The translations under genes were made by a program, and so were the position numbers. A DNA stretch of 46,950 bases from an uncultured bacterium (GTDB taxonomy: Bacteria; Bacillota; Clostridia; Lachnospirales; Lachnospiraceae), in contig CANCXX010000035.1 in the NCBI GenBank assembly GCA_947381965.1, positions 1 to 46,950 of the forward strand. The letters are read 5' to 3'. Below the pieces are notes generated by a model. The model had not been told where the DNA came from. It saw only the letters and a list, made by a program, of their open reading frames with translations, and made no database searches. Position 1 is the stretch's first letter. Every line of letters starts with the position of its first letter. This document shows positions 1-46,950 of this stretch, piece after piece.

Positions 1-53
1 ACCCCTGTTTCCGCCGTGAGAGGGCGGCGTCTTAACCGCTTGACCAACGAGCC
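1..53 (-). tRNA. tRNA-Glu (anticodon CTC), 3' part cut off by the window edge
   Basis: Read on the minus strand from 53 down, the sequence starts GGCTCGT (acceptor 5' strand), followed by a D-arm and an anticodon stem CCGCC/GGCGG around the loop CTCTCAC. The anticodon CTC lies at 20-18, reading GAG codons (Glu). The T-arm and 3' acceptor strand lie beyond position 1. The body resembles clostridial tRNA-Glu genes. Confidence 0.9.
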
Positions 54-376
54 ATTTTGTATCATCTACACAAATTCTTATGTATCCGACTTATTTAGTC
101 TAATACATTTCTAAAAAAAAAGCAAGTAAAACTTTTAACTTTTTTAATTTTTTGTTACTATTTGGCTTCCCTTATGCCCCTTTAACTCATGTTTTCATTA
201 AAAGGCGTTTCAAATTCCTTCAGGAACATCAAAAAGTATGACAAAATCAAAAGGTTTGGGGTAAAATCAAACTGTATCTAAGATGATGGGAAGACAGAGA
301 TTTTAATAACAATATAGAACAGCTAATAGTTCTCTTAAATATAATCAAATCACAGTGGAAATTTTATGATAAGGAA
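54..376. other. AT-rich intergenic region
   Basis: These 323 bases lie between the divergent tRNA-Glu and the first protein gene. They contain long A and T runs and a short dyad AGAAC/GTTCT near 318-336. No open frame with a ribosome binding site was seen. The tRNA promoter must lie here on the minus strand, but no convincing -35/-10 pair was found. Confidence 0.5.
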
Positions 377-643
377 ATGGATAATTTTAAAATGAATGCA
401 GATAGTGAATTACTAAAAAATTTGGATAAATTGCACACAACCGAATTAGGCGTAGAACGCATTAAAAGAAATCTTTGTTTAGATACGGATGATGTGGCTG
501 ACTGGTGTAAAGCAAAAATCAATTCAGCGAATACTGTTATTACACGAAGAGGGAAAAACTGGTATGTGAGTGCAGACAATTATATACTTACAATAAATGC
601 GTATAGCTATACGATTATTACGGCACATAGAGAAAAGGAATGA
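377..643 (+). CDS. DUF3781 family protein
   Basis: Small soluble protein of 88 residues whose core (HTTELGVERIKRNL at about 24-37, RRGKNWYV at about 57-64 and NAYSYTIITAHR near the end) matches my memory of the DUF3781 family, whose function is unknown. The start is uncertain: the only Shine-Dalgarno-like sequence, AAGGAA at 371-376, touches the ATG at 377 and lies 15 nt before the in-frame ATG at 392. The gene stands alone in an AT-rich accessory stretch, with no partner suggesting a role. The family call is fairly secure; no function is inferred. Confidence 0.65.
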   Translation: MDNFKMNADSELLKNLDKLHTTELGVERIKRNLCLDTDDVADWCKAKINSANTVITRRGKNWYVSADNYILTINAYSYTIITAHREKE

Positions 644-671
644 ATTTATAAAATTGGTTGATGTATTTACC

Positions 672-699
672 TGCCATATATAAGTATATGCTTATGGCA
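672..699. other. Stem-loop after the DUF3781 gene
   Basis: TGCCATA (672-678) and TATGGCA (693-699) form a 7-bp stem around an AT-rich loop. It lies 29 nt after the stop codon and could end transcription of the DUF3781 gene, but only a weak T-rich stretch follows. Confidence 0.4.
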
Positions 700-707
700 A
701 TTTGCTG

Positions 708-736
708 TTGAAAAAATACAGAGATCCAGTTATACT
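708..736 (+). promoter_or_regulatory. Sigma-A type promoter of the CAP-domain gene
   Basis: TTGAAA (708-713) and TATACT (731-736) are separated by 17 bp. The predicted transcript starts near 743 and has a leader of about 70 nt before the ATG at 815. Confidence 0.6.
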
Positions 737-814
737 TATTAATGGTTGAAAAAAGAATAAAGTAGCTGTAAAAACCTAATTTATTATTATGCTTTAAGCG
801 AAAGGAGAGTGACT

Positions 815-1654
815 ATGAGGAAGCAGCAAATAGGTATTCCTATGAAGCTAATACTGGCTTTAATTGCCATAATATTGTTTGTGATGACAGGTTTTCCCGT
901 GAAAGCGGCAACAAATAATGATTCTGATTACGCGGCGGTGTTTGACAGTACTTATTATCTGGAGCATAATCCTGATTTGCGGGCTGCAATTGGAGATAAC
1001 AGTGATTTATTATTGAATCATTTTCTAACATGTGGAATGGCAGAAGGACGTCAGGGAAACGAAGAATTTAATGTACAGTATTATAAAGAAAAATATTCTG
1101 ATTTACAGTTGATATTTGGGGAAGACCTTCCAAGTTATTATTTACATTATGTCACGATTGGAAAAGCGGAAGGACGTATTGGCAATGAAACCCTTGCAAA
1201 GGTTCCTGAATCCACATCTGTAAATAATAAACCAATAGAAGCAAATAACGATGTTAATTCTTCTGATGAAAATAATTCAGGATATGCTTACGAAGTAGTT
1301 GAACTTGTAAATAAAGTTCGTGAGGAGAATGGTCTTGGAAAGCTTACTACAACACCGGAACTAATGAAAACAGCACAGATTCGTGCGGAGGAAACAGTAA
1401 CTGTATTTGAACATACGAGGCCGGATGGAACATTATGTTTTACAGCATTCCAACAAAATGGTGTAAAATATAACAAGGCCGGGGAAAATATTGCAGCAGG
1501 TCAAAATACACCGGCAGAAGTTATGGAGTCATGGCTAAATTCTCCCGGACACAGGGCAAATATATTGAATACAAATTTTAATCGTATTGGAGTGGGATGT
1601 TATCAGACAAATAATGTGTATGGCATTTATTGGACACAATGTTTTACAAACTAA
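815..1654 (+). CDS. Secreted CAP/SCP-domain protein with two N-terminal repeats
   Basis: Exported protein of 279 residues. A signal peptide (about 1-31, hydrophobic core LILALIAIILFVM, ending VKA) is followed by two repeats of about 42 residues, each with a FD/FN-x-x-YY start and a G-x-AEGR-x-GN end. An Asn/Ser-rich linker then leads to a C-terminal CAP domain of about 125 residues with the family signatures FEHTRPDG, AGENIAAG and W-x-NSPGHRANIL. Bacterial CAP domains of the YkwD type are extracellular; their biochemical role is mostly unsettled. An in-frame GTG at 809 lies almost on the AGGAG (803-807), so the ATG at 815, 7 nt downstream, is preferred. The gene is monocistronic between its own promoter and a hairpin terminator. 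Confidence 0.85.
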   Translation: MRKQQIGIPMKLILALIAIILFVMTGFPVKAATNNDSDYAAVFDSTYYLEHNPDLRAAIGDNSDLLLNHFLTCGMAEGRQGNEEFNVQYYKEKYSDLQLIFGEDLPSYYLHYVTIGKAEGRIGNETLAKVPESTSVNNKPIEANNDVNSSDENNSGYAYEVVELVNKVREENGLGKLTTTPELMKTAQIRAEETVTVFEHTRPDGTLCFTAFQQNGVKYNKAGENIAAGQNTPAEVMESWLNSPGHRANILNTNFNRIGVGCYQTNNVYGIYWTQCFTN

Positions 1655-1733
1655 ATTTATAGATAAATAAAAATATTCCTTACGGAATGATTTGACAGTT
1701 CAAATCCAGATTAAGTACTATTTATAGGACATC

Positions 1734-1774
1734 AAAAGCGATACTATCTATTCAGACTTAGATGTATCGCTTTT
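1734..1774. terminator. Long hairpin terminator after the CAP gene
   Basis: AAAAGCGATAC (1734-1744) pairs with GTATCGCTTTT (1764-1774). The stem continues inward as ATCTA/TAGAT with one bulged T, giving 16 bp around the loop TTCAGACT. The flanking A and T runs would allow termination in both directions. Confidence 0.8.
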
Positions 1775-1834
1775 ACTATGTATTAAAATGTCAGAAAATT
1801 TATTATTAAGTGTATCAATTTTGAATTTAGGCAG

Positions 1835-1863
1835 TTTGCAACATTTTAACATACAAATATAGA
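1835..1863 (+). promoter_or_regulatory. Possible promoter of the gene at 1885
   Basis: TTTGCA (1835-1840) and TATAGA (1858-1863) are 17 bp apart. The transcript would begin just before the GGAGG ribosome binding site, leaving a very short leader. Confidence 0.4.
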
Positions 1864-1884
1864 TATTAAAATGGAGGTACGGTT

Positions 1885-2259
1885 ATGAAATTTCCTTTTA
1901 AAAAGAGAAAAGAAGTGGTCTTTAACACAGTGGAGCCACATCAGGGTTTTATACTGAGAAATCAAGAGAATGAAATTACTGATTTTAGGGATATAGATAT
2001 TGAAGACTATTTGGCGGATATGTTTATCACACCAGATCAATTTGTGGTTTTAACGGCGCCAAAAGCACAGCATAAAGTCCGTTATGTGCAGGCATGCTCA
2101 CAAGATGGAGAAATTGAGGTTGAACTAGGAATTGAAGAAAAAGGGACTCGTTTGTTCTATAAAATGTGTTCAGAAGAAGAGTGTTGTCGCATTTTCCTTG
2201 ATTTTTATGAAAATAGGTTGGTTCCTAAAATGGAAGAGTATAAGCCGGTAGAGTTTTAA
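1885..2259 (+). CDS. Hypothetical acidic protein
   Basis: Protein of 124 residues that I do not recognise. A strong GGAGG 8 nt before the ATG supports translation. It has a basic N-terminus (KFPFKKRKE), then a mostly acidic body with mixed helix and strand character, and no signal peptide or membrane segment. Cysteines cluster late (about 71 and 92-99, with C-SEEE-CC). Small soluble proteins of this kind in AT-rich accessory DNA are sometimes immunity or accessory proteins, but no toxin or secretion gene lies beside it, so no function is assigned. A palindromic repeat follows 16 nt after its stop. Confidence 0.6.
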   Translation: MKFPFKKRKEVVFNTVEPHQGFILRNQENEITDFRDIDIEDYLADMFITPDQFVVLTAPKAQHKVRYVQACSQDGEIEVELGIEEKGTRLFYKMCSEEECCRIFLDFYENRLVPKMEEYKPVEF

Positions 2260-2275
2260 AATTTCCTTCTGCTGT

Positions 2276-2367
2276 CTAGAGCGTGTTTGAAAAATCATTT
2301 CCAACATCTGCACGCGGAAAACCTCGTCCCCACATTTGCTGGGAAGCATTTTTCAAACACGCTCTAG
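2276..2367. repeat. 92-bp palindromic intergenic repeat (MITE/REP-like)
   Basis: The two 20-bp ends, CTAGAGCGTGTTTGAAAAAT (2276-2295) and its exact reverse complement (2348-2367), frame a 52-bp centre. With one unpaired base the arms extend outward through GCTG/CAGC. It sits between two unrelated genes, 40 bp before the MATE gene, and may also work as a transcriptional barrier. No transposase is present, and no clear target-site duplication was seen. Confidence 0.75.
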
Positions 2368-2406
2368 CAGCATGTGCTTTGATTTTGCGAAAAAGGAGAA
2401 ACAGAT

Positions 2407-3762
2407 ATGAATAGGGATCTGACAGTAGGAAAGCCGGAGACGGTTTTGTGGAAATTTTGTCTGCCTCTTTTTGGCAGCATTATTTTCCAGCAGCTTTATA
2501 ACATTGCGGACAGCCTTGTTGCAGGGAAAATTGTAGGAGAAAATGCGCTGGCGGCAGTTGGAAACAGCTATGAAATTACGCTGATATTTATTGCTTTTGC
2601 CATTGGATGTAATATTGGCTGTTCTGTTATTGTGGCACAGTTGTTTGGGGCAAAAAAATATATGGATATGAAAACGGCTGTCTATACTACTGCGATAGCA
2701 AGCGCGGCGCTTTGCGTGCTTTTGATGGTATTTGGTGTGGCCGGAGGGGGAGGAATGCTGGGCCTGATCCACACACCACAGGAAATTTTTGAGGATTCAA
2801 AGCTATATCTGGATATTTATATCTGGGGACTGCCTTTTTTATTCTTTTATAATATTTCCACAGGAGTTTTTTCCGCTCTTGGGGATTCGAAGACGCCCTT
2901 TATTTTTCTTGCGTTATCCTCTCTGTCCAACATTGCAGTGGATATTTTGTTTGTTTCAGCCTTTCAAATGGGTGTGGCAGGAGTAGCGTGGGCGACTTTT
3001 CTTTGCCAGGGCGTCAGCTGTATTCTATCTATGCTTGTGGTTTTGAAAAAATTAAATAAAATTGAAACCCAGGGAAAAGTCTGTAAATTTTCTTTTGATA
3101 TGCTGAAAAAGGTCAGTGTTATTGCGGTTCCAAGCATATTGCAGCAGAGTTTTATTTCTATAGGAAACATTATTATCCAGGGGGTAATTAATGGTTTTGG
3201 GCCAGGGGTTATTGCCGGGTATTCCGCTGCCATCAAATTGAATAATCTGGTGATTACTTCGTTTTCTACACTTGGAAACGGTATATCCAACTATACGGCC
3301 CAGAATATGGGGGCAGGCAGTCTCTTCAGAATACGAGAGGGATTTAGGGCAGGAATAAAAATGGTATGGCTGCTTTGTATTCCGCTGGTGGCTCTTTATC
3401 TGGCGGCAGGCAGAGGGTTGATAAATTTCTTTATGAATGAACCGTCGGAGACTGCCCTTTTGTCAGGTATGCAGTTTTTGACAATTGTATCGCCTTTTTA
3501 TTTTATTGTATCAGTGAAACTGGCGGCAGATGGTATCCTAAGGGGGGCCGGATTAATGAGAATGTTTATGATGGGAACTTTTACGGATTTGATACTTCGG
3601 GTGGTTCTTGCAAAAGTATTTGCAGGTTTTATGGGAGCAGTGGGAATTTGGTGTGCATGGCCGGTGGGATGGACTATTGGAATGGGATTATCTGTGTCTT
3701 TCTATTGGAAAGGTCCATGGATGAAAAGGTCTGAAAAAGGGAAAATTGATGGAAAAGCGTGA
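2407..3762 (+). CDS. MATE family multidrug/cation antiporter
   Basis: Integral membrane protein of 451 residues with about 12 hydrophobic segments. MATE features include the early LPLFGSIIFQQLYNIADSLV helix, the FAIGCNIGCSVIVAQLFGAK stretch and the second-half counterpart SAAIKLNNLVITSFSTLGNG. Family members export organic cations or metabolites in exchange for Na+ or H+; the substrate cannot be read from sequence. AAGGAG lies 10 nt before the ATG. Its 3' end overlaps the next gene by 14 bp, suggesting translational coupling with the membrane-anchored Asp-box protein. Confidence 0.9.
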   Translation: MNRDLTVGKPETVLWKFCLPLFGSIIFQQLYNIADSLVAGKIVGENALAAVGNSYEITLIFIAFAIGCNIGCSVIVAQLFGAKKYMDMKTAVYTTAIASAALCVLLMVFGVAGGGGMLGLIHTPQEIFEDSKLYLDIYIWGLPFLFFYNISTGVFSALGDSKTPFIFLALSSLSNIAVDILFVSAFQMGVAGVAWATFLCQGVSCILSMLVVLKKLNKIETQGKVCKFSFDMLKKVSVIAVPSILQQSFISIGNIIIQGVINGFGPGVIAGYSAAIKLNNLVITSFSTLGNGISNYTAQNMGAGSLFRIREGFRAGIKMVWLLCIPLVALYLAAGRGLINFFMNEPSETALLSGMQFLTIVSPFYFIVSVKLAADGILRGAGLMRMFMMGTFTDLILRVVLAKVFAGFMGAVGIWCAWPVGWTIGMGLSVSFYWKGPWMKRSEKGKIDGKA

Positions 3763-5056
3763 AAAGGAAAAGTGGACGAAAAAACAAATAATTTCCTATA
3801 TTGTGGGAGTGATTTTTTGCCTGTTGTTTCTTGTGGGAGAGCTTTATTCCAGAAGACTGGAAAAGGAAGAACAGGAGGCCGGGGATAAATTTATCCAGTG
3901 GGAACAGGCGCTGGAGGCCAGATATGGACAGGGGGTTAAAATTCTTTCAGAGGAAGAAGGAGAAAATAAGATATTGTGTTGCAAGGCACAGGATAAACGG
4001 ACAGCAGAGGGGGATTTTTACTTTACGGTGTATTTTCCTGCCATGTTTTCCAATTTTTACCACCAGCTTATGAAGGTTCAGGCACAGGATTATTGGGAAG
4101 AAGGAGATCGGGCGTATGGCTTTTATTCCCAGCAGGAAGAAAAGCTATTTGAAGCCGATTCGGACAGATGGAATACACGGAAGTATCCAAAAGCACAGGA
4201 TTTATTGTGGGTGGAGTGTTCTTCTTTTGATGGAATTGGTGAATGCGCGAAAAATATTGGAGACTGGCTTTTTTATGTTTCCGGGGATGAACGTTTTTTT
4301 GGTCCGCTTGCAGGCAATATTGGCAGAGAGCCATTGAACTCTTTATGGATCTGTACGGATAAAAATTCTTTTTTGATTGAAGTATCAGATATTATAGAAG
4401 AAATTCGCAAAAATGGATATGACCGTGGGCGGATATGGCAGGGCATTGAGGCATTGCTTGAGTCTGAGGGAAATATAGCCTTTGCCTGGGAAGAGGAGGA
4501 TGTGGAGGCCGAGGCAGAAAAAAAGTGGGAAGAATATTTCTGGTCCAGGTATCAGGGAGAGTATGAGAAAGAATGTGAACTGGAAAATGGAAGAATACGC
4601 TATCGTATGGTGATTTTGGACGCGGCGGCTGGCAGCCGTATGTATGGGTTGTTAAAAAGCACGGATGCAGGAGAGAGCTGGCAGATATTTTCCAGAATGC
4701 CTTTTGGTGAGCGGATGGGAATGGGAATTGATTTTACTTTCCTTGATGAAAATTTTGGATTTGCCACTTTGATGCACAATGGTGGTGATGAGGCAGAGCT
4801 TTTTGTGACAAACGATGGCGGGCTTACATATGAAGAAGTGGAAGTGGAAGAAATAAGGGTAACTTTGTCTGATGGTTATGAATATAATCCATATGATTAT
4901 CCCCAAATGCCCTATGAGGAAGAAGGAAAACTGTATATGCTCTGTGGGCAGGGAATGGACGGAGATTATGAAGGGGGAGACGCGGCGGGAATGGCGCTGT
5001 ATGAATCCACAGATCATGGATATTCATTTACGTATTTGGGAATAAAGAAACCATAG
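3749..5056 (+). CDS. Membrane-anchored protein with C-terminal Asp-box (BNR-like) repeats
   Basis: Protein of 435 residues with one N-terminal membrane segment (IISYIVGVIFCLLFLVG, about 14-30) and the rest predicted outside. The C-terminal third contains three motifs resembling Asp-box turns of beta-propellers: STDAGESW (about 303), TNDGGLTY (about 354) and STDHGYSF (about 419). Such repeats occur in sialidases and in non-enzymatic propellers, and no sialidase catalytic signature is evident. The ATG at 3749 is preferred over the TTG at 3746 because AAGGG lies 7 nt before it. It overlaps the MATE gene and is followed by a membrane-anchored zincin. The function is unknown. Confidence 0.7.
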   Translation: MEKREKEKWTKKQIISYIVGVIFCLLFLVGELYSRRLEKEEQEAGDKFIQWEQALEARYGQGVKILSEEEGENKILCCKAQDKRTAEGDFYFTVYFPAMFSNFYHQLMKVQAQDYWEEGDRAYGFYSQQEEKLFEADSDRWNTRKYPKAQDLLWVECSSFDGIGECAKNIGDWLFYVSGDERFFGPLAGNIGREPLNSLWICTDKNSFLIEVSDIIEEIRKNGYDRGRIWQGIEALLESEGNIAFAWEEEDVEAEAEKKWEEYFWSRYQGEYEKECELENGRIRYRMVILDAAAGSRMYGLLKSTDAGESWQIFSRMPFGERMGMGIDFTFLDENFGFATLMHNGGDEAELFVTNDGGLTYEEVEVEEIRVTLSDGYEYNPYDYPQMPYEEEGKLYMLCGQGMDGDYEGGDAAGMALYESTDHGYSFTYLGIKKP

Positions 5057-5101
5057 GATTTGTAAGGGGCGTCACTGATATAGTGCTGCAGGGGGATAAA
5101 A

Positions 5102-5788
5102 ATGAATTTGTTACGGTCGCTTATATATAAAATCAGTATTAATGATATATTTGAATTGCTGTCTTTTATGGGACTGGGGATTTTTGTCATAAGGCTTTTT
5201 ATTTTGCATAAGGCGCCTGTGCCTTCCAGCGCTTTTAAGACGGTGCCGGAGGAACTTTTAAAAAAGTGTGTTACACTTCTTAAAAAGAAGGAAAGACGGA
5301 GCTATGGCGTTTATGAGGTCCCAGAGGAAATTATGCTCCGGCTTAAAATGAACTTAGGTGATGAAGTAATTTTAAAGCAGCTTTTGTGCAGTATTTGTGA
5401 CCATGTGGGTATTAATGGGGAGTTTATTAATCTTACGATTGAAAATGGGCCAATGGTGGACCGGGCAGGGGAAATATCCACCAATCTTGCGTTTACTAAT
5501 ATCCGTGTGATTGTCAGACCCTATTACACAACAGATGCGGTTATAGCGGTATTAGCGCACGAAGTGATTCATCTTCATATGTATTATGAGGGGATACATC
5601 TGAAAGATTCATGGGAAAATGAAATTCTCACAGATACGGCAGCCGTGTATTGTGGATTTGGAGAATATATTTACAGAGGTTATGCTGTTATGAGGGGGGA
5701 ATTTGCATTTTCCTATCAGAAGGTTGGCTATATTCGCCAGGAGGATGTCCGGCTTATCCGGAAGTTAATGGAGGATGAAACTGTATAA
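5102..5788 (+). CDS. Membrane-anchored zincin-like putative metalloprotease
   Basis: Protein of 228 residues with an N-terminal hydrophobic segment (about 15-35) and a C-terminal domain carrying H153-E-V-I-H157, the HExxH zinc and catalytic motif. Downstream, ENEILTDTAAVYCGFG (about 171-186) provides an acidic Glu/Asp pair in the position expected for a third zinc ligand of gluzincin-type enzymes. I do not recognise a named family. The start has the GC-poor leader GGGGATAAAA and an acceptable GGGG box. It lies 45 nt after the Asp-box membrane protein and is probably cotranscribed with it. Activity and substrate are inferred from the motif only. Confidence 0.65.
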   Translation: MNLLRSLIYKISINDIFELLSFMGLGIFVIRLFILHKAPVPSSAFKTVPEELLKKCVTLLKKKERRSYGVYEVPEEIMLRLKMNLGDEVILKQLLCSICDHVGINGEFINLTIENGPMVDRAGEISTNLAFTNIRVIVRPYYTTDAVIAVLAHEVIHLHMYYEGIHLKDSWENEILTDTAAVYCGFGEYIYRGYAVMRGEFAFSYQKVGYIRQEDVRLIRKLMEDETV

Positions 5789-5900
5789 AGTAAATTGTGA
5801 CATATGTTTTGAGGAAAGCCATTTTCAAATGTATTCTGGCAATTTAGGAATAATAATTAAAAAAGTAACAAGTATATGGATAAGAAAGGAAAAGTGAAGT

Positions 5901-6443
5901 ATGAGAATTGGAATGGGATATGATGTACACAGGCTGACAGAGGGAAGAAAGCTGATTATGGGCGGTGTGGATATTCCCTATGAGAAGGGACTGCTTGGGC
6001 ATTCAGATGCGGATGTGCTTCTGCATGCCATTATGGATGCACTTCTTGGAGCGGCAGCTCTTGGGGATATCGGAAAGCATTTTCCGGATACGGACCCGGC
6101 ATATAAAGGAATTTCTTCAATTAAACTTTTGGAGCATGTGGGGAATCTGTTGGAAGAAAATTTATTCCTGATAGAAAATATTGATGCAACAATTATTGCC
6201 CAGGCCCCCAAAATGCGTCCTTATATTGATGCTATGAGAGAAAACATTGCAAAGGCTCTTGGAATTACCACAGGGCAGGTTAGTGTGAAAGCGACAACCG
6301 AAGAGGGGCTGGGCTTTACAGGGACTGGGGAAGGAATTTCAGCCCAGGCGATCTGCCTGCTGACAAGTCCTGTGAATCTTGGCAGTGAGGATGTGGTGAG
6401 CCGTGGATGTGGAAAATGTGATGGCTGTGGGAAGGCAGACTAA
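5901..6443 (+). CDS. ispF: 2-C-methyl-D-erythritol 2,4-cyclodiphosphate synthase
   Basis: This is the fifth enzyme of the MEP isoprenoid pathway, converting CDP-ME 2-phosphate to MEcPP with release of CMP. Diagnostic motifs are GMGYDVHRL (the metal ligands Asp8 and His10), [24 protein letters not shown] and [12 protein letters not shown] near the C-terminus. The enzyme is normally a trimer of about 157 residues; this one has 180, because about 25 extra residues follow the core and end in a Cys-rich tail, [17 protein letters not shown] lies 11-12 nt before the ATG. The last codons overlap a perfect 10-bp stem-loop. Confidence 0.95.
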
Positions 6444-6459
6444 GGAACGGTCTGCCTTC
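6431..6459. other. Stem-loop spanning the ispF stop codon
   Basis: GAAGGCAGAC (6431-6440) pairs perfectly with GTCTGCCTTC (6450-6459) around a 9-nt loop that contains the TAA stop. It lies between convergent genes and may separate ispF from the DUF4364 gene. No T-run follows on either strand, so factor-independent termination is not certain. Confidence 0.6.
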
Positions 6460-6464
6460 CTACC

Positions 6465-6983
6465 TTAAAAAAGCTGCCCTATCAGATATTGGTAGATTTC
6501 CTGATTTTTTATATGCCAGTTATCACAGATGGCGGCGGCAGTTTCCTCTAAAGGAACCGACAGAGTAATGTCAACAAGAGTAATTCCCTTATCTTTTGCA
6601 ACCAGCCGGGCCTCATATTCTCCGGAAGAAACTCTGGTGTAGTCTGACCAGATGGAGGTTTCGTCCCGCAGCCGGAATTCATTTTCTTTTAAAAAGGCGT
6701 CTATATCCTCCCGGAGGCCGTAATTTATCTGGTTTTGAAAAAATTTCAATGTTTCCCGGCCTTCCGGGGTGATGGAAAGCTGGGTGCGGTTGCGGATAGG
6801 GCAGGCAGTTACAAAACCGTCCTCAATAAGTTGGTTCATTGCCTGCTGGATGGTCAGGAAGCTGTTTGTAAATTCTTTTTCCAGCATAAAATCGCTGATT
6901 TGGGTTTTGGTCAGGGGAAAATCCACCCGGCTTAGTATGTAAAGTATAATCAGTTTATAAAGAGTTAGAAAATCCTGCATCAT
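6465..6983 (-). CDS. DUF4364 family protein (winged-helix-like)
   Basis: Protein of 172 residues matching the DUF4364 family, common in Lachnospiraceae and of unknown function. The first 90 residues resemble a winged helix (LTKTQISDFMLEKEFTNSF, then a recognition-helix-like QQAMNQLIEDGFV and the wing LSITPEGRE), as in PadR/MarR-like regulators. The rest is a small alpha/beta domain. AAAGGA lies 5 nt before the ATG pair at 6983/6980. It is the last gene of a probable minus-strand unit with the malic enzyme and radical SAM genes. A regulatory role is inferred from the fold only. Confidence 0.75.
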   Translation of the reverse strand: MMQDFLTLYKLIILYILSRVDFPLTKTQISDFMLEKEFTNSFLTIQQAMNQLIEDGFVTACPIRNRTQLSITPEGRETLKFFQNQINYGLREDIDAFLKENEFRLRDETSIWSDYTRVSSGEYEARLVAKDKGITLVDITLSVPLEETAAAICDNWHIKNQEIYQYLIGQLF

Positions 6984-7039
6984 ATTTATCCTTTCCGGTC
7001 TTGTCTATAGAATATCAGAGCATGTTTTCCAAGGTCCCT

Positions 7040-8041
7040 TCAACAGTAATTTTTCCCGTCATTATAATGTTTGCCCTGATAAGAGCCCTGCTCTTTCATT
7101 TGTTTATGTAGCGTATTCAAAACATGCCGCTTGTGGGCGCTCCAAAGGGGAGCAAGAAGCAGCGGCCTGGGAGCATCTCCGGTTATGCGGTGGATCACCA
7201 TATCCGGGCGCAGATGTTCCAGACAGGAGATTAAAGCTTCCAGATAGAGAGAAAGCGTCCGGAAAGAGCCGTAAAAATCCGGATCCTGCCTCCAGTACTG
7301 TTCAAGGTCAGTATCTTTAAGGATATGCAGCAACTGCAGTTTTACGCCCCAGACGGGCTGATGGTTTAAATAATTAACTGTTTGGAGCATGTCGGTAAGG
7401 TGTTCTCCCGGAAGTCCTAAGATTAAATGAACCACAGCTAAAATTCTGGCAGAATAAAGCTTCTCCAGCGCCACATCAAAGCTGGATAAAGAACAGCCCC
7501 GACGGATAAAGGAGGCGGAACGTTCATGTATGCTCTGAAGCCCCAATTCCACCCAGATAAATTTAGGAGAATATTCTTCCCTTAATCGGACAAGAAGATT
7601 TATCACAGGGTCAGGCAGACAGTCTGGCCGTGTGGCAATGGAAATGCCAACACAGTTAGTCCGCGTAAGAGCAAGCCGGTATATTTTTTCAAGATAAGGC
7701 ACAGAACCATAGGTGTTGGTAAAAGCCTGAAAATATATAATATATTTTTGTCCGGTTTTTTTGCCGGAGAGGAAAGAGATGCTGTGCTGATAAGCTTCCT
7801 CAAAAATCTGTTCCGCCTCGTCCGGGGAAGAAGCGGAGATGTCAGAAAAAGAGGATGCAAAGTCACCGCTGCCTCCTTTGCTGCAGAAAATACATCCTTT
7901 TGTGCCAAGAGTACCGTCTCTGTTTGGGCAGGTAAAACCAGCATTTAATGCTGCTTTGTACAGCTTTTCGCCATAGGTGTTTTTACAGTAGGCGTCCAGG
8001 GAATAATAGGGCTTGCCATGCCAGTACTCCGGATTGGTCAT
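7040..8041 (-). CDS. TIGR01212/YhcC-type radical SAM protein
   Basis: Protein of 333 residues with the N-terminal signature of the YhcC radical SAM family: KPYYSLDAYCKNTYGEKLYK, then Cys38, Cys50 and Cys53 (C-x11-C-x2-C, in TCPNRDGTLGTKGCIFC), which should bind the 4Fe-4S cluster that cleaves S-adenosylmethionine. GSGDFA and WVELGLQSIHE are further family marks. The reaction is not established for this family as far as I know. The start follows the malic enzyme stop by 5 nt without a strong ribosome binding site, so translational coupling is likely. Confidence 0.88.
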   Translation of the reverse strand: MTNPEYWHGKPYYSLDAYCKNTYGEKLYKAALNAGFTCPNRDGTLGTKGCIFCSKGGSGDFASSFSDISASSPDEAEQIFEEAYQHSISFLSGKKTGQKYIIYFQAFTNTYGSVPYLEKIYRLALTRTNCVGISIATRPDCLPDPVINLLVRLREEYSPKFIWVELGLQSIHERSASFIRRGCSLSSFDVALEKLYSARILAVVHLILGLPGEHLTDMLQTVNYLNHQPVWGVKLQLLHILKDTDLEQYWRQDPDFYGSFRTLSLYLEALISCLEHLRPDMVIHRITGDAPRPLLLAPLWSAHKRHVLNTLHKQMKEQGSYQGKHYNDGKNYC

Positions 8042-8046
8042 GTCAG

Positions 8047-9198
8047 TTACCGGATATGGGATTTTACAGCTTGTGCTACAAGCTCCGCAACTTTAGGATT
8101 AAAAGCTTCCGGCAAAATATTATTTTCATTCAGTTCATCATCAGGAACCAGCGAAGCAATGGCATTTGCAGCGGCAAGCTTCATTTCTTCAGTGATCTGG
8201 GAAGCCCGTCCTTCAAGAGCGCCTTTAAAAATACCGGGAAAAGCGATCACATTGTTGACTTGATTGGGAAAATCGCTGCGGCCTGTCCCAACAATTCTTG
8301 CACCGGCAGCTTTGGCTATATCAGGCATAATTTCCGGTACCGGGTTTGCCATGGCAAAAAGAATGGCATCCCTGTTCATGGAAGAAACCATTTGAGGAGT
8401 GACAATATTAGGGGCAGAGACTCCTACAAAAATATCTGCGCCTTTTAAAGCATCGGCAAGGGTGCCTGTTATTTTCTCCTGGTTGGTAACTTCTGCCATT
8501 TTCTTCTGCATCCAGTTAAGTCCGGTGGTTTCTTCAGATACAATACCTACCTTATCACACATAAGAATATTGGAAAAACCGTAGGTAAGAATAAGTTTGG
8601 CGATGGCAACTCCGGCGCTTCCGGCTCCGTTAACCACTACCTTACAGTTTTCCTTTTTTTTGCCTACAACTTTCAGCGCGTTAATAATTCCGGCAAGAAC
8701 CACGATGGCGGTGCCATGCTGGTCATCATGAAAAACCGGAATATCTAATATTTCTTTGAGACGCTCCTCAATTTCAAAGCACCGGGGAGCGCTTATATCC
8801 TCTAAATTGATACCGCCAAAACCGGGAGCAAGAAAGGTGACAGTGCGGATAATTTCCTCTGTGTCCTGTGTGTCAAGACAGATGGGAACTGCGTTGATGC
8901 CGCCGAATTCTTTAAAAAGAACTGCCTTTCCTTCCATCACAGGCATTGCTGCATAGGGGCCGATATTGCCAAGGCCCAGCACTGCGCTTCCGTCAGAGAC
9001 AACAGCTACCGTGTTGGCTTTCATGGTGTATTTATAGGCTGCTTCCTTATCCTTTGCAATTACCCGGCAGGGTTCCGCCACACCGGGGGTATAAGCAAGG
9101 GATAAATCCTCTCTGGATTTTACAGGAGCCTTGGATATGGTTTCAAGCTTGCCGTTCCATTTTTCATGGAGCAGTAATGCTTTTTCATTTGTGGTCAT
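8047..9198 (-). CDS. NAD(P)-dependent malic enzyme (single-domain)
   Basis: Oxidatively decarboxylates malate to pyruvate with reduction of NAD(P)+. In 383 residues it shows the catalytic tyrosine region SLAYTPGVAEPC (Tyr36), the metal-binding FHDDQHGTA segment and the dinucleotide loop NGAGSAGVA. It lacks the phosphotransacetylase domain of long MaeB enzymes, so it is the short clostridial/bacillar type. The ATG at 9198 is chosen because GGAGG lies 6 nt before it; a longer reading frame upstream lacks a ribosome binding site. It heads a probable unit with the radical SAM and DUF4364 genes, and is transcribed away from degV. Confidence 0.93.
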   Translation of the reverse strand: MTTNEKALLLHEKWNGKLETISKAPVKSREDLSLAYTPGVAEPCRVIAKDKEAAYKYTMKANTVAVVSDGSAVLGLGNIGPYAAMPVMEGKAVLFKEFGGINAVPICLDTQDTEEIIRTVTFLAPGFGGINLEDISAPRCFEIEERLKEILDIPVFHDDQHGTAIVVLAGIINALKVVGKKKENCKVVVNGAGSAGVAIAKLILTYGFSNILMCDKVGIVSEETTGLNWMQKKMAEVTNQEKITGTLADALKGADIFVGVSAPNIVTPQMVSSMNRDAILFAMANPVPEIMPDIAKAAGARIVGTGRSDFPNQVNNVIAFPGIFKGALEGRASQITEEMKLAAANAIASLVPDDELNENNILPEAFNPKVAELVAQAVKSHIR

Positions 9199-9236
9199 GA
9201 TATTCCTCCATTTGTTTAAATTTTTTTCCCTATCAT

Positions 9237-9265
9237 ATAATATAATATTTCCGCATCCTTCGCAA
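9237..9265 (-). promoter_or_regulatory. Probable promoter of the malic enzyme gene
   Basis: On the minus strand, TTGCGA (9265-9260) and TATTAT (9242-9237) are 17 bp apart, upstream of the GGAGG and ATG at 9198. It faces away from the degV promoter. Confidence 0.5.
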
Positions 9266-9350
9266 GGCGTAAAGAAATGTTGGTTACGATTCACAGGGCA
9301 GGACTGTGCGTTTTGCGTGAAACTTATTTTATAGAAATATGGAATTAGTA

Positions 9351-9379
9351 TTTACACGGCAAAAACTATATGTTAGTAT
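9351..9379 (+). promoter_or_regulatory. Probable promoter of degV
   Basis: TTTACA (9351-9356) and TAGTAT (9374-9379) are separated by 17 bp, about 60 bp before the degV start. Confidence 0.45.
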
Positions 9380-9444
9380 AAGTAGTAATGAAAACCAGAT
9401 ACTATAGTTATGGGTAAATATATGAAGTGGTTTTGGAGGATACT

Positions 9445-10281
9445 ATGAGTTATAAAATTATTGCGGACAGTTGTTGTGAATTCCCTAAGGATTATGAAAA
9501 GGACCCCAGATATGAAAGAATTGCTCTGGGGCTGGAAGTGGAAGATGAGCTGATTATGGATGATGAAACCTTTGATCAGGCTCAGTTTTTGAAAAAGGTG
9601 GCAGCATCACCCAAATGTCCTAAATCTTTTTGCCCTTCTCCGGATAAATTTAAGGAGGCATATCAGACAGAGGCAGAAAATATTTTTGTGTTTACTTTAT
9701 CCTCCAAGTTAAGCGGCAGCTATAACAGCGCTGAAATTGGCAGAAAGATGTATCAGGAGGAGTTTGGAGAAAAAAACATTTTTGTCTGTGACTCTCACTC
9801 TGCCAGCTGCGGAGAGACACAGCTGGCGTTTAAGGCAGTCCAGTGGTCCGAAGAGGGACTTGCCTTTGAAGAAATCTGCCAGAGACTGATTGCATACAGG
9901 GATAATATGCACACTTATTTTGTGTTGGATAATCTGGAAACCCTCCGTAAAAACGGACGTCTGTCCGGTGTAAAAGCGTTGGTGGCTTCAACCTTAAGCA
10001 TCAAGCCGGTGATGGGAGCTGATACAGGTGAGATTATCCAGTTAGGTCAGGCGGTAGGCATAAAAAAGGCACTTGCAAAAATGGCGGAAATCGTTGCAAA
10101 GGAGGCACTCAGTCCGGAAGAAAAAACACTGATGATTACACATTGCAACTGTCCGGAGCGGGCAGAAAGTGTCAGGGAGATGATTCTATCACGGATTAAG
10201 GTAAAAGACACGCTTATTATGGATACCAAAGGTGTCAGCAGCATGTATGCAAATGACGGCGGTGTGATTGTTACTTTATAA
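9445..10281 (+). CDS. DegV family fatty-acid-binding protein
   Basis: Soluble protein of 278 residues of the DegV family, which binds a fatty acid between two alpha/beta domains; some members supply fatty acids to the FakA kinase for membrane lipid synthesis. Family marks are the opening YKIIADSCCEFP, PSPDKF, the TLSSKLSGSYNSA loop with the fatty-acid-contacting serines, and NLETLRKNGRLSG. The ATG at 9445 has GGAGG 6 nt upstream; an earlier in-frame GTG at 9427 has none. No fakA homologue is in the window. Confidence 0.9.
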   Translation: MSYKIIADSCCEFPKDYEKDPRYERIALGLEVEDELIMDDETFDQAQFLKKVAASPKCPKSFCPSPDKFKEAYQTEAENIFVFTLSSKLSGSYNSAEIGRKMYQEEFGEKNIFVCDSHSASCGETQLAFKAVQWSEEGLAFEEICQRLIAYRDNMHTYFVLDNLETLRKNGRLSGVKALVASTLSIKPVMGADTGEIIQLGQAVGIKKALAKMAEIVAKEALSPEEKTLMITHCNCPERAESVREMILSRIKVKDTLIMDTKGVSSMYANDGGVIVTL

Positions 10282-10285
10282 AAAT

Positions 10286-10318
10286 TAAAGTCGTTCTTTG
10301 CAGTTTTCAACGATTTTA
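10286..10318 (+). terminator. Hairpin after degV
   Basis: TAAAGTCGTT (10286-10295) pairs with AACGATTTTA (10309-10318), with one G-T pair. It begins 5 nt after the degV stop and lies before the convergent DUF1294 gene. The T-run is short, so termination strength is uncertain. Confidence 0.5.
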
Positions 10319-10361
10319 CAATCATCTTTGAAGGCTGCCAAGGACGGCTTTGTATTGTAGG

Positions 10362-10655
10362 TTATAAAATTGAAATGTTAAATGGTGCATGAAAGAAAGC
10401 GGCAGCAAGAGCTATTTGGATAATTAGAATGAGAGGTATGCCATAAGTAAATTTGCGGTGCAGAGTTTTATGGTGAAAAAAATACATTCCAATAAGAGAG
10501 CCGATGCTTCCACCAATAGCAGCAATGATAAAAAGGGTTGCTTCCGGAATACGGAAGGCCCTTTTTTTCGCTTTATATTTATCAATTCCCATCAGAGCAA
10601 ATCCGGTTAAGTTGATGCCTGAAATATAAAATAGTAAAAGTGTGATTACATCCAT
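10362..10655 (-). CDS. DUF1294 family membrane protein
   Basis: Small membrane protein of 97 residues. The core G-x-DKYKAKKRAFRIPE at about 23-38 is characteristic of DUF1294, flanked by hydrophobic helices (about 3-20, 40-57 and 70-90). AGGAAAGG lies about 10 nt before the ATG at 10655. An in-frame upstream ATG at 10697 falls inside the argG terminator hairpin and is rejected. The family function is unknown. The gene lies downstream of argG in the same direction but is separated from it by a terminator. Confidence 0.8.
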   Translation of the reverse strand: MDVITLLLFYISGINLTGFALMGIDKYKAKKRAFRIPEATLFIIAAIGGSIGSLIGMYFFHHKTLHRKFTYGIPLILIIQIALAAAFFHAPFNISIL

Positions 10656-10675
10656 AAAGCCACTGCCTTTCCTTA

Positions 10676-10708
10676 ATAAAAAGACAGGGAGCTGCATGTT
10701 CCCTGTCT
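10676..10708 (-). terminator. Rho-independent terminator of argG
   Basis: On the minus strand, AGACAGGGA (10708-10700) pairs with TCCCTGTCT (10690-10682) around a 9-nt loop, followed directly by a TTTTTATT tract. It starts 10 nt after the argG stop codon. Confidence 0.9.
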
Positions 10709-10717
10709 CCTGTGAGT

Positions 10718-11938
10718 TTATTCCAGTTCACCGTTTTCCTGCATTTTTAAAGCGCGGACTTTGGTGGAAAGACCAAACAGATTGATAAAGCCTTCTGCGT
10801 CATGATGGTCATACAAATCACCTGTGGTAAAAGAAGCAATGCTTTCATTATACAGTGAGTAAGGGGAAGTAGTGCCTGCCTTAATGATATTGCCTTTGTA
10901 GAGCTTGAATTTTACCTCTCCGGTTACATACTGCTGGGTGGTTGTGATGAAGGCCTGTACAGCCTCTCTAAGGGGAGTAAACCATTTGCCTTCATATACA
11001 ATCTGGGAGAGTCTGTTACCCATATCTTTTTTTACTGCATAAGTGTCACGATCCAGGATTAATTCTTCCAGCTGTTGGTGGGCTTCGTAAAGGATGGTTC
11101 CGCCGGGAGTTTCATAGACTCCTCTGGATTTCATGCCTATAACCCGGTTTTCCACAATATCTACAATACCGATACCATGCTTTCCGCCTAAAATATTTAA
11201 TTCACGGATTATGTCAGAAACCTTCATTTTTTTGCCGTTGACAGAAACAGGGATACCGGACTCAAAGGTCATGGTAACATATTCGCCTTCTTCCGGCGCT
11301 TTTTCAGGGGTGACGCCAAGTACCAGAAGATGGTCAAAATTGGGTTCATTTGCAGGATCTTCCAGTTCTAAACCTTCATGACTGATATGCCATAAATTGC
11401 GGTCCCTGCTGTAACTGGAATCTGCTGAAAAAGGAAGGTCTATGCCATGGGCCTTGCAGTAAGCAATTTCAGACTCACGGGAATCCATTGTCCATTTTTC
11501 ATTTCTCCAGGCTGCAATAATCTTTAAATCGGGAGCCAGGGCTTTGATACCCAGTTCAAAACGGATTTGGTCATTTCCTTTTCCGGTTGCCCCATGACAG
11601 ATAGCGGCCGCTTTTTCTTTGCGTGCAATTTCCACCAGTTTTTTTGCAATAAGGGGTCTTGCCATGGAGGTGCCCAAAAGATATTTATTTTCATATACGG
11701 CATGTGCCTGCACACAGGGAATAATGTATTCATCACAGAATTCATCTGTCACATCCAATATGTATAATTTCTCAGCGCCGCAGAATTTCGCCCGCTCTTC
11801 AAGGCCATCCAGTTCCTCTCCCTGCCCGCAGTCGATACAGACACAAATAACTTCATAATCAAAATTTTCCTTTAGCCAGGGAATGATGGCTGTGGTATCC
11901 AGTCCCCCTGAATAGGCCAAAACGACTTTTTCTTTCAT
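10718..11938 (-). CDS. argG: Argininosuccinate synthase
   Basis: Joins citrulline and aspartate with ATP to form argininosuccinate, the penultimate step of arginine synthesis. The protein has 406 residues, the normal length. The N-terminal PP-loop AYSGGLDTT (about 8-16) binds ATP. YLLGTSMARPLIAK, CHGATGKGNDQIRFE and the SADSSYSRDRNLWHISHEG region are family blocks for citrulline and aspartate binding. AGGAGG lies about 10 nt before the ATG. It is divergent from the argC operon, with its own promoter and terminator. argH, the usual partner, is not adjacent or anywhere in the window. Confidence 0.97.
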   Translation of the reverse strand: MKEKVVLAYSGGLDTTAIIPWLKENFDYEVICVCIDCGQGEELDGLEERAKFCGAEKLYILDVTDEFCDEYIIPCVQAHAVYENKYLLGTSMARPLIAKKLVEIARKEKAAAICHGATGKGNDQIRFELGIKALAPDLKIIAAWRNEKWTMDSRESEIAYCKAHGIDLPFSADSSYSRDRNLWHISHEGLELEDPANEPNFDHLLVLGVTPEKAPEEGEYVTMTFESGIPVSVNGKKMKVSDIIRELNILGGKHGIGIVDIVENRVIGMKSRGVYETPGGTILYEAHQQLEELILDRDTYAVKKDMGNRLSQIVYEGKWFTPLREAVQAFITTTQQYVTGEVKFKLYKGNIIKAGTTSPYSLYNESIASFTTGDLYDHHDAEGFINLFGLSTKVRALKMQENGELE

Positions 11939-12061
11939 AATTTAGTTGCCTCCTGTTTTTATGATGTACTCCCGGACTTTCCCAAATTCCAAAAAACGGC
12001 CGTAATCCTTTTAAGCTGGCTTTTTAGAATGGTTTCCTGAGCAAAGTTTCTGTTCCTTGAC

Positions 12062-12090
12062 AATATACAACACTTCCATTTAAAATGCAA
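12062..12090 (-). promoter_or_regulatory. argG promoter with overlapping ArgR-like palindrome
   Basis: On the minus strand, TTGCAT (12090-12085) and TATATT (12067-12062) are 17 bp apart. A near-palindrome at 12075-12089 (TGCATTTTAAATGGA on the minus strand, 12 of 15 positions self-matching) covers the -35 and spacer. It resembles the AT-rich half-sites of arginine repressor boxes. The operator role is inferred from this likeness and from the gene's function. Confidence 0.6.
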
Positions 12091-12150
12091 GACTTCTTTT
12101 GCATAAATAAAGAAACAATTTGTATTATTTCCAATAAAAATAAAACATAG

Positions 12151-12185
12151 TTGAATAATATGCAATAAAGATGTATAATCATGCA
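12151..12185 (+). promoter_or_regulatory. argC operon promoter overlaid by two ArgR-like boxes
   Basis: TTGAAT (12151-12156) and TATAAT (12174-12179) with a 17-bp spacer form a near-consensus promoter. Two imperfect palindromes coincide with these elements: TGAATAATATGCA (12152-12164) and TGTATAATCATGCA (12172-12185). Their centres are about 20-21 bp apart, the spacing known for paired ARG boxes bound by the ArgR hexamer. Binding would block RNA polymerase, so arginine repression of argC-J-B-D is the likely outcome. Confidence 0.65.
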
Positions 12186-12194
12186 GTGACGAAA

Positions 12195-12223
12195 AACAAA
12201 TCCGTATTTTTGGTGGATTTGTT
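12195..12223 (+). other. Leader hairpin of the argC transcript
   Basis: AACAAATCC (12195-12203) pairs perfectly with GGATTTGTT (12215-12223), starting about 10 nt after the predicted transcript start. A T-rich stretch follows 6 nt later. It could be a 5' stabilising hairpin or a weak attenuator; no leader peptide was identified in the roughly 150-nt leader. Confidence 0.45.
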
Positions 12224-12337
12224 GGAGGTTTTTAGACTTTCCGCGGTTATAAGTGATTTATGGTTGAGATTTTTGCAGGGAAAGAGTATGATGGAAAAGT
12301 GTTGCAGGCAAAGTCTGTAATGCCAGGAGGTATAATT

Positions 12338-13285
12338 ATGAAGACAAAAGTTTTTATTGATGGAAGTGAAGGAACCACAGGACTCAGGATTCACGAGCGG
12401 TTTGTGGGGAGAGAGGATATAGAACTGCTTCCAATTGCGCCGGAAAAACGCAAAGATGAAGAAGAGAGGAAGCTGTTGATTAACCAGTCGGATATTACCT
12501 TTTTGTGTCTGCCGGACGAGGCGGCAAGGCAGTCTGTTGGTCTGGTCCAAAGTGAAAAGGTAAAAATTATAGATACTTCTACTGCGCACAGGACAATGGA
12601 AGGATGGGCATATGGGTTCCCGGAACTGTCAGAAGGGCACAGAGAGAAAATCAAAGGGGGGAACAGGATAGCTGTGCCGGGATGCTATGCCACAGGCTTT
12701 ATCAGTATTGTTTATCCGTTAATATCAGGCGGTATTATGCCGGATGATTATCCGGTGTCTTCCTTTGCACTGTCCGGTTATAGCGGCGCAGGAAAAAAAA
12801 CGATTGCTGTTTATGAGGCAAAGGAAAGGGACAAGGGGCTGGATGCGCCAAGGGAGTATGCTCTTTCCCAGAATCATAAGCATTTAAAAGAAATGCAGAA
12901 AATAACGGGACTTAGAAGAACGCCGCTGTTTTCTCCCATTATATGTGATTATTACAATGGAATGCTTTTGACAATTCCGCTTTATGCAGACATGCTTTTG
13001 GGGGGAAAGAAGCCGGAAGAAATCCACGAATTTTTAAGTGAATATTATCTCTTACAAAAGTTTGTGAAGGTAAAGCCTTTTGGCAGTGAGGCAGACAGCA
13101 ATGGTTTTCTTGCAGGAAACGCCCGTAGGGGGTGGGATGGCCTGGAAATTTATGTAACAGGAAATGAAGAGAGGATACTGGTAAGCGCCAGGTTTGACAA
13201 TCTGGGAAAGGGCGCTTCCGGGGCCGCTATCCAGTGCATGAACATTCTGCTGGGCTGTGAGGAAGAGAAAGGACTTAACTTATGA
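12338..13285 (+). CDS. argC: N-acetyl-gamma-glutamyl-phosphate reductase (type 2, short form)
   Basis: Reduces N-acetylglutamyl phosphate to the semialdehyde with NADPH, the third step of arginine synthesis. The start FIDGSEGTTGLRI carries the nucleotide-binding G-x-x-G-x-x-G-like loop, and Cys116 in VPGCYATG is the catalytic cysteine. At 315 residues it belongs to the shorter AGPR type rather than the roughly 345-residue Bacillus type. The ATG at 12338 is chosen for AGGAGG 8 nt upstream. It is the first gene of the operon and overlaps the next gene by 4 bp (ATGA). Confidence 0.95.
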   Translation: MKTKVFIDGSEGTTGLRIHERFVGREDIELLPIAPEKRKDEEERKLLINQSDITFLCLPDEAARQSVGLVQSEKVKIIDTSTAHRTMEGWAYGFPELSEGHREKIKGGNRIAVPGCYATGFISIVYPLISGGIMPDDYPVSSFALSGYSGAGKKTIAVYEAKERDKGLDAPREYALSQNHKHLKEMQKITGLRRTPLFSPIICDYYNGMLLTIPLYADMLLGGKKPEEIHEFLSEYYLLQKFVKVKPFGSEADSNGFLAGNARRGWDGLEIYVTGNEERILVSARFDNLGKGASGAAIQCMNILLGCEEEKGLNL

Positions 13286-13836
13286 ATCCGCTGATACTGG
13301 ATACTGCTTTATATGAAGATGTCCCAAAAGGGGAGGGAAGGCTTTGCAGGGAAATGGCGGTGTACGGTCTTCTGCGGGAGCTTGGTATTCCTTTTAAGAG
13401 AATGGATCATAAACCTATGGCTACGCTGGAAGCCTGCCAGGGGGTGGATGAAATTTTGGGAATACATATGTGCAAGAACTTATTTTTGTGTAATACCCGG
13501 AAGACCCGGTTTTATCTGCTGCTTATGCCGGGGGAAAAGAAGTTTAGAACAAAAGAATTGTCAGCGCAAATAAAAAGCGCAAGACTTTCTTTTGCGCCGG
13601 AGGAATTTATGGAAGAATATCTAAACATTTTGCCAGGGGCAGTAAGCATTATGGGGCTGATGAATGACAAGGAACATCATGTAAGGCTTTTAATTGATGA
13701 GGATATACTGAAAGAAGAATTTATAGGATGTCATCCTTGTGTGAATACTGCAAGCCTGCGGCTTAAGACGAAGGATGTGCTGGAAAAATTCCTGCCCTAT
13801 ACGGGACATGACTACCAGATAGTACATCTTACTTAG
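13282..13836 (+). CDS. Prolyl-tRNA deacylase-like protein (YbaK/ProX domain)
   Basis: Protein of 184 residues of the YbaK/aminoacyl-tRNA-deacylase family, similar to the stand-alone editing proteins (ProX/PrdX) that hydrolyse mischarged Ala- or Cys-tRNA(Pro). Key signs are the helix-rich start VYGLLRELGIPFKRMDH, a conserved lysine in GIHMCKNLFL, LLMPGEKKFRTKEL, and the C-terminal G-x-HP motif in GCHPCVNTASLRLK. It is coupled to argC by an ATGA overlap, so it is expressed with arginine genes; the reason for that is unclear. The exact tRNA substrate cannot be read from sequence. Confidence 0.85.
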   Translation: MNPLILDTALYEDVPKGEGRLCREMAVYGLLRELGIPFKRMDHKPMATLEACQGVDEILGIHMCKNLFLCNTRKTRFYLLLMPGEKKFRTKELSAQIKSARLSFAPEEFMEEYLNILPGAVSIMGLMNDKEHHVRLLIDEDILKEEFIGCHPCVNTASLRLKTKDVLEKFLPYTGHDYQIVHLT

Positions 13837-13871
13837 GAGTAGTATAATTGATAAAAGAAAGGCGTGGAACA

Positions 13872-14318
13872 ATGACGGTAAGAACAATGACCATAGAGGA
13901 TTACCAGGGGGTATATGCCTTATGGATGAGCATTAAAGGCTTTGCCATGCGGAGCCTGGATGATTCTAAAGAGGGAGTAGAGCGTTTTTTGAAAAGAAAC
14001 CCCGGTATCAGTGTGGTAGCGTTGGAGGATGGGAAGATTGTGGGGAGCATTTTGGGCGGTCACGATGGAAGAAGGGGATGTCTTTATCATGTGTGCGTTC
14101 ACGAGGACTATCGGATGAGAGGAATTGGAAAAAGCATGGTAGTTCACTGCATGGAGGCTTTGGAAAAGGAACATATCAGTAAGGTTTCCCTGATTGCCTT
14201 TACTCAAAACGATGTGGGAAATGCCTTTTGGAAAGAAATTGGCTGGACCAAAAGAGAGGATTTGAATTACTATGATTTTGTTCTGAACCACAACAACATT
14301 GTGAAATTTAACCAATAA
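13872..14318 (+). CDS. GNAT family N-acetyltransferase (YpeA-like)
   Basis: Protein of 148 residues with a complete GNAT fold. Strand-helix TIEDYQGVYALW leads in, VALEDGKIVGSILGG forms the central strands, HVCVHEDYRMRGIGKSMV holds the acetyl-CoA loop (R-x-x-G-I-G-K at about 84-90), and NAFWKEIGWTKRED forms the C-terminal arm. The ATG at 13872 matches usual family starts; an in-frame TTG at 13848 also has an AGGAG 8 nt upstream, so a longer form cannot be excluded. It lies within the arginine operon. A role in acetylglutamate supply is possible but unproven, because argJ is present. Confidence 0.88.
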   Translation: MTVRTMTIEDYQGVYALWMSIKGFAMRSLDDSKEGVERFLKRNPGISVVALEDGKIVGSILGGHDGRRGCLYHVCVHEDYRMRGIGKSMVVHCMEALEKEHISKVSLIAFTQNDVGNAFWKEIGWTKREDLNYYDFVLNHNNIVKFNQ

Positions 14319-14343
14319 ATTTTTCAGCAGAAGGCACAAGAAA

Positions 14344-14557
14344 CGGTACTGGAAAACAGCGAAGGTCCCCGGAGGCGCCCAGAGAAAAACAGTATGAGAA
14401 GCAGACGGTTTTTCTCTGAGGAAGAAGGCGCCGGAGGGGATAGGAGCGGTACTGGAAAACAGCGAAGGTCCCCGGAGGCGCCCAGAGAAAAACAGTATGA
14501 GAAGCAGACGGTTTTTCTCTGAGGAAGAAGGCGCCGGAGGGGATAGGAGCGGTACTG
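14344..14557 (+). repeat. Tandem array of a 103-bp structured repeat before argJ
   Basis: Two identical 103-bp units (14344-14446 and 14447-14549) are followed by the first 8 bases of a third (CGGTACTG, 14550-14557). Across the unit junction, GGCGCC-GGA-GGGGA (14427-14440) pairs with TCCCC-GGA-GGCGCC (14469-14482), with a GGA/GGA internal loop. This stem encloses the conserved loop GGTACTGGAAAACA (14448-14461). Inside each unit CAGAGAAAAAC pairs with GTTTTTCTCTG (first copy 14380-14390 with 14408-14418). The array ends 4 nt before the argJ ribosome binding site. Related elements lie at 27496-27704 and 46897-46950. Confidence 0.9.
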
Positions 14558-14571
14558 AAATGGAGGAAAAA

Positions 14572-15795
14572 ATGAGAGCGATAACAGGCGGTGTAACAGC
14601 GGCGAAGGGATTCGAGGCAGCAGGCATAGAGGCAGCCATTAAATATCAGGACAGGAAAGACATGGCCATGATTTACAGCAAAAGGCCCTGCGTACTGGCA
14701 GGAACCTTTACCAGCAATGTGGTAAAGGCAGCTCCGGTTTTATGGGACAAAAAGGTGGTGGAGGAATCTCCTTACGGGCAGGCGGTAATCGTCAATGCAG
14801 GGATTGCCAATGCAGGTACAGGAAAAGAAGGGTACGAATACTGTCTAAGGACAGCAGCTAAGGCTTCCGAATGTCTGGATATACCAAAGGAGGCGGTGCT
14901 TGTGGCTTCCACCGGAGTGATTGGAATGCAGCTGCCCATAGAAAGGATTGAAGCAGGGGTTTTAAAGCTTGCAAAGGAAAAATCGGATACCATTGAGGCA
15001 GGAACAGAGGCAGCCTCAGCAATTATGACCACAGACACCCGTTTAAAACAGGCGGCGGCAGAGATTGAGGTTGGCGGCGTAACGGTGACCCTTGGGGGCA
15101 TGAGCAAAGGCTCTGGCATGATCCATCCCAATATGTGTACCATGCTTGCCTTTGTGACCACTGACGCGGTGATATCCAAAGAACTTTTGACAAAGGCGGT
15201 TAAAGAGGATGTAACAGATACTTTTAATATGATTTCCGTAGACGGGGACACTTCAACCAACGATACATTGCTTGTAATGGCAAATGGCATGGCCCAAAAC
15301 CCGGAAATCAAAGAAGGAACGCCGGAATATGAGGCGTTTAAAGAGGCTCTCCGCTATGTGAATGAATCTCTCGCCAAAATGATGGCAGGCGACGGAGAGG
15401 GGGCGACGGCTCTTTATGAGGCAAAGGTAATGGGGGCCGCCACAAAGGAGGATGCACGGAAATTAAGCAAGTCTATGGTAAGCTCCAGCCTCTGCAAGGC
15501 AGCAATTTATGGGCATGATGCCAACTGGGGCCGGTTTTTGTGTGCTCTTGGATATGCGGGCGTAGACTTTGACCCGGAAAAGACAGAGCTTTTCTTTGAA
15601 AGCAGCGCAGGAAAAATACAGGTCTATAAAGCGGGAATGACAGCGCCTTACAGCGAAGAGGAAGCAGGCAGAATTTTATCGGAGCCCAGGGTAACAGTTC
15701 TGGCGGATATGAACATGGGTAACGAGACAGCCACAGCATGGGGATGTGATTTAACTTATGATTATGTGAAAATAAACGCAGATTACAGAAGCTGA
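14572..15795 (+). CDS. argJ: Bifunctional ornithine/glutamate N-acetyltransferase
   Basis: Transfers acetyl from N-acetylornithine to glutamate, recycling the acetyl group; many homologues also make acetylglutamate from acetyl-CoA. The protein has 407 residues. The autocleavage site lies in KGSGMIHPNMCTMLAF: Thr190 would become the nucleophile of the beta chain. The residue before it is Cys189, where Ala is more common. FTSNVVKAAP, NAGIANAGTG and SVDGDTSTNDT are other family blocks. The ATG at 14572 has GGAGG 5 nt upstream. Earlier in-frame starts lie within the repeat array and are rejected. No argA is needed if the enzyme is bifunctional. Confidence 0.95.
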   Translation: MRAITGGVTAAKGFEAAGIEAAIKYQDRKDMAMIYSKRPCVLAGTFTSNVVKAAPVLWDKKVVEESPYGQAVIVNAGIANAGTGKEGYEYCLRTAAKASECLDIPKEAVLVASTGVIGMQLPIERIEAGVLKLAKEKSDTIEAGTEAASAIMTTDTRLKQAAAEIEVGGVTVTLGGMSKGSGMIHPNMCTMLAFVTTDAVISKELLTKAVKEDVTDTFNMISVDGDTSTNDTLLVMANGMAQNPEIKEGTPEYEAFKEALRYVNESLAKMMAGDGEGATALYEAKVMGAATKEDARKLSKSMVSSSLCKAAIYGHDANWGRFLCALGYAGVDFDPEKTELFFESSAGKIQVYKAGMTAPYSEEEAGRILSEPRVTVLADMNMGNETATAWGCDLTYDYVKINADYRS

Positions 15796-15838
15796 TAATA
15801 AAACGCGGGAATAAGGAACTGAAACATAAAAACAATGG

Positions 15839-15887
15839 ATGCCTGCATAAACGCCCATTGACGCCAAGGCTGTCTGGGTGCAGGCAT
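15839..15887 (+). other. Stem-loop between argJ and argB
   Basis: ATGCCTGCA (15839-15847) pairs perfectly with TGCAGGCAT (15879-15887) around 31 nt that can pair further (GCC/GGC). No T-run follows, so it is more likely an RNA-processing or expression-tuning structure inside the operon than a terminator. Confidence 0.5.
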
Positions 15888-15910
15888 GGAATTAAAAACA
15901 GGAGCCGGAT

Positions 15911-16804
15911 ATGGATAAGGATATGCAGGAAGTTTTAAAAAAGGCGGAGGTTTTAATTGAAGCTCTTCCTTATATACAGAAATTTAACCGAAAAATTATT
16001 GTTGTAAAATACGGCGGTTCCGCCATGAGCAATGAGGAACTGCAAAAAAATGTGATTAAGGATGTAACATTGCTTAAGCTGGTAGGCTTTAAGCCCATTA
16101 TTGTTCATGGCGGCGGTAAGGAAATCAGCCGCTGGGTTGGAAAAGTAGGAAAGGAAGCACAGTTTATAAACGGTCTTCGCGTAACAGATGATGAAACCAT
16201 GGAGATTGCGGAGATGGTGCTTGGCCGGGTAAACAAAAGACTGGTTGCCATGGTGCAGGAGCTGGGGGTAAAGGCAGTTGGAATCAGCGGCAAAGACGGC
16301 GGACTGATTGGCGTGGAAAAGAAATACGCCGATGGGCAGGATATAGGTTATGTGGGTGAAATTACGAATATAAATCCTAAAATTCTCTATGACCTTCTGG
16401 AAAAAGATTTTCTGCCAATTGTGGCCCCGGTTGGACTGGATGAAGACTTCATTACCTATAATATTAATGCGGATGATGCCGCCTGTGCCATTGCAAAGGC
16501 GGTTGGTGCGGATAAGCTGGTATTCCTAACCGATATTGAAGGATTGTACAAAGATATTAATGATAAAAGCACTTTTATTCCAAGAATTACAGTTTCCGGT
16601 GCGGACGCCCTGATTGGGGAGGGAATGATTGGGGGCGGGATGCTGCCTAAGCTTGCCGGATGTACTTCCGCTGTAAAAAACGGTGTCAACAAGGTGCATA
16701 TTCTGGACGGAAGAATTCCCCATTGCCTTCTTTTGGAAATTTTCACCAATGAAGGTGTGGGAACTATGATTTTGCGGGATGAGGACAAAACCTTTTACGA
16801 ATGA
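15911..16804 (+). CDS. argB: Acetylglutamate kinase
   Basis: Phosphorylates N-acetylglutamate, the second step of arginine synthesis. The protein has 297 residues with the amino-acid-kinase blocks KYGGSAM (ATP lysine), [11 protein letters not shown] (substrate loop), [30 protein letters not shown] and GGGMLPKL. An N-terminal helix ([15 protein letters not shown]) precedes the core. That helix is typical of hexameric, arginine-feedback-inhibited forms, which fits the cyclic ArgJ pathway where this step is the control point; inhibition here is inferred. AGGAG lies 7-8 nt before the ATG. Confidence 0.96.
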
Positions 16805-16830
16805 AACAGGCAGATGGGAGGTAAATGAAA

Positions 16831-18030
16831 ATGGACAGCATGAAGCAGTATATTGAGGATGCAGAAAAGTCGCTGCTGCACACCTATAACCGTTATCAGG
16901 TGGTTTTGGATAAAGGGGATGGGATGTATTTATATGATATAAATGGTAAAAAGTATCTGGATTTTTGTGCGGGAATTGCTGTGTTTGCTTTGGGCTATAA
17001 TAATAAAAAATACAATGATGCCTTGAAAAACCAGATTGACAAGTTGATTCATACATCCAATTATTATTACAATGTGCCGGCAATTACTGCTGCCCAAAAG
17101 CTGAAAAAAGCATCTGGTATGGATCGTGTATTTTTTACCAACAGCGGAGCGGAGGCTGTGGAAGGCGCCATAAAGACGGCACGGAAGTATGGGTATCTGA
17201 AAGACGGCAAAACAGATCATGAGATTATTGCCATGGAGCATTCTTTCCACGGACGTACCATGGGCGCTTTGTCCGTGACAGGAAATCCCAAATACAGGGA
17301 AGCTTTTGGCCCTATGATTGGCAATATACGGTTTGCAAAGATGAACGATTTCGAAAGCGTCCTTTCAAAGGTTACGGATAAAACCTGTGCCATTTTATTT
17401 GAAACCGTGCAGGGAGAGGGAGGCATTTTCCCGGCGGAGGAAGGTTTTTTAAAGCAGGTGAAGTCTCTTTGCCAGGAAAAGGATATTCTTTTAATTTTGG
17501 ACGAAATCCAGTGTGGAATGGGAAGGTGCGGCTCCATGTTTGCATGGCAGCGTTATGGTGTGAAACCGGATATTATGACATCGGCAAAGGCCCTTGGATG
17601 CGGTGTGCCGGTGGGAGCTTTTCTGCTTACGGAAAAAGTGGGACAAAATTCTCTTACCAGCGGCGACCATGGCACAACCTATGGAGGAAACCCTTTAGCG
17701 GCGGCGGCGATAAATATAGTACTTGATTTATTTGAAGAGAACCATATAATAGATAATGTAAAAGAAGCAGGAGCTTATCTTGAAGGTGCGCTTGATATGC
17801 TGACTGAGGAATATGATTGTATTGATACCAGACGGGGAATGGGACTGATGCAGGGACTTGTGTTTAATATGCCGGTGGGAGATATCATTGCCAGTGCGCT
17901 GGATAAGGGACTGATACTGATTAATGCTGGTCCTGACATTATCCGTTTTGTGCCGCCCCTTATTGTTACGAAAGCACATATAGATGAAATGCTGTCCATT
18001 TTAAAAACCTGTCTGGATGAAACTGTCTGA
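16831..18030 (+). CDS. argD: Acetylornithine aminotransferase
   Basis: PLP enzyme converting N-acetylglutamate semialdehyde to N-acetylornithine. The protein has 399 residues of class III aminotransferase fold: FTNSGAEAVEGAIK binds the cofactor phosphate, HSFHGRT stacks on PLP, ILDEIQCGMGR supplies the ring-contacting Asp, and Lys253 in SAKALGCG is the Schiff-base lysine. GGAGG is 9 nt before the ATG at 16831 but only 3 nt before the ATG at 16825, so the shorter form is preferred. It is the last gene of the argC operon; no argF follows. Confidence 0.95.
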   Translation: MDSMKQYIEDAEKSLLHTYNRYQVVLDKGDGMYLYDINGKKYLDFCAGIAVFALGYNNKKYNDALKNQIDKLIHTSNYYYNVPAITAAQKLKKASGMDRVFFTNSGAEAVEGAIKTARKYGYLKDGKTDHEIIAMEHSFHGRTMGALSVTGNPKYREAFGPMIGNIRFAKMNDFESVLSKVTDKTCAILFETVQGEGGIFPAEEGFLKQVKSLCQEKDILLILDEIQCGMGRCGSMFAWQRYGVKPDIMTSAKALGCGVPVGAFLLTEKVGQNSLTSGDHGTTYGGNPLAAAAINIVLDLFEENHIIDNVKEAGAYLEGALDMLTEEYDCIDTRRGMGLMQGLVFNMPVGDIIASALDKGLILINAGPDIIRFVPPLIVTKAHIDEMLSILKTCLDETV

Positions 18031-18096
18031 AAAATTGTCCTGGTGCGTGCTTTAAACAGTACCCCGGATAATGTTTTAATAGAAATGGAGTAAACG

Positions 18097-19593
18097 ATGG
18101 GTCTGAAAAAAAGACTGATAGCGGTGGGCGTCACAGCTTTGGCGGCGGCGCTTATCTTTGGTGTTGCAAAAGCGGGATGGGAAGTAAGCGGAAAGCAGGA
18201 GGAGACAATATTTTCAGGAGGAAAAGAAAGAGTTTATCTTTGGTATACGGATGAAGCCTTAACTTCCTATCTGGGCGGTGCGGCAATGAAGTATAATGAA
18301 AGCCATGAGGTGCGGGTAGTTCCGGTGCTGGAATCAGGGCTTGAATACCTGGAAAAAATTAACCATGCTTCCCTGGAGGGCAGCGGACCGGATCTTTATA
18401 TTTTAAGCCATGATATGCTTGAAAAAGCTTATCTTGCAGGACTTGCAGACGAGGTGACGCCGCCGGAAGAGGTTGCGGTGGAGGAGACTTATATAGGGAC
18501 AGGCCTGCAGGCTGTCAGCTATAAAGATAAGCTGTTTGGATATCCTTTTTATTTTGAAACAAGTGCACTGCTCTATAATAAAACTTATATGGAAGATATG
18601 GCGCAAAAGCAGCTGGAGGCGGAGGCAGACTTAGCAGAGGGCGAGGCCGCCCAGCAGCAGGCGGATGAGGCAGCGGCGGCAGGTATTTTGCAGGAGGGAA
18701 TGGAAAATACATGGGTGGAGAGCACAGATGGAGAGCCGTTTACGCAGGAGCAGATTGAGGCAAAGGCTAAGGAACTGCTTCCAGCCACCATTGAGGATAT
18801 CAGGAACTTTGCAGACAGCTACGATGCGCCGGAGCAGGTGGAAGGCGTCTTTAAATGGGACGTTACGGATATTTTTTATAATTATTTTTTTGTGGGAAAT
18901 GCCATTGATATGGGCGGTGAAGGCGGATGGGATACAGGGCGGATTGACATTTATAATCAGGATGCAATCAGAAACATGAAGGTCTATCAGGAGCTGAGCC
19001 AGTTCTTTTCCATAGATACAGGAGAAATAAATTATGATTTGGTTTTGGATGAATTTATGGCAGGGAAAATGGTATTTACCATAGCCACCACAGATGCAGT
19101 GTTTAAACTGGAACATGCAAAAGATGACGGATTGTTTGCCTATGATTATGATATTGCCCCTACACCGGATATTGACGGGGAGAAAAAAAGCAGGTCCCTT
19201 TCCATGACCAGCTGTGTTGTGATAAATAATTATTCAGAAAACAAAGAAACGGCAAATGATTTTGCCCATTTCCTGACAGCGGAATATAATGATATACTGT
19301 TTGCAAGGAGCGGAAAGGTTTCAGCGGCTAAGAATGTGGATTATGGTTATGAAGCGCTTGGAAGTTTTGCGAAGGAATATGAACAATCCATTTCCATGCC
19401 CAAAATGATTGAAACCAGTAATTTCTGGGTAAAACTGGAGGTGGCGTTTTCACAGATATGGAATGGAGCGGACCCAAATGAAAAGCTAAAAGGGTTGTCG
19501 GAGCAGATGATGGGACAGATAACCGGCAGTGCTTATGAGGAAGAATACCTGGAAGTGACTGAAGAAGAAAAAACTGAATATGCAGATGAATAA
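18097..19593 (+). CDS. Orphan ABC-type extracellular solute-binding protein
   Basis: Exported protein of 498 residues resembling family 1 (maltose-type) binding proteins: VYLWYTDEALTSYL at the start of the mature part, GSGPDLYILSHDML and GYPFYFETSALLYNKTY in lobe 1, FMAGKMVFTIATTDA in lobe 2. The N-terminus is a hydrophobic anchor (about 7-26) without a lipobox cysteine, unusual for a Firmicute binding protein. An Ala/Glu/Gln-rich insert (about 171-190) sits between lobes. No permease or ATPase genes are adjacent, so partner and ligand are unknown. TGGAG lies 7 nt before the ATG. Confidence 0.8.
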   Translation: MGLKKRLIAVGVTALAAALIFGVAKAGWEVSGKQEETIFSGGKERVYLWYTDEALTSYLGGAAMKYNESHEVRVVPVLESGLEYLEKINHASLEGSGPDLYILSHDMLEKAYLAGLADEVTPPEEVAVEETYIGTGLQAVSYKDKLFGYPFYFETSALLYNKTYMEDMAQKQLEAEADLAEGEAAQQQADEAAAAGILQEGMENTWVESTDGEPFTQEQIEAKAKELLPATIEDIRNFADSYDAPEQVEGVFKWDVTDIFYNYFFVGNAIDMGGEGGWDTGRIDIYNQDAIRNMKVYQELSQFFSIDTGEINYDLVLDEFMAGKMVFTIATTDAVFKLEHAKDDGLFAYDYDIAPTPDIDGEKKSRSLSMTSCVVINNYSENKETANDFAHFLTAEYNDILFARSGKVSAAKNVDYGYEALGSFAKEYEQSISMPKMIETSNFWVKLEVAFSQIWNGADPNEKLKGLSEQMMGQITGSAYEEEYLEVTEEEKTEYADE

Positions 19594-19633
19594 ATTTCCA
19601 ATTATATGGAGAAGATAAACCTATAAACCCGCT

Positions 19634-19700
19634 CCGGGAAGACGTCAGATAAAATAAACGTCTTCCCGGCCGGCGGAAGGAGGCTGAACTGTCCTTCAGC
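19634..19700. other. Two stem-loops between the binding protein and the YdcZ-type gene
   Basis: CCGGGAAGACGT (19634-19645) pairs perfectly with ACGTCTTCCCGG (19658-19669) around a 12-nt AT-rich loop. A second stem GCTGAA/TTCAGC (19683-19688, 19695-19700) follows. The first lacks a T-run but is strong enough to end or process the upstream transcript. A cis-regulatory leader for the transporter is an alternative; I recognise no riboswitch class. Confidence 0.55.
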
Positions 19701-19734
19701 GGGACCGGGAAAAGGTATTAAGGAGGTTCTTCAT

Positions 19735-20166
19735 ATGATTGGATTTTTTATTGCGCTTATTTCAGGTGCATTGATGAGTGTTCAAGGGGTATTTAACACA
19801 CAGGTGACAAAAGCCTCTACTATCTGGGTGGCAAATGCTTTTGTTCAGTTTACGGCGCTGTTGGTCTGTCTTGGCGCATGGCTTATCACAGATCGTTCGT
19901 CTTTCGGCGTTCTCACGAAAGTGGAGCCCAGGTACATGCTGCTTGGCGGTGCAATTGGCGCTTTTATCACATATACTGTAATCAAAAGTATGGACCTGTT
20001 AGGGCCTGCAAAAGCAGTGATGCTGATTGTGGTGGCACAGCTTCTTGTGGCATATGTGATAGAACTTTTTGGATGGTTTGGGGTGGACAAACAGCCTTTT
20101 GAATGGAAAAAAGTTATTGGAATGCTGGCTGCAATTGCAGGAATTATAATCTTTAAATGGGAATAA
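19735..20166 (+). CDS. DMT superfamily transporter, YdcZ/DUF606 type
   Basis: Membrane protein of 143 residues with five hydrophobic helices (about 2-20, 33-52, 66-85, 91-112 and 125-141). The N-terminal ISGALMSVQGVFNTQV and the end MLAAIAGIIIFKW fit the half-size DUF606 proteins of the drug/metabolite transporter superfamily, which probably act as dimers. The substrate is unknown. AAGGAGG sits 9 nt before the ATG. It follows two stem-loops and precedes the comEA promoter, so it may be its own unit. Confidence 0.8.
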   Translation: MIGFFIALISGALMSVQGVFNTQVTKASTIWVANAFVQFTALLVCLGAWLITDRSSFGVLTKVEPRYMLLGGAIGAFITYTVIKSMDLLGPAKAVMLIVVAQLLVAYVIELFGWFGVDKQPFEWKKVIGMLAAIAGIIIFKWE

Positions 20167-20183
20167 AATTAATAAACTTTGGC

Positions 20184-20212
20184 TTGTCAAGTGTATGAAT
20201 TTACTTTACAAT
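20184..20212 (+). promoter_or_regulatory. Promoter of the comEA-comEC-holA cluster
   Basis: TTGTCA (20184-20189) and TACAAT (20207-20212) with a 17-bp spacer. The predicted transcript starts near 20219, about 45 nt before the comEA GTG. Later genes in the cluster have only short gaps, so this could drive the whole run. Confidence 0.6.
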
Positions 20213-20262
20213 AAAATGGTATCGTTATAAGGGGCTTTTCTGTTTAGGAAAAGGAGATAACG

Positions 20263-20967
20263 GTGAAAATTAATAAGATAAAAACAGCTGCAGGACTTTT
20301 TACTATAATTTTTAGTATCCTTTTAGGGTGCGGGAGAAGGGAAAGCGGACAGGAAATACTGCTCCTGCCAGTGGAGGAGGAAACCGGCAAAATGACGAAG
20401 GAGCCGGAGAATTTGGCGAATGGGCCGCTTTCTGCGGAAGATGAAAATGAAAAAGATGCTGCGGAAAGGATACTGGAGCAGGGCGGACAAAGGGAGAATG
20501 TCCCCCAAAGGGACTGTGTGGTACATATCTGTGGAGCGGTGAAAAATCCAGGCATTTATGTGATGACGGAAGGAAACCGGATATTCCAGGCTGTTGAAAT
20601 GGCAGGCGGCTTTCGGGAGGACGCAGATCAGGATTACCTGAATCAGGCGGATCTTCTCACTGATGGGAGCAGGGTATATATTCCCACCAAAGAGGAAGTG
20701 GAAGAGGCTGGAGGCGGAAAGCTTTTATACGCCGGGAATGGAAACGGCCAGACGGAAGATGCAAAAGTGAGTTCTTCTCTTGTGAATATTAACACGGCAG
20801 GGGAAGATTTATTATGCACATTAAGCGGTGTAGGCAGCAGCAGGGCCAAAAGCATTATTGCTTACCGGGAGCAAAACGGCGCTTTTAAGAAGATAGAAGA
20901 CATTATGAACGTTGAAGGGATAAAAGATGGGTTGTTCCAAAAAATAAAGGACAGCATTACGGTTTAA
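20263..20967 (+). CDS. comEA: ComEA-like DNA-binding protein, predicted lipoprotein
   Basis: Protein of 234 residues. In ComEA-type DNA uptake it would hold double-stranded DNA at the cell surface. After a short signal sequence a lipobox-like SILLGC ends near residue 23, suggesting a lipid anchor instead of the usual transmembrane helix. An acidic linker is followed by an SLBB domain (VHICGAVKNPGIYVM through SRVYIPT, about 86-146) and a C-terminal helix-hairpin-helix pair (VNINTAGEDLLCTLSGVGSSRAKSII, about 174-199). The start is GTG with AGGAG 6-7 nt upstream. A response regulator follows instead of comEC. Confidence 0.88.
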   Translation: MKINKIKTAAGLFTIIFSILLGCGRRESGQEILLLPVEEETGKMTKEPENLANGPLSAEDENEKDAAERILEQGGQRENVPQRDCVVHICGAVKNPGIYVMTEGNRIFQAVEMAGGFREDADQDYLNQADLLTDGSRVYIPTKEEVEEAGGGKLLYAGNGNGQTEDAKVSSSLVNINTAGEDLLCTLSGVGSSRAKSIIAYREQNGAFKKIEDIMNVEGIKDGLFQKIKDSITV

Positions 20968-20990
20968 AAAATAAAACAGGGGTGTGAAAT

Positions 20991-21671
20991 ATGGCAAAAA
21001 GGGTGTTGGTAGTTGACGATGAAAAGCTGATTGTGAAGGGAATCCGCTTTAGTCTGGAGCAGGACGGGATGGAAGTGGATTGTGCATACGACGGGGAAGA
21101 AGCGCTGGAGATGATTAAGGGAAAAGCGTATGATATCATTCTTCTGGACGTTATGCTTCCCAGATTGAACGGATTTGAAGTCTGCCAGCAGGTCAGGGAG
21201 TTTTCCAGTGTCCCAATTGTTATGCTCACGGCGAAAGGGGAGGATATGGACAAGATTCTTGGCCTGGAATACGGAGCAGACGATTATATTATCAAGCCCT
21301 TTAATATTCTGGAGGTTAAGGCCAGAATCAAAGCCATTATAAGGCGTACGTCTCCAAAGCCTAAAGAAGCGGCAAAGGTGATAGAGAGCGGCGACATGAA
21401 GCTTGACTGCGATGGCAGGCGGGTTTATGTATCAGGAAAAGAAATTAATTTAACTGCCAAGGAATTTGAGCTGTTGGAACTTCTTGTAGTAAATGCCAAC
21501 AAAGTGTTTGGCAGGGAAAACCTGCTAAAGCTTGTGTGGGGAAATGATTATCCGGGTGATGTGCGTACAGTGGATGTGCATATCAGAAGGCTTCGTGAGA
21601 AAATCGAAGAAAATCCCTCTGAGCCTAAATATGTACATACCAAGTGGGGCGTAGGGTATTATTTCGCATAA
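20991..21671 (+). CDS. OmpR/PhoB-type response regulator
   Basis: Protein of 226 residues: a receiver domain (about 3-116) with acidic pocket VDDE, phosphoacceptor Asp53 in LLDVMLP, Thr80 and Lys102, then a winged-helix DNA-binding domain (about 130-225) with the INLTAKEFELL and TVDVHIRRLREK segments. Overall similarity is to WalR/PhoP-like regulators. It is followed by its cognate kinase after 113 nt and lies between comEA and comEC, so it may respond to an envelope signal. The target genes are unknown. Confidence 0.93.
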   Translation: MAKRVLVVDDEKLIVKGIRFSLEQDGMEVDCAYDGEEALEMIKGKAYDIILLDVMLPRLNGFEVCQQVREFSSVPIVMLTAKGEDMDKILGLEYGADDYIIKPFNILEVKARIKAIIRRTSPKPKEAAKVIESGDMKLDCDGRRVYVSGKEINLTAKEFELLELLVVNANKVFGRENLLKLVWGNDYPGDVRTVDVHIRRLREKIEENPSEPKYVHTKWGVGYYFA

Positions 21672-21784
21672 GATTTTGTCTGGACGGGTATCTGCGCCGG
21701 CCTTTAGCTGGCGCTACAGTATACGTTTTATAAATACTGGTTTTTATAGTACTTTTAACAGGCAGGGAATTGTTGGAAGGCTGC

Positions 21785-23272
21785 ATGATAAATATGGCTG
21801 ATATAAAAGCATTTCTAAAAAATAATAAATTGATGCGGAGTCTGAAGTTCCGCTTATTTGTCATTATGTTTCTTATGGGAATGGTGCCCAGCGTTTTTAT
21901 GCGGGCAGGTATTCTTGAAAATTATGAAAGCCGGGCGGTGGAGGTGCGCACTTCTGATGTACAGACTCAGCTTCGGATTATTGCAAATCATTTGATTACC
22001 TATAATTATTTACAGGATACCTCCTCAGAGGTGATAGGGGCAGAGCTTGAGCAGCTTTCTAATCTGTACAATGGGCGTGTTCTTATTATTAACGGAAATC
22101 TGAAAATCGTGAAGGATACCTATGGCATCAGTGAAGGAAAGACGATTATTTCTGAGGAAGTTATCCGGTGCATGAAAGGGACCAATACAGTCAATTATGA
22201 TGAGGTAAATGGTTTTATTGAACTGACCATACCAATTGTGGAGACAGTATCGGCCCAGACTGCCACAGCGGAACTGCCTGTGGGAACGGAATTGGTAAGA
22301 GGCGTGATGCTTACCAGTGTGTCTACAGATACCATTATCAATACAATTGATATTTTAAGCCGGAAGGCAGTCATTATGGAAATTATTATGGTGGTATGTA
22401 TTTTTGCCCTTGCCCTTATACTGGTGCAGATTCTTATTCATCCTTTTGAGCGGATAACCAGAGCCATCAGCGAGGTAAAGGCGGGATATACCAATGAACC
22501 TATTTCAGTACCGGATTATCTGGAAACAGAGCATATTGTAGATGCGTTTAACAGTCTGCTGGAAAGAATGAAATCGCTGGATGATTCCAGAAAAGAGTTT
22601 GTTGCCAATGTGTCCCATGAATTAAAAACACCTATTACATCGGTGAAGGTTCTGGCAGACTCCCTTTTAGCCCAGCCGGATGTGCCAGCGGAGCTTTATC
22701 ATGAATTTATGAAGGATATTGCGGAAGAGGTTGAGAGGGAAGATAAAATTATCAACGACCTTTTAGCGCTGGTGAAGATGGAAAAATCAGCTGCTACATT
22801 AAATGTGGGGGTAGTCAATATTAATGAATTGTTAGAGATTATTTTAAAAAGGCTCCGTCCCATAGCAAGGAAAAAGAACATAGAAATGACGCTGATTAGC
22901 AAACGGGAAGTTGTGGCGGAAGTGGATGAAGTGAAAATGTCGCTGATTTTAACCAATCTGGTTGAAAATGCCATTAAATATAATCGGGAACAGGGGGGAG
23001 TGGAGGTAACTCTTGACGCGGATCACCAGTTTTTTACCGTACAGGTGGCTGATACGGGAATTGGCATTCCGGAGGAGGCCATTCATCATATATATGAGCG
23101 TTTTTACCGTGCGGATAAGTCCCATTCCAAGGAAATTGGCGGCACCGGGCTGGGACTTGCCATTACAAGGAGTGCGATTCTTCTGCACAGAGGTTCCATA
23201 AAGGTAGAAAGTAAGGTTGGAGAAGGGTCTGTGTTTACTGTAAAGATACCACTTACCAGAGTTTTAGTGTAA
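21785..23272 (+). CDS. Membrane sensor histidine kinase
   Basis: Protein of 495 residues: membrane helices at about 22-42 and 196-218 enclose an extracellular sensor domain of about 150 residues, followed by a HAMP segment, the H-box VANVSHELKTPITSVK with His278, the N-box NLVENAIKYN and G-boxes DTGIGIPEE and GGTGLGLAI. The layout matches WalK/PhoR-like kinases but without an obvious PAS domain. The ATG at 21785 is chosen because GGAAGG precedes it by 4 nt; the TTG at 21770 lacks a box. It pairs with the preceding regulator and is 16 nt from the GerMN lipoprotein gene. Confidence 0.92.
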   Translation: MINMADIKAFLKNNKLMRSLKFRLFVIMFLMGMVPSVFMRAGILENYESRAVEVRTSDVQTQLRIIANHLITYNYLQDTSSEVIGAELEQLSNLYNGRVLIINGNLKIVKDTYGISEGKTIISEEVIRCMKGTNTVNYDEVNGFIELTIPIVETVSAQTATAELPVGTELVRGVMLTSVSTDTIINTIDILSRKAVIMEIIMVVCIFALALILVQILIHPFERITRAISEVKAGYTNEPISVPDYLETEHIVDAFNSLLERMKSLDDSRKEFVANVSHELKTPITSVKVLADSLLAQPDVPAELYHEFMKDIAEEVEREDKIINDLLALVKMEKSAATLNVGVVNINELLEIILKRLRPIARKKNIEMTLISKREVVAEVDEVKMSLILTNLVENAIKYNREQGGVEVTLDADHQFFTVQVADTGIGIPEEAIHHIYERFYRADKSHSKEIGGTGLGLAITRSAILLHRGSIKVESKVGEGSVFTVKIPLTRVLV

Positions 23273-23288
23273 AGGAGCAGACATCGCT

Positions 23289-24209
23289 TTGAAAAAAAAG
23301 GGAAAGTATCTTTTTCTGCTGTTGCTTATGACGGCTGTTGTTTGTGCCTGCAGTATGCAGGATACTGACCAGCAGGGAAGGGTCTATAAAATTTATTATG
23401 TAAATAATGAAGAGACAGGAATTTCGCCTTATGAATATGTAACTGAGACAACGGACCAGAGCGCGCTTATCAAGGAGCTATTGGAACAGCTTGGAATGGC
23501 TTCTGACAGACTGGAATATAAAGCGCCTTTATCAGGTGCCTTCCGTCTGCTGGATCATAATATATCCAAGGATCAGCTTATCTTAAATTTTGATGAAAAT
23601 TATATGTGGCAGCCTGTAACAACAGAGGTGCTGGTACGGGCAGCTATTGTCAGAACACTGACACAAATAGAAGGGATACAGTATGTGTCCTTTCAGGTGA
23701 GGACAGAGCCCTTGATGGATGCTTCGGGAACTGTTGTCGGGATTATGAATGCGGATATGTTTGTTGACAATGCAGGAAATGAGATCAATGCCTATGAAAA
23801 GGTAAAGCTGACCCTATATCTGGCCAATGAAAGAGGGGATGGATTAAAAACTGTGACCCGGTCAGTGGTTTACAGCAGTAATATTTCTATGGAAAGGCTG
23901 GTAGTGGAGCAGCTGATTGCGGGGCCAGGTGAAAGTGAGAATGTTTATCCCACAATAAACCCAGGCACAAAGATTATCAGTGTCAATGTAAAAGACGGGA
24001 TCTGCTATGTGGACCTTGACAGTGCTTTTCTGACACAGCTTTACAACGTAACTTCAGGTGTTACCATTTATTCTCTCACCAATTCGCTGGTGGAGCTGCC
24101 GAATATAAACAAGGTGCAAATATCTATTAACGGAAGCACCAATGTTAATTACAAAGAAAATATCAGCCTTGCCACTGTGTTTGAGAGAAATCTGGAACTG
24201 GTGTCATAA
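23289..24209 (+). CDS. GerMN-domain lipoprotein
   Basis: Protein of 306 residues with a lipoprotein signal (hydrophobic FLLLLMTAVVCAC, lipobox cysteine about 20-22) and two tandem GerMN domains (about 55-150 and 180-290), recognised by LILNFDENYMW / YVDLDSAFL strands and the repeated pattern of helix, LVVEQLIAGPG and conserved terminal strands. GerM proteins bind or tether peptidoglycan in sporulation and germination; clostridial copies next to two-component systems may act as envelope sensors, which is an inference. It starts at TTG with AAAGGAG about 11 nt upstream. Confidence 0.85.
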   Translation: MKKKGKYLFLLLLMTAVVCACSMQDTDQQGRVYKIYYVNNEETGISPYEYVTETTDQSALIKELLEQLGMASDRLEYKAPLSGAFRLLDHNISKDQLILNFDENYMWQPVTTEVLVRAAIVRTLTQIEGIQYVSFQVRTEPLMDASGTVVGIMNADMFVDNAGNEINAYEKVKLTLYLANERGDGLKTVTRSVVYSSNISMERLVVEQLIAGPGESENVYPTINPGTKIISVNVKDGICYVDLDSAFLTQLYNVTSGVTIYSLTNSLVELPNINKVQISINGSTNVNYKENISLATVFERNLELVS

Positions 24210-24227
24210 AGACAGAAAGGACAATAT

Positions 24228-26426
24228 ATGATAAAACGCCCATTAGGGCTGGGATGCCTTCTGATAACAGCGCTTTTGTTTGCGCTGACAGTCTGCTTCC
24301 CTGCTCCCTACAGGGATTATGGCAGCTTTCAGGGAAAACGGTTTGCCGTAACAGGAAAAGTATATAAAAAGGAAACATCGGTGAAAAAAGGGAAATTGGT
24401 GTCCATCCTTTATCTAAAACGAAGCCGGAGGGCGGAGATGGCAAAAGACAGGGCCGCCCCAGAGTGGGAGAGGGTCGTATGCTATTTAAAGGATGGACAA
24501 ATGGAGCCGGAAATGGGAAGCATAGTGATGCTGGAAGGCAGACTGGCAGCTTTTGAGCGGGCTTCAAACCCAGGACAGTTCGATACATATTCTTATTATC
24601 AGATTTCTAAAATTTCTTACCGCCTGAATCAGGCGATAATATTATCAAAATCCACAAAATATAACCATTTAGAAGAAGCCTGTCACAGACTGAAAATTTA
24701 TTTCTCCAATAAGTTAAAGGAGGCGCTGCCAGAAGAAGCGTTTTCTGTGATGCAGGCAATGCTTCTTGGTATGAAAGGAAACATGGAACAGGAGTTAAAG
24801 GCCCTGTACCAAAGAAACGGAATTGCCCATGTGCTTGCCATTTCCGGGCTGCATGTGTCAATGCTTGGCATGGGGCTTTATCATCTTCTAAGAAAAAGTG
24901 GTGTGCCTATGAAGGCATCAGCGGTTATTTCTGCTATATTTATCTTCCTTTTTGGAATGATGACAGGCTTTTCTGTCTCTGCACTCAGGGCAGTGGTAAT
25001 GTTTGCCATTCATATGGCCGGAATTTTTTGGGGGCGTACGTATGATATGTTGACGGCGGTGGCTTTGGCGGCAGTTTTGGTGCTTTTTGAACAGCCTCTT
25101 TATCTTTATCACAGTGGATTTGTGTTTTCCTTTGGCTGTGTGCTGGGTATCGGGGTAATCCGGCCTGTACTAATGGAGGGAAAGCTTTTGGAATGCCGGG
25201 CCGTAAAAGCTTTGGCAGGGGGGATTGGAATGATGATAATTACCCTGCCTGTATATCTCTGGTTTTACTATCAGTTTCCGGTATATTCTGTTTTTCTGAA
25301 TCTTCTGGTAATTCCTCTTATGAGTTTTCTGATGATGGCTGGGGTTTTTCTGATTATGTGTCAAATTATATGCCCTGTTTTTTCTACGCCATTTTGTTTT
25401 TTTATTCAGGGGGTACTTAAAATATATGAAAGGACATGCGCATTTTGTGATACCCTTCCTGGTGGACAGCTGACACCGGGAAAGCCGCAAATATGGCAAG
25501 TGATAGCATATCTGCTTATTCTGCTGTTGGTGGTTTTATTTAAGAAAAAGTTAAAGCCTCTGCTGCGCTGGTGCGCAGCAGGTATGGCTATGATGCTGTT
25601 AATGATTCAAACCAGGGAAGAATTTTCCCTGATATTCCTTGATGTGGGGCAGGGAGACTGTATTTATATTGAAAATGAAAATGGAAGCTGTTATCTGGTG
25701 GATGGAGGAAGTTCCTCTGTTTCCAATGTGGGAAAGTACCGGATTATTCCATTTTTAAAAATACGGGGCGCCACCCGAATAGAAGCAGTGTTTGTAACCC
25801 ACCCGGACGAAGATCACTGTAATGGAATTGAAGAACTGCTGGATGCCGGAAGACGTGAGGGAATAACTATAAGCAATCTGATATTGCCGGATGTGGATGA
25901 AGAGCTGAAAAATGATGCTTATAAAAGGCTGGAGTGTGGGGCAGTACAGAGGGGCATTCCCCTGTCTTATATAAAAAGAGGACAGAAAATCAACAGTGGG
26001 AAAATGACTCTTACCTGCCTGAACCCTTCTGGGGATGTTCATTATGAGGGAACCAATGAATACTCCGTGGTGCTGGAGCTTACTTACGGCGCCTTTGGCG
26101 CACTGCTTACCGGTGATGTGGAAGGAAGAGGGGAGCGGGCGCTAATCCAGTATATAAAAGAGAAGGATTTGGGACAGATTACAGTTTTAAAGGCAGCCCA
26201 TCATGGATCGGGCGGATCGACGCCCAATGAATTTTTAGACAGCTTGAATCCTGCCTATACAATTATATCCTGTGGCAGGAATAATTCTTATGGACATCCG
26301 CATAAGGACTTGACGGAGCGTTTAGCGTCCCATGAGTCAGAGACGTTTATTACTTATGAAACAGGGGCTGTAACTTTTACTACAGATGGGAGAAAGGCGC
26401 GTCTTTTAAAGTTTAGCGGTGAATAA
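24228..26426 (+). CDS. comEC: ComEC/Rec2 DNA internalisation channel
   Basis: Protein of 732 residues with the three expected parts. After two membrane helices comes an OB-like domain (about 30-110). The competence membrane domain includes NGIAHVLAISGLHVSMLG at about 195-212 and many helices to about 445. A C-terminal metallo-beta-lactamase domain has FLDVGQGDCIYIE, VDGGSSS, THPDEDHCNG (about 524-533) and AAHHGSGGS. It should pass single-stranded DNA through the membrane, and the beta-lactamase domain may degrade the other strand. AAAGGA precedes the ATG by 7 nt. It lies 18 nt after the GerMN gene. Confidence 0.94.
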   Translation: MIKRPLGLGCLLITALLFALTVCFPAPYRDYGSFQGKRFAVTGKVYKKETSVKKGKLVSILYLKRSRRAEMAKDRAAPEWERVVCYLKDGQMEPEMGSIVMLEGRLAAFERASNPGQFDTYSYYQISKISYRLNQAIILSKSTKYNHLEEACHRLKIYFSNKLKEALPEEAFSVMQAMLLGMKGNMEQELKALYQRNGIAHVLAISGLHVSMLGMGLYHLLRKSGVPMKASAVISAIFIFLFGMMTGFSVSALRAVVMFAIHMAGIFWGRTYDMLTAVALAAVLVLFEQPLYLYHSGFVFSFGCVLGIGVIRPVLMEGKLLECRAVKALAGGIGMMIITLPVYLWFYYQFPVYSVFLNLLVIPLMSFLMMAGVFLIMCQIICPVFSTPFCFFIQGVLKIYERTCAFCDTLPGGQLTPGKPQIWQVIAYLLILLLVVLFKKKLKPLLRWCAAGMAMMLLMIQTREEFSLIFLDVGQGDCIYIENENGSCYLVDGGSSSVSNVGKYRIIPFLKIRGATRIEAVFVTHPDEDHCNGIEELLDAGRREGITISNLILPDVDEELKNDAYKRLECGAVQRGIPLSYIKRGQKINSGKMTLTCLNPSGDVHYEGTNEYSVVLELTYGAFGALLTGDVEGRGERALIQYIKEKDLGQITVLKAAHHGSGGSTPNEFLDSLNPAYTIISCGRNNSYGHPHKDLTERLASHESETFITYETGAVTFTTDGRKARLLKFSGE

Positions 26427-26511
26427 CAGATGGAAGTATGATATACTTTATGGCAGGGCCTGGTATACAGGGATATAAGCTTTGCAGAGAGAGGACCTAT
26501 GGAGGGATAAT

Positions 26512-27489
26512 ATGCAGCGTTTAAATGAAGATATTAAAACGGGACAATTTAATCATATATATCTTTTATACGGAGATGAGGCTTATTTGCGGAGACAGTA
26601 TAGAGACAGGCTGAAAGAAGCGGTTATTGGGGATGATCATATGAATTACCATTATTATGAGGGAAAGGATATTTCCATAGGCACTGTAATTGACCAGGCG
26701 GAAACCATGCCTTTTTTTGCCAGCCGCAGGCTCATTGTACTGGAAAACAGCGGACTTTTTAAAAGTGGTGGGGAAGCTCTTGCCCAATATCTGTCCGAAC
26801 CGGCGCAGGATACTTATTTTGTATTTGTAGAGACAGAAGTAGATAAAAGAAGCCGTCTTTACAAGGCAGTACAAACAAAGGGCTGTGTGGTAAAATTTGA
26901 TATCCAGGATGAGAATACCTTAAAACGCTGGATTTTAGGCATGGTGAAAAAAGAAAATAAAAAAATTTCGGAATCAGCTTTAAATTATCTGTTGGAAAAG
27001 ACAGGAACAGATATGGACAATATAAAAAAAGAAACGGAAAAACTGTTCTGTTACTGTATGGACGAAGAGCTAATTACAGAAAAACACATAGAAGAAATCT
27101 GTACAAAAAAAATTGGAAATCATATATTTGATATGGTAAGCGCTATTGCTGACAAAAAGCAGAAGCTGGCACTGGATTTGTATTATGAACTGCTTGCACA
27201 AAAGGAGCCGCCCATGCGGATTTTATTTCTGATTGCCAGACAGTTTAATCTGCTTTTACAGGTAAAGGAGCTTCAGGGAAAGAGCCTGCCAAACAAGGCA
27301 ATTGGGGAAAAAGTTGGCCTTCCAGGTTTTATTGCCGGAAAGTATGTAACCCAGGCGTCCCGTTTCCGAAGGGAGGAAATAAGAAATGCGCTGGAAGCCT
27401 GTGTCGCCGCCGAGGAAGACATTAAAACCGGGAAAATGAACGATTATATGAGTGTGGAAATGCTCATAATCAAATACAGCAAAACCTAA
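26512..27489 (+). CDS. holA: DNA polymerase III delta subunit
   Basis: Clamp-loader subunit that opens the beta sliding clamp. The protein has 325 residues: N-terminal NHIYLLYGDEAYLRRQY, the AETMPFFASRRLIVLENSG block, a middle AAA+-like lid with LLEKTGTDMDNIKKETEKL, and a C-terminal collar with ILFLIARQFNLLLQVKEL. No Walker motif is expected in delta. GGAGG lies 6-7 nt before the ATG at 26512; an earlier TTG at 26482 is rejected. Its position after comEC is a conserved arrangement in Firmicutes. A structured tandem repeat begins 7 nt after its stop. Confidence 0.93.
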   Translation: MQRLNEDIKTGQFNHIYLLYGDEAYLRRQYRDRLKEAVIGDDHMNYHYYEGKDISIGTVIDQAETMPFFASRRLIVLENSGLFKSGGEALAQYLSEPAQDTYFVFVETEVDKRSRLYKAVQTKGCVVKFDIQDENTLKRWILGMVKKENKKISESALNYLLEKTGTDMDNIKKETEKLFCYCMDEELITEKHIEEICTKKIGNHIFDMVSAIADKKQKLALDLYYELLAQKEPPMRILFLIARQFNLLLQVKELQGKSLPNKAIGEKVGLPGFIAGKYVTQASRFRREEIRNALEACVAAEEDIKTGKMNDYMSVEMLIIKYSKT

Positions 27490-27495
27490 AAAGTA

Positions 27496-27704
27496 GAACT
27501 GGAAAACAGCAGCCGCCCGGTCATTCCCAGACAGATGATGGACACGAAGAGTGTACATAATTTGTCACGGAAAAGGGAATGAAAGGGTGGATGCGGAACT
27601 GGAAAACAGCAGCCGCCCGATCATTCCCAGACAGATGATGGACACGAAGAGTGTACATAATTTGTCACGGAAAAGGGAATGAAAGGGTGGATGCGGAACT
27701 GGAA
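27496..27704 (+). repeat. Tandem array of a 100-bp structured repeat between holA and the Nudix gene
   Basis: Two 100-bp units (27496-27595 and 27596-27695), differing at one base (G27520 versus A27620), are followed by a partial third (GAACTGGAA, 27696-27704). Across the junction GGGAATGA-AA-GGGTGG (27575-27590) pairs with CCGCCC-GA-TCATTCCC (27613-27628), including one G-T pair. The stem encloses TGC/GCA and the loop GGAACTGGAAAACA (27595-27608). CCCAGAC follows the stem. The array ends 5 nt before the AAAGGA of the Nudix gene. Loop and layout match the array at 14344 although the stems are unrelated in sequence. Confidence 0.9.
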
Positions 27705-27719
27705 TAAGAAAGGATAATC

Positions 27720-28781
27720 ATGAAAAGTAATTTAACAACTTTGTGTTATATTGAAAGGGACAATCAGTATTTGATGCTTCACAGGATTTCCAAGAAGAAT
27801 GATGTCAATAAGGATAAATGGATAGGTATAGGAGGACATTTTGAAGGGGATGAAAGCCCGGAGGATTGTCTTTTACGGGAAGCTAGGGAGGAAACGGGAC
27901 TTACGCTTACCTCTTATTGTTTTCGGGGAATTGTCACCTTTTGTTTTGAGGGGCATCCGGCAGAGTACATGTGTCTTTATACAGCAGATGGTTTTGAAGG
28001 CACTTTAAAGGCATGTGATGAAGGAAAGCTTGAATGGGTGGATAAGGATACTGTTTTCGGACTGAACTTATGGGATGGGGATATTTTCTTTTTGGATTTA
28101 CTGGATAAGGAAATTCCCTTTTTTTCCTTAAAATTATGCTATCGTAAGGATTGCTCATGGTATCGGGGAGTGTTTAACGGAAGGGAGCTGGAGCTTTTGG
28201 ATCTTTGTGGCGGGGACGGGCAGCCCACAGGCCATGTGAAAGAGAGAAGTATGGTGCACAGGGATGGAGATTTTCACAGAACTGTGCATATATGGGTTGT
28301 CAGAAAAAGAGCAGACGGCGGTATAGATATACTTTTACAAAAGCGAAGCAAAAAAAAGGATGCCTATCCGGGATGCTATGATATTTCGTCAGCAGGACAT
28401 GTACTTGCAGGAGATGATTTTGAAACTTCCGCTTTGCGGGAAATGGAAGAAGAGCTCGGTATTCGGGCGGAAAAAGAGGACTTAAGATTTATTGGTTTTC
28501 ATGAGGGATACATAGAGGCGGTTTTTTGGGGGCAGATTTTTAAGGATTGGGAGATCAGTGCGGTATATCTTTATGAAAAGCCAGTGGATTCTGAAACTTT
28601 GTCATTGCAGGAAAGTGAAGTGGAGGAAGTGGTTTTTATGGACTATGATACAGCAAATGAGAAAATAAAATCAGGGAACATGCCAAGTTGTATTTACCCG
28701 GAGGAGTTTACACTTATCAGAAATGCCCTGAAACCCGGATTCTGTGCGGATGGCGTCTGGATTAAGGAAAAGATTTTATAA
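27720..28781 (+). CDS. Double Nudix-domain hydrolase
   Basis: Protein of 353 residues fusing two Nudix domains. The first (about 1-145) resembles MutT-type 8-oxo-dGTP diphosphatases, with the full box GHFEGDESPEDCLLREAREETGL at 39-61. The second (about 160-345) resembles the Nudix proteins related to isopentenyl-diphosphate isomerase (FHRTVHIWVV, LLQKRSKKKDAYPGCYD); its box GHVLAGDD-x6-REMEEELGI has Asp where the first Glu is usual but keeps the metal-binding REMEEE. AAAGGA lies 6 nt before the ATG. A role in nucleotide clean-up or in hydrolysing another diphosphate is possible. Substrates are not predictable. Confidence 0.88.
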   Translation: MKSNLTTLCYIERDNQYLMLHRISKKNDVNKDKWIGIGGHFEGDESPEDCLLREAREETGLTLTSYCFRGIVTFCFEGHPAEYMCLYTADGFEGTLKACDEGKLEWVDKDTVFGLNLWDGDIFFLDLLDKEIPFFSLKLCYRKDCSWYRGVFNGRELELLDLCGGDGQPTGHVKERSMVHRDGDFHRTVHIWVVRKRADGGIDILLQKRSKKKDAYPGCYDISSAGHVLAGDDFETSALREMEEELGIRAEKEDLRFIGFHEGYIEAVFWGQIFKDWEISAVYLYEKPVDSETLSLQESEVEEVVFMDYDTANEKIKSGNMPSCIYPEEFTLIRNALKPGFCADGVWIKEKIL

Positions 28782-28800
28782 ATTGTTTAGATTCCGGTAA

Positions 28801-28828
28801 TTGACTTTTTCTGGCATGAGCGTAGAAT
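28801..28828 (+). promoter_or_regulatory. Probable promoter of the glycosyltransferase-ftsH unit
   Basis: TTGACT (28801-28806) and TAGAAT (28823-28828) are 16 bp apart, with the transcript expected near 28835, about 35 nt before the start codon. Confidence 0.5.
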
Positions 28829-28869
28829 TTTTCATTAAGCGCAACACATTAATTTGAGGGGTGATAGAA

Positions 28870-29694
28870 ATGAACCAGCCGCTGGTGAGCATAATTGTGC
28901 CGGTTTATAATGGAGAAAAATCAATTGAACGTTGTTTAAGGAGCATTCAAAATCAGAGTTATTCCAATATCGAAGTCATTATAGTAAATGACGGCAGTAC
29001 GGACCATACGGAAAGAGTGATTGAGAAATACGCGGCGTCTGACAGCCGGTTCCTTTATATTAAGAAGGATAACAGCGGTGTTTCTGACAGCAGAAATATA
29101 GGAATGAGAACGGCGAAAGGTGAGTATTTACAGTTCGTAGATGGAGACGACTGGTTAGTGAAGCATGCAACGGAAGAGTTTGTTAAGATGGCGCTTACTT
29201 TTGGCTGTGACATGGTTATTTCCGATTATTACAGGGTATGGGGAAGACGGATTATGGAGAAAGGCCATATTGAGGGAGGCCCTGTTATTACCCGGAATCG
29301 GTATGCGGAATATATGATGGAGGCCCCCGCAAATTTTTATTATGGAGTTTTGTGGAATAAACTGTTTAAAGCTGACATTGTCAGACGATTTGCCCTTTCC
29401 TGTCCGCCGGAACTTGACTGGTGTGAGGATTTCATGTTTAATCTGGAATATCTGGAGTATGTGGGAAAAGTGGGAGTGATAACGAAACCTCTTTATTATT
29501 ATGTTAAGACAAAGGGAAGTCTGGTTGATACCCGAATTAATTTTCAGAAAACGGTACAGACCAAGCGACTGCTCTTTAGTTATTATAAAGAACTGTATCA
29601 GAATATTGATTTGTATGAGGATAATAAAATGCGGATACGGATGTTTTATCTGTCCTTTGCACATGATAAGATTAAAAAGATAAAGTCAGCTTAA
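28870..29694 (+). CDS. Family 2 glycosyltransferase
   Basis: Protein of 274 residues of GT-A fold: VSIIVPVYNGEKSIERCLRS at the N-terminus, IIVNDGSTDHT for the nucleotide sugar, and VDGDDWL as the metal-binding DXD region, with the acceptor-side segment LDWCEDFMFNLEYLE. No membrane helix is present, so it is probably a peripheral cytoplasmic enzyme adding a sugar to a surface polymer or lipid. Donor and acceptor cannot be told. GAGGGG is 8 nt before the ATG at 28870; the GTG at 28861 overlaps that box and is rejected. ftsH follows 20 nt downstream. Confidence 0.9.
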   Translation: MNQPLVSIIVPVYNGEKSIERCLRSIQNQSYSNIEVIIVNDGSTDHTERVIEKYAASDSRFLYIKKDNSGVSDSRNIGMRTAKGEYLQFVDGDDWLVKHATEEFVKMALTFGCDMVISDYYRVWGRRIMEKGHIEGGPVITRNRYAEYMMEAPANFYYGVLWNKLFKADIVRRFALSCPPELDWCEDFMFNLEYLEYVGKVGVITKPLYYYVKTKGSLVDTRINFQKTVQTKRLLFSYYKELYQNIDLYEDNKMRIRMFYLSFAHDKIKKIKSA

Positions 29695-29714
29695 GAGACG
29701 AAAGGAGAGGAAGA

Positions 29715-31547
29715 ATGAAAGAAGTAAAGCCGCCAAAGAAACCATTAATTTTTTATTATTTTATTGTAATGCTTGTAATGATGCTGTTAAACAGTTTTTT
29801 ATTTCCCAGGCTTTTAAAGCCACAGGTGGAAAGTGTGGACTATGGTACTTTTCTTGATATGGTGGAAGAAAAGCAGGTGAAGATGGTCCAGATTGAAGGA
29901 GAATACATTTATTTTGTTGATAAACAGGAAACGCCTGCATATTACCGCACAACGACCTTTGATGATCCGGAGCTTGTGGAGCGGCTGCGGCAGTCAGAGT
30001 GTACCTTTGGCAGAGTGGTGCAGGAGGAAATGTCTCCGATATTAAGCTTTATTATCAGCTGGATACTGCCTATTGTAATTTTTGTAGCTCTGGGACAGTG
30101 GCTGTCCTCCCGGCTGATGAAGAAAATGGGCGGCGGGCTTCCCTCCATGCAGTTTGGAAAAAGTAATGCAAAAATCTATGTGGAATCCACCACTGGAATT
30201 AAATTCAGCGATGTGGCCGGCGAGGATGAAGCCAAGGAAGTGTTGACGGAAATTGTGGATTTTCTTCATAATTCACAGAAGTATCAGGAAATCGGCGCAT
30301 CTATGCCTAAAGGAGCATTGCTGGTGGGCCCTCCCGGAACAGGTAAGACTCTGCTGGCGAAAGCAGTAGCAGGAGAAGCAAATGTTCCCTTTTTTTCCAT
30401 TTCAGGATCAGAATTTGTGGAAATGTTTGTAGGGATGGGAGCTGCGAAGGTCCGTGATCTGTTTAAACAGGCCAATGAGAAGGCACCCTGCATTGTGTTT
30501 ATAGATGAGATTGACACCATTGGAAAGAAACGTGACAATGGCGGTATGGGAGGCAACGATGAAAGGGAACAGACATTGAACCAGCTTCTTACGGAAATGG
30601 ATGGTTTTGACGGTTCAAAAGGGGTAGTGATTTTAGCGGCGACTAACAGACCGGAATCCCTTGACCCGGCGCTTTTACGTCCCGGCCGCTTTGACAGACG
30701 GGTTCCGGTAGAGCTTCCGGATTTAGCAGGAAGGGAAGCAATTTTAAAGGTACATGCCAAAAAGGTAAAACTGGGGGATGACATTGATTTTAATGCCATT
30801 GCAAGGGCTGCTTCCGGCGCCTCCGGTGCAGAGCTTGCCAATATGGTAAATGAAGCGGCATTGCGGGCAGTGCGGGAAGGACGTCAGTATGTTACGCAGG
30901 CGGATCTGGAAGAGAGCATTGAAGTGGTCATTGCAGGATATCAGAAGAAAAATAAAGTGCTTTCAGATAAAGAAAAGCTGATAGTTTCCTATCATGAAAT
31001 CGGACATGCACTGGTGGCGGCTTTGCAGACACACTCTGCACCTGTAACCAAAATTACAATTATCCCAAGAACTTCCGGTGCACTGGGGTATACCATGCAG
31101 GTGGAGGAAGGGGAGCGCAATCTGATGAGCAAAGAAGAGATTGAAAACAAAATTGCCACCTTTACTGGCGGCCGTGTGGCGGAGAAAATCATTTTCAAGT
31201 CTGTCACAACCGGCGCTTCCAACGATATTGAGCAGGCGACAAAACTTGCAAGGGCTATGATTACCAGATACGGCATGAGCGAGGAGTTTGGTATGGTAGC
31301 GCTTGAGACAGTGACAAACCAGTATCTGGGCGGTGATGCGTCCCTGGCATGTTCGGAAGATACGGCAAAGGAAATTGACAGAAAAGTAATTGAGACGGTA
31401 AAGCGTCAGTATGAAAAAGCAGAAAAACTCCTAACTGAAAATAAGGAGAAGCTGCATGAACTGGCAAAGTACCTGTATGAAAAAGAAACCATTACAGGGG
31501 AAGAATTTATGAAAATTTTAAATGAAGAACAGTTGGATGAAAACTGA
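29715..31547 (+). CDS. ftsH: ATP-dependent zinc metalloprotease FtsH
   Basis: Membrane AAA+ protease that degrades damaged membrane proteins and some regulators. The protein has 610 residues: membrane helices at about 11-30 and 109-127 enclose a short extracellular domain. Walker A GPPGTGKT (205-212), Walker B VFIDEID (261-267) and the second region of homology up to LRPGRFDRR follow. The zinc motif is H427-E-I-G-H431, with Ile where Ala is usual, and the third ligand Asp lies in GASNDIEQATK. AAAGGAG precedes the ATG. Whether this is the only FtsH of the organism is unknown; linkage to a glycosyltransferase is not the usual ftsH context (tilS-hpt). Confidence 0.95.
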   Translation: MKEVKPPKKPLIFYYFIVMLVMMLLNSFLFPRLLKPQVESVDYGTFLDMVEEKQVKMVQIEGEYIYFVDKQETPAYYRTTTFDDPELVERLRQSECTFGRVVQEEMSPILSFIISWILPIVIFVALGQWLSSRLMKKMGGGLPSMQFGKSNAKIYVESTTGIKFSDVAGEDEAKEVLTEIVDFLHNSQKYQEIGASMPKGALLVGPPGTGKTLLAKAVAGEANVPFFSISGSEFVEMFVGMGAAKVRDLFKQANEKAPCIVFIDEIDTIGKKRDNGGMGGNDEREQTLNQLLTEMDGFDGSKGVVILAATNRPESLDPALLRPGRFDRRVPVELPDLAGREAILKVHAKKVKLGDDIDFNAIARAASGASGAELANMVNEAALRAVREGRQYVTQADLEESIEVVIAGYQKKNKVLSDKEKLIVSYHEIGHALVAALQTHSAPVTKITIIPRTSGALGYTMQVEEGERNLMSKEEIENKIATFTGGRVAEKIIFKSVTTGASNDIEQATKLARAMITRYGMSEEFGMVALETVTNQYLGGDASLACSEDTAKEIDRKVIETVKRQYEKAEKLLTENKEKLHELAKYLYEKETITGEEFMKILNEEQLDEN

Positions 31548-31610
31548 ATGTTTTTACATTGTAATTAAATGATATAAAAAGTGACTTTGGTTAAAAATAT
31601 GGGAGGAATG

Positions 31611-31648
31611 ACTGCTGCCGGTTATAAAAAACTGGCAGCAGTTTTTTT
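31611..31648 (+). terminator. Rho-independent terminator of ftsH
   Basis: CTGCTGCC (31612-31619) pairs with GGCAGCAG (31634-31641). The stem continues inward through a G-T pair and GTT/AAC, and a run of seven T follows. It separates ftsH from the copper operon. Confidence 0.93.
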
Positions 31649-31719
31649 GAAAGGATTACTATGAACATCTTCGGTACATGAAAAATAGTGGCAGATATGC
31701 TGTTGCATGAAAAAAGGAA

Positions 31720-31778
31720 TTGACATATACCCTGTATGGGTATATTATAAATACACAATATACCTGTATGGGGTATAT
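31720..31778 (+). promoter_or_regulatory. Promoter and two CsoR-type operators of the copper operon
   Basis: TTGACA (31720-31725) and TATTAT (31743-31748) with a 17-bp spacer form the promoter. The spacer holds the palindrome ATATACCC-N5-GGGTATAT (31725-31745). A second copy, ATATACC-N7-GGTATAT (31758-31778), lies at or just after the transcript start, 33 bp further on. Both match the known style of CsoR operators (TACCC...GGGTA). Apo-CsoR bound here would block polymerase, and Cu(I) would release it. Confidence 0.85.
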
Positions 31779-31798
31779 GGGAGAGGAAGGGAGATAAT

Positions 31799-32104
31799 AT
31801 GCCAAAAGAAAGTTGTGAATGTATCCATACCAAACATACACCCAGGAGCGACAAACAATTAAAGCAGCTGCAAAACCGTTTAAACCGCATATCCGGTCAG
31901 CTGGGAGGAATCAGCAAAATGCTGGAGGAAAACCGCTATTGTGGGGATATTTTAATTCAGGTGGCGGCTGTGGAGAGTGCGTTGCAGAGTTTTGGCTATA
32001 CTATATTACAGGAACACTTGGAATCCTGCGTAACAGAAGAGGTTCAAAACGGAAACCAACAGATTATGGAAGAAGTGATTGCACTTGTTAAAAAGCTGAA
32101 ATAA
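31799..32104 (+). CDS. csoR: CsoR-type copper-sensing repressor
   Basis: All-helical DNA-binding repressor of 101 residues that releases DNA on binding Cu(I). The ligand set Cys48 (ENRYCGDIL), His73 and Cys77 (LQEHLESCV) is the C-H-C pattern of copper sensors in the CsoR/RcnR family. The core LQNRLNRISGQLGGISKML is the first helix. An extra Cys pair near the N-terminus (CECIH) is not part of the usual site. It is directly followed by copA (41 nt) and preceded by two matching operators, which supports a copper rather than nickel or sulfur role. Confidence 0.93.
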   Translation: MPKESCECIHTKHTPRSDKQLKQLQNRLNRISGQLGGISKMLEENRYCGDILIQVAAVESALQSFGYTILQEHLESCVTEEVQNGNQQIMEEVIALVKKLK

Positions 32105-32145
32105 ATTTGTAGATGAAAAACCTTGTAATTTATGGAGGTATTAGT

Positions 32146-34881
32146 ATGGTAAGGAAACAGAAATATTCAGTAACAGGCATGACCTGCTCCGCCTGTTCAT
32201 CCCATGTGGAAAAAAGTGTGAGAAAACTGCCGGGAATGGAAGAGGTTACGGTAAATCTCCTGACCAATAGTATGCAGACATCTTATGATGACGGGGTATG
32301 CAGTGAGGAAAAGATCATTGAGGCAGTGGAAAAAGCAGGCTATGGAGCCAGTCTGTCTACGCAGGATGGCGGAGTGGAGAAGGGAAGCGCAGCCGGGAAA
32401 ACGAAAGCGGGGGAGTATGATGCTGGCAGGGAACAGGTAAGAGGAACCAGTCAGATGGGAAGGGAAGCCTTAAAGGGGAAAAAAGAAAATAAAGAGATGA
32501 AAACAAGGCTTGGGATTTCCATTATTTTTATGGTTCTTTTGATGGTTGTTTCCATGTATCATATGTTTTTTATGTGGCTGCATCTGCCGGTTCCAAATCT
32601 GTTTATGAAGCTTTTTCATGGACCAGAGAATGCGCTCACATTTTCTTTTACTCAGTTTCTTCTGACGCTGCCTATTATATATGTAAACAGAAAATATTAT
32701 CAGACAGGATTTAAAACGCTGTTTCATTTAAGCCCTAATATGGACAGTCTGATTGCCATAGGTTCCGGTGCAGCGCTTTTGTATGGCGTGTTTGCCATAT
32801 ACAGGATTGGTTATGGATTGGGACATGGAGATATTGCACTTGTGGAAAGATATGCTTCTGATTTGTATTTTGAATCAGCGGGAATGATTTTAGCATTAAT
32901 TACCGTTGGAAAATATCTGGAAACCCGTTCTAAGGGCAAAACCAGTGAAGCCATTGAAAAATTGATGGATTTATCTCCAAAGACGGCGCTGCTTCTTCTG
33001 GAAAATGGGGAGGAAAAAGAAATTCCAACCCAACAGCTTTTAAAAGACGATTTATTTGTGGTAAAACCAGGCAGCCTTATTCCTGCAGATGGTGTTGTTG
33101 TGGAGGGAACTTCCAGCATCAATGAAGCAGCCATTACAGGAGAGAGCATACCTGTGGAAAAGCAGCCGGGAGACGGTGTGGTTTCCGCCACAATGAATAA
33201 GGCCGGCCGGCTGGTGTGCCGGGCAGTTAAAGTAGGGGAAGACACAACGCTTTCACAGATTATCCGGCTGGTGGAGGAGGCTTCGTCTTCCAAAGCGCCT
33301 ATTGCGAGGATGGCAGATAAGATTGCGGGAATTTTTGTTCCGGCAGTTATGTGCATTGCCCTGATAACCTTTTTTGTGTGGGTAATGGAAGGAGGCGGTT
33401 TTGAGGCAGCTATGTCCGGCGCCATTGCTGTTTTGGTGATTTCCTGTCCCTGTGCTTTGGGACTTGCAACGCCGGTGGCCATTATGGTGGGAACGGGGGT
33501 CGGAGCCAAAAACGGAATTTTGATTAAATCAGGAGACGCGCTGCAGTCTGCAAGAGACATTCATACCGTTGTTCTTGACAAAACAGGAACCATCACAGAA
33601 GGAAAGCCCAAGGTTACAGATATACTTAACTATGAAAGCGATTTAGATGTAAATCAGATTATGGCATTAGCGGCTGCTATTGAAAAGCCCAGCGAGCATC
33701 CTTTAGCGGAAGCAATTGTAGATGAGGCAAAGGAAAGAAAAGTGGAAATTCCCAGGGTAGAAGAGTTTCAGGCAGTTTTTGGAAAAGGCGTTATGGGAAT
33801 ATGTGAAGGGAAAAAGTTTTTTGCGGGAAACCTAAAGTTTATGGAGGAAAATGGGATTACTCTCACCAGGGAACAAAAGACGGCCATGGAGAAAATGTCA
33901 GAGGAAGGAAAAACCCCTTTATTATTTGCAAGGGAAAACTTCTTTTCTGCTATTATAGCAGTTGCAGATACGGTAAAATCGTCTTCCGTTCAGGCGATAG
34001 AAGCGTTTCATAACATGAATATTGAAGTGGTAATGCTGACAGGCGACAATAAACGGACAGCAGAGGCCGTTAAAAAGAGGCTGGGTATTAATCAGGTTAT
34101 TGCTGAAGTTTTGCCGGAGGATAAGGAAAAGGAGATACGAAGACTGCAGAGAGAGGGCAGGAAGGTTGCAATGATAGGAGATGGTATTAACGATGCACCG
34201 GCACTGGCGGCGGCGGATGTCGGAATTGCCATTGGCGCGGGAACAGATGTGGCAATAGACAGCGCTGATATTATTCTGATGAAAAGCAGGCTGACAGATG
34301 CTATAACAGCTATCCGGCTAAGCCGTTCGGTTATTAAGAATATAAAAGAGAATCTGTTTTGGGCCTTTTTCTACAATTCCATTGGTATTCCCCTGGCAGC
34401 AGGTGTATTTTATCCGGCATTTGGCGTGAGATTAAATCCTATGTTTGGAGCAGCTGCAATGAGTCTTAGCAGTCTGTTTGTGGTGGGGAATGCCTTGCGT
34501 CTGCGAAACTTTAAGGTTTACACATATGAAGAAAATGAACACAATATTGGTCCCAATGAAGCTTTATCAGATGGTATACGGCAAATGGATAAGGACATGG
34601 GAGAAAAAAGTAATTTAAATGAAATAATACCAAATGGTATAAAAAATAAGGAAAATCAGGAGGAAAGAAAAATGAACAGAACAATGACAATTGAGGGAAT
34701 GATGTGCGGGCACTGCACAGGAAGAGTGCAGAAGGCGCTGGAGGAAATTTCTGGTGTCGAGAGTGTGGTTATGAGCCTTGAAAACAAAACAGCAGAAGTT
34801 TCCCTGAAGGAGGATGTGGCAGATGATATGCTAAAGGCAGCAGTGACTGAAGCGGGATATGAGGTGACAGACATCAGATAA
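32146..34881 (+). CDS. copA: Copper-exporting P1B-type ATPase with C-terminal CopZ-like domain
   Basis: Cu(I) efflux pump of 911 residues. The N-terminal heavy-metal domain has GMTCSACSS (Cys14, Cys17). The core shows TGES, the transport-site C434-P-C436, phosphorylated Asp478 in DKTGTITEG, HPLAEAIV for nucleotide binding and GDGINDAPAL. After the last membrane helix comes a polar linker of about 50 residues (about 792-842), then a second heavy-metal domain (GMMCGHC, Cys854 and Cys857) like the free chaperone CopZ. The ATG at 32146 has TGGAGG 7 nt upstream. The C-terminal domain has its own internal ribosome binding site. Confidence 0.95.
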   Translation: MVRKQKYSVTGMTCSACSSHVEKSVRKLPGMEEVTVNLLTNSMQTSYDDGVCSEEKIIEAVEKAGYGASLSTQDGGVEKGSAAGKTKAGEYDAGREQVRGTSQMGREALKGKKENKEMKTRLGISIIFMVLLMVVSMYHMFFMWLHLPVPNLFMKLFHGPENALTFSFTQFLLTLPIIYVNRKYYQTGFKTLFHLSPNMDSLIAIGSGAALLYGVFAIYRIGYGLGHGDIALVERYASDLYFESAGMILALITVGKYLETRSKGKTSEAIEKLMDLSPKTALLLLENGEEKEIPTQQLLKDDLFVVKPGSLIPADGVVVEGTSSINEAAITGESIPVEKQPGDGVVSATMNKAGRLVCRAVKVGEDTTLSQIIRLVEEASSSKAPIARMADKIAGIFVPAVMCIALITFFVWVMEGGGFEAAMSGAIAVLVISCPCALGLATPVAIMVGTGVGAKNGILIKSGDALQSARDIHTVVLDKTGTITEGKPKVTDILNYESDLDVNQIMALAAAIEKPSEHPLAEAIVDEAKERKVEIPRVEEFQAVFGKGVMGICEGKKFFAGNLKFMEENGITLTREQKTAMEKMSEEGKTPLLFARENFFSAIIAVADTVKSSSVQAIEAFHNMNIEVVMLTGDNKRTAEAVKKRLGINQVIAEVLPEDKEKEIRRLQREGRKVAMIGDGINDAPALAAADVGIAIGAGTDVAIDSADIILMKSRLTDAITAIRLSRSVIKNIKENLFWAFFYNSIGIPLAAGVFYPAFGVRLNPMFGAAAMSLSSLFVVGNALRLRNFKVYTYEENEHNIGPNEALSDGIRQMDKDMGEKSNLNEIIPNGIKNKENQEERKMNRTMTIEGMMCGHCTGRVQKALEEISGVESVVMSLENKTAEVSLKEDVADDMLKAAVTEAGYEVTDIR
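34672..34881 (+). CDS. Possible separately translated CopZ copper chaperone nested in copA
   Basis: An in-frame ATG at 34672 is preceded by a perfect AGGAGG (34658-34663) at the ideal 8-nt spacing. The 69-residue product starts MNRTMTIEGMMCGHC and has the full length and ferredoxin-like pattern of CopZ. The same codons also form the last domain of CopA, so the locus could give both a fused pump and free chaperone. Free production is inferred from the ribosome binding site alone; the linker before it looks like a read-through former intergenic region. Confidence 0.55.
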   Translation: MNRTMTIEGMMCGHCTGRVQKALEEISGVESVVMSLENKTAEVSLKEDVADDMLKAAVTEAGYEVTDIR

Positions 34882-34967
34882 CAACAATATGGCTGGCATT
34901 TTATTACGAAAATGTATGTTAAGAACTTTAAATGCAATTATCATATCTGGCATGGAAGAAACGATTT

Positions 34968-34998
34968 AAAAGGCAGGACAAAGACAGTCCTGCCTTTT
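34968..34998. terminator. Bidirectional terminator between copA and the DUF362 gene
   Basis: AAAAGGCAGGAC (34968-34979) pairs perfectly with GTCCTGCCTTTT (34987-34998) around 7 nt. A-tract and T-tract ends serve both convergent genes. Confidence 0.9.
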
Positions 34999-35013
34999 GC
35001 TGTTATGGGACGC

Positions 35014-36129
35014 TTAAAAAGCTTTTTTTACGGAAATTGCTTTCATGGGGCACATTTCCTGACAGCAGAAACAGGAAATACATTTTTTCTTTTTAAATTT
35101 TGCTTTTCCATTTTCTATTTTAATAATATGGGCGGGGCAGCTTTCCGCACATTTACCGCATCCAATACATTTTTCTTTTTCCAGCTGGGGATAGGACTTA
35201 AAAAGCCGCCCGGCAATCAGGGCAAAGGGCCTTTGCAAAAAGCCGGGAAGGGAGCTGGAAAAGTCCAGCTTGATGGCATCGGGTGTCTGAAAAGGGGGAA
35301 GGTTTTCAGGCAGAGTGTCCCCTATAAGCTCTATCTTATCAGGTTGGGCAAGACCCTTTTCAACAGCAAGACGTATCATTTCCACAGCCATGGGATTAAG
35401 TCCCATAAGCTTTGCGGCAAAATAATCCTGGGTATAAAAATCCCTGGCAGCAAGAATCAGATGAAGGGGATAGGAGGTTCCGCCAGTAGGCCCATTGCCC
35501 TCCATGGCATTTACCGCATCAATAATGGTTAGCTGGGGACTGACCGTCTGTGCCAGTTCAAGGAGCATCCGGGAAAAATCATGGATGTCCGGCCAGCGAT
35601 AATGCAGCTGGGGCTTTTCCAGTCCGGGAATGACGCCAAACAGATTTTTAATTCCGCCGGAATATCCGGTCATGGCATGGGTTTTTAGTTTACAGATATT
35701 GATAATATAATCCGCTTCCAGAATAGGTGTAATAATATGAAAGGAATGATTCGCAAATCCATTTTTGCAATTTACAGTCCGGGCGGAAAAGTCCATATTA
35801 AGGGTGATATCTGGTTCTAACTGCCTCATGCCGCACGCTTGATAGATGTTTTTCATGTGTTCGCCGTTATATAGGCCGCCGGAGCTTTCTGCAAGTACAA
35901 TATTTTTAACTCCCTGTGCTTTCAGCCAGCGTACAACTGCTTTTATCACAAGGGGATGAGTGGTGACGGGAAAGTCTGGACTTTTAGCCATAATCAGGTT
36001 AGGTTTAATCACTACCTTTAAATCGGGACGCATATCGCCTGCAATGCCAAGCGTTTCCATGGCTTTGCAGATGGCTGGGTAAATCAAATCTTCTTTATAT
36101 TCTTTTACATGGTATAATGTCTGAATCAT
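35014..36129 (-). CDS. DUF362 protein with C-terminal double 4Fe-4S ferredoxin domain
   Basis: Protein of 371 residues. The DUF362 part (about 25-290) carries VVIKPNLIMAKSPDFPVTTHP, AESSGG, and INICKLKTHAMTGYSGGIKNLFG. The C-terminus has two ferredoxin motifs, CIGCGKCAESCP and CISCFCCQEMCP, each suited to a 4Fe-4S cluster. DUF362 proteins are probable redox enzymes or electron carriers without a settled reaction. The ATG at 36129 has AAAGG 7 nt upstream; an in-frame extension of 32 residues has none. The gene stands alone on the minus strand. Confidence 0.88.
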   Translation of the reverse strand: MIQTLYHVKEYKEDLIYPAICKAMETLGIAGDMRPDLKVVIKPNLIMAKSPDFPVTTHPLVIKAVVRWLKAQGVKNIVLAESSGGLYNGEHMKNIYQACGMRQLEPDITLNMDFSARTVNCKNGFANHSFHIITPILEADYIINICKLKTHAMTGYSGGIKNLFGVIPGLEKPQLHYRWPDIHDFSRMLLELAQTVSPQLTIIDAVNAMEGNGPTGGTSYPLHLILAARDFYTQDYFAAKLMGLNPMAVEMIRLAVEKGLAQPDKIELIGDTLPENLPPFQTPDAIKLDFSSSLPGFLQRPFALIAGRLFKSYPQLEKEKCIGCGKCAESCPAHIIKIENGKAKFKKKKCISCFCCQEMCPMKAISVKKAF

Positions 36130-36311
36130 GTGAACACCTTTCTTACAATTTATGGCAGAGGGTATCAAGCTTGTTGTCTGTGAGAATAAAAATAACTTCT
36201 TGCAATATTTTAATTTTATCATCAAAAAGGAATTTTTAAAAGAAGTTAAATTTGTGTGGCCGATTTGATGAGGAGTATCAAGACAGTTTTTTACTTTATG
36301 TAGGAAAATGG

Positions 36312-36340
36312 TGGAAAGGTTTATATATTGATGCTATAAT
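36312..36340 (+). promoter_or_regulatory. Extended -10 promoter of the HD-HAD gene
   Basis: TGCTATAAT ends at 36340 and is an extended -10, with a weak -35 TGGAAA (36312-36317) at 17 bp. It lies in the 324-nt gap 36130-36453, which otherwise holds only the DUF362 5' region and an unstructured leader of about 105 nt. Confidence 0.6.
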
Positions 36341-36453
36341 TGCCCTGGATGTGTTTGAGGTGAAATGGCCATGCCCGGTTCTATGATTGGAAGCACACAA
36401 GCGTTTCCTAAGTGCAGTTAAAGGCGAATTTATATATAATATGGAGTGGACGG

Positions 36454-37971
36454 ATGAATATAGATAAGGAAAAGATTTTACGTGTTTTTAGAGAATATGT
36501 GGAAAAATATGACAGCAGTAATGAAAAGGTGCGGCTGAAAATTGAGCATACCTACAGAGTTAGCAGCCTATGCAGGGAAATTGCAAAGTCTCTGTATCTT
36601 TCCGGGGAAGATGTTTCTTTATCCTGGCTTCTTGGTATACTGCATGATGTGGGGCGGTTTGAACAGCTGAAAAATTATGGGACTTTTATTGATGCACAAT
36701 CCATTGATCATGCTGTATATGGAGCGGAAATTCTTTTTAAGCAGGGAAAAATCCGGGATTATATTGAAGATAAGGACGAGGATATACTGATTGAAACGGT
36801 AATAAAATACCACAGCGCTTATCGGCTGCCTGAAAATCTGGATGAAAGAACTAAAATGTTCTGTCAGATTTTGCGGGACAGTGATAAAATAGATATTTTG
36901 AAAGTAAATGTGGATTTCCCTTTGGAGGAGATTTACAATGTAACCACAAATGAACTGCGGACCAGTGCGGTCAGTGGAAAAGTGATGCAGGCGTTTTGCG
37001 AGGAACATGCGGTTTTACGCAGCCTGAAAAAGACGCCTGTGGATTATGTAACAGGCCATATTTCACTTGTGTATGAGTTGGTTTACGCGAAAAGTATTTC
37101 TATTGCCAAAGAGCAGGGATATATAAAAAAGCTGATGGATTTTAAGTCGGATAATCCCAAAACAGAAGAACAGTTTAGGCAGATACGCAGTGTTATGAAT
37201 GCGTATCTTGAGAAAAGAAGCGGCAGCCGGACAGATTATAAAAATTATATTTTTGACTTATATGGTACTTTGGTAGATATTCATACAGATGAGAAAAAGG
37301 AATTTCTGTGGGAGAATATGGCACGGATTTTTTCCATGATGGGGGCGGTTTACGAAAAAAAAGAGCTGGAAGAAGCGTATCTTAAACTGGTGAAGCAGGA
37401 AGAGAGAGAAAGTGTTTTTAGGGCCCAAAAGACTTTTGAAGATGAAAATTTATGCTGTCAGGAAGCGGAAGTATTGCTGGAAAATGTATTTGGACAGCTT
37501 TTTCTGAAAAAGAACATACAGGCAGATAAAAGACAGATAAGGCAGATGGGAATTGTGTTCCGCAGTCTGTCCATTTCTCATATCCGTCTTTTTGACGGTG
37601 CGCGGGCGTTGCTTGAACGTCTTAGAAAAAACGGAAAAAAGATTTATCTTTTATCTAATGCACAACGCATGTTTACAGAGCCAGAGATGAAAATGCTTGG
37701 AATTTATGAATATTTTGACGGAATTTTATATTCTTCCGACCAGGGGGTCAAAAAACCTTCTTCCTATTTTTATGATGCCTTGTTTAAGCAATATGGACTG
37801 AACAAAGAAGAATCGGTAATGATTGGAAATGAATATCAGGCGGATATTTATGGGGCGGATAATTATGGAATAAAAAGTATGTATATTTACACGGCACAGT
37901 CAGGGAAAGAGGCAGGTAAGCTTCCGGAGGGCTGTCAGCGCATTGGGCATATAAGTGAGACTTATCCGTAA
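36454..37971 (+). CDS. HD-domain / HAD-like hydrolase fusion
   Basis: Protein of 505 residues. The N-terminal half is an HD phosphohydrolase domain (about 20-215): IEHTYRVSSLC, H64-D65 in GILHDVGRFEQ, KYHSAYRLP and RDSDKIDIL provide the metal ligands. The C-terminal half (about 262-500) is HAD-like: FDLYGTLVD with nucleophile Asp268, LLSNAQ as motif II, KKPSSYFYDALF as motif III and MIGNEYQADIYGA as motif IV. Position +2 after the nucleophile is Tyr270, not the acid Asp typical of HAD phosphatases; dehalogenase-type members share FDxYGTL. TGGAG lies 7-8 nt before the ATG at 36454. Substrates are unknown. Confidence 0.85.
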   Translation: MNIDKEKILRVFREYVEKYDSSNEKVRLKIEHTYRVSSLCREIAKSLYLSGEDVSLSWLLGILHDVGRFEQLKNYGTFIDAQSIDHAVYGAEILFKQGKIRDYIEDKDEDILIETVIKYHSAYRLPENLDERTKMFCQILRDSDKIDILKVNVDFPLEEIYNVTTNELRTSAVSGKVMQAFCEEHAVLRSLKKTPVDYVTGHISLVYELVYAKSISIAKEQGYIKKLMDFKSDNPKTEEQFRQIRSVMNAYLEKRSGSRTDYKNYIFDLYGTLVDIHTDEKKEFLWENMARIFSMMGAVYEKKELEEAYLKLVKQEERESVFRAQKTFEDENLCCQEAEVLLENVFGQLFLKKNIQADKRQIRQMGIVFRSLSISHIRLFDGARALLERLRKNGKKIYLLSNAQRMFTEPEMKMLGIYEYFDGILYSSDQGVKKPSSYFYDALFKQYGLNKEESVMIGNEYQADIYGADNYGIKSMYIYTAQSGKEAGKLPEGCQRIGHISETYP

Positions 37972-37992
37972 AAACAAATAATATGGAAAGTG

Positions 37993-38036
37993 CCAGTGGA
38001 TTTGCAGAAAATTGCAAACCGCTGGTTTTTTATTTT
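37993..38036 (+). terminator. Rho-independent terminator of the HD-HAD gene
   Basis: A 13-bp stem with one bulged A runs from CCAGTGG (37993-37999) and TTTGCA to TGCAAACCGCTGG ending at 38025, followed by TTTTTTATTTT. Confidence 0.92.
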
Positions 38037-38095
38037 GCTTTGGGAAGGAAGTCAGAGTCCTTTTTATGGTACACATCATTCTTTATAATTATAAG

Positions 38096-38310
38096 TAGGT
38101 AATTGCGAAACTCGTAAACTTGCCAAATATTCTGACAATATATTCTGCGAAAAGCCTTATGCACCATGGAATCAAGACCATAGAAGGCAGGAGGGACGCT
38201 ACCCGACTGTCTTCTGTCCTGCTGGGCTTGATGGAATGCACGGTGCAACAGGATTTGAGTGGAATATATTGTCAGAATATTTCCACAACTTCAAGTTTTG
38301 CAATTACCTA
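38096..38310. mobile_element. 215-bp MITE-like inverted-repeat element with 6-bp target duplication
   Basis: Terminal 11-bp inverted repeats TAGGTAATTGC / GCAATTACCTA extend into arms of about 50 nt at about 80 percent match. These include a perfect 21-bp inner segment at about 38125-38145 and 38262-38282. The direct repeat TATAAG flanks both ends (38090-38095, 38311-38316), as expected for a target-site duplication. The centre holds further complementary pieces (TGCACC/GGTGCA, GCAGGA/TCCTGC). No transposase is coded, so movement would need one elsewhere. It fills most of the 421-nt gap between genes. Confidence 0.8.
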
Positions 38311-38392
38311 TATAAGTACAGCGGGGTATCTGATTATAACAGATAAAGCAGACAGAGAGCTTATGGAGCGGCCGGATAGAAAGGAGAGGGTG

Positions 38393-38764
38393 ATGAAACG
38401 TATAAAAGAGACAGCTGTAATATCAATGATTGTTATGCTTATGAGTATAACTGCATTTTGCATTTTTGAAATTATATTATTGCAGGACAAGAATAATATA
38501 CTCGGAAAAGAGCAGTATTACCGCCGCGCGGAGCAGGAATATGTGCAGGAGATAAGGGACTTTTTGGAGCAAAAAGGATATGGAAGCAGCGGGGTGACAA
38601 TGAATAAAATAATAGAAGCGGATGGAACAAGAGAATATACGGTGTTGATTCATCATAAAAGAATTGATTCACTGGATGATGAAGGGCGCAGAAGGCTGGC
38701 AAATGAATGCAGGGAAATTGAATTTTCTGTGGAGGGCTGTATTTTTAACCAGAAGTTTTTTTAA
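38393..38764 (+). CDS. Hypothetical single-pass membrane protein
   Basis: Protein of 123 residues with one N-terminal membrane helix (AVISMIVMLMSITAFCIFEIILL, about 8-30) and a charged extracellular part predicted mostly helical (EQYYRRAEQEYVQEIRDFLEQKG), followed by a beta-rich section containing TREYTVLIHHKRID. I recognise similar small proteins from Lachnospiraceae but know no function. AAGGAG is 6 nt before the ATG at 38393. A longer frame reaching back into the MITE-like element is rejected because it has no ribosome binding site. Confidence 0.65.
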   Translation: MKRIKETAVISMIVMLMSITAFCIFEIILLQDKNNILGKEQYYRRAEQEYVQEIRDFLEQKGYGSSGVTMNKIIEADGTREYTVLIHHKRIDSLDDEGRRRLANECREIEFSVEGCIFNQKFF

Positions 38765-38783
38765 ATTGGAAGACAAAAGAAGA

Positions 38784-38812
38784 ATGACAATGTAAGAGTC
38801 AGGGATTATAAT
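38784..38812 (+). promoter_or_regulatory. Possible promoter of the DUF1653 gene
   Basis: ATGACA (38784-38789) and a consensus TATAAT (38807-38812) are separated by 17 bp, about 47 bp before the start codon. Confidence 0.5.
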
Positions 38813-38858
38813 TGATATAATAATATCATCCGTATTTTACGGCAGAATGGAGGCAATT

Positions 38859-39512
38859 ATGTCAGAGATCCCATCGCCTGGACAAATATACAGGCATTTT
38901 ACAGGAAATTTATACAGGGTAGTAACCCTTGCGCAGCACAGTGAGACAGGAGAGAGCCTGGTGGTTTATCAGGCGCTATTTGAAGACTATAAAATTTTTG
39001 CAAAGCCGCTTTCTTTATTTATGGAAAAGCTTGATAAGGAAAAATACCCCCAAAGCGCTTCGGAGTTTTGTTTTGAGCTTCAAAATGAACTGATTACCGC
39101 TACACCGGCAGATATATCTGCAAAGGATACAACTTCAGAAAAAACAGTTTCAGATGACGGGACGGCTAAGCTGGATGAAAAAGGCAACAAAGAACAGACA
39201 GCAGAAAACTTATTTCCGGAAGAGGAAGAACAGGCAGAAAAGGATAGAGACGTTTGCGGCGGGGAGCCGGAGAATGGGGAAGAAGAATTAAATATTGATC
39301 CACTGGTATTGGATTTTTTGGATGCAAGAACTTACGAGGAACGTTTGAATATACTTTCAGCGCTCCATCACCGTATTACGGATGATATGATTAATATTAT
39401 GGCGATTGCGGCCGGGGTGGAAATTGATGAGGGGGACACGGAAGAGCGGTTTGCCCAATTGCGTACTTGTCTTAAAACGTTTGAAAGATATGAAAGCAGC
39501 CGTTTAAGATAG
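38859..39512 (+). CDS. DUF1653 domain protein
   Basis: Protein of 217 residues. The N-terminal 60 residues (PGQIYRHFTGNLYRVVTLA, then VVYQALFEDYKIFAKPLSLF) match DUF1653, a small beta-rich domain of unknown function that occurs alone in many bacteria. A low-complexity acidic linker (about 90-145) joins it to a helical C-terminal domain (LDFLDARTYEERLNILSALH onward). GGAGG lies 5 nt before the ATG at 38859; the ATG at 38847 overlaps the box itself and is rejected. The long acidic linker is an addition to the usual short family form. Confidence 0.8.
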   Translation: MSEIPSPGQIYRHFTGNLYRVVTLAQHSETGESLVVYQALFEDYKIFAKPLSLFMEKLDKEKYPQSASEFCFELQNELITATPADISAKDTTSEKTVSDDGTAKLDEKGNKEQTAENLFPEEEEQAEKDRDVCGGEPENGEEELNIDPLVLDFLDARTYEERLNILSALHHRITDDMINIMAIAAGVEIDEGDTEERFAQLRTCLKTFERYESSRLR

Positions 39513-39592
39513 ACAAATGTTTTCCGGAATAATGCCAGTGTGTAAGATAAGGATCTGTTTAAGTTTTCGCTTGAGAAGCATGGAGGATTATT

Positions 39593-40525
39593 ATGGCATA
39601 TAATTTGGAAAACAGACTGGTTATTGGAGTTTCTTCAAGGGCATTGTTTGATTTGACCGTTGAAAATGAAATATTTTGTTCCCAAGGCGTGGAAGCGTAT
39701 TGTAAGTATCAGGTGGAGCATGAGAAAGAGCTATTGGCGCCAGGGAATGGTTTCCGGCTGATAGAGGCATTGCTGGACATCAATAAAATTCCAGGACAGG
39801 AAGGGCGGGTAGAGGTGATTATTATGTCACATAACAGCCCGGATACTTCTCTTAGAGTGTTTTATTCTATTGCCCATTATGGACTTAATATTTCAAGGGC
39901 CGTGTTAGCAAGCGGCGCATCGCTTACACCCTATTTGGAAGCTTTCCATACGGATTTATATCTGTCGGCGGACGAGACAGATGTGCAGTCAGCGATTGAC
40001 TGCGGAATTGCAGCTGGAATTATCTGTTGTGATGAAATTAAAGCATATAAAGGGCAGAAGGAAATTTCACAAATCAGAATTGCTTTTGATGGAGATGCGG
40101 TATTGTTTTCAGATGAATCTGAGAGAATTTTCAGGGAAAAAGGCTTGGAAGCATTTGAGGAAAATGAAAGAATACAGGCGGAAAATCCATTACAGCAAGG
40201 GCCTTTTGCCAAATTTTTAAAGACGATTTCCGACATACAAAGCGAATTTCCGCCGGAGCAGGCGCCTATACGGACGGCGCTTGTTACTGCCCGGAGTGCG
40301 CCTGCCCATGAACGTGTGATAAGGACGCTGCGGGCATGGCATGTACGAATTGACGAAGCGTTTTTTCTGGGAGGAATTACAAAACGTGATGTATTAAAAG
40401 CATTTGGCGCACATATATTTTTTGATGATCAGGCAGTACACACGACGCCTGCATCGGAAGTGGTTCTGGCCGCCAGGGTTCCATATAAGCAGTGTGATGG
40501 AGCAGAACATAAACGTGACCCATAA
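39593..40525 (+). CDS. Cytosolic 5'-nucleotidase (NT5C1-like family)
   Basis: Protein of 310 residues matching the bacterial relatives of cytosolic 5'-nucleotidase I, which dephosphorylate nucleoside monophosphates such as AMP. Recognisable are LVIGVSSRALFDLTVENEIF at the N-terminus, EVIIMSHNSPDTSLRVFYSI, IRIAFDGDAVLFSDESE with the acidic metal-binding DGD, and the HAD-like C-terminal GGITKRDVLKAFGAHIFFDDQ. GGAGG precedes the ATG by 6 nt. Nucleotide salvage or pool balancing is the likely role; the preferred substrate is unknown. Confidence 0.87.
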   Translation: MAYNLENRLVIGVSSRALFDLTVENEIFCSQGVEAYCKYQVEHEKELLAPGNGFRLIEALLDINKIPGQEGRVEVIIMSHNSPDTSLRVFYSIAHYGLNISRAVLASGASLTPYLEAFHTDLYLSADETDVQSAIDCGIAAGIICCDEIKAYKGQKEISQIRIAFDGDAVLFSDESERIFREKGLEAFEENERIQAENPLQQGPFAKFLKTISDIQSEFPPEQAPIRTALVTARSAPAHERVIRTLRAWHVRIDEAFFLGGITKRDVLKAFGAHIFFDDQAVHTTPASEVVLAARVPYKQCDGAEHKRDP

Positions 40526-40621
40526 ATTTATATGACCGCGATTTTAAATATGCAGGGTTGTTTCAGTTTCATTGTCTGCAGGAAGAAAGGAAGTGTCACG
40601 GTCAAATTTGTGACAGGGGGA

Positions 40622-40644
40622 GTTTGGAAGTTAAACTTCCAAAC
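40622..40644. promoter_or_regulatory. 23-bp palindrome upstream of the sfsA-mutY fusion
   Basis: GTTTGGAAG (40622-40630) and CTTCCAAAC (40636-40644) form a perfect dyad around TTAAA. Without a T-run it is not a standard terminator. It could be a repressor operator or an RNA hairpin in the leader of the gene at 40699. Confidence 0.5.
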
Positions 40645-40698
40645 GATCTGTTGGTGCAGTACTGCCAAGCACAGCTGGCGGTATGCAGAGGTATAAAA

Positions 40699-42429
40699 AT
40701 GAGATACGATTGCATTATAAAAGGACAGTTTGAGAGCCGTCCGAACAGATTCATTGCCTATGTAAACATTAATGGCAAAAGTGAGAAAGTTCATGTGAAA
40801 AATACCGGGCGGTGTCAGGAGCTTTTAATAAAGGAAGTGCCAGTATACTTGAATAAAAGTGATAATCCGGGAAGGAGCACGGCATATGACCTTGTGGCGG
40901 TCAGAAAGGGAAAACGCATAATCAATATAGACTCCCAGGCGCCCAATAAAGCTGTAGATGAATGGCTGCGTCAGGGAGGTCTGTTTCCGGAGATATCTCT
41001 GATCAGGCCTGAGACGAAATATAAAAGTTCCCGGTTTGATTTTTATGTTGAGACACCAAAGGATAAAATTTTTATTGAGGTAAAAGGCGTTACCTTAGAA
41101 CAGGATGATGTGGTATTATTTCCTGACGCGCCTTCAGAGCGTGCCGTTAAACATGTAAATGAACTGGAGGAAGCGGTACGGGAAGGATATAAAGCGTATA
41201 TTATTCTTGTAATCCAGATGGAAAATGTCAAATATTTTACCCCCAATAATGCTACACAGCCAGAGTTTGGGCGAACTCTGCTTAAGGCAAGGCAGGCAGG
41301 TGTAAGGGTATTGGCCTATGACTGCAGGGTTGCTCCTGAGTCTATGGCGATTCATAAACCTGTACCTGTGCGTATTTCTCAATTAGAGATTCAGGCTGAG
41401 GCTTTGCTTAAGTGGTATGACCATGGAAGAAGAATACTTCCCTGGCGGGAGGACGCCACGCCATATCATGTGTGGGTATCGGAAATTATGCTTCAGCAGA
41501 CCAGGGTGGAAGCCGTAAAGACTTATTATGACAGATTTATAAATAGCCTGCCAGATATCAGTTATTTAGCACAGGCAGAGGAGGAGACGCTTTTAAAGTT
41601 GTGGCAAGGTCTTGGATATTACAGTCGCGTCAGAAATATGAAGAAGGCGGCACGGATTATTATGGATATGTATGGAGGCGCTATGCCCAGGCAATACAAA
41701 GAACTGATAAGTCTTCCGGGAATCGGAGATTATACGGCAGGAGCTATAAGCTCCATTGCTTATGGACAAAGGGTTCCGGCAGTGGATGGAAATGTGCTGC
41801 GTGTGCTGGCCAGGCTGTGGGGAGATGGCAGTGATATTTCTATACAGTCAGTGCGCAGCAGAATAAGAGAAGAATTATCCTTCCAAATGCCTCAGGAAAG
41901 GCCGGGAGATTTTAATCAGGCGCTAATGGAACTGGGGGAAACTGTATGTATTCCCTCAGGGCAGCCTCAATGTAAGATATGCCCATGGGAGAAGATTTGT
42001 ATTGCTCATAAACAGGGGAAAGAAATGGCTTTTCCGTATAAATCTCCAAAGAAACCAAGGTTGATAGAAGAAAAAACGGTACTTATCCTTCGTGATGCTG
42101 CCAAAGCAGCGCTTAAGAAAAGACCGGAGAAGGGTTTGCTTGCAGGAATGTATGAGTTTCCAACCCTGGAAGGACATCTTACAAGAGAGGAAGTGGTTGC
42201 CTGCCTGAAGGAGGAGGGATTAGCTGTACTTAAGATAGAACCTCTCTGCGAGAGCAAACATGTATTCACCCACAAGGAATGGCATATGACGGGGTACGAT
42301 GTACGGGTGGACGAGCTGGCTGAAAAGAAAAATAAAAGTGGATATATATTTGTGGAACAGAAAGAGGCAAGAGACAAATACCCGATACCTTCTGCTTACG
42401 CTGTATATCTTCAGAATTTCTTAAGTTGA
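40699..42429 (+). CDS. Fused SfsA nuclease - MutY adenine glycosylase
   Basis: Protein of 576 residues combining two enzymes. Residues 1-225 are SfsA-like: RPNRFIAYVNINGKSEKVHVKNTGR, FDFYVETPKDKIFIEVKGVTLE (nuclease-like Asp and ExK) and FPDAPSERAVKHVNEL. From about 232 follows MutY, which removes A opposite 8-oxoG: LPWR, catalytic Glu262 in EIMLQQTRV, the hairpin LPGIGDYTAGAI, Asp363 in AVDGNVLRVLAR, the 4Fe-4S cysteines 417, 425, 428 and 434, and a C-terminal Nudix-like 8-oxoG-sensing domain. The ATG at 40699 has AGAGG 7-8 nt upstream. Both activities in one chain suggest coordinated repair; SfsA function itself is poorly defined. Confidence 0.9.
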   Translation: MRYDCIIKGQFESRPNRFIAYVNINGKSEKVHVKNTGRCQELLIKEVPVYLNKSDNPGRSTAYDLVAVRKGKRIINIDSQAPNKAVDEWLRQGGLFPEISLIRPETKYKSSRFDFYVETPKDKIFIEVKGVTLEQDDVVLFPDAPSERAVKHVNELEEAVREGYKAYIILVIQMENVKYFTPNNATQPEFGRTLLKARQAGVRVLAYDCRVAPESMAIHKPVPVRISQLEIQAEALLKWYDHGRRILPWREDATPYHVWVSEIMLQQTRVEAVKTYYDRFINSLPDISYLAQAEEETLLKLWQGLGYYSRVRNMKKAARIIMDMYGGAMPRQYKELISLPGIGDYTAGAISSIAYGQRVPAVDGNVLRVLARLWGDGSDISIQSVRSRIREELSFQMPQERPGDFNQALMELGETVCIPSGQPQCKICPWEKICIAHKQGKEMAFPYKSPKKPRLIEEKTVLILRDAAKAALKKRPEKGLLAGMYEFPTLEGHLTREEVVACLKEEGLAVLKIEPLCESKHVFTHKEWHMTGYDVRVDELAEKKNKSGYIFVEQKEARDKYPIPSAYAVYLQNFLS

Positions 42430-42454
42430 TTATTTATGATAAAATGGGTATGAT
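42426..42454 (+). promoter_or_regulatory. Probable promoter of the second glycosyltransferase
   Basis: TTGATT (42426-42431) and TATGAT (42449-42454) are 17 bp apart. The -35 overlaps the stop codon of the SfsA-MutY gene. The leader would be about 58 nt. Confidence 0.5.
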
Positions 42455-42518
42455 AAAAGGAAAGTAACTTTAAAGAATACAGCTTAAGAAAATATGTGAT
42501 ATAGGAGTATAGGGAGAG

Positions 42519-43544
42519 ATGAAGCTTTTATCATTTGCAGTGCCCTGCTATAATTCAGCGGCATATATGGAGAAATGTGTAGATTCGCTTTTAAAGGGCG
42601 GGGAAGATGTAGAGATTATTATAGTAGATGATGGCTCTGTGGATGAGACAGCTGCAATTGCTGATAAATATGCCCTGGAATATCCATCAGTAATTAAAGT
42701 AGTACACAAAGAAAATGGGGGACATGGTTCTGCTGTAAATATAGGAATTGAAAATGCAGAAGGCCTGTATTTTAAAGTGGTGGACAGTGATGATTGGGTG
42801 AAGGAAGAAGCTTATAAGCAGATACTGGACACCTTAAAAAATCTTACTGGTACGGAAACGGTTCTTGATATGCTGGTCAGCAATTTTGTTTATGAAAAGC
42901 TCGGTGAGAACCGGCATAAAGTTATGCGTTATAAACATGCACTGCCAATGGATAAAATGTTTACATGGGAAGATGTGAAGCACTTCCACAAGGGGCAGTA
43001 TATTTTAATGCACTCTGTAATATTCAGAACCAAGCTTCTTAGAGAATGTGGTTTAAAGCTGCCGGAGCATACCTTTTATGTGGATAATCTTTATGTCTTT
43101 GAGCCTTTGCCTTATGTGAGAAATATGTACTATCTGGATGTTAATTTCTACCGTTATTATATTGGCAGGGCGGACCAATCGGTAAATCAGGAAGTAATGA
43201 TTGGCAGAATAGATCAGCAGATTAAAGTCAATAAGCTTATGATTGATTACATGACAGAAAATAAAAACCGTATTGCACCAGTCAAAAAAATGTATCAGTA
43301 TATGACAAGTTATCTGGATATTATCACTACAGTTTCTTCTGTTTTACTGATATGTTCCGGAACAGAAGAAAATCTTGCAAAGAAAAAAGAGCTGTGGAGT
43401 TATCTAAAGAAAAAAGACTGGATGCTGTACAGAAAACTACGGTATGGGCTTCTTGGAAATTGTATGAATCTCCATGGCAGGGTTGGCAGATGGATTTCGG
43501 TGGAAGGCTATAAGATTTGCCGGAGATTCTTTAATTTCAATTAA
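42519..43544 (+). CDS. Family 2 glycosyltransferase
   Basis: Protein of 341 residues with GT-A motifs LSFAVPCYNSAAYMEKCVDS, IIIVDDGSVDET, ENGGHGSAVNIGIENA and the metal-binding KVVDSDDWV. The C-terminal 130 residues are helical with several aromatic residues and no clear membrane segment. It probably transfers a sugar to a surface glycan or lipid. It is distinct from the copy at 28870 (about 67 residues longer, with GGHGSAVN instead of NSGVSDSRN). GGGAGAG precedes the ATG by a few nt. It is monocistronic, with its own promoter and terminator. Confidence 0.9.
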   Translation: MKLLSFAVPCYNSAAYMEKCVDSLLKGGEDVEIIIVDDGSVDETAAIADKYALEYPSVIKVVHKENGGHGSAVNIGIENAEGLYFKVVDSDDWVKEEAYKQILDTLKNLTGTETVLDMLVSNFVYEKLGENRHKVMRYKHALPMDKMFTWEDVKHFHKGQYILMHSVIFRTKLLRECGLKLPEHTFYVDNLYVFEPLPYVRNMYYLDVNFYRYYIGRADQSVNQEVMIGRIDQQIKVNKLMIDYMTENKNRIAPVKKMYQYMTSYLDIITTVSSVLLICSGTEENLAKKKELWSYLKKKDWMLYRKLRYGLLGNCMNLHGRVGRWISVEGYKICRRFFNFN

Positions 43545-43568
43545 AAATGGAAATCCCTTTATAAGGAG

Positions 43569-43592
43569 AATAAGCTTTTTCTGCTTATTTTT
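43569..43592 (+). terminator. Terminator of the second glycosyltransferase
   Basis: AATAAGC (43569-43575) pairs with GCTTATT (43583-43589), followed by TTT, 25 nt after the stop codon. Confidence 0.75.
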
Positions 43593-43594
43593 AG

Positions 43595-43639
43595 ACACTA
43601 ACAGTGGTAAATCTGTAATAAATTTACCGCTGTTAGTGT
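43595..43639. terminator. 18-bp hairpin between convergent genes
   Basis: ACACTAACAGTGGTAAAT (43595-43612) pairs with ATTTACCGCTGTTAGTGT (43622-43639), all but one as Watson-Crick pairs. It stands between the glycosyltransferase and the minus-strand DUF4180 gene, and probably blocks transcription from both sides. T-runs beside it are weak. Confidence 0.7.
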
Positions 43640-43684
43640 TAATATATTAAGTGCCAACTTGTAACTGGAACCTGCACGGTATTG

Positions 43685-44053
43685 TTATTGTGCTTTGACT
43701 AACTTTTGTATTGCTTCTTCTTTGGATGACACAAAAAAGAAGTCATTTCCATTATTTGATTCGTAAATAAAATCTTTTAATGGTTTACTTGTATATTGTG
43801 AGTAATCCCCATAAATGGCAATTCTAACATGATAATTGATAAATTTTTGAAGTATTTCGCCTGCTATGCCATTGCTAAGGATGAAAAATTCCTCACATAC
43901 TGCCGATTTATTGATTATTATTTTTGTCGCACCTGTTTCATATTTAACAGTCATAACCAAATCTAAAGCAGATTGTGTATCAACAATTAGCTTTTCATCA
44001 CTGGAAATAACTGCAATATCAGTTCCGTTGTCTTTTAAGTGTTCAATTTTCAT
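43685..44053 (-). CDS. DUF4180 family protein
   Basis: Small soluble protein of 122 residues recognised as DUF4180 by ISSDEKLIVDTQSALDLVMTV, TKIIINKSAVCEEFF, LSNGIAGEILQKFINY and YTSKPLKDFIYESNNGND. The alternating strand-helix pattern resembles STAS-like folds. The function is unknown. GGGAGG lies 5 nt before the ATG, and a consensus promoter lies about 50 bp upstream, so it is its own transcription unit on the minus strand. Confidence 0.88.
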   Translation of the reverse strand: MKIEHLKDNGTDIAVISSDEKLIVDTQSALDLVMTVKYETGATKIIINKSAVCEEFFILSNGIAGEILQKFINYHVRIAIYGDYSQYTSKPLKDFIYESNNGNDFFFVSSKEEAIQKLVKAQ

Positions 44054-44100
44054 AATATCCTCCCAACCTCATTTACAGTACAAATTCCAGTTAAAGCCAC

Positions 44101-44129
44101 ATTTTACTTAAAAAATGATAAATTGTCAA
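44101..44129 (-). promoter_or_regulatory. Promoter of the DUF4180 gene
   Basis: On the minus strand a perfect -35 TTGACA (44129-44124) and TAAAAT (44106-44101) are 17 bp apart. Confidence 0.75.
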
Positions 44130-44287
44130 GCCATACCTAATTTTAGAGCACATGAAAAAAATTTGCTGCTTTTTGATATATTGATGCCATCCTTTGTCAG
44201 GTAATTAGATAAAAAGAGAAGAAGGGAAGGAAGAATATAACAGGCAGCTTCAGGATATACTGAATGTATAAATGTGCAGGAGGGAAA

Positions 44288-44725
44288 ATGGCAGATAAGG
44301 AAGAGGATAATTATGATGATATTGTCAAGTGTCCCCATCATGTCTCTAAGGGACGGCCGCATATGACAATGAAGCAGCGGGCAGCACAATTTTCTCCTTT
44401 TATGCCGCTGAGCGGTTATAATGATGCAGTTAAGGAAACCGCCAGGATGACTGATATAAAAATTGAGCTGGGAGAAGATTTAGAGGAAATGTTAAATCGA
44501 AAACTAAAACTGTTGCAGAGCCGGGAAAAACAGCATCCCAAGATAGCAGTCACTTATTTTCGGCCAGATATCAGGAAGGGAGGAGGCGCCTATATTACAT
44601 CTACAGGCTGTGTTGAAAAGGTGGATGTGTGTAAAAGAATTATATATATAGAGGATGGAATTAAGATACCGATTGGAGAGATAACAGGAGTAGAGGGAAA
44701 AATATTTTCCGAGCTGGAAGGATAA
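44288..44725 (+). CDS. YolD-like family protein
   Basis: Protein of 145 residues with the signature YDDIVKCPHHVSKGRPHMTMKQRAAQFSPFMPLSGYNDAVKETAR at about 10-54, followed by a helical section and a beta-rich C-terminus (AVTYFRPDIRKGGGAYITSTG). I recognise this as the clostridial YolD-like group, often found beside Y-family DNA polymerases of the UvrX/DinB type. No such polymerase is here, so it is an orphan copy. AGGAGGG lies a few nt before the ATG at 44288; the reading frame could extend 8 residues further upstream but lacks a box there. Confidence 0.7.
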   Translation: MADKEEDNYDDIVKCPHHVSKGRPHMTMKQRAAQFSPFMPLSGYNDAVKETARMTDIKIELGEDLEEMLNRKLKLLQSREKQHPKIAVTYFRPDIRKGGGAYITSTGCVEKVDVCKRIIYIEDGIKIPIGEITGVEGKIFSELEG

Positions 44726-44757
44726 ACTAATTAGAAAAAAGGACAGTAAACATAAAG

Positions 44758-44788
44758 AAACGGCATAGCTTGCGCTACACCGTTTTTT
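44758..44788 (+). terminator. Rho-independent terminator of the YolD-like gene
   Basis: AAACGG (44758-44763) pairs with CCGTTT (44780-44785) and TAGC pairs with GCTA inside, with a CA/CA internal loop and loop TTGC. TTTTTTATTTTATTT follows. Confidence 0.88.
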
Positions 44789-44828
44789 ATTTTATTTTTA
44801 GAATGCCGCTTTTCTTGAAAGAAGCAGC

Positions 44829-45545
44829 TTATACCTGCCTAACACGGTTGTTGCGTTTCTCTCCGGAATGAAAAGACCGTAAGATAGCAACAATATCTGC
44901 CTGATATACAAGTGCATACATAATTCCGGCCATTACAAAAGCAGTGATCACATCAAACATGGAGTGCTGCTTAATAAACATAGTGGAGAATATAATGGAA
45001 ACACATATTATTAAAGATATAATACGTAATTTTCCACTTAATTTGCGGATGCCCTGAGAGAGAATATTTTCCCCATTCCCCTTGTCTTTCAGACAATATA
45101 CTACTGCCAGATGAGCACCAATAGAATTATATACATGAATACTGGGCCATAAATTAGTAGGAGTATCCGTATTGTATAAATGTGCAATCAGCCTTGTTAA
45201 AATATTGTCTCTGGGCATTTCTACAGGGCGAAGGTGATGTCCATTAGGCCAGAGTGTGGAAACAATAAGGAAAATGGTCATTCCGGTAAAAAGAAACACG
45301 CAGGTTTTGATATATTCTTGTTTATTCATAAAAAAGCAATATAAAACTACAACTGACACATAGGCAAACCATAAAAAATAAGGAATGACAAATACCTCAC
45401 AGAAAGGAATGGCATCATCAATTTTCATATGGATGATGGTCTGGGGCACTACGGTTTTTTCCAGGTACACAAACCAGGTACAGTAAATAAGAGCATAGAT
45501 GATAAGCGGTATAGCATGCTTATATTTTTCGTAATACTTTTTCAC
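44829..45545 (-). CDS. PAP2 family membrane phosphatase
   Basis: Protein of 238 residues with about six membrane helices. PAP2 active-site motifs are partly visible: PSIHVYNS (PSxH, histidine as proton donor) near 133-140 and the C-terminal KQHSMFDV (H-x-x-x-D nucleophile motif) near 192-199. Such enzymes dephosphorylate lipid phosphates such as phosphatidate or isoprenyl diphosphates. The start is GTG at 45545 with AGGAG 8 nt upstream. It follows the lipid kinase gene by 86 nt on the same strand, so the pair may work on the same lipid phosphate in opposite directions. Confidence 0.85.
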   Translation of the reverse strand: MKKYYEKYKHAIPLIIYALIYCTWFVYLEKTVVPQTIIHMKIDDAIPFCEVFVIPYFLWFAYVSVVVLYCFFMNKQEYIKTCVFLFTGMTIFLIVSTLWPNGHHLRPVEMPRDNILTRLIAHLYNTDTPTNLWPSIHVYNSIGAHLAVVYCLKDKGNGENILSQGIRKLSGKLRIISLIICVSIIFSTMFIKQHSMFDVITAFVMAGIMYALVYQADIVAILRSFHSGEKRNNRVRQV

Positions 45546-45631
45546 AATAGAATCTCCTCATAATAATTCCGCACATTATAGGTTCTTATGCGGCATGGTA
45601 CATGAAAAACTTTGAAATTACCCTTCAGCGT

Positions 45632-46594
45632 TTATAATAAAAACTGTAATTGCTGCTGCCTGCATGTGAGGGTAATATCATAACTTTTTATATAAACTTC
45701 TCCGTCAGTATGTACCCACAAAGGATCAGATGATATAACACGGACTTTTGATGCCGTATAATGACTGATTCCCTTAAAACGGTAATGAGTACCTTTAAAT
45801 GCGGTGGGAAGCGCTACAAGGGCAAGTATTTTTGGAATATTGCCAATGACACACACGTCTATCAGCCCATCCGTATAGTCAGCAGTGGGACAAAATTTAA
45901 AACCACCGCCTTCATACCGGTGAACCATACTGGCTACAAATAAAAACTTTGGCAGATAAATGGGTTCCCCATCATCAAGTATAACAGTGCAGATAACTTT
46001 TCTTGCCAATATCAGTTGTTTTAATGCAATGCCAAGGTAAGTCAGTTTTCCAAGGCCGATTTTATTTAATATTTCCTTAAAACGGGAGGTAAGCGCCTCC
46101 TGACAGACGGCAGCGTCAAACCCAATGCCGCAGCTTACGGCAAAATAACGTTTAAATGGTGAACTTTCATGCCGTAGGCTGGGAGCCTGTTCGCATGAGA
46201 GGTATCCCAGGTCCATAAGACGTGGCTGACAGCAGGATAGAATGTTATCCAGTATTTTTAGAGGGTCCCTGGGAAGCATTAAGTCCCTTGCCATGTCGTT
46301 GCTTGAACCAGTAGGAATATATCCAATCTGTACCCGGCTAAAATCAGAAATCCCCTGCAGAACTTCGTTTAAAGTTCCGTCACCGCCAAGAACAATCAGT
46401 TTTAAAATGATTTCAGTGCCATTTTTAAGCACAGAAGCAGACAAGTCACGAACCAGTTTGACAACGTGACCGGCTTCTTTGGATAAAAAAACCTTATATT
46501 CAATATCCTTTTGGATAAGAGCCGGTTCAACAACAGACCAAAGCTTTGCGCCCTGACCGGATTTTGAAGCCGGGTTTACAATGATATAATACAT
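45632..46594 (-). CDS. Diacylglycerol/lipid kinase (YegS/BmrU family)
   Basis: Protein of 320 residues of the DAGK catalytic family: NPASKSGQG at the start, the nucleotide loop VLGGDGTLNEVLQG, GYIPTGSSNDMARDL, a beta-rich second domain with CGIGFDAAV, and a C-terminal TDGLIDVCVIG and VHTDGE. It phosphorylates diacylglycerol or a related lipid with ATP. AGGAG lies 7 nt before the ATG but is enclosed in a 7-bp hairpin. It is the first gene of a unit with the PAP2 phosphatase. Confidence 0.92.
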   Translation of the reverse strand: MYYIIVNPASKSGQGAKLWSVVEPALIQKDIEYKVFLSKEAGHVVKLVRDLSASVLKNGTEIILKLIVLGGDGTLNEVLQGISDFSRVQIGYIPTGSSNDMARDLMLPRDPLKILDNILSCCQPRLMDLGYLSCEQAPSLRHESSPFKRYFAVSCGIGFDAAVCQEALTSRFKEILNKIGLGKLTYLGIALKQLILARKVICTVILDDGEPIYLPKFLFVASMVHRYEGGGFKFCPTADYTDGLIDVCVIGNIPKILALVALPTAFKGTHYRFKGISHYTASKVRVISSDPLWVHTDGEVYIKSYDITLTCRQQQLQFLL

Positions 46595-46602
46595 AATTAT
46601 GC

Positions 46603-46619
46603 TCCTGCATGCTGCAGGA
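46603..46619 (-). promoter_or_regulatory. Hairpin covering the lipid kinase ribosome binding site
   Basis: On the minus strand TCCTGCA (46619-46613) pairs perfectly with TGCAGGA (46609-46603) around a 3-nt loop. The 3' arm contains most of the AGGAG used by the gene starting at 46594. Folding would limit translation. Confidence 0.5.
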
Positions 46620-46678
46620 TGTGTTTATATTTTTCTGACTTAAAATTCCGTTACACTTCCCTGCTGAAATCTTTTCCT

Positions 46679-46707
46679 ATTTTAGCAGTAATTCTGGCAT
46701 GAGTAAA
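46679..46707 (-). promoter_or_regulatory. Probable promoter of the lipid kinase gene
   Basis: On the minus strand TTTACT (46707-46702) and TAAAAT (46684-46679) are 17 bp apart, with a leader of about 78 nt. Confidence 0.55.
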
Positions 46708-46760
46708 GGTTTTTTGGCATATTCTATAAATCTTAAGGATTACTTAGGATATTTTTCATT

Positions 46761-46787
46761 TTCTTTAGAATTGTATTCTTTAGAATT
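46761..46787 (+). repeat. Two direct copies of TTCTTTAGAATT
   Basis: The 12-mer occurs at 46761-46772 and 46776-46787 (period 15). Each copy is nearly palindromic. They lie 41 bp before an extended -10 promoter and could be regulator sites or an AT-rich upstream element. Confidence 0.4.
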
Positions 46788-46824
46788 TAAATGAAAACAA
46801 AAGGTTTTTTTCATAATAAGTTTA

Positions 46825-46833
46825 TGCTATAAT
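46825..46833 (+). promoter_or_regulatory. Extended -10 promoter before the structured element at the window end
   Basis: TGCTATAAT (46825-46833) is a consensus extended -10; the -35 region is only T-rich. The transcript would start near 46840 and run through the hairpin at 46897-46938. No protein start was seen before the window ends. Confidence 0.5.
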
Positions 46834-46896
46834 AATCCAAATTTGTCTCTCAGTCAGACCTGAACCGGTTACTTGTGCAGTGGGAAAAGGGAGTAG

Positions 46897-46950
46897 GCGA
46901 GGACAATTACGGAACAGGAAAACAGTAATAGTCCTCGCAAGCGCCCAGAA
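46897..46950 (+). ncRNA. Structured element with loop GGAACAGGAAAACA, cut by the window edge
   Basis: GCGAGGAC (46897-46904) pairs with GTCCTCGC (46931-46938) and ATTAC (46906-46910) with GTAAT (46925-46929), with an A/A mismatch between. The loop is GGAACAGGAAAACA (46911-46924), closed by C-G, and GCGCCCAGAA follows. Loop, closing pair and 3' CCCAGA match the arrays at 14344 and 27496 while the stem bases differ. The upstream extended -10 suggests it may be transcribed on its own. The 3' end is outside the window. An RNA product is inferred. Confidence 0.6.

Follow-up and report, generated by a model that had tools for sequence, protein, structure and literature searches.

The window analysed here, a 46,950-nt stretch that makes up a whole contig (C35) of a draft Lachnospiraceae genome (G000, hereafter the own genome; 4.3 Mb, 92 contigs), carries members of a family of structured repeats that sit directly in front of genes. 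The repeat unit is about 105 nt long and corresponds to one long hairpin; linkers separate neighbouring units, which sometimes lie head to tail. The family was gained in particular lineages, has grown in tandem, recurs as near-identical units at different loci, keeps its fold through covarying changes, and is placed in a single orientation at the Shine-Dalgarno sequence (SD) of the gene that follows. Our preferred interpretation, which we hold to be probable rather than assured, is that the family is a non-autonomous, spreading leader-RNA module anchored on the SD, with a placement like that of MIRU repeats without being a MIRU; its movement and its action are what we infer.

A sequence-only reading of this DNA had pointed to a shared motif at three loci, and the sequence confirms it at all three: with up to two mismatches allowed, the motif matched the window 9 times against 1.61 expected, a number that 0 of 100 shuffles reached. 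Tandem Repeats Finder shows the loci at 14344-14557 and 27496-27704 to be tandem arrays, with periods of 103 and 100, respectively, and 2.1 copies each. Upstream of argJ, on the plus strand, unit 1 occupies 14345-14447 and comprises the linker GGTACTGGAAAACA (14345-14358) and a hairpin (14359-14447) delimited by the predicted fold and the 103-nt period, with a covariance-model match at 14345-14457 (103.8 bits). Unit 2 follows at 14448-14550 (linker 14448-14461, hairpin 14462-14550; match 14448-14560, 100.2 bits), and the terminal linker GGTACTGAAA (14551-14560) abuts the SD TGGAGG (14561-14566), the two together spanning 14551-14566. The gene itself lies at 14572-15795 on the plus strand and exceeds the cut-off of the NCBIfam ArgJ model at 479.5 bits. 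The second array, also on the plus strand, consists of unit 1 at 27495-27594 (linker 27495-27508, hairpin 27509-27594; match 27495-27604, 74.4 bits) and unit 2 at 27595-27694 (linker 27595-27608, hairpin 27609-27694; match 27595-27704, 78 bits), followed at 27695-27714 by the terminal linker GGAACTGGAA (27695-27704) and an SD-like AAAGGA (27709-27714). A plus-strand gene for a NUDIX-domain protein begins with the start codon at 27720 and extends to 28781 (Pfam NUDIX, 9.5e-32; no NCBIfam model over cut-off).

The contig ends within the third locus. A plus-strand left partial unit at 46881-46910 holds the 3′ arm only and resembles, by eye, the 3′ part of a unit on contig C21; it is followed at 46911-46950 by the linker GGAACAGGAAAACA (46911-46924) and the 5′ arm of the first unit, where the window stops. 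The final 55 bases of the window reappear on C21 at position 36; on that contig the model matches at 51-166 (102.2 bits) and the array continues to the start codon of glyA, which encodes serine hydroxymethyltransferase. A TATAAT-like box recognised by eye at 46828-46833 (plus strand) lies upstream, such that the glyA array is flanked by a promoter-like box and the SD; similar boxes occur in the glyA leaders of relatives, again by eye. At its other end the window begins within a minus-strand tRNA gene (1-53), whose Rfam match is cut off at the 3′ end.

The family is not confined to the three loci; it forms 76 array segments in the own genome. A covariance model built from 12 units (R1) gave 121 matches there at E ≤ 1, with 150 of 3803 candidates scored; we kept 114, dropping three C44 repeats of C14 and four weak or opposite-strand matches, and these merged into 29 segments with two or more units and 47 with one. 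In some cases an array split by contig ends is counted as two segments, as where the ends of C7 and C15 share an identical unit. Neighbouring units share 92-100% identity in arrays whose units are similar, and 84% in one array. C14 and C44 share similar stretches at distinct array positions, which fits a strain mixture or a duplication in the draft (7.31% contamination is listed). Of the 184 contig ends in the draft, about 20 by eye fall in or beside arrays (on C21, C35, C48, C44, C38, C52, C53, C27, C69, C43, C4, C33, C5, C15, C7, C22 and C55); the carrier assemblies therefore break at arrays, and true arrays are probably longer than they appear.

The 14-nt sequence described earlier as an invariant loop is neither invariant nor specific. 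Linkers of the types GGAACTTAAA, GGAACTATAA and GGAACTTTAA also occur, and the 14-mer alone matches the genome exactly at 20 places, three of which (L003, L006 and L007) appear by eye to be coding; with one mismatch there are 63 matches, against 8 for a reversed control pattern. We rejected the 14-mer as a sole marker of the family on account of its matches inside coding sequence. A loose regular expression for the linker was likewise discarded, as it gave false matches in the argJ and glyA leaders of relatives.

Folded singly, units mostly form one long hairpin with a GC-clamped outer stem, a purine internal loop, a middle stem resting on an inner stem, a bulge of about 8 nt on the 3′ side and a small apical loop. 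The stems quoted in the sequence-only reading are present and covary, but they are really the outer arms of this larger hairpin, each quoted stem joining the 3′ arm of a unit to the 5′ arm of the unit after it. A hairpin across GGWACWGGAAAACA was ruled out as the main fold by arm-pairing energies. The 5′ arm prefers the 3′ arm of its own unit in 19 of 23 pairs picked by regular expression from arrays with differing neighbours (some rows are false linkers), and over these 23 rows the mean pairing energy was -19.7 kcal/mol with the own arm, -12.0 with the arm of the previous unit and -10.2 with the arms of units drawn at random. In all 12 rows whose own-arm duplex reaches -25 kcal/mol or lower, the own arm is preferred, though this cut was picked post hoc and three loci appear twice in the set; C33:20187 and C82:1863 show own-arm pairing directly. 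The fixed "loop" is thus a linker between units, since 5′ arms pair better within their own unit. The loop between the outer and middle stems is purine-rich, with G.A and A.G commonest, and is 4 by 4 as measured (one mostly C-G pair included) in 85 of 112 units, and 8 nt is the commonest bulge size both elsewhere (54 of 112) and in the own genome (38 of 75).

We assessed covariation in two alignments, both fitted to R1 and with 12 of the 33 counted pairs absent from that model: A2, drawn from 69 loci of the own genome, and A3, drawn from 100 loci of other genomes (21 from whole genomes and 79 of 91 found by pattern). As these 79 loci were picked by pattern, the conservation of the linker in A3 is biased, while the stems are free of that selection. 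Across the 116 distinct units of A3, 90.7% of cells were paired, compared with 65.7% when shuffled and at most 40.5% when slid; two-sided changes occurred at 32 of the 33 pairs, and covariation was 0.575 against a control of 0.174. The 78 distinct rows of A2 gave 82.1% paired cells versus 70.4% shuffled and at most 40.3% slid, with two-sided changes at 30 pairs and covariation of 0.279 against 0.125. Structure-free couplings between columns (75 non-redundant units in A2, 112 in A3) were strongest mostly at nested pairs of the hairpin, and some strong couplings in A2 reflect two linkers changing together. Covariation beyond the shuffled and slid controls in both alignments is what a selected RNA fold predicts, and the search of Lachnospiraceae genomes with a covariance model, which had been suggested as a check, did find further copies with compensatory changes. 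The earlier observation is confirmed. Its interpretation is supported in part: the structured family and the selected fold are borne out, the exact hairpin is not.

That reading had left open whether the fold acts in RNA or in single-stranded DNA. G-U pairs outnumber A-C mismatches by 144 to 54 in A3 and by 65 to 31 in A2, where the make-up of the columns leads one to expect 380:308 and 209:146, respectively (ratios given without a p-value because the sequences are related), and this excess favours RNA of the sense strand. The same asymmetry bears on a mutational account of the covariation, in which template switching at quasi-palindromes would copy one arm onto the other with no selection on the fold. 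Two shared sites fit such a process, with more two-sided than one-sided changes: at L089 and L125 (MDKKRIEEM/MDIRRIEEM gene, 74% identity), 5 pairs changed on both sides, 2 on one side, and 4 are unpaired in at least one genome, and at L061 and L062 (MAEKKLVEA gene, 64% identity) the corresponding counts are 8, 0 and 6. However, the mismatched internal loop and the 8-nt bulge persist at the frequencies given above though correction of one arm by the other would erase them, nor would plain correction be expected to leave more G-U than A-C; we regard this account as quite unlikely.

The placement of the element is highly regular. All 66 segments uncut by contig ends (the remaining 10 of 76 are cut) are closely followed by an ORF on the same strand; in 65 of them an SD-like sequence comes straight after the last linker, and in one the ORF start has no SD-like sequence. 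The start codon lies 11-22 nt past the array in 64 of 65 cases, the exception being argJ, where the script settled on an ATG at -1 but +11 is the likely start. An upstream ORF on the same strand ends within 260 nt of 59 of the 76 segments, and within 40 nt of 48. In other genomes, where the test drew on 105 of 127 model matches, 80 of 101 tested elements have an ORF start 3-27 nt downstream; by eye, 14 of the other 21 run into another unit and seven (L083, L092, L113, L132, L149, L152 and L154) do not, although L149 has an SD and an ATG near a contig end. The sequence (A)TAGGAG directly follows 42 of 71 arrays, and TAGGAG occurs at 2 of 29 other genes in the window. The element does not bring UAGGAG to every site, since the SD reads TGGAGG at argJ and some others. 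Several individual loci depart from this pattern: at L219 (start of C27) and L211 (end of C53), both at contig ends, a common sequence TAGTCCAGCTAA-AAATGTCAATAG replaces the SD before a possible ATG, and at L132 and L152 the linker is repeated as short direct repeats of the AACTGGAATAA type downstream of the array, where the SD would be. At L061 and L062 the array stands between what resembles by eye the end of a T-box leader (L061 has no Rfam match at gathering threshold) and the SD of the gene MAEKKLVEAITSM, which we take to be proS.

Intercistronic, sense-oriented and often tandem copies at translation signals might suggest coupling in the manner of MIRU, with a short internal ORF feeding ribosomes to the next gene. 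We find this very hard to credit: the lengths of the 47 single units leave a remainder of 2 in 21 cases, 1 in 17 and 0 in 9 when divided by three, and with starts 11-22 nt past the array there is no overlap with a stop of the unit.

The right edge is thus fixed at the SD; the left edge is ragged, with left remnants of arrays ranging from 0 to 66 nt, a spread by which we rejected a fixed 5′ truncation. These ragged ends may reflect decay and not insertion, since several leftmost copies look interior-deleted by eye and the six longest remnants belong to arrays cut by contig ends.

The distribution of the family is patchy. R1 detected it in 11 of 98 genomes with the own genome included, namely 10 of 37 members of the genus plus one genome from outside it; carriers have between 1 and at least 38 elements each. 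A second model built from A3 (R2) found it in 9 of 397 genomes, representing 9 of 334 genera of the family Lachnospiraceae (own included), and in a class sample of 391 genomes only in the own genome; these counts are floors, as at most 38 candidates per genome were scored with R1 and at most 9 in each of the R2 samples. An exact pattern retrieved 91 stretches from GTDB contigs (the own genome possibly left out) titled Lachnospiraceae, Clostridia, Acetatifactor, Lachnoclostridium, [Clostridium] symbiosum and Blautia, among others. The same pattern had no match in viral contigs, nor did one array used as a query against phages and plasmids.

Comparison of equivalent sites indicates gain in particular lineages. 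We examined argJ and glyA in 29 relatives each, out of 36 in the genus, and none of the 58 regions matched R1 or R2 at E ≤ 0.1, the best scores below threshold being 15.8 bits (R1, L190, E 0.21) and 17.6 bits (R2, L200, E 0.13); the own argJ and glyA regions match at 77-104 bits. One genome outside the glyA set, G022, carries the element at glyA (L072). In G001 (9% sample plus earlier loci) we found six counterparts of array-bearing sites, of which dapB has an array in both genomes and five have none in G001, one of these with a different upstream layout by eye. The array-free argJ leaders of several relatives (within L178-L206) have a small hairpin just before GGAAARAGG, its stem letters varying; we discarded this combination as a mini-version of the element, as it is not repetitive and has 0-4 matches per genome, near the reversed control. 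Upstream of glyA in G006 (L285), a different palindrome-like repeat around GCTGCCACGCTCCGCGAGACAGCTTATTGAT occurs in the leader region, in more than one copy and in both directions.

Units also resemble one another across loci. Two neighbouring units at a W/Y-type tRNA synthetase gene each have a close counterpart elsewhere, one in a unit at a GNAT gene (96% alike) and the other in a unit at an aldolase gene (95% alike). Among genomes with three or more units, 120 of 184 units are most closely related to another unit of their genome, against 31.8 expected; the count is 52 of 109 without the own genome, which itself contributes 68 of 75. The pattern is uneven, and the counts of 0/6 in G022, 0/5 in CANSLJ, 0/4 in QXWV and 2/10 in BLLT count against our preferred interpretation.

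Alike units across loci and within genomes, together with the patchy distribution, would also be produced by purely selfish DNA, whose single-stranded hairpin is recognised by a transposase in the style of IS200/IS605 or REP-RAYT and which has no RNA function; a strand-specific target overlapping the SD would yield the single orientation. We consider this possible but doubtful. The G-U over A-C asymmetry favours RNA, the arms vary freely among copies, unlike conserved transposon ends, and Y1 transposases do not track carriers: they were found in 6 of 9 tested carriers versus 14 of 27 non-carriers in the genus, and not in the incomplete drafts of carriers G002, G016 and G021. Reverse transcriptases do not track them either (5 of 9 versus 18 of 27), being absent from the incomplete drafts of carriers G001, G006, G021 and G024, in which the enzyme may since have been lost. 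In these samples, which did not include G036 and G049, neither enzyme co-occurred with the element; no enzyme for movement thus emerged, which counts against our preferred interpretation as well. No target-site duplication could be delimited from the six G001 counterparts; the left edge of the arrays is ragged.

The family matches no RNA family described in Rfam 15, in agreement with the sequence-only reading, which knew of no riboswitch, ribozyme or attachment-site class with this loop. At gathering thresholds, the window and 10 family loci matched only tRNAs, and an E-value scan of 14300-14600 returned one lncRNA family at 13.1 bits, against its gathering score of 70. Literature searches covering titles and the starts of abstracts of top-ranked papers found no such family, which does not prove its absence from print; passages of PMC8040213 make no mention of it, and it may sit unnamed in the supplementary tables of that paper. 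Strong covariation, a recurrent asymmetric bulge and placement near the SD are features one might expect of a riboswitch or protein-binding regulatory RNA that answers to one ligand and controls a regulon, and tandem aptamers are known (PMC9481103). The genes downstream argue otherwise. Among 20 entries (19 distinct proteins of about 66) compared with NCBIfam and Pfam, we found no common function, and L044 had no Pfam match; the genes include those for ArgJ, serine hydroxymethyltransferase, IMP dehydrogenase, DeoC, DapB, NrdR, FabZ and asparagine synthase, as well as an aldolase, the W/Y tRNA synthetase, D-Ala-D-Ala ligase, an ABC transporter and others. Since presence is also patchy, with empty sites in relatives, a regulon under one ligand seems improbable.

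We return to the SD-anchored leader module as our preferred interpretation. Judging from position, each unit would be transcribed within an mRNA leader or the gap between genes of an operon, and its sense-strand RNA would fold as one long hairpin. Linkers of the GGAACUNNAA type part the units, and the last passes straight into the SD, often as (A)UAGGAG. The 3′ edge fixed at the SD, often UAGGAG, alongside a ragged left edge suggests that the 3′ edge is anchored on the SD at insertion, with the element bringing or reusing UAGGAG; with such anchoring the gene would retain a working SD, and insertion would be tolerated in one orientation only. Once inserted, the hairpins may act in cis as a spacer that holds the SD open and, for the cistron that follows, as a processing site or 5′ barrier. 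The openness of the SD-start region is predicted to be 0.613 with the element versus 0.519 with the flanks joined (57 loci), and accessibility of the SD is barely above that with a shuffled element (0.616 versus 0.592, p 0.03, 64 loci), which lends weak support to a spacer role. One may further postulate, more tentatively, that the leader RNA spreads itself: copies derived from transcribed leaders or from template switching might re-enter by annealing at the SD (UAGGAGG in the element, CCTCCTA on the target strand), which would account for the sense orientation, the fixed 3′ edge at the SD and the ragged 5′ edges. We hold this to be less likely than the module itself by a good deal; if true, Lachnospiraceae would carry hairpin arrays of adjustable copy number before housekeeping genes, as portable 5′ UTRs with their own SD.

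In heavy carriers, an abundant RNA-like structured family with no Rfam 15 match sits on the SDs of dozens of unrelated genes, some of them core metabolic. It offers a natural experiment in how RNA structure inserted at SD sites is tolerated or used, and differences in tandem copy number could adjust expression from strain to strain.

Several known systems resemble the family in part. MIRU repeats are tandem and intercistronic. Passages of PMC12548453 describe them as short, apparently mobile repeats at translation-initiation signals that do little harm to the gene, inserting at start codons with an internal ORF coupled to the gene at -4 nt. The present family is like them in being a short repeat that lies between genes at translation signals in the sense direction, as all 66 uncut segments do, and differs in that its edge lies at the SD, no internal ORF is kept (three does not divide the length of 38 of 47 single units) and its unit is a covarying hairpin. 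REP and REPIN sequences with RAYT are dispersed hairpins present in many copies per genome; Y1 transposases do not track carriers of our family. A reverse-transcriptase-driven element would call for the enzyme in carriers, and five of the nine tested have one. Tandem riboswitches are likewise structured units repeated in leaders (PMC9481103), although here the scanned downstream proteins have no common function and Rfam gives no match. ERIC, NEMIS and RUP are described in PMC2229807 as elements of about 100-200 bp, often intergenic, with transcripts that contain long stem-loops, with terminal inverted repeats and target duplications, and, for ERIC and NEMIS, with links to mRNA stability or RNase III processing. 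In place of conserved terminal inverted repeats, our family has outer arms that vary and covary between copies, and it keeps one orientation relative to the gene, often head to tail. It fits the definition of neither group, with MIRU its closest counterpart in placement and ERIC, NEMIS and RUP the closest in size and hairpin character.
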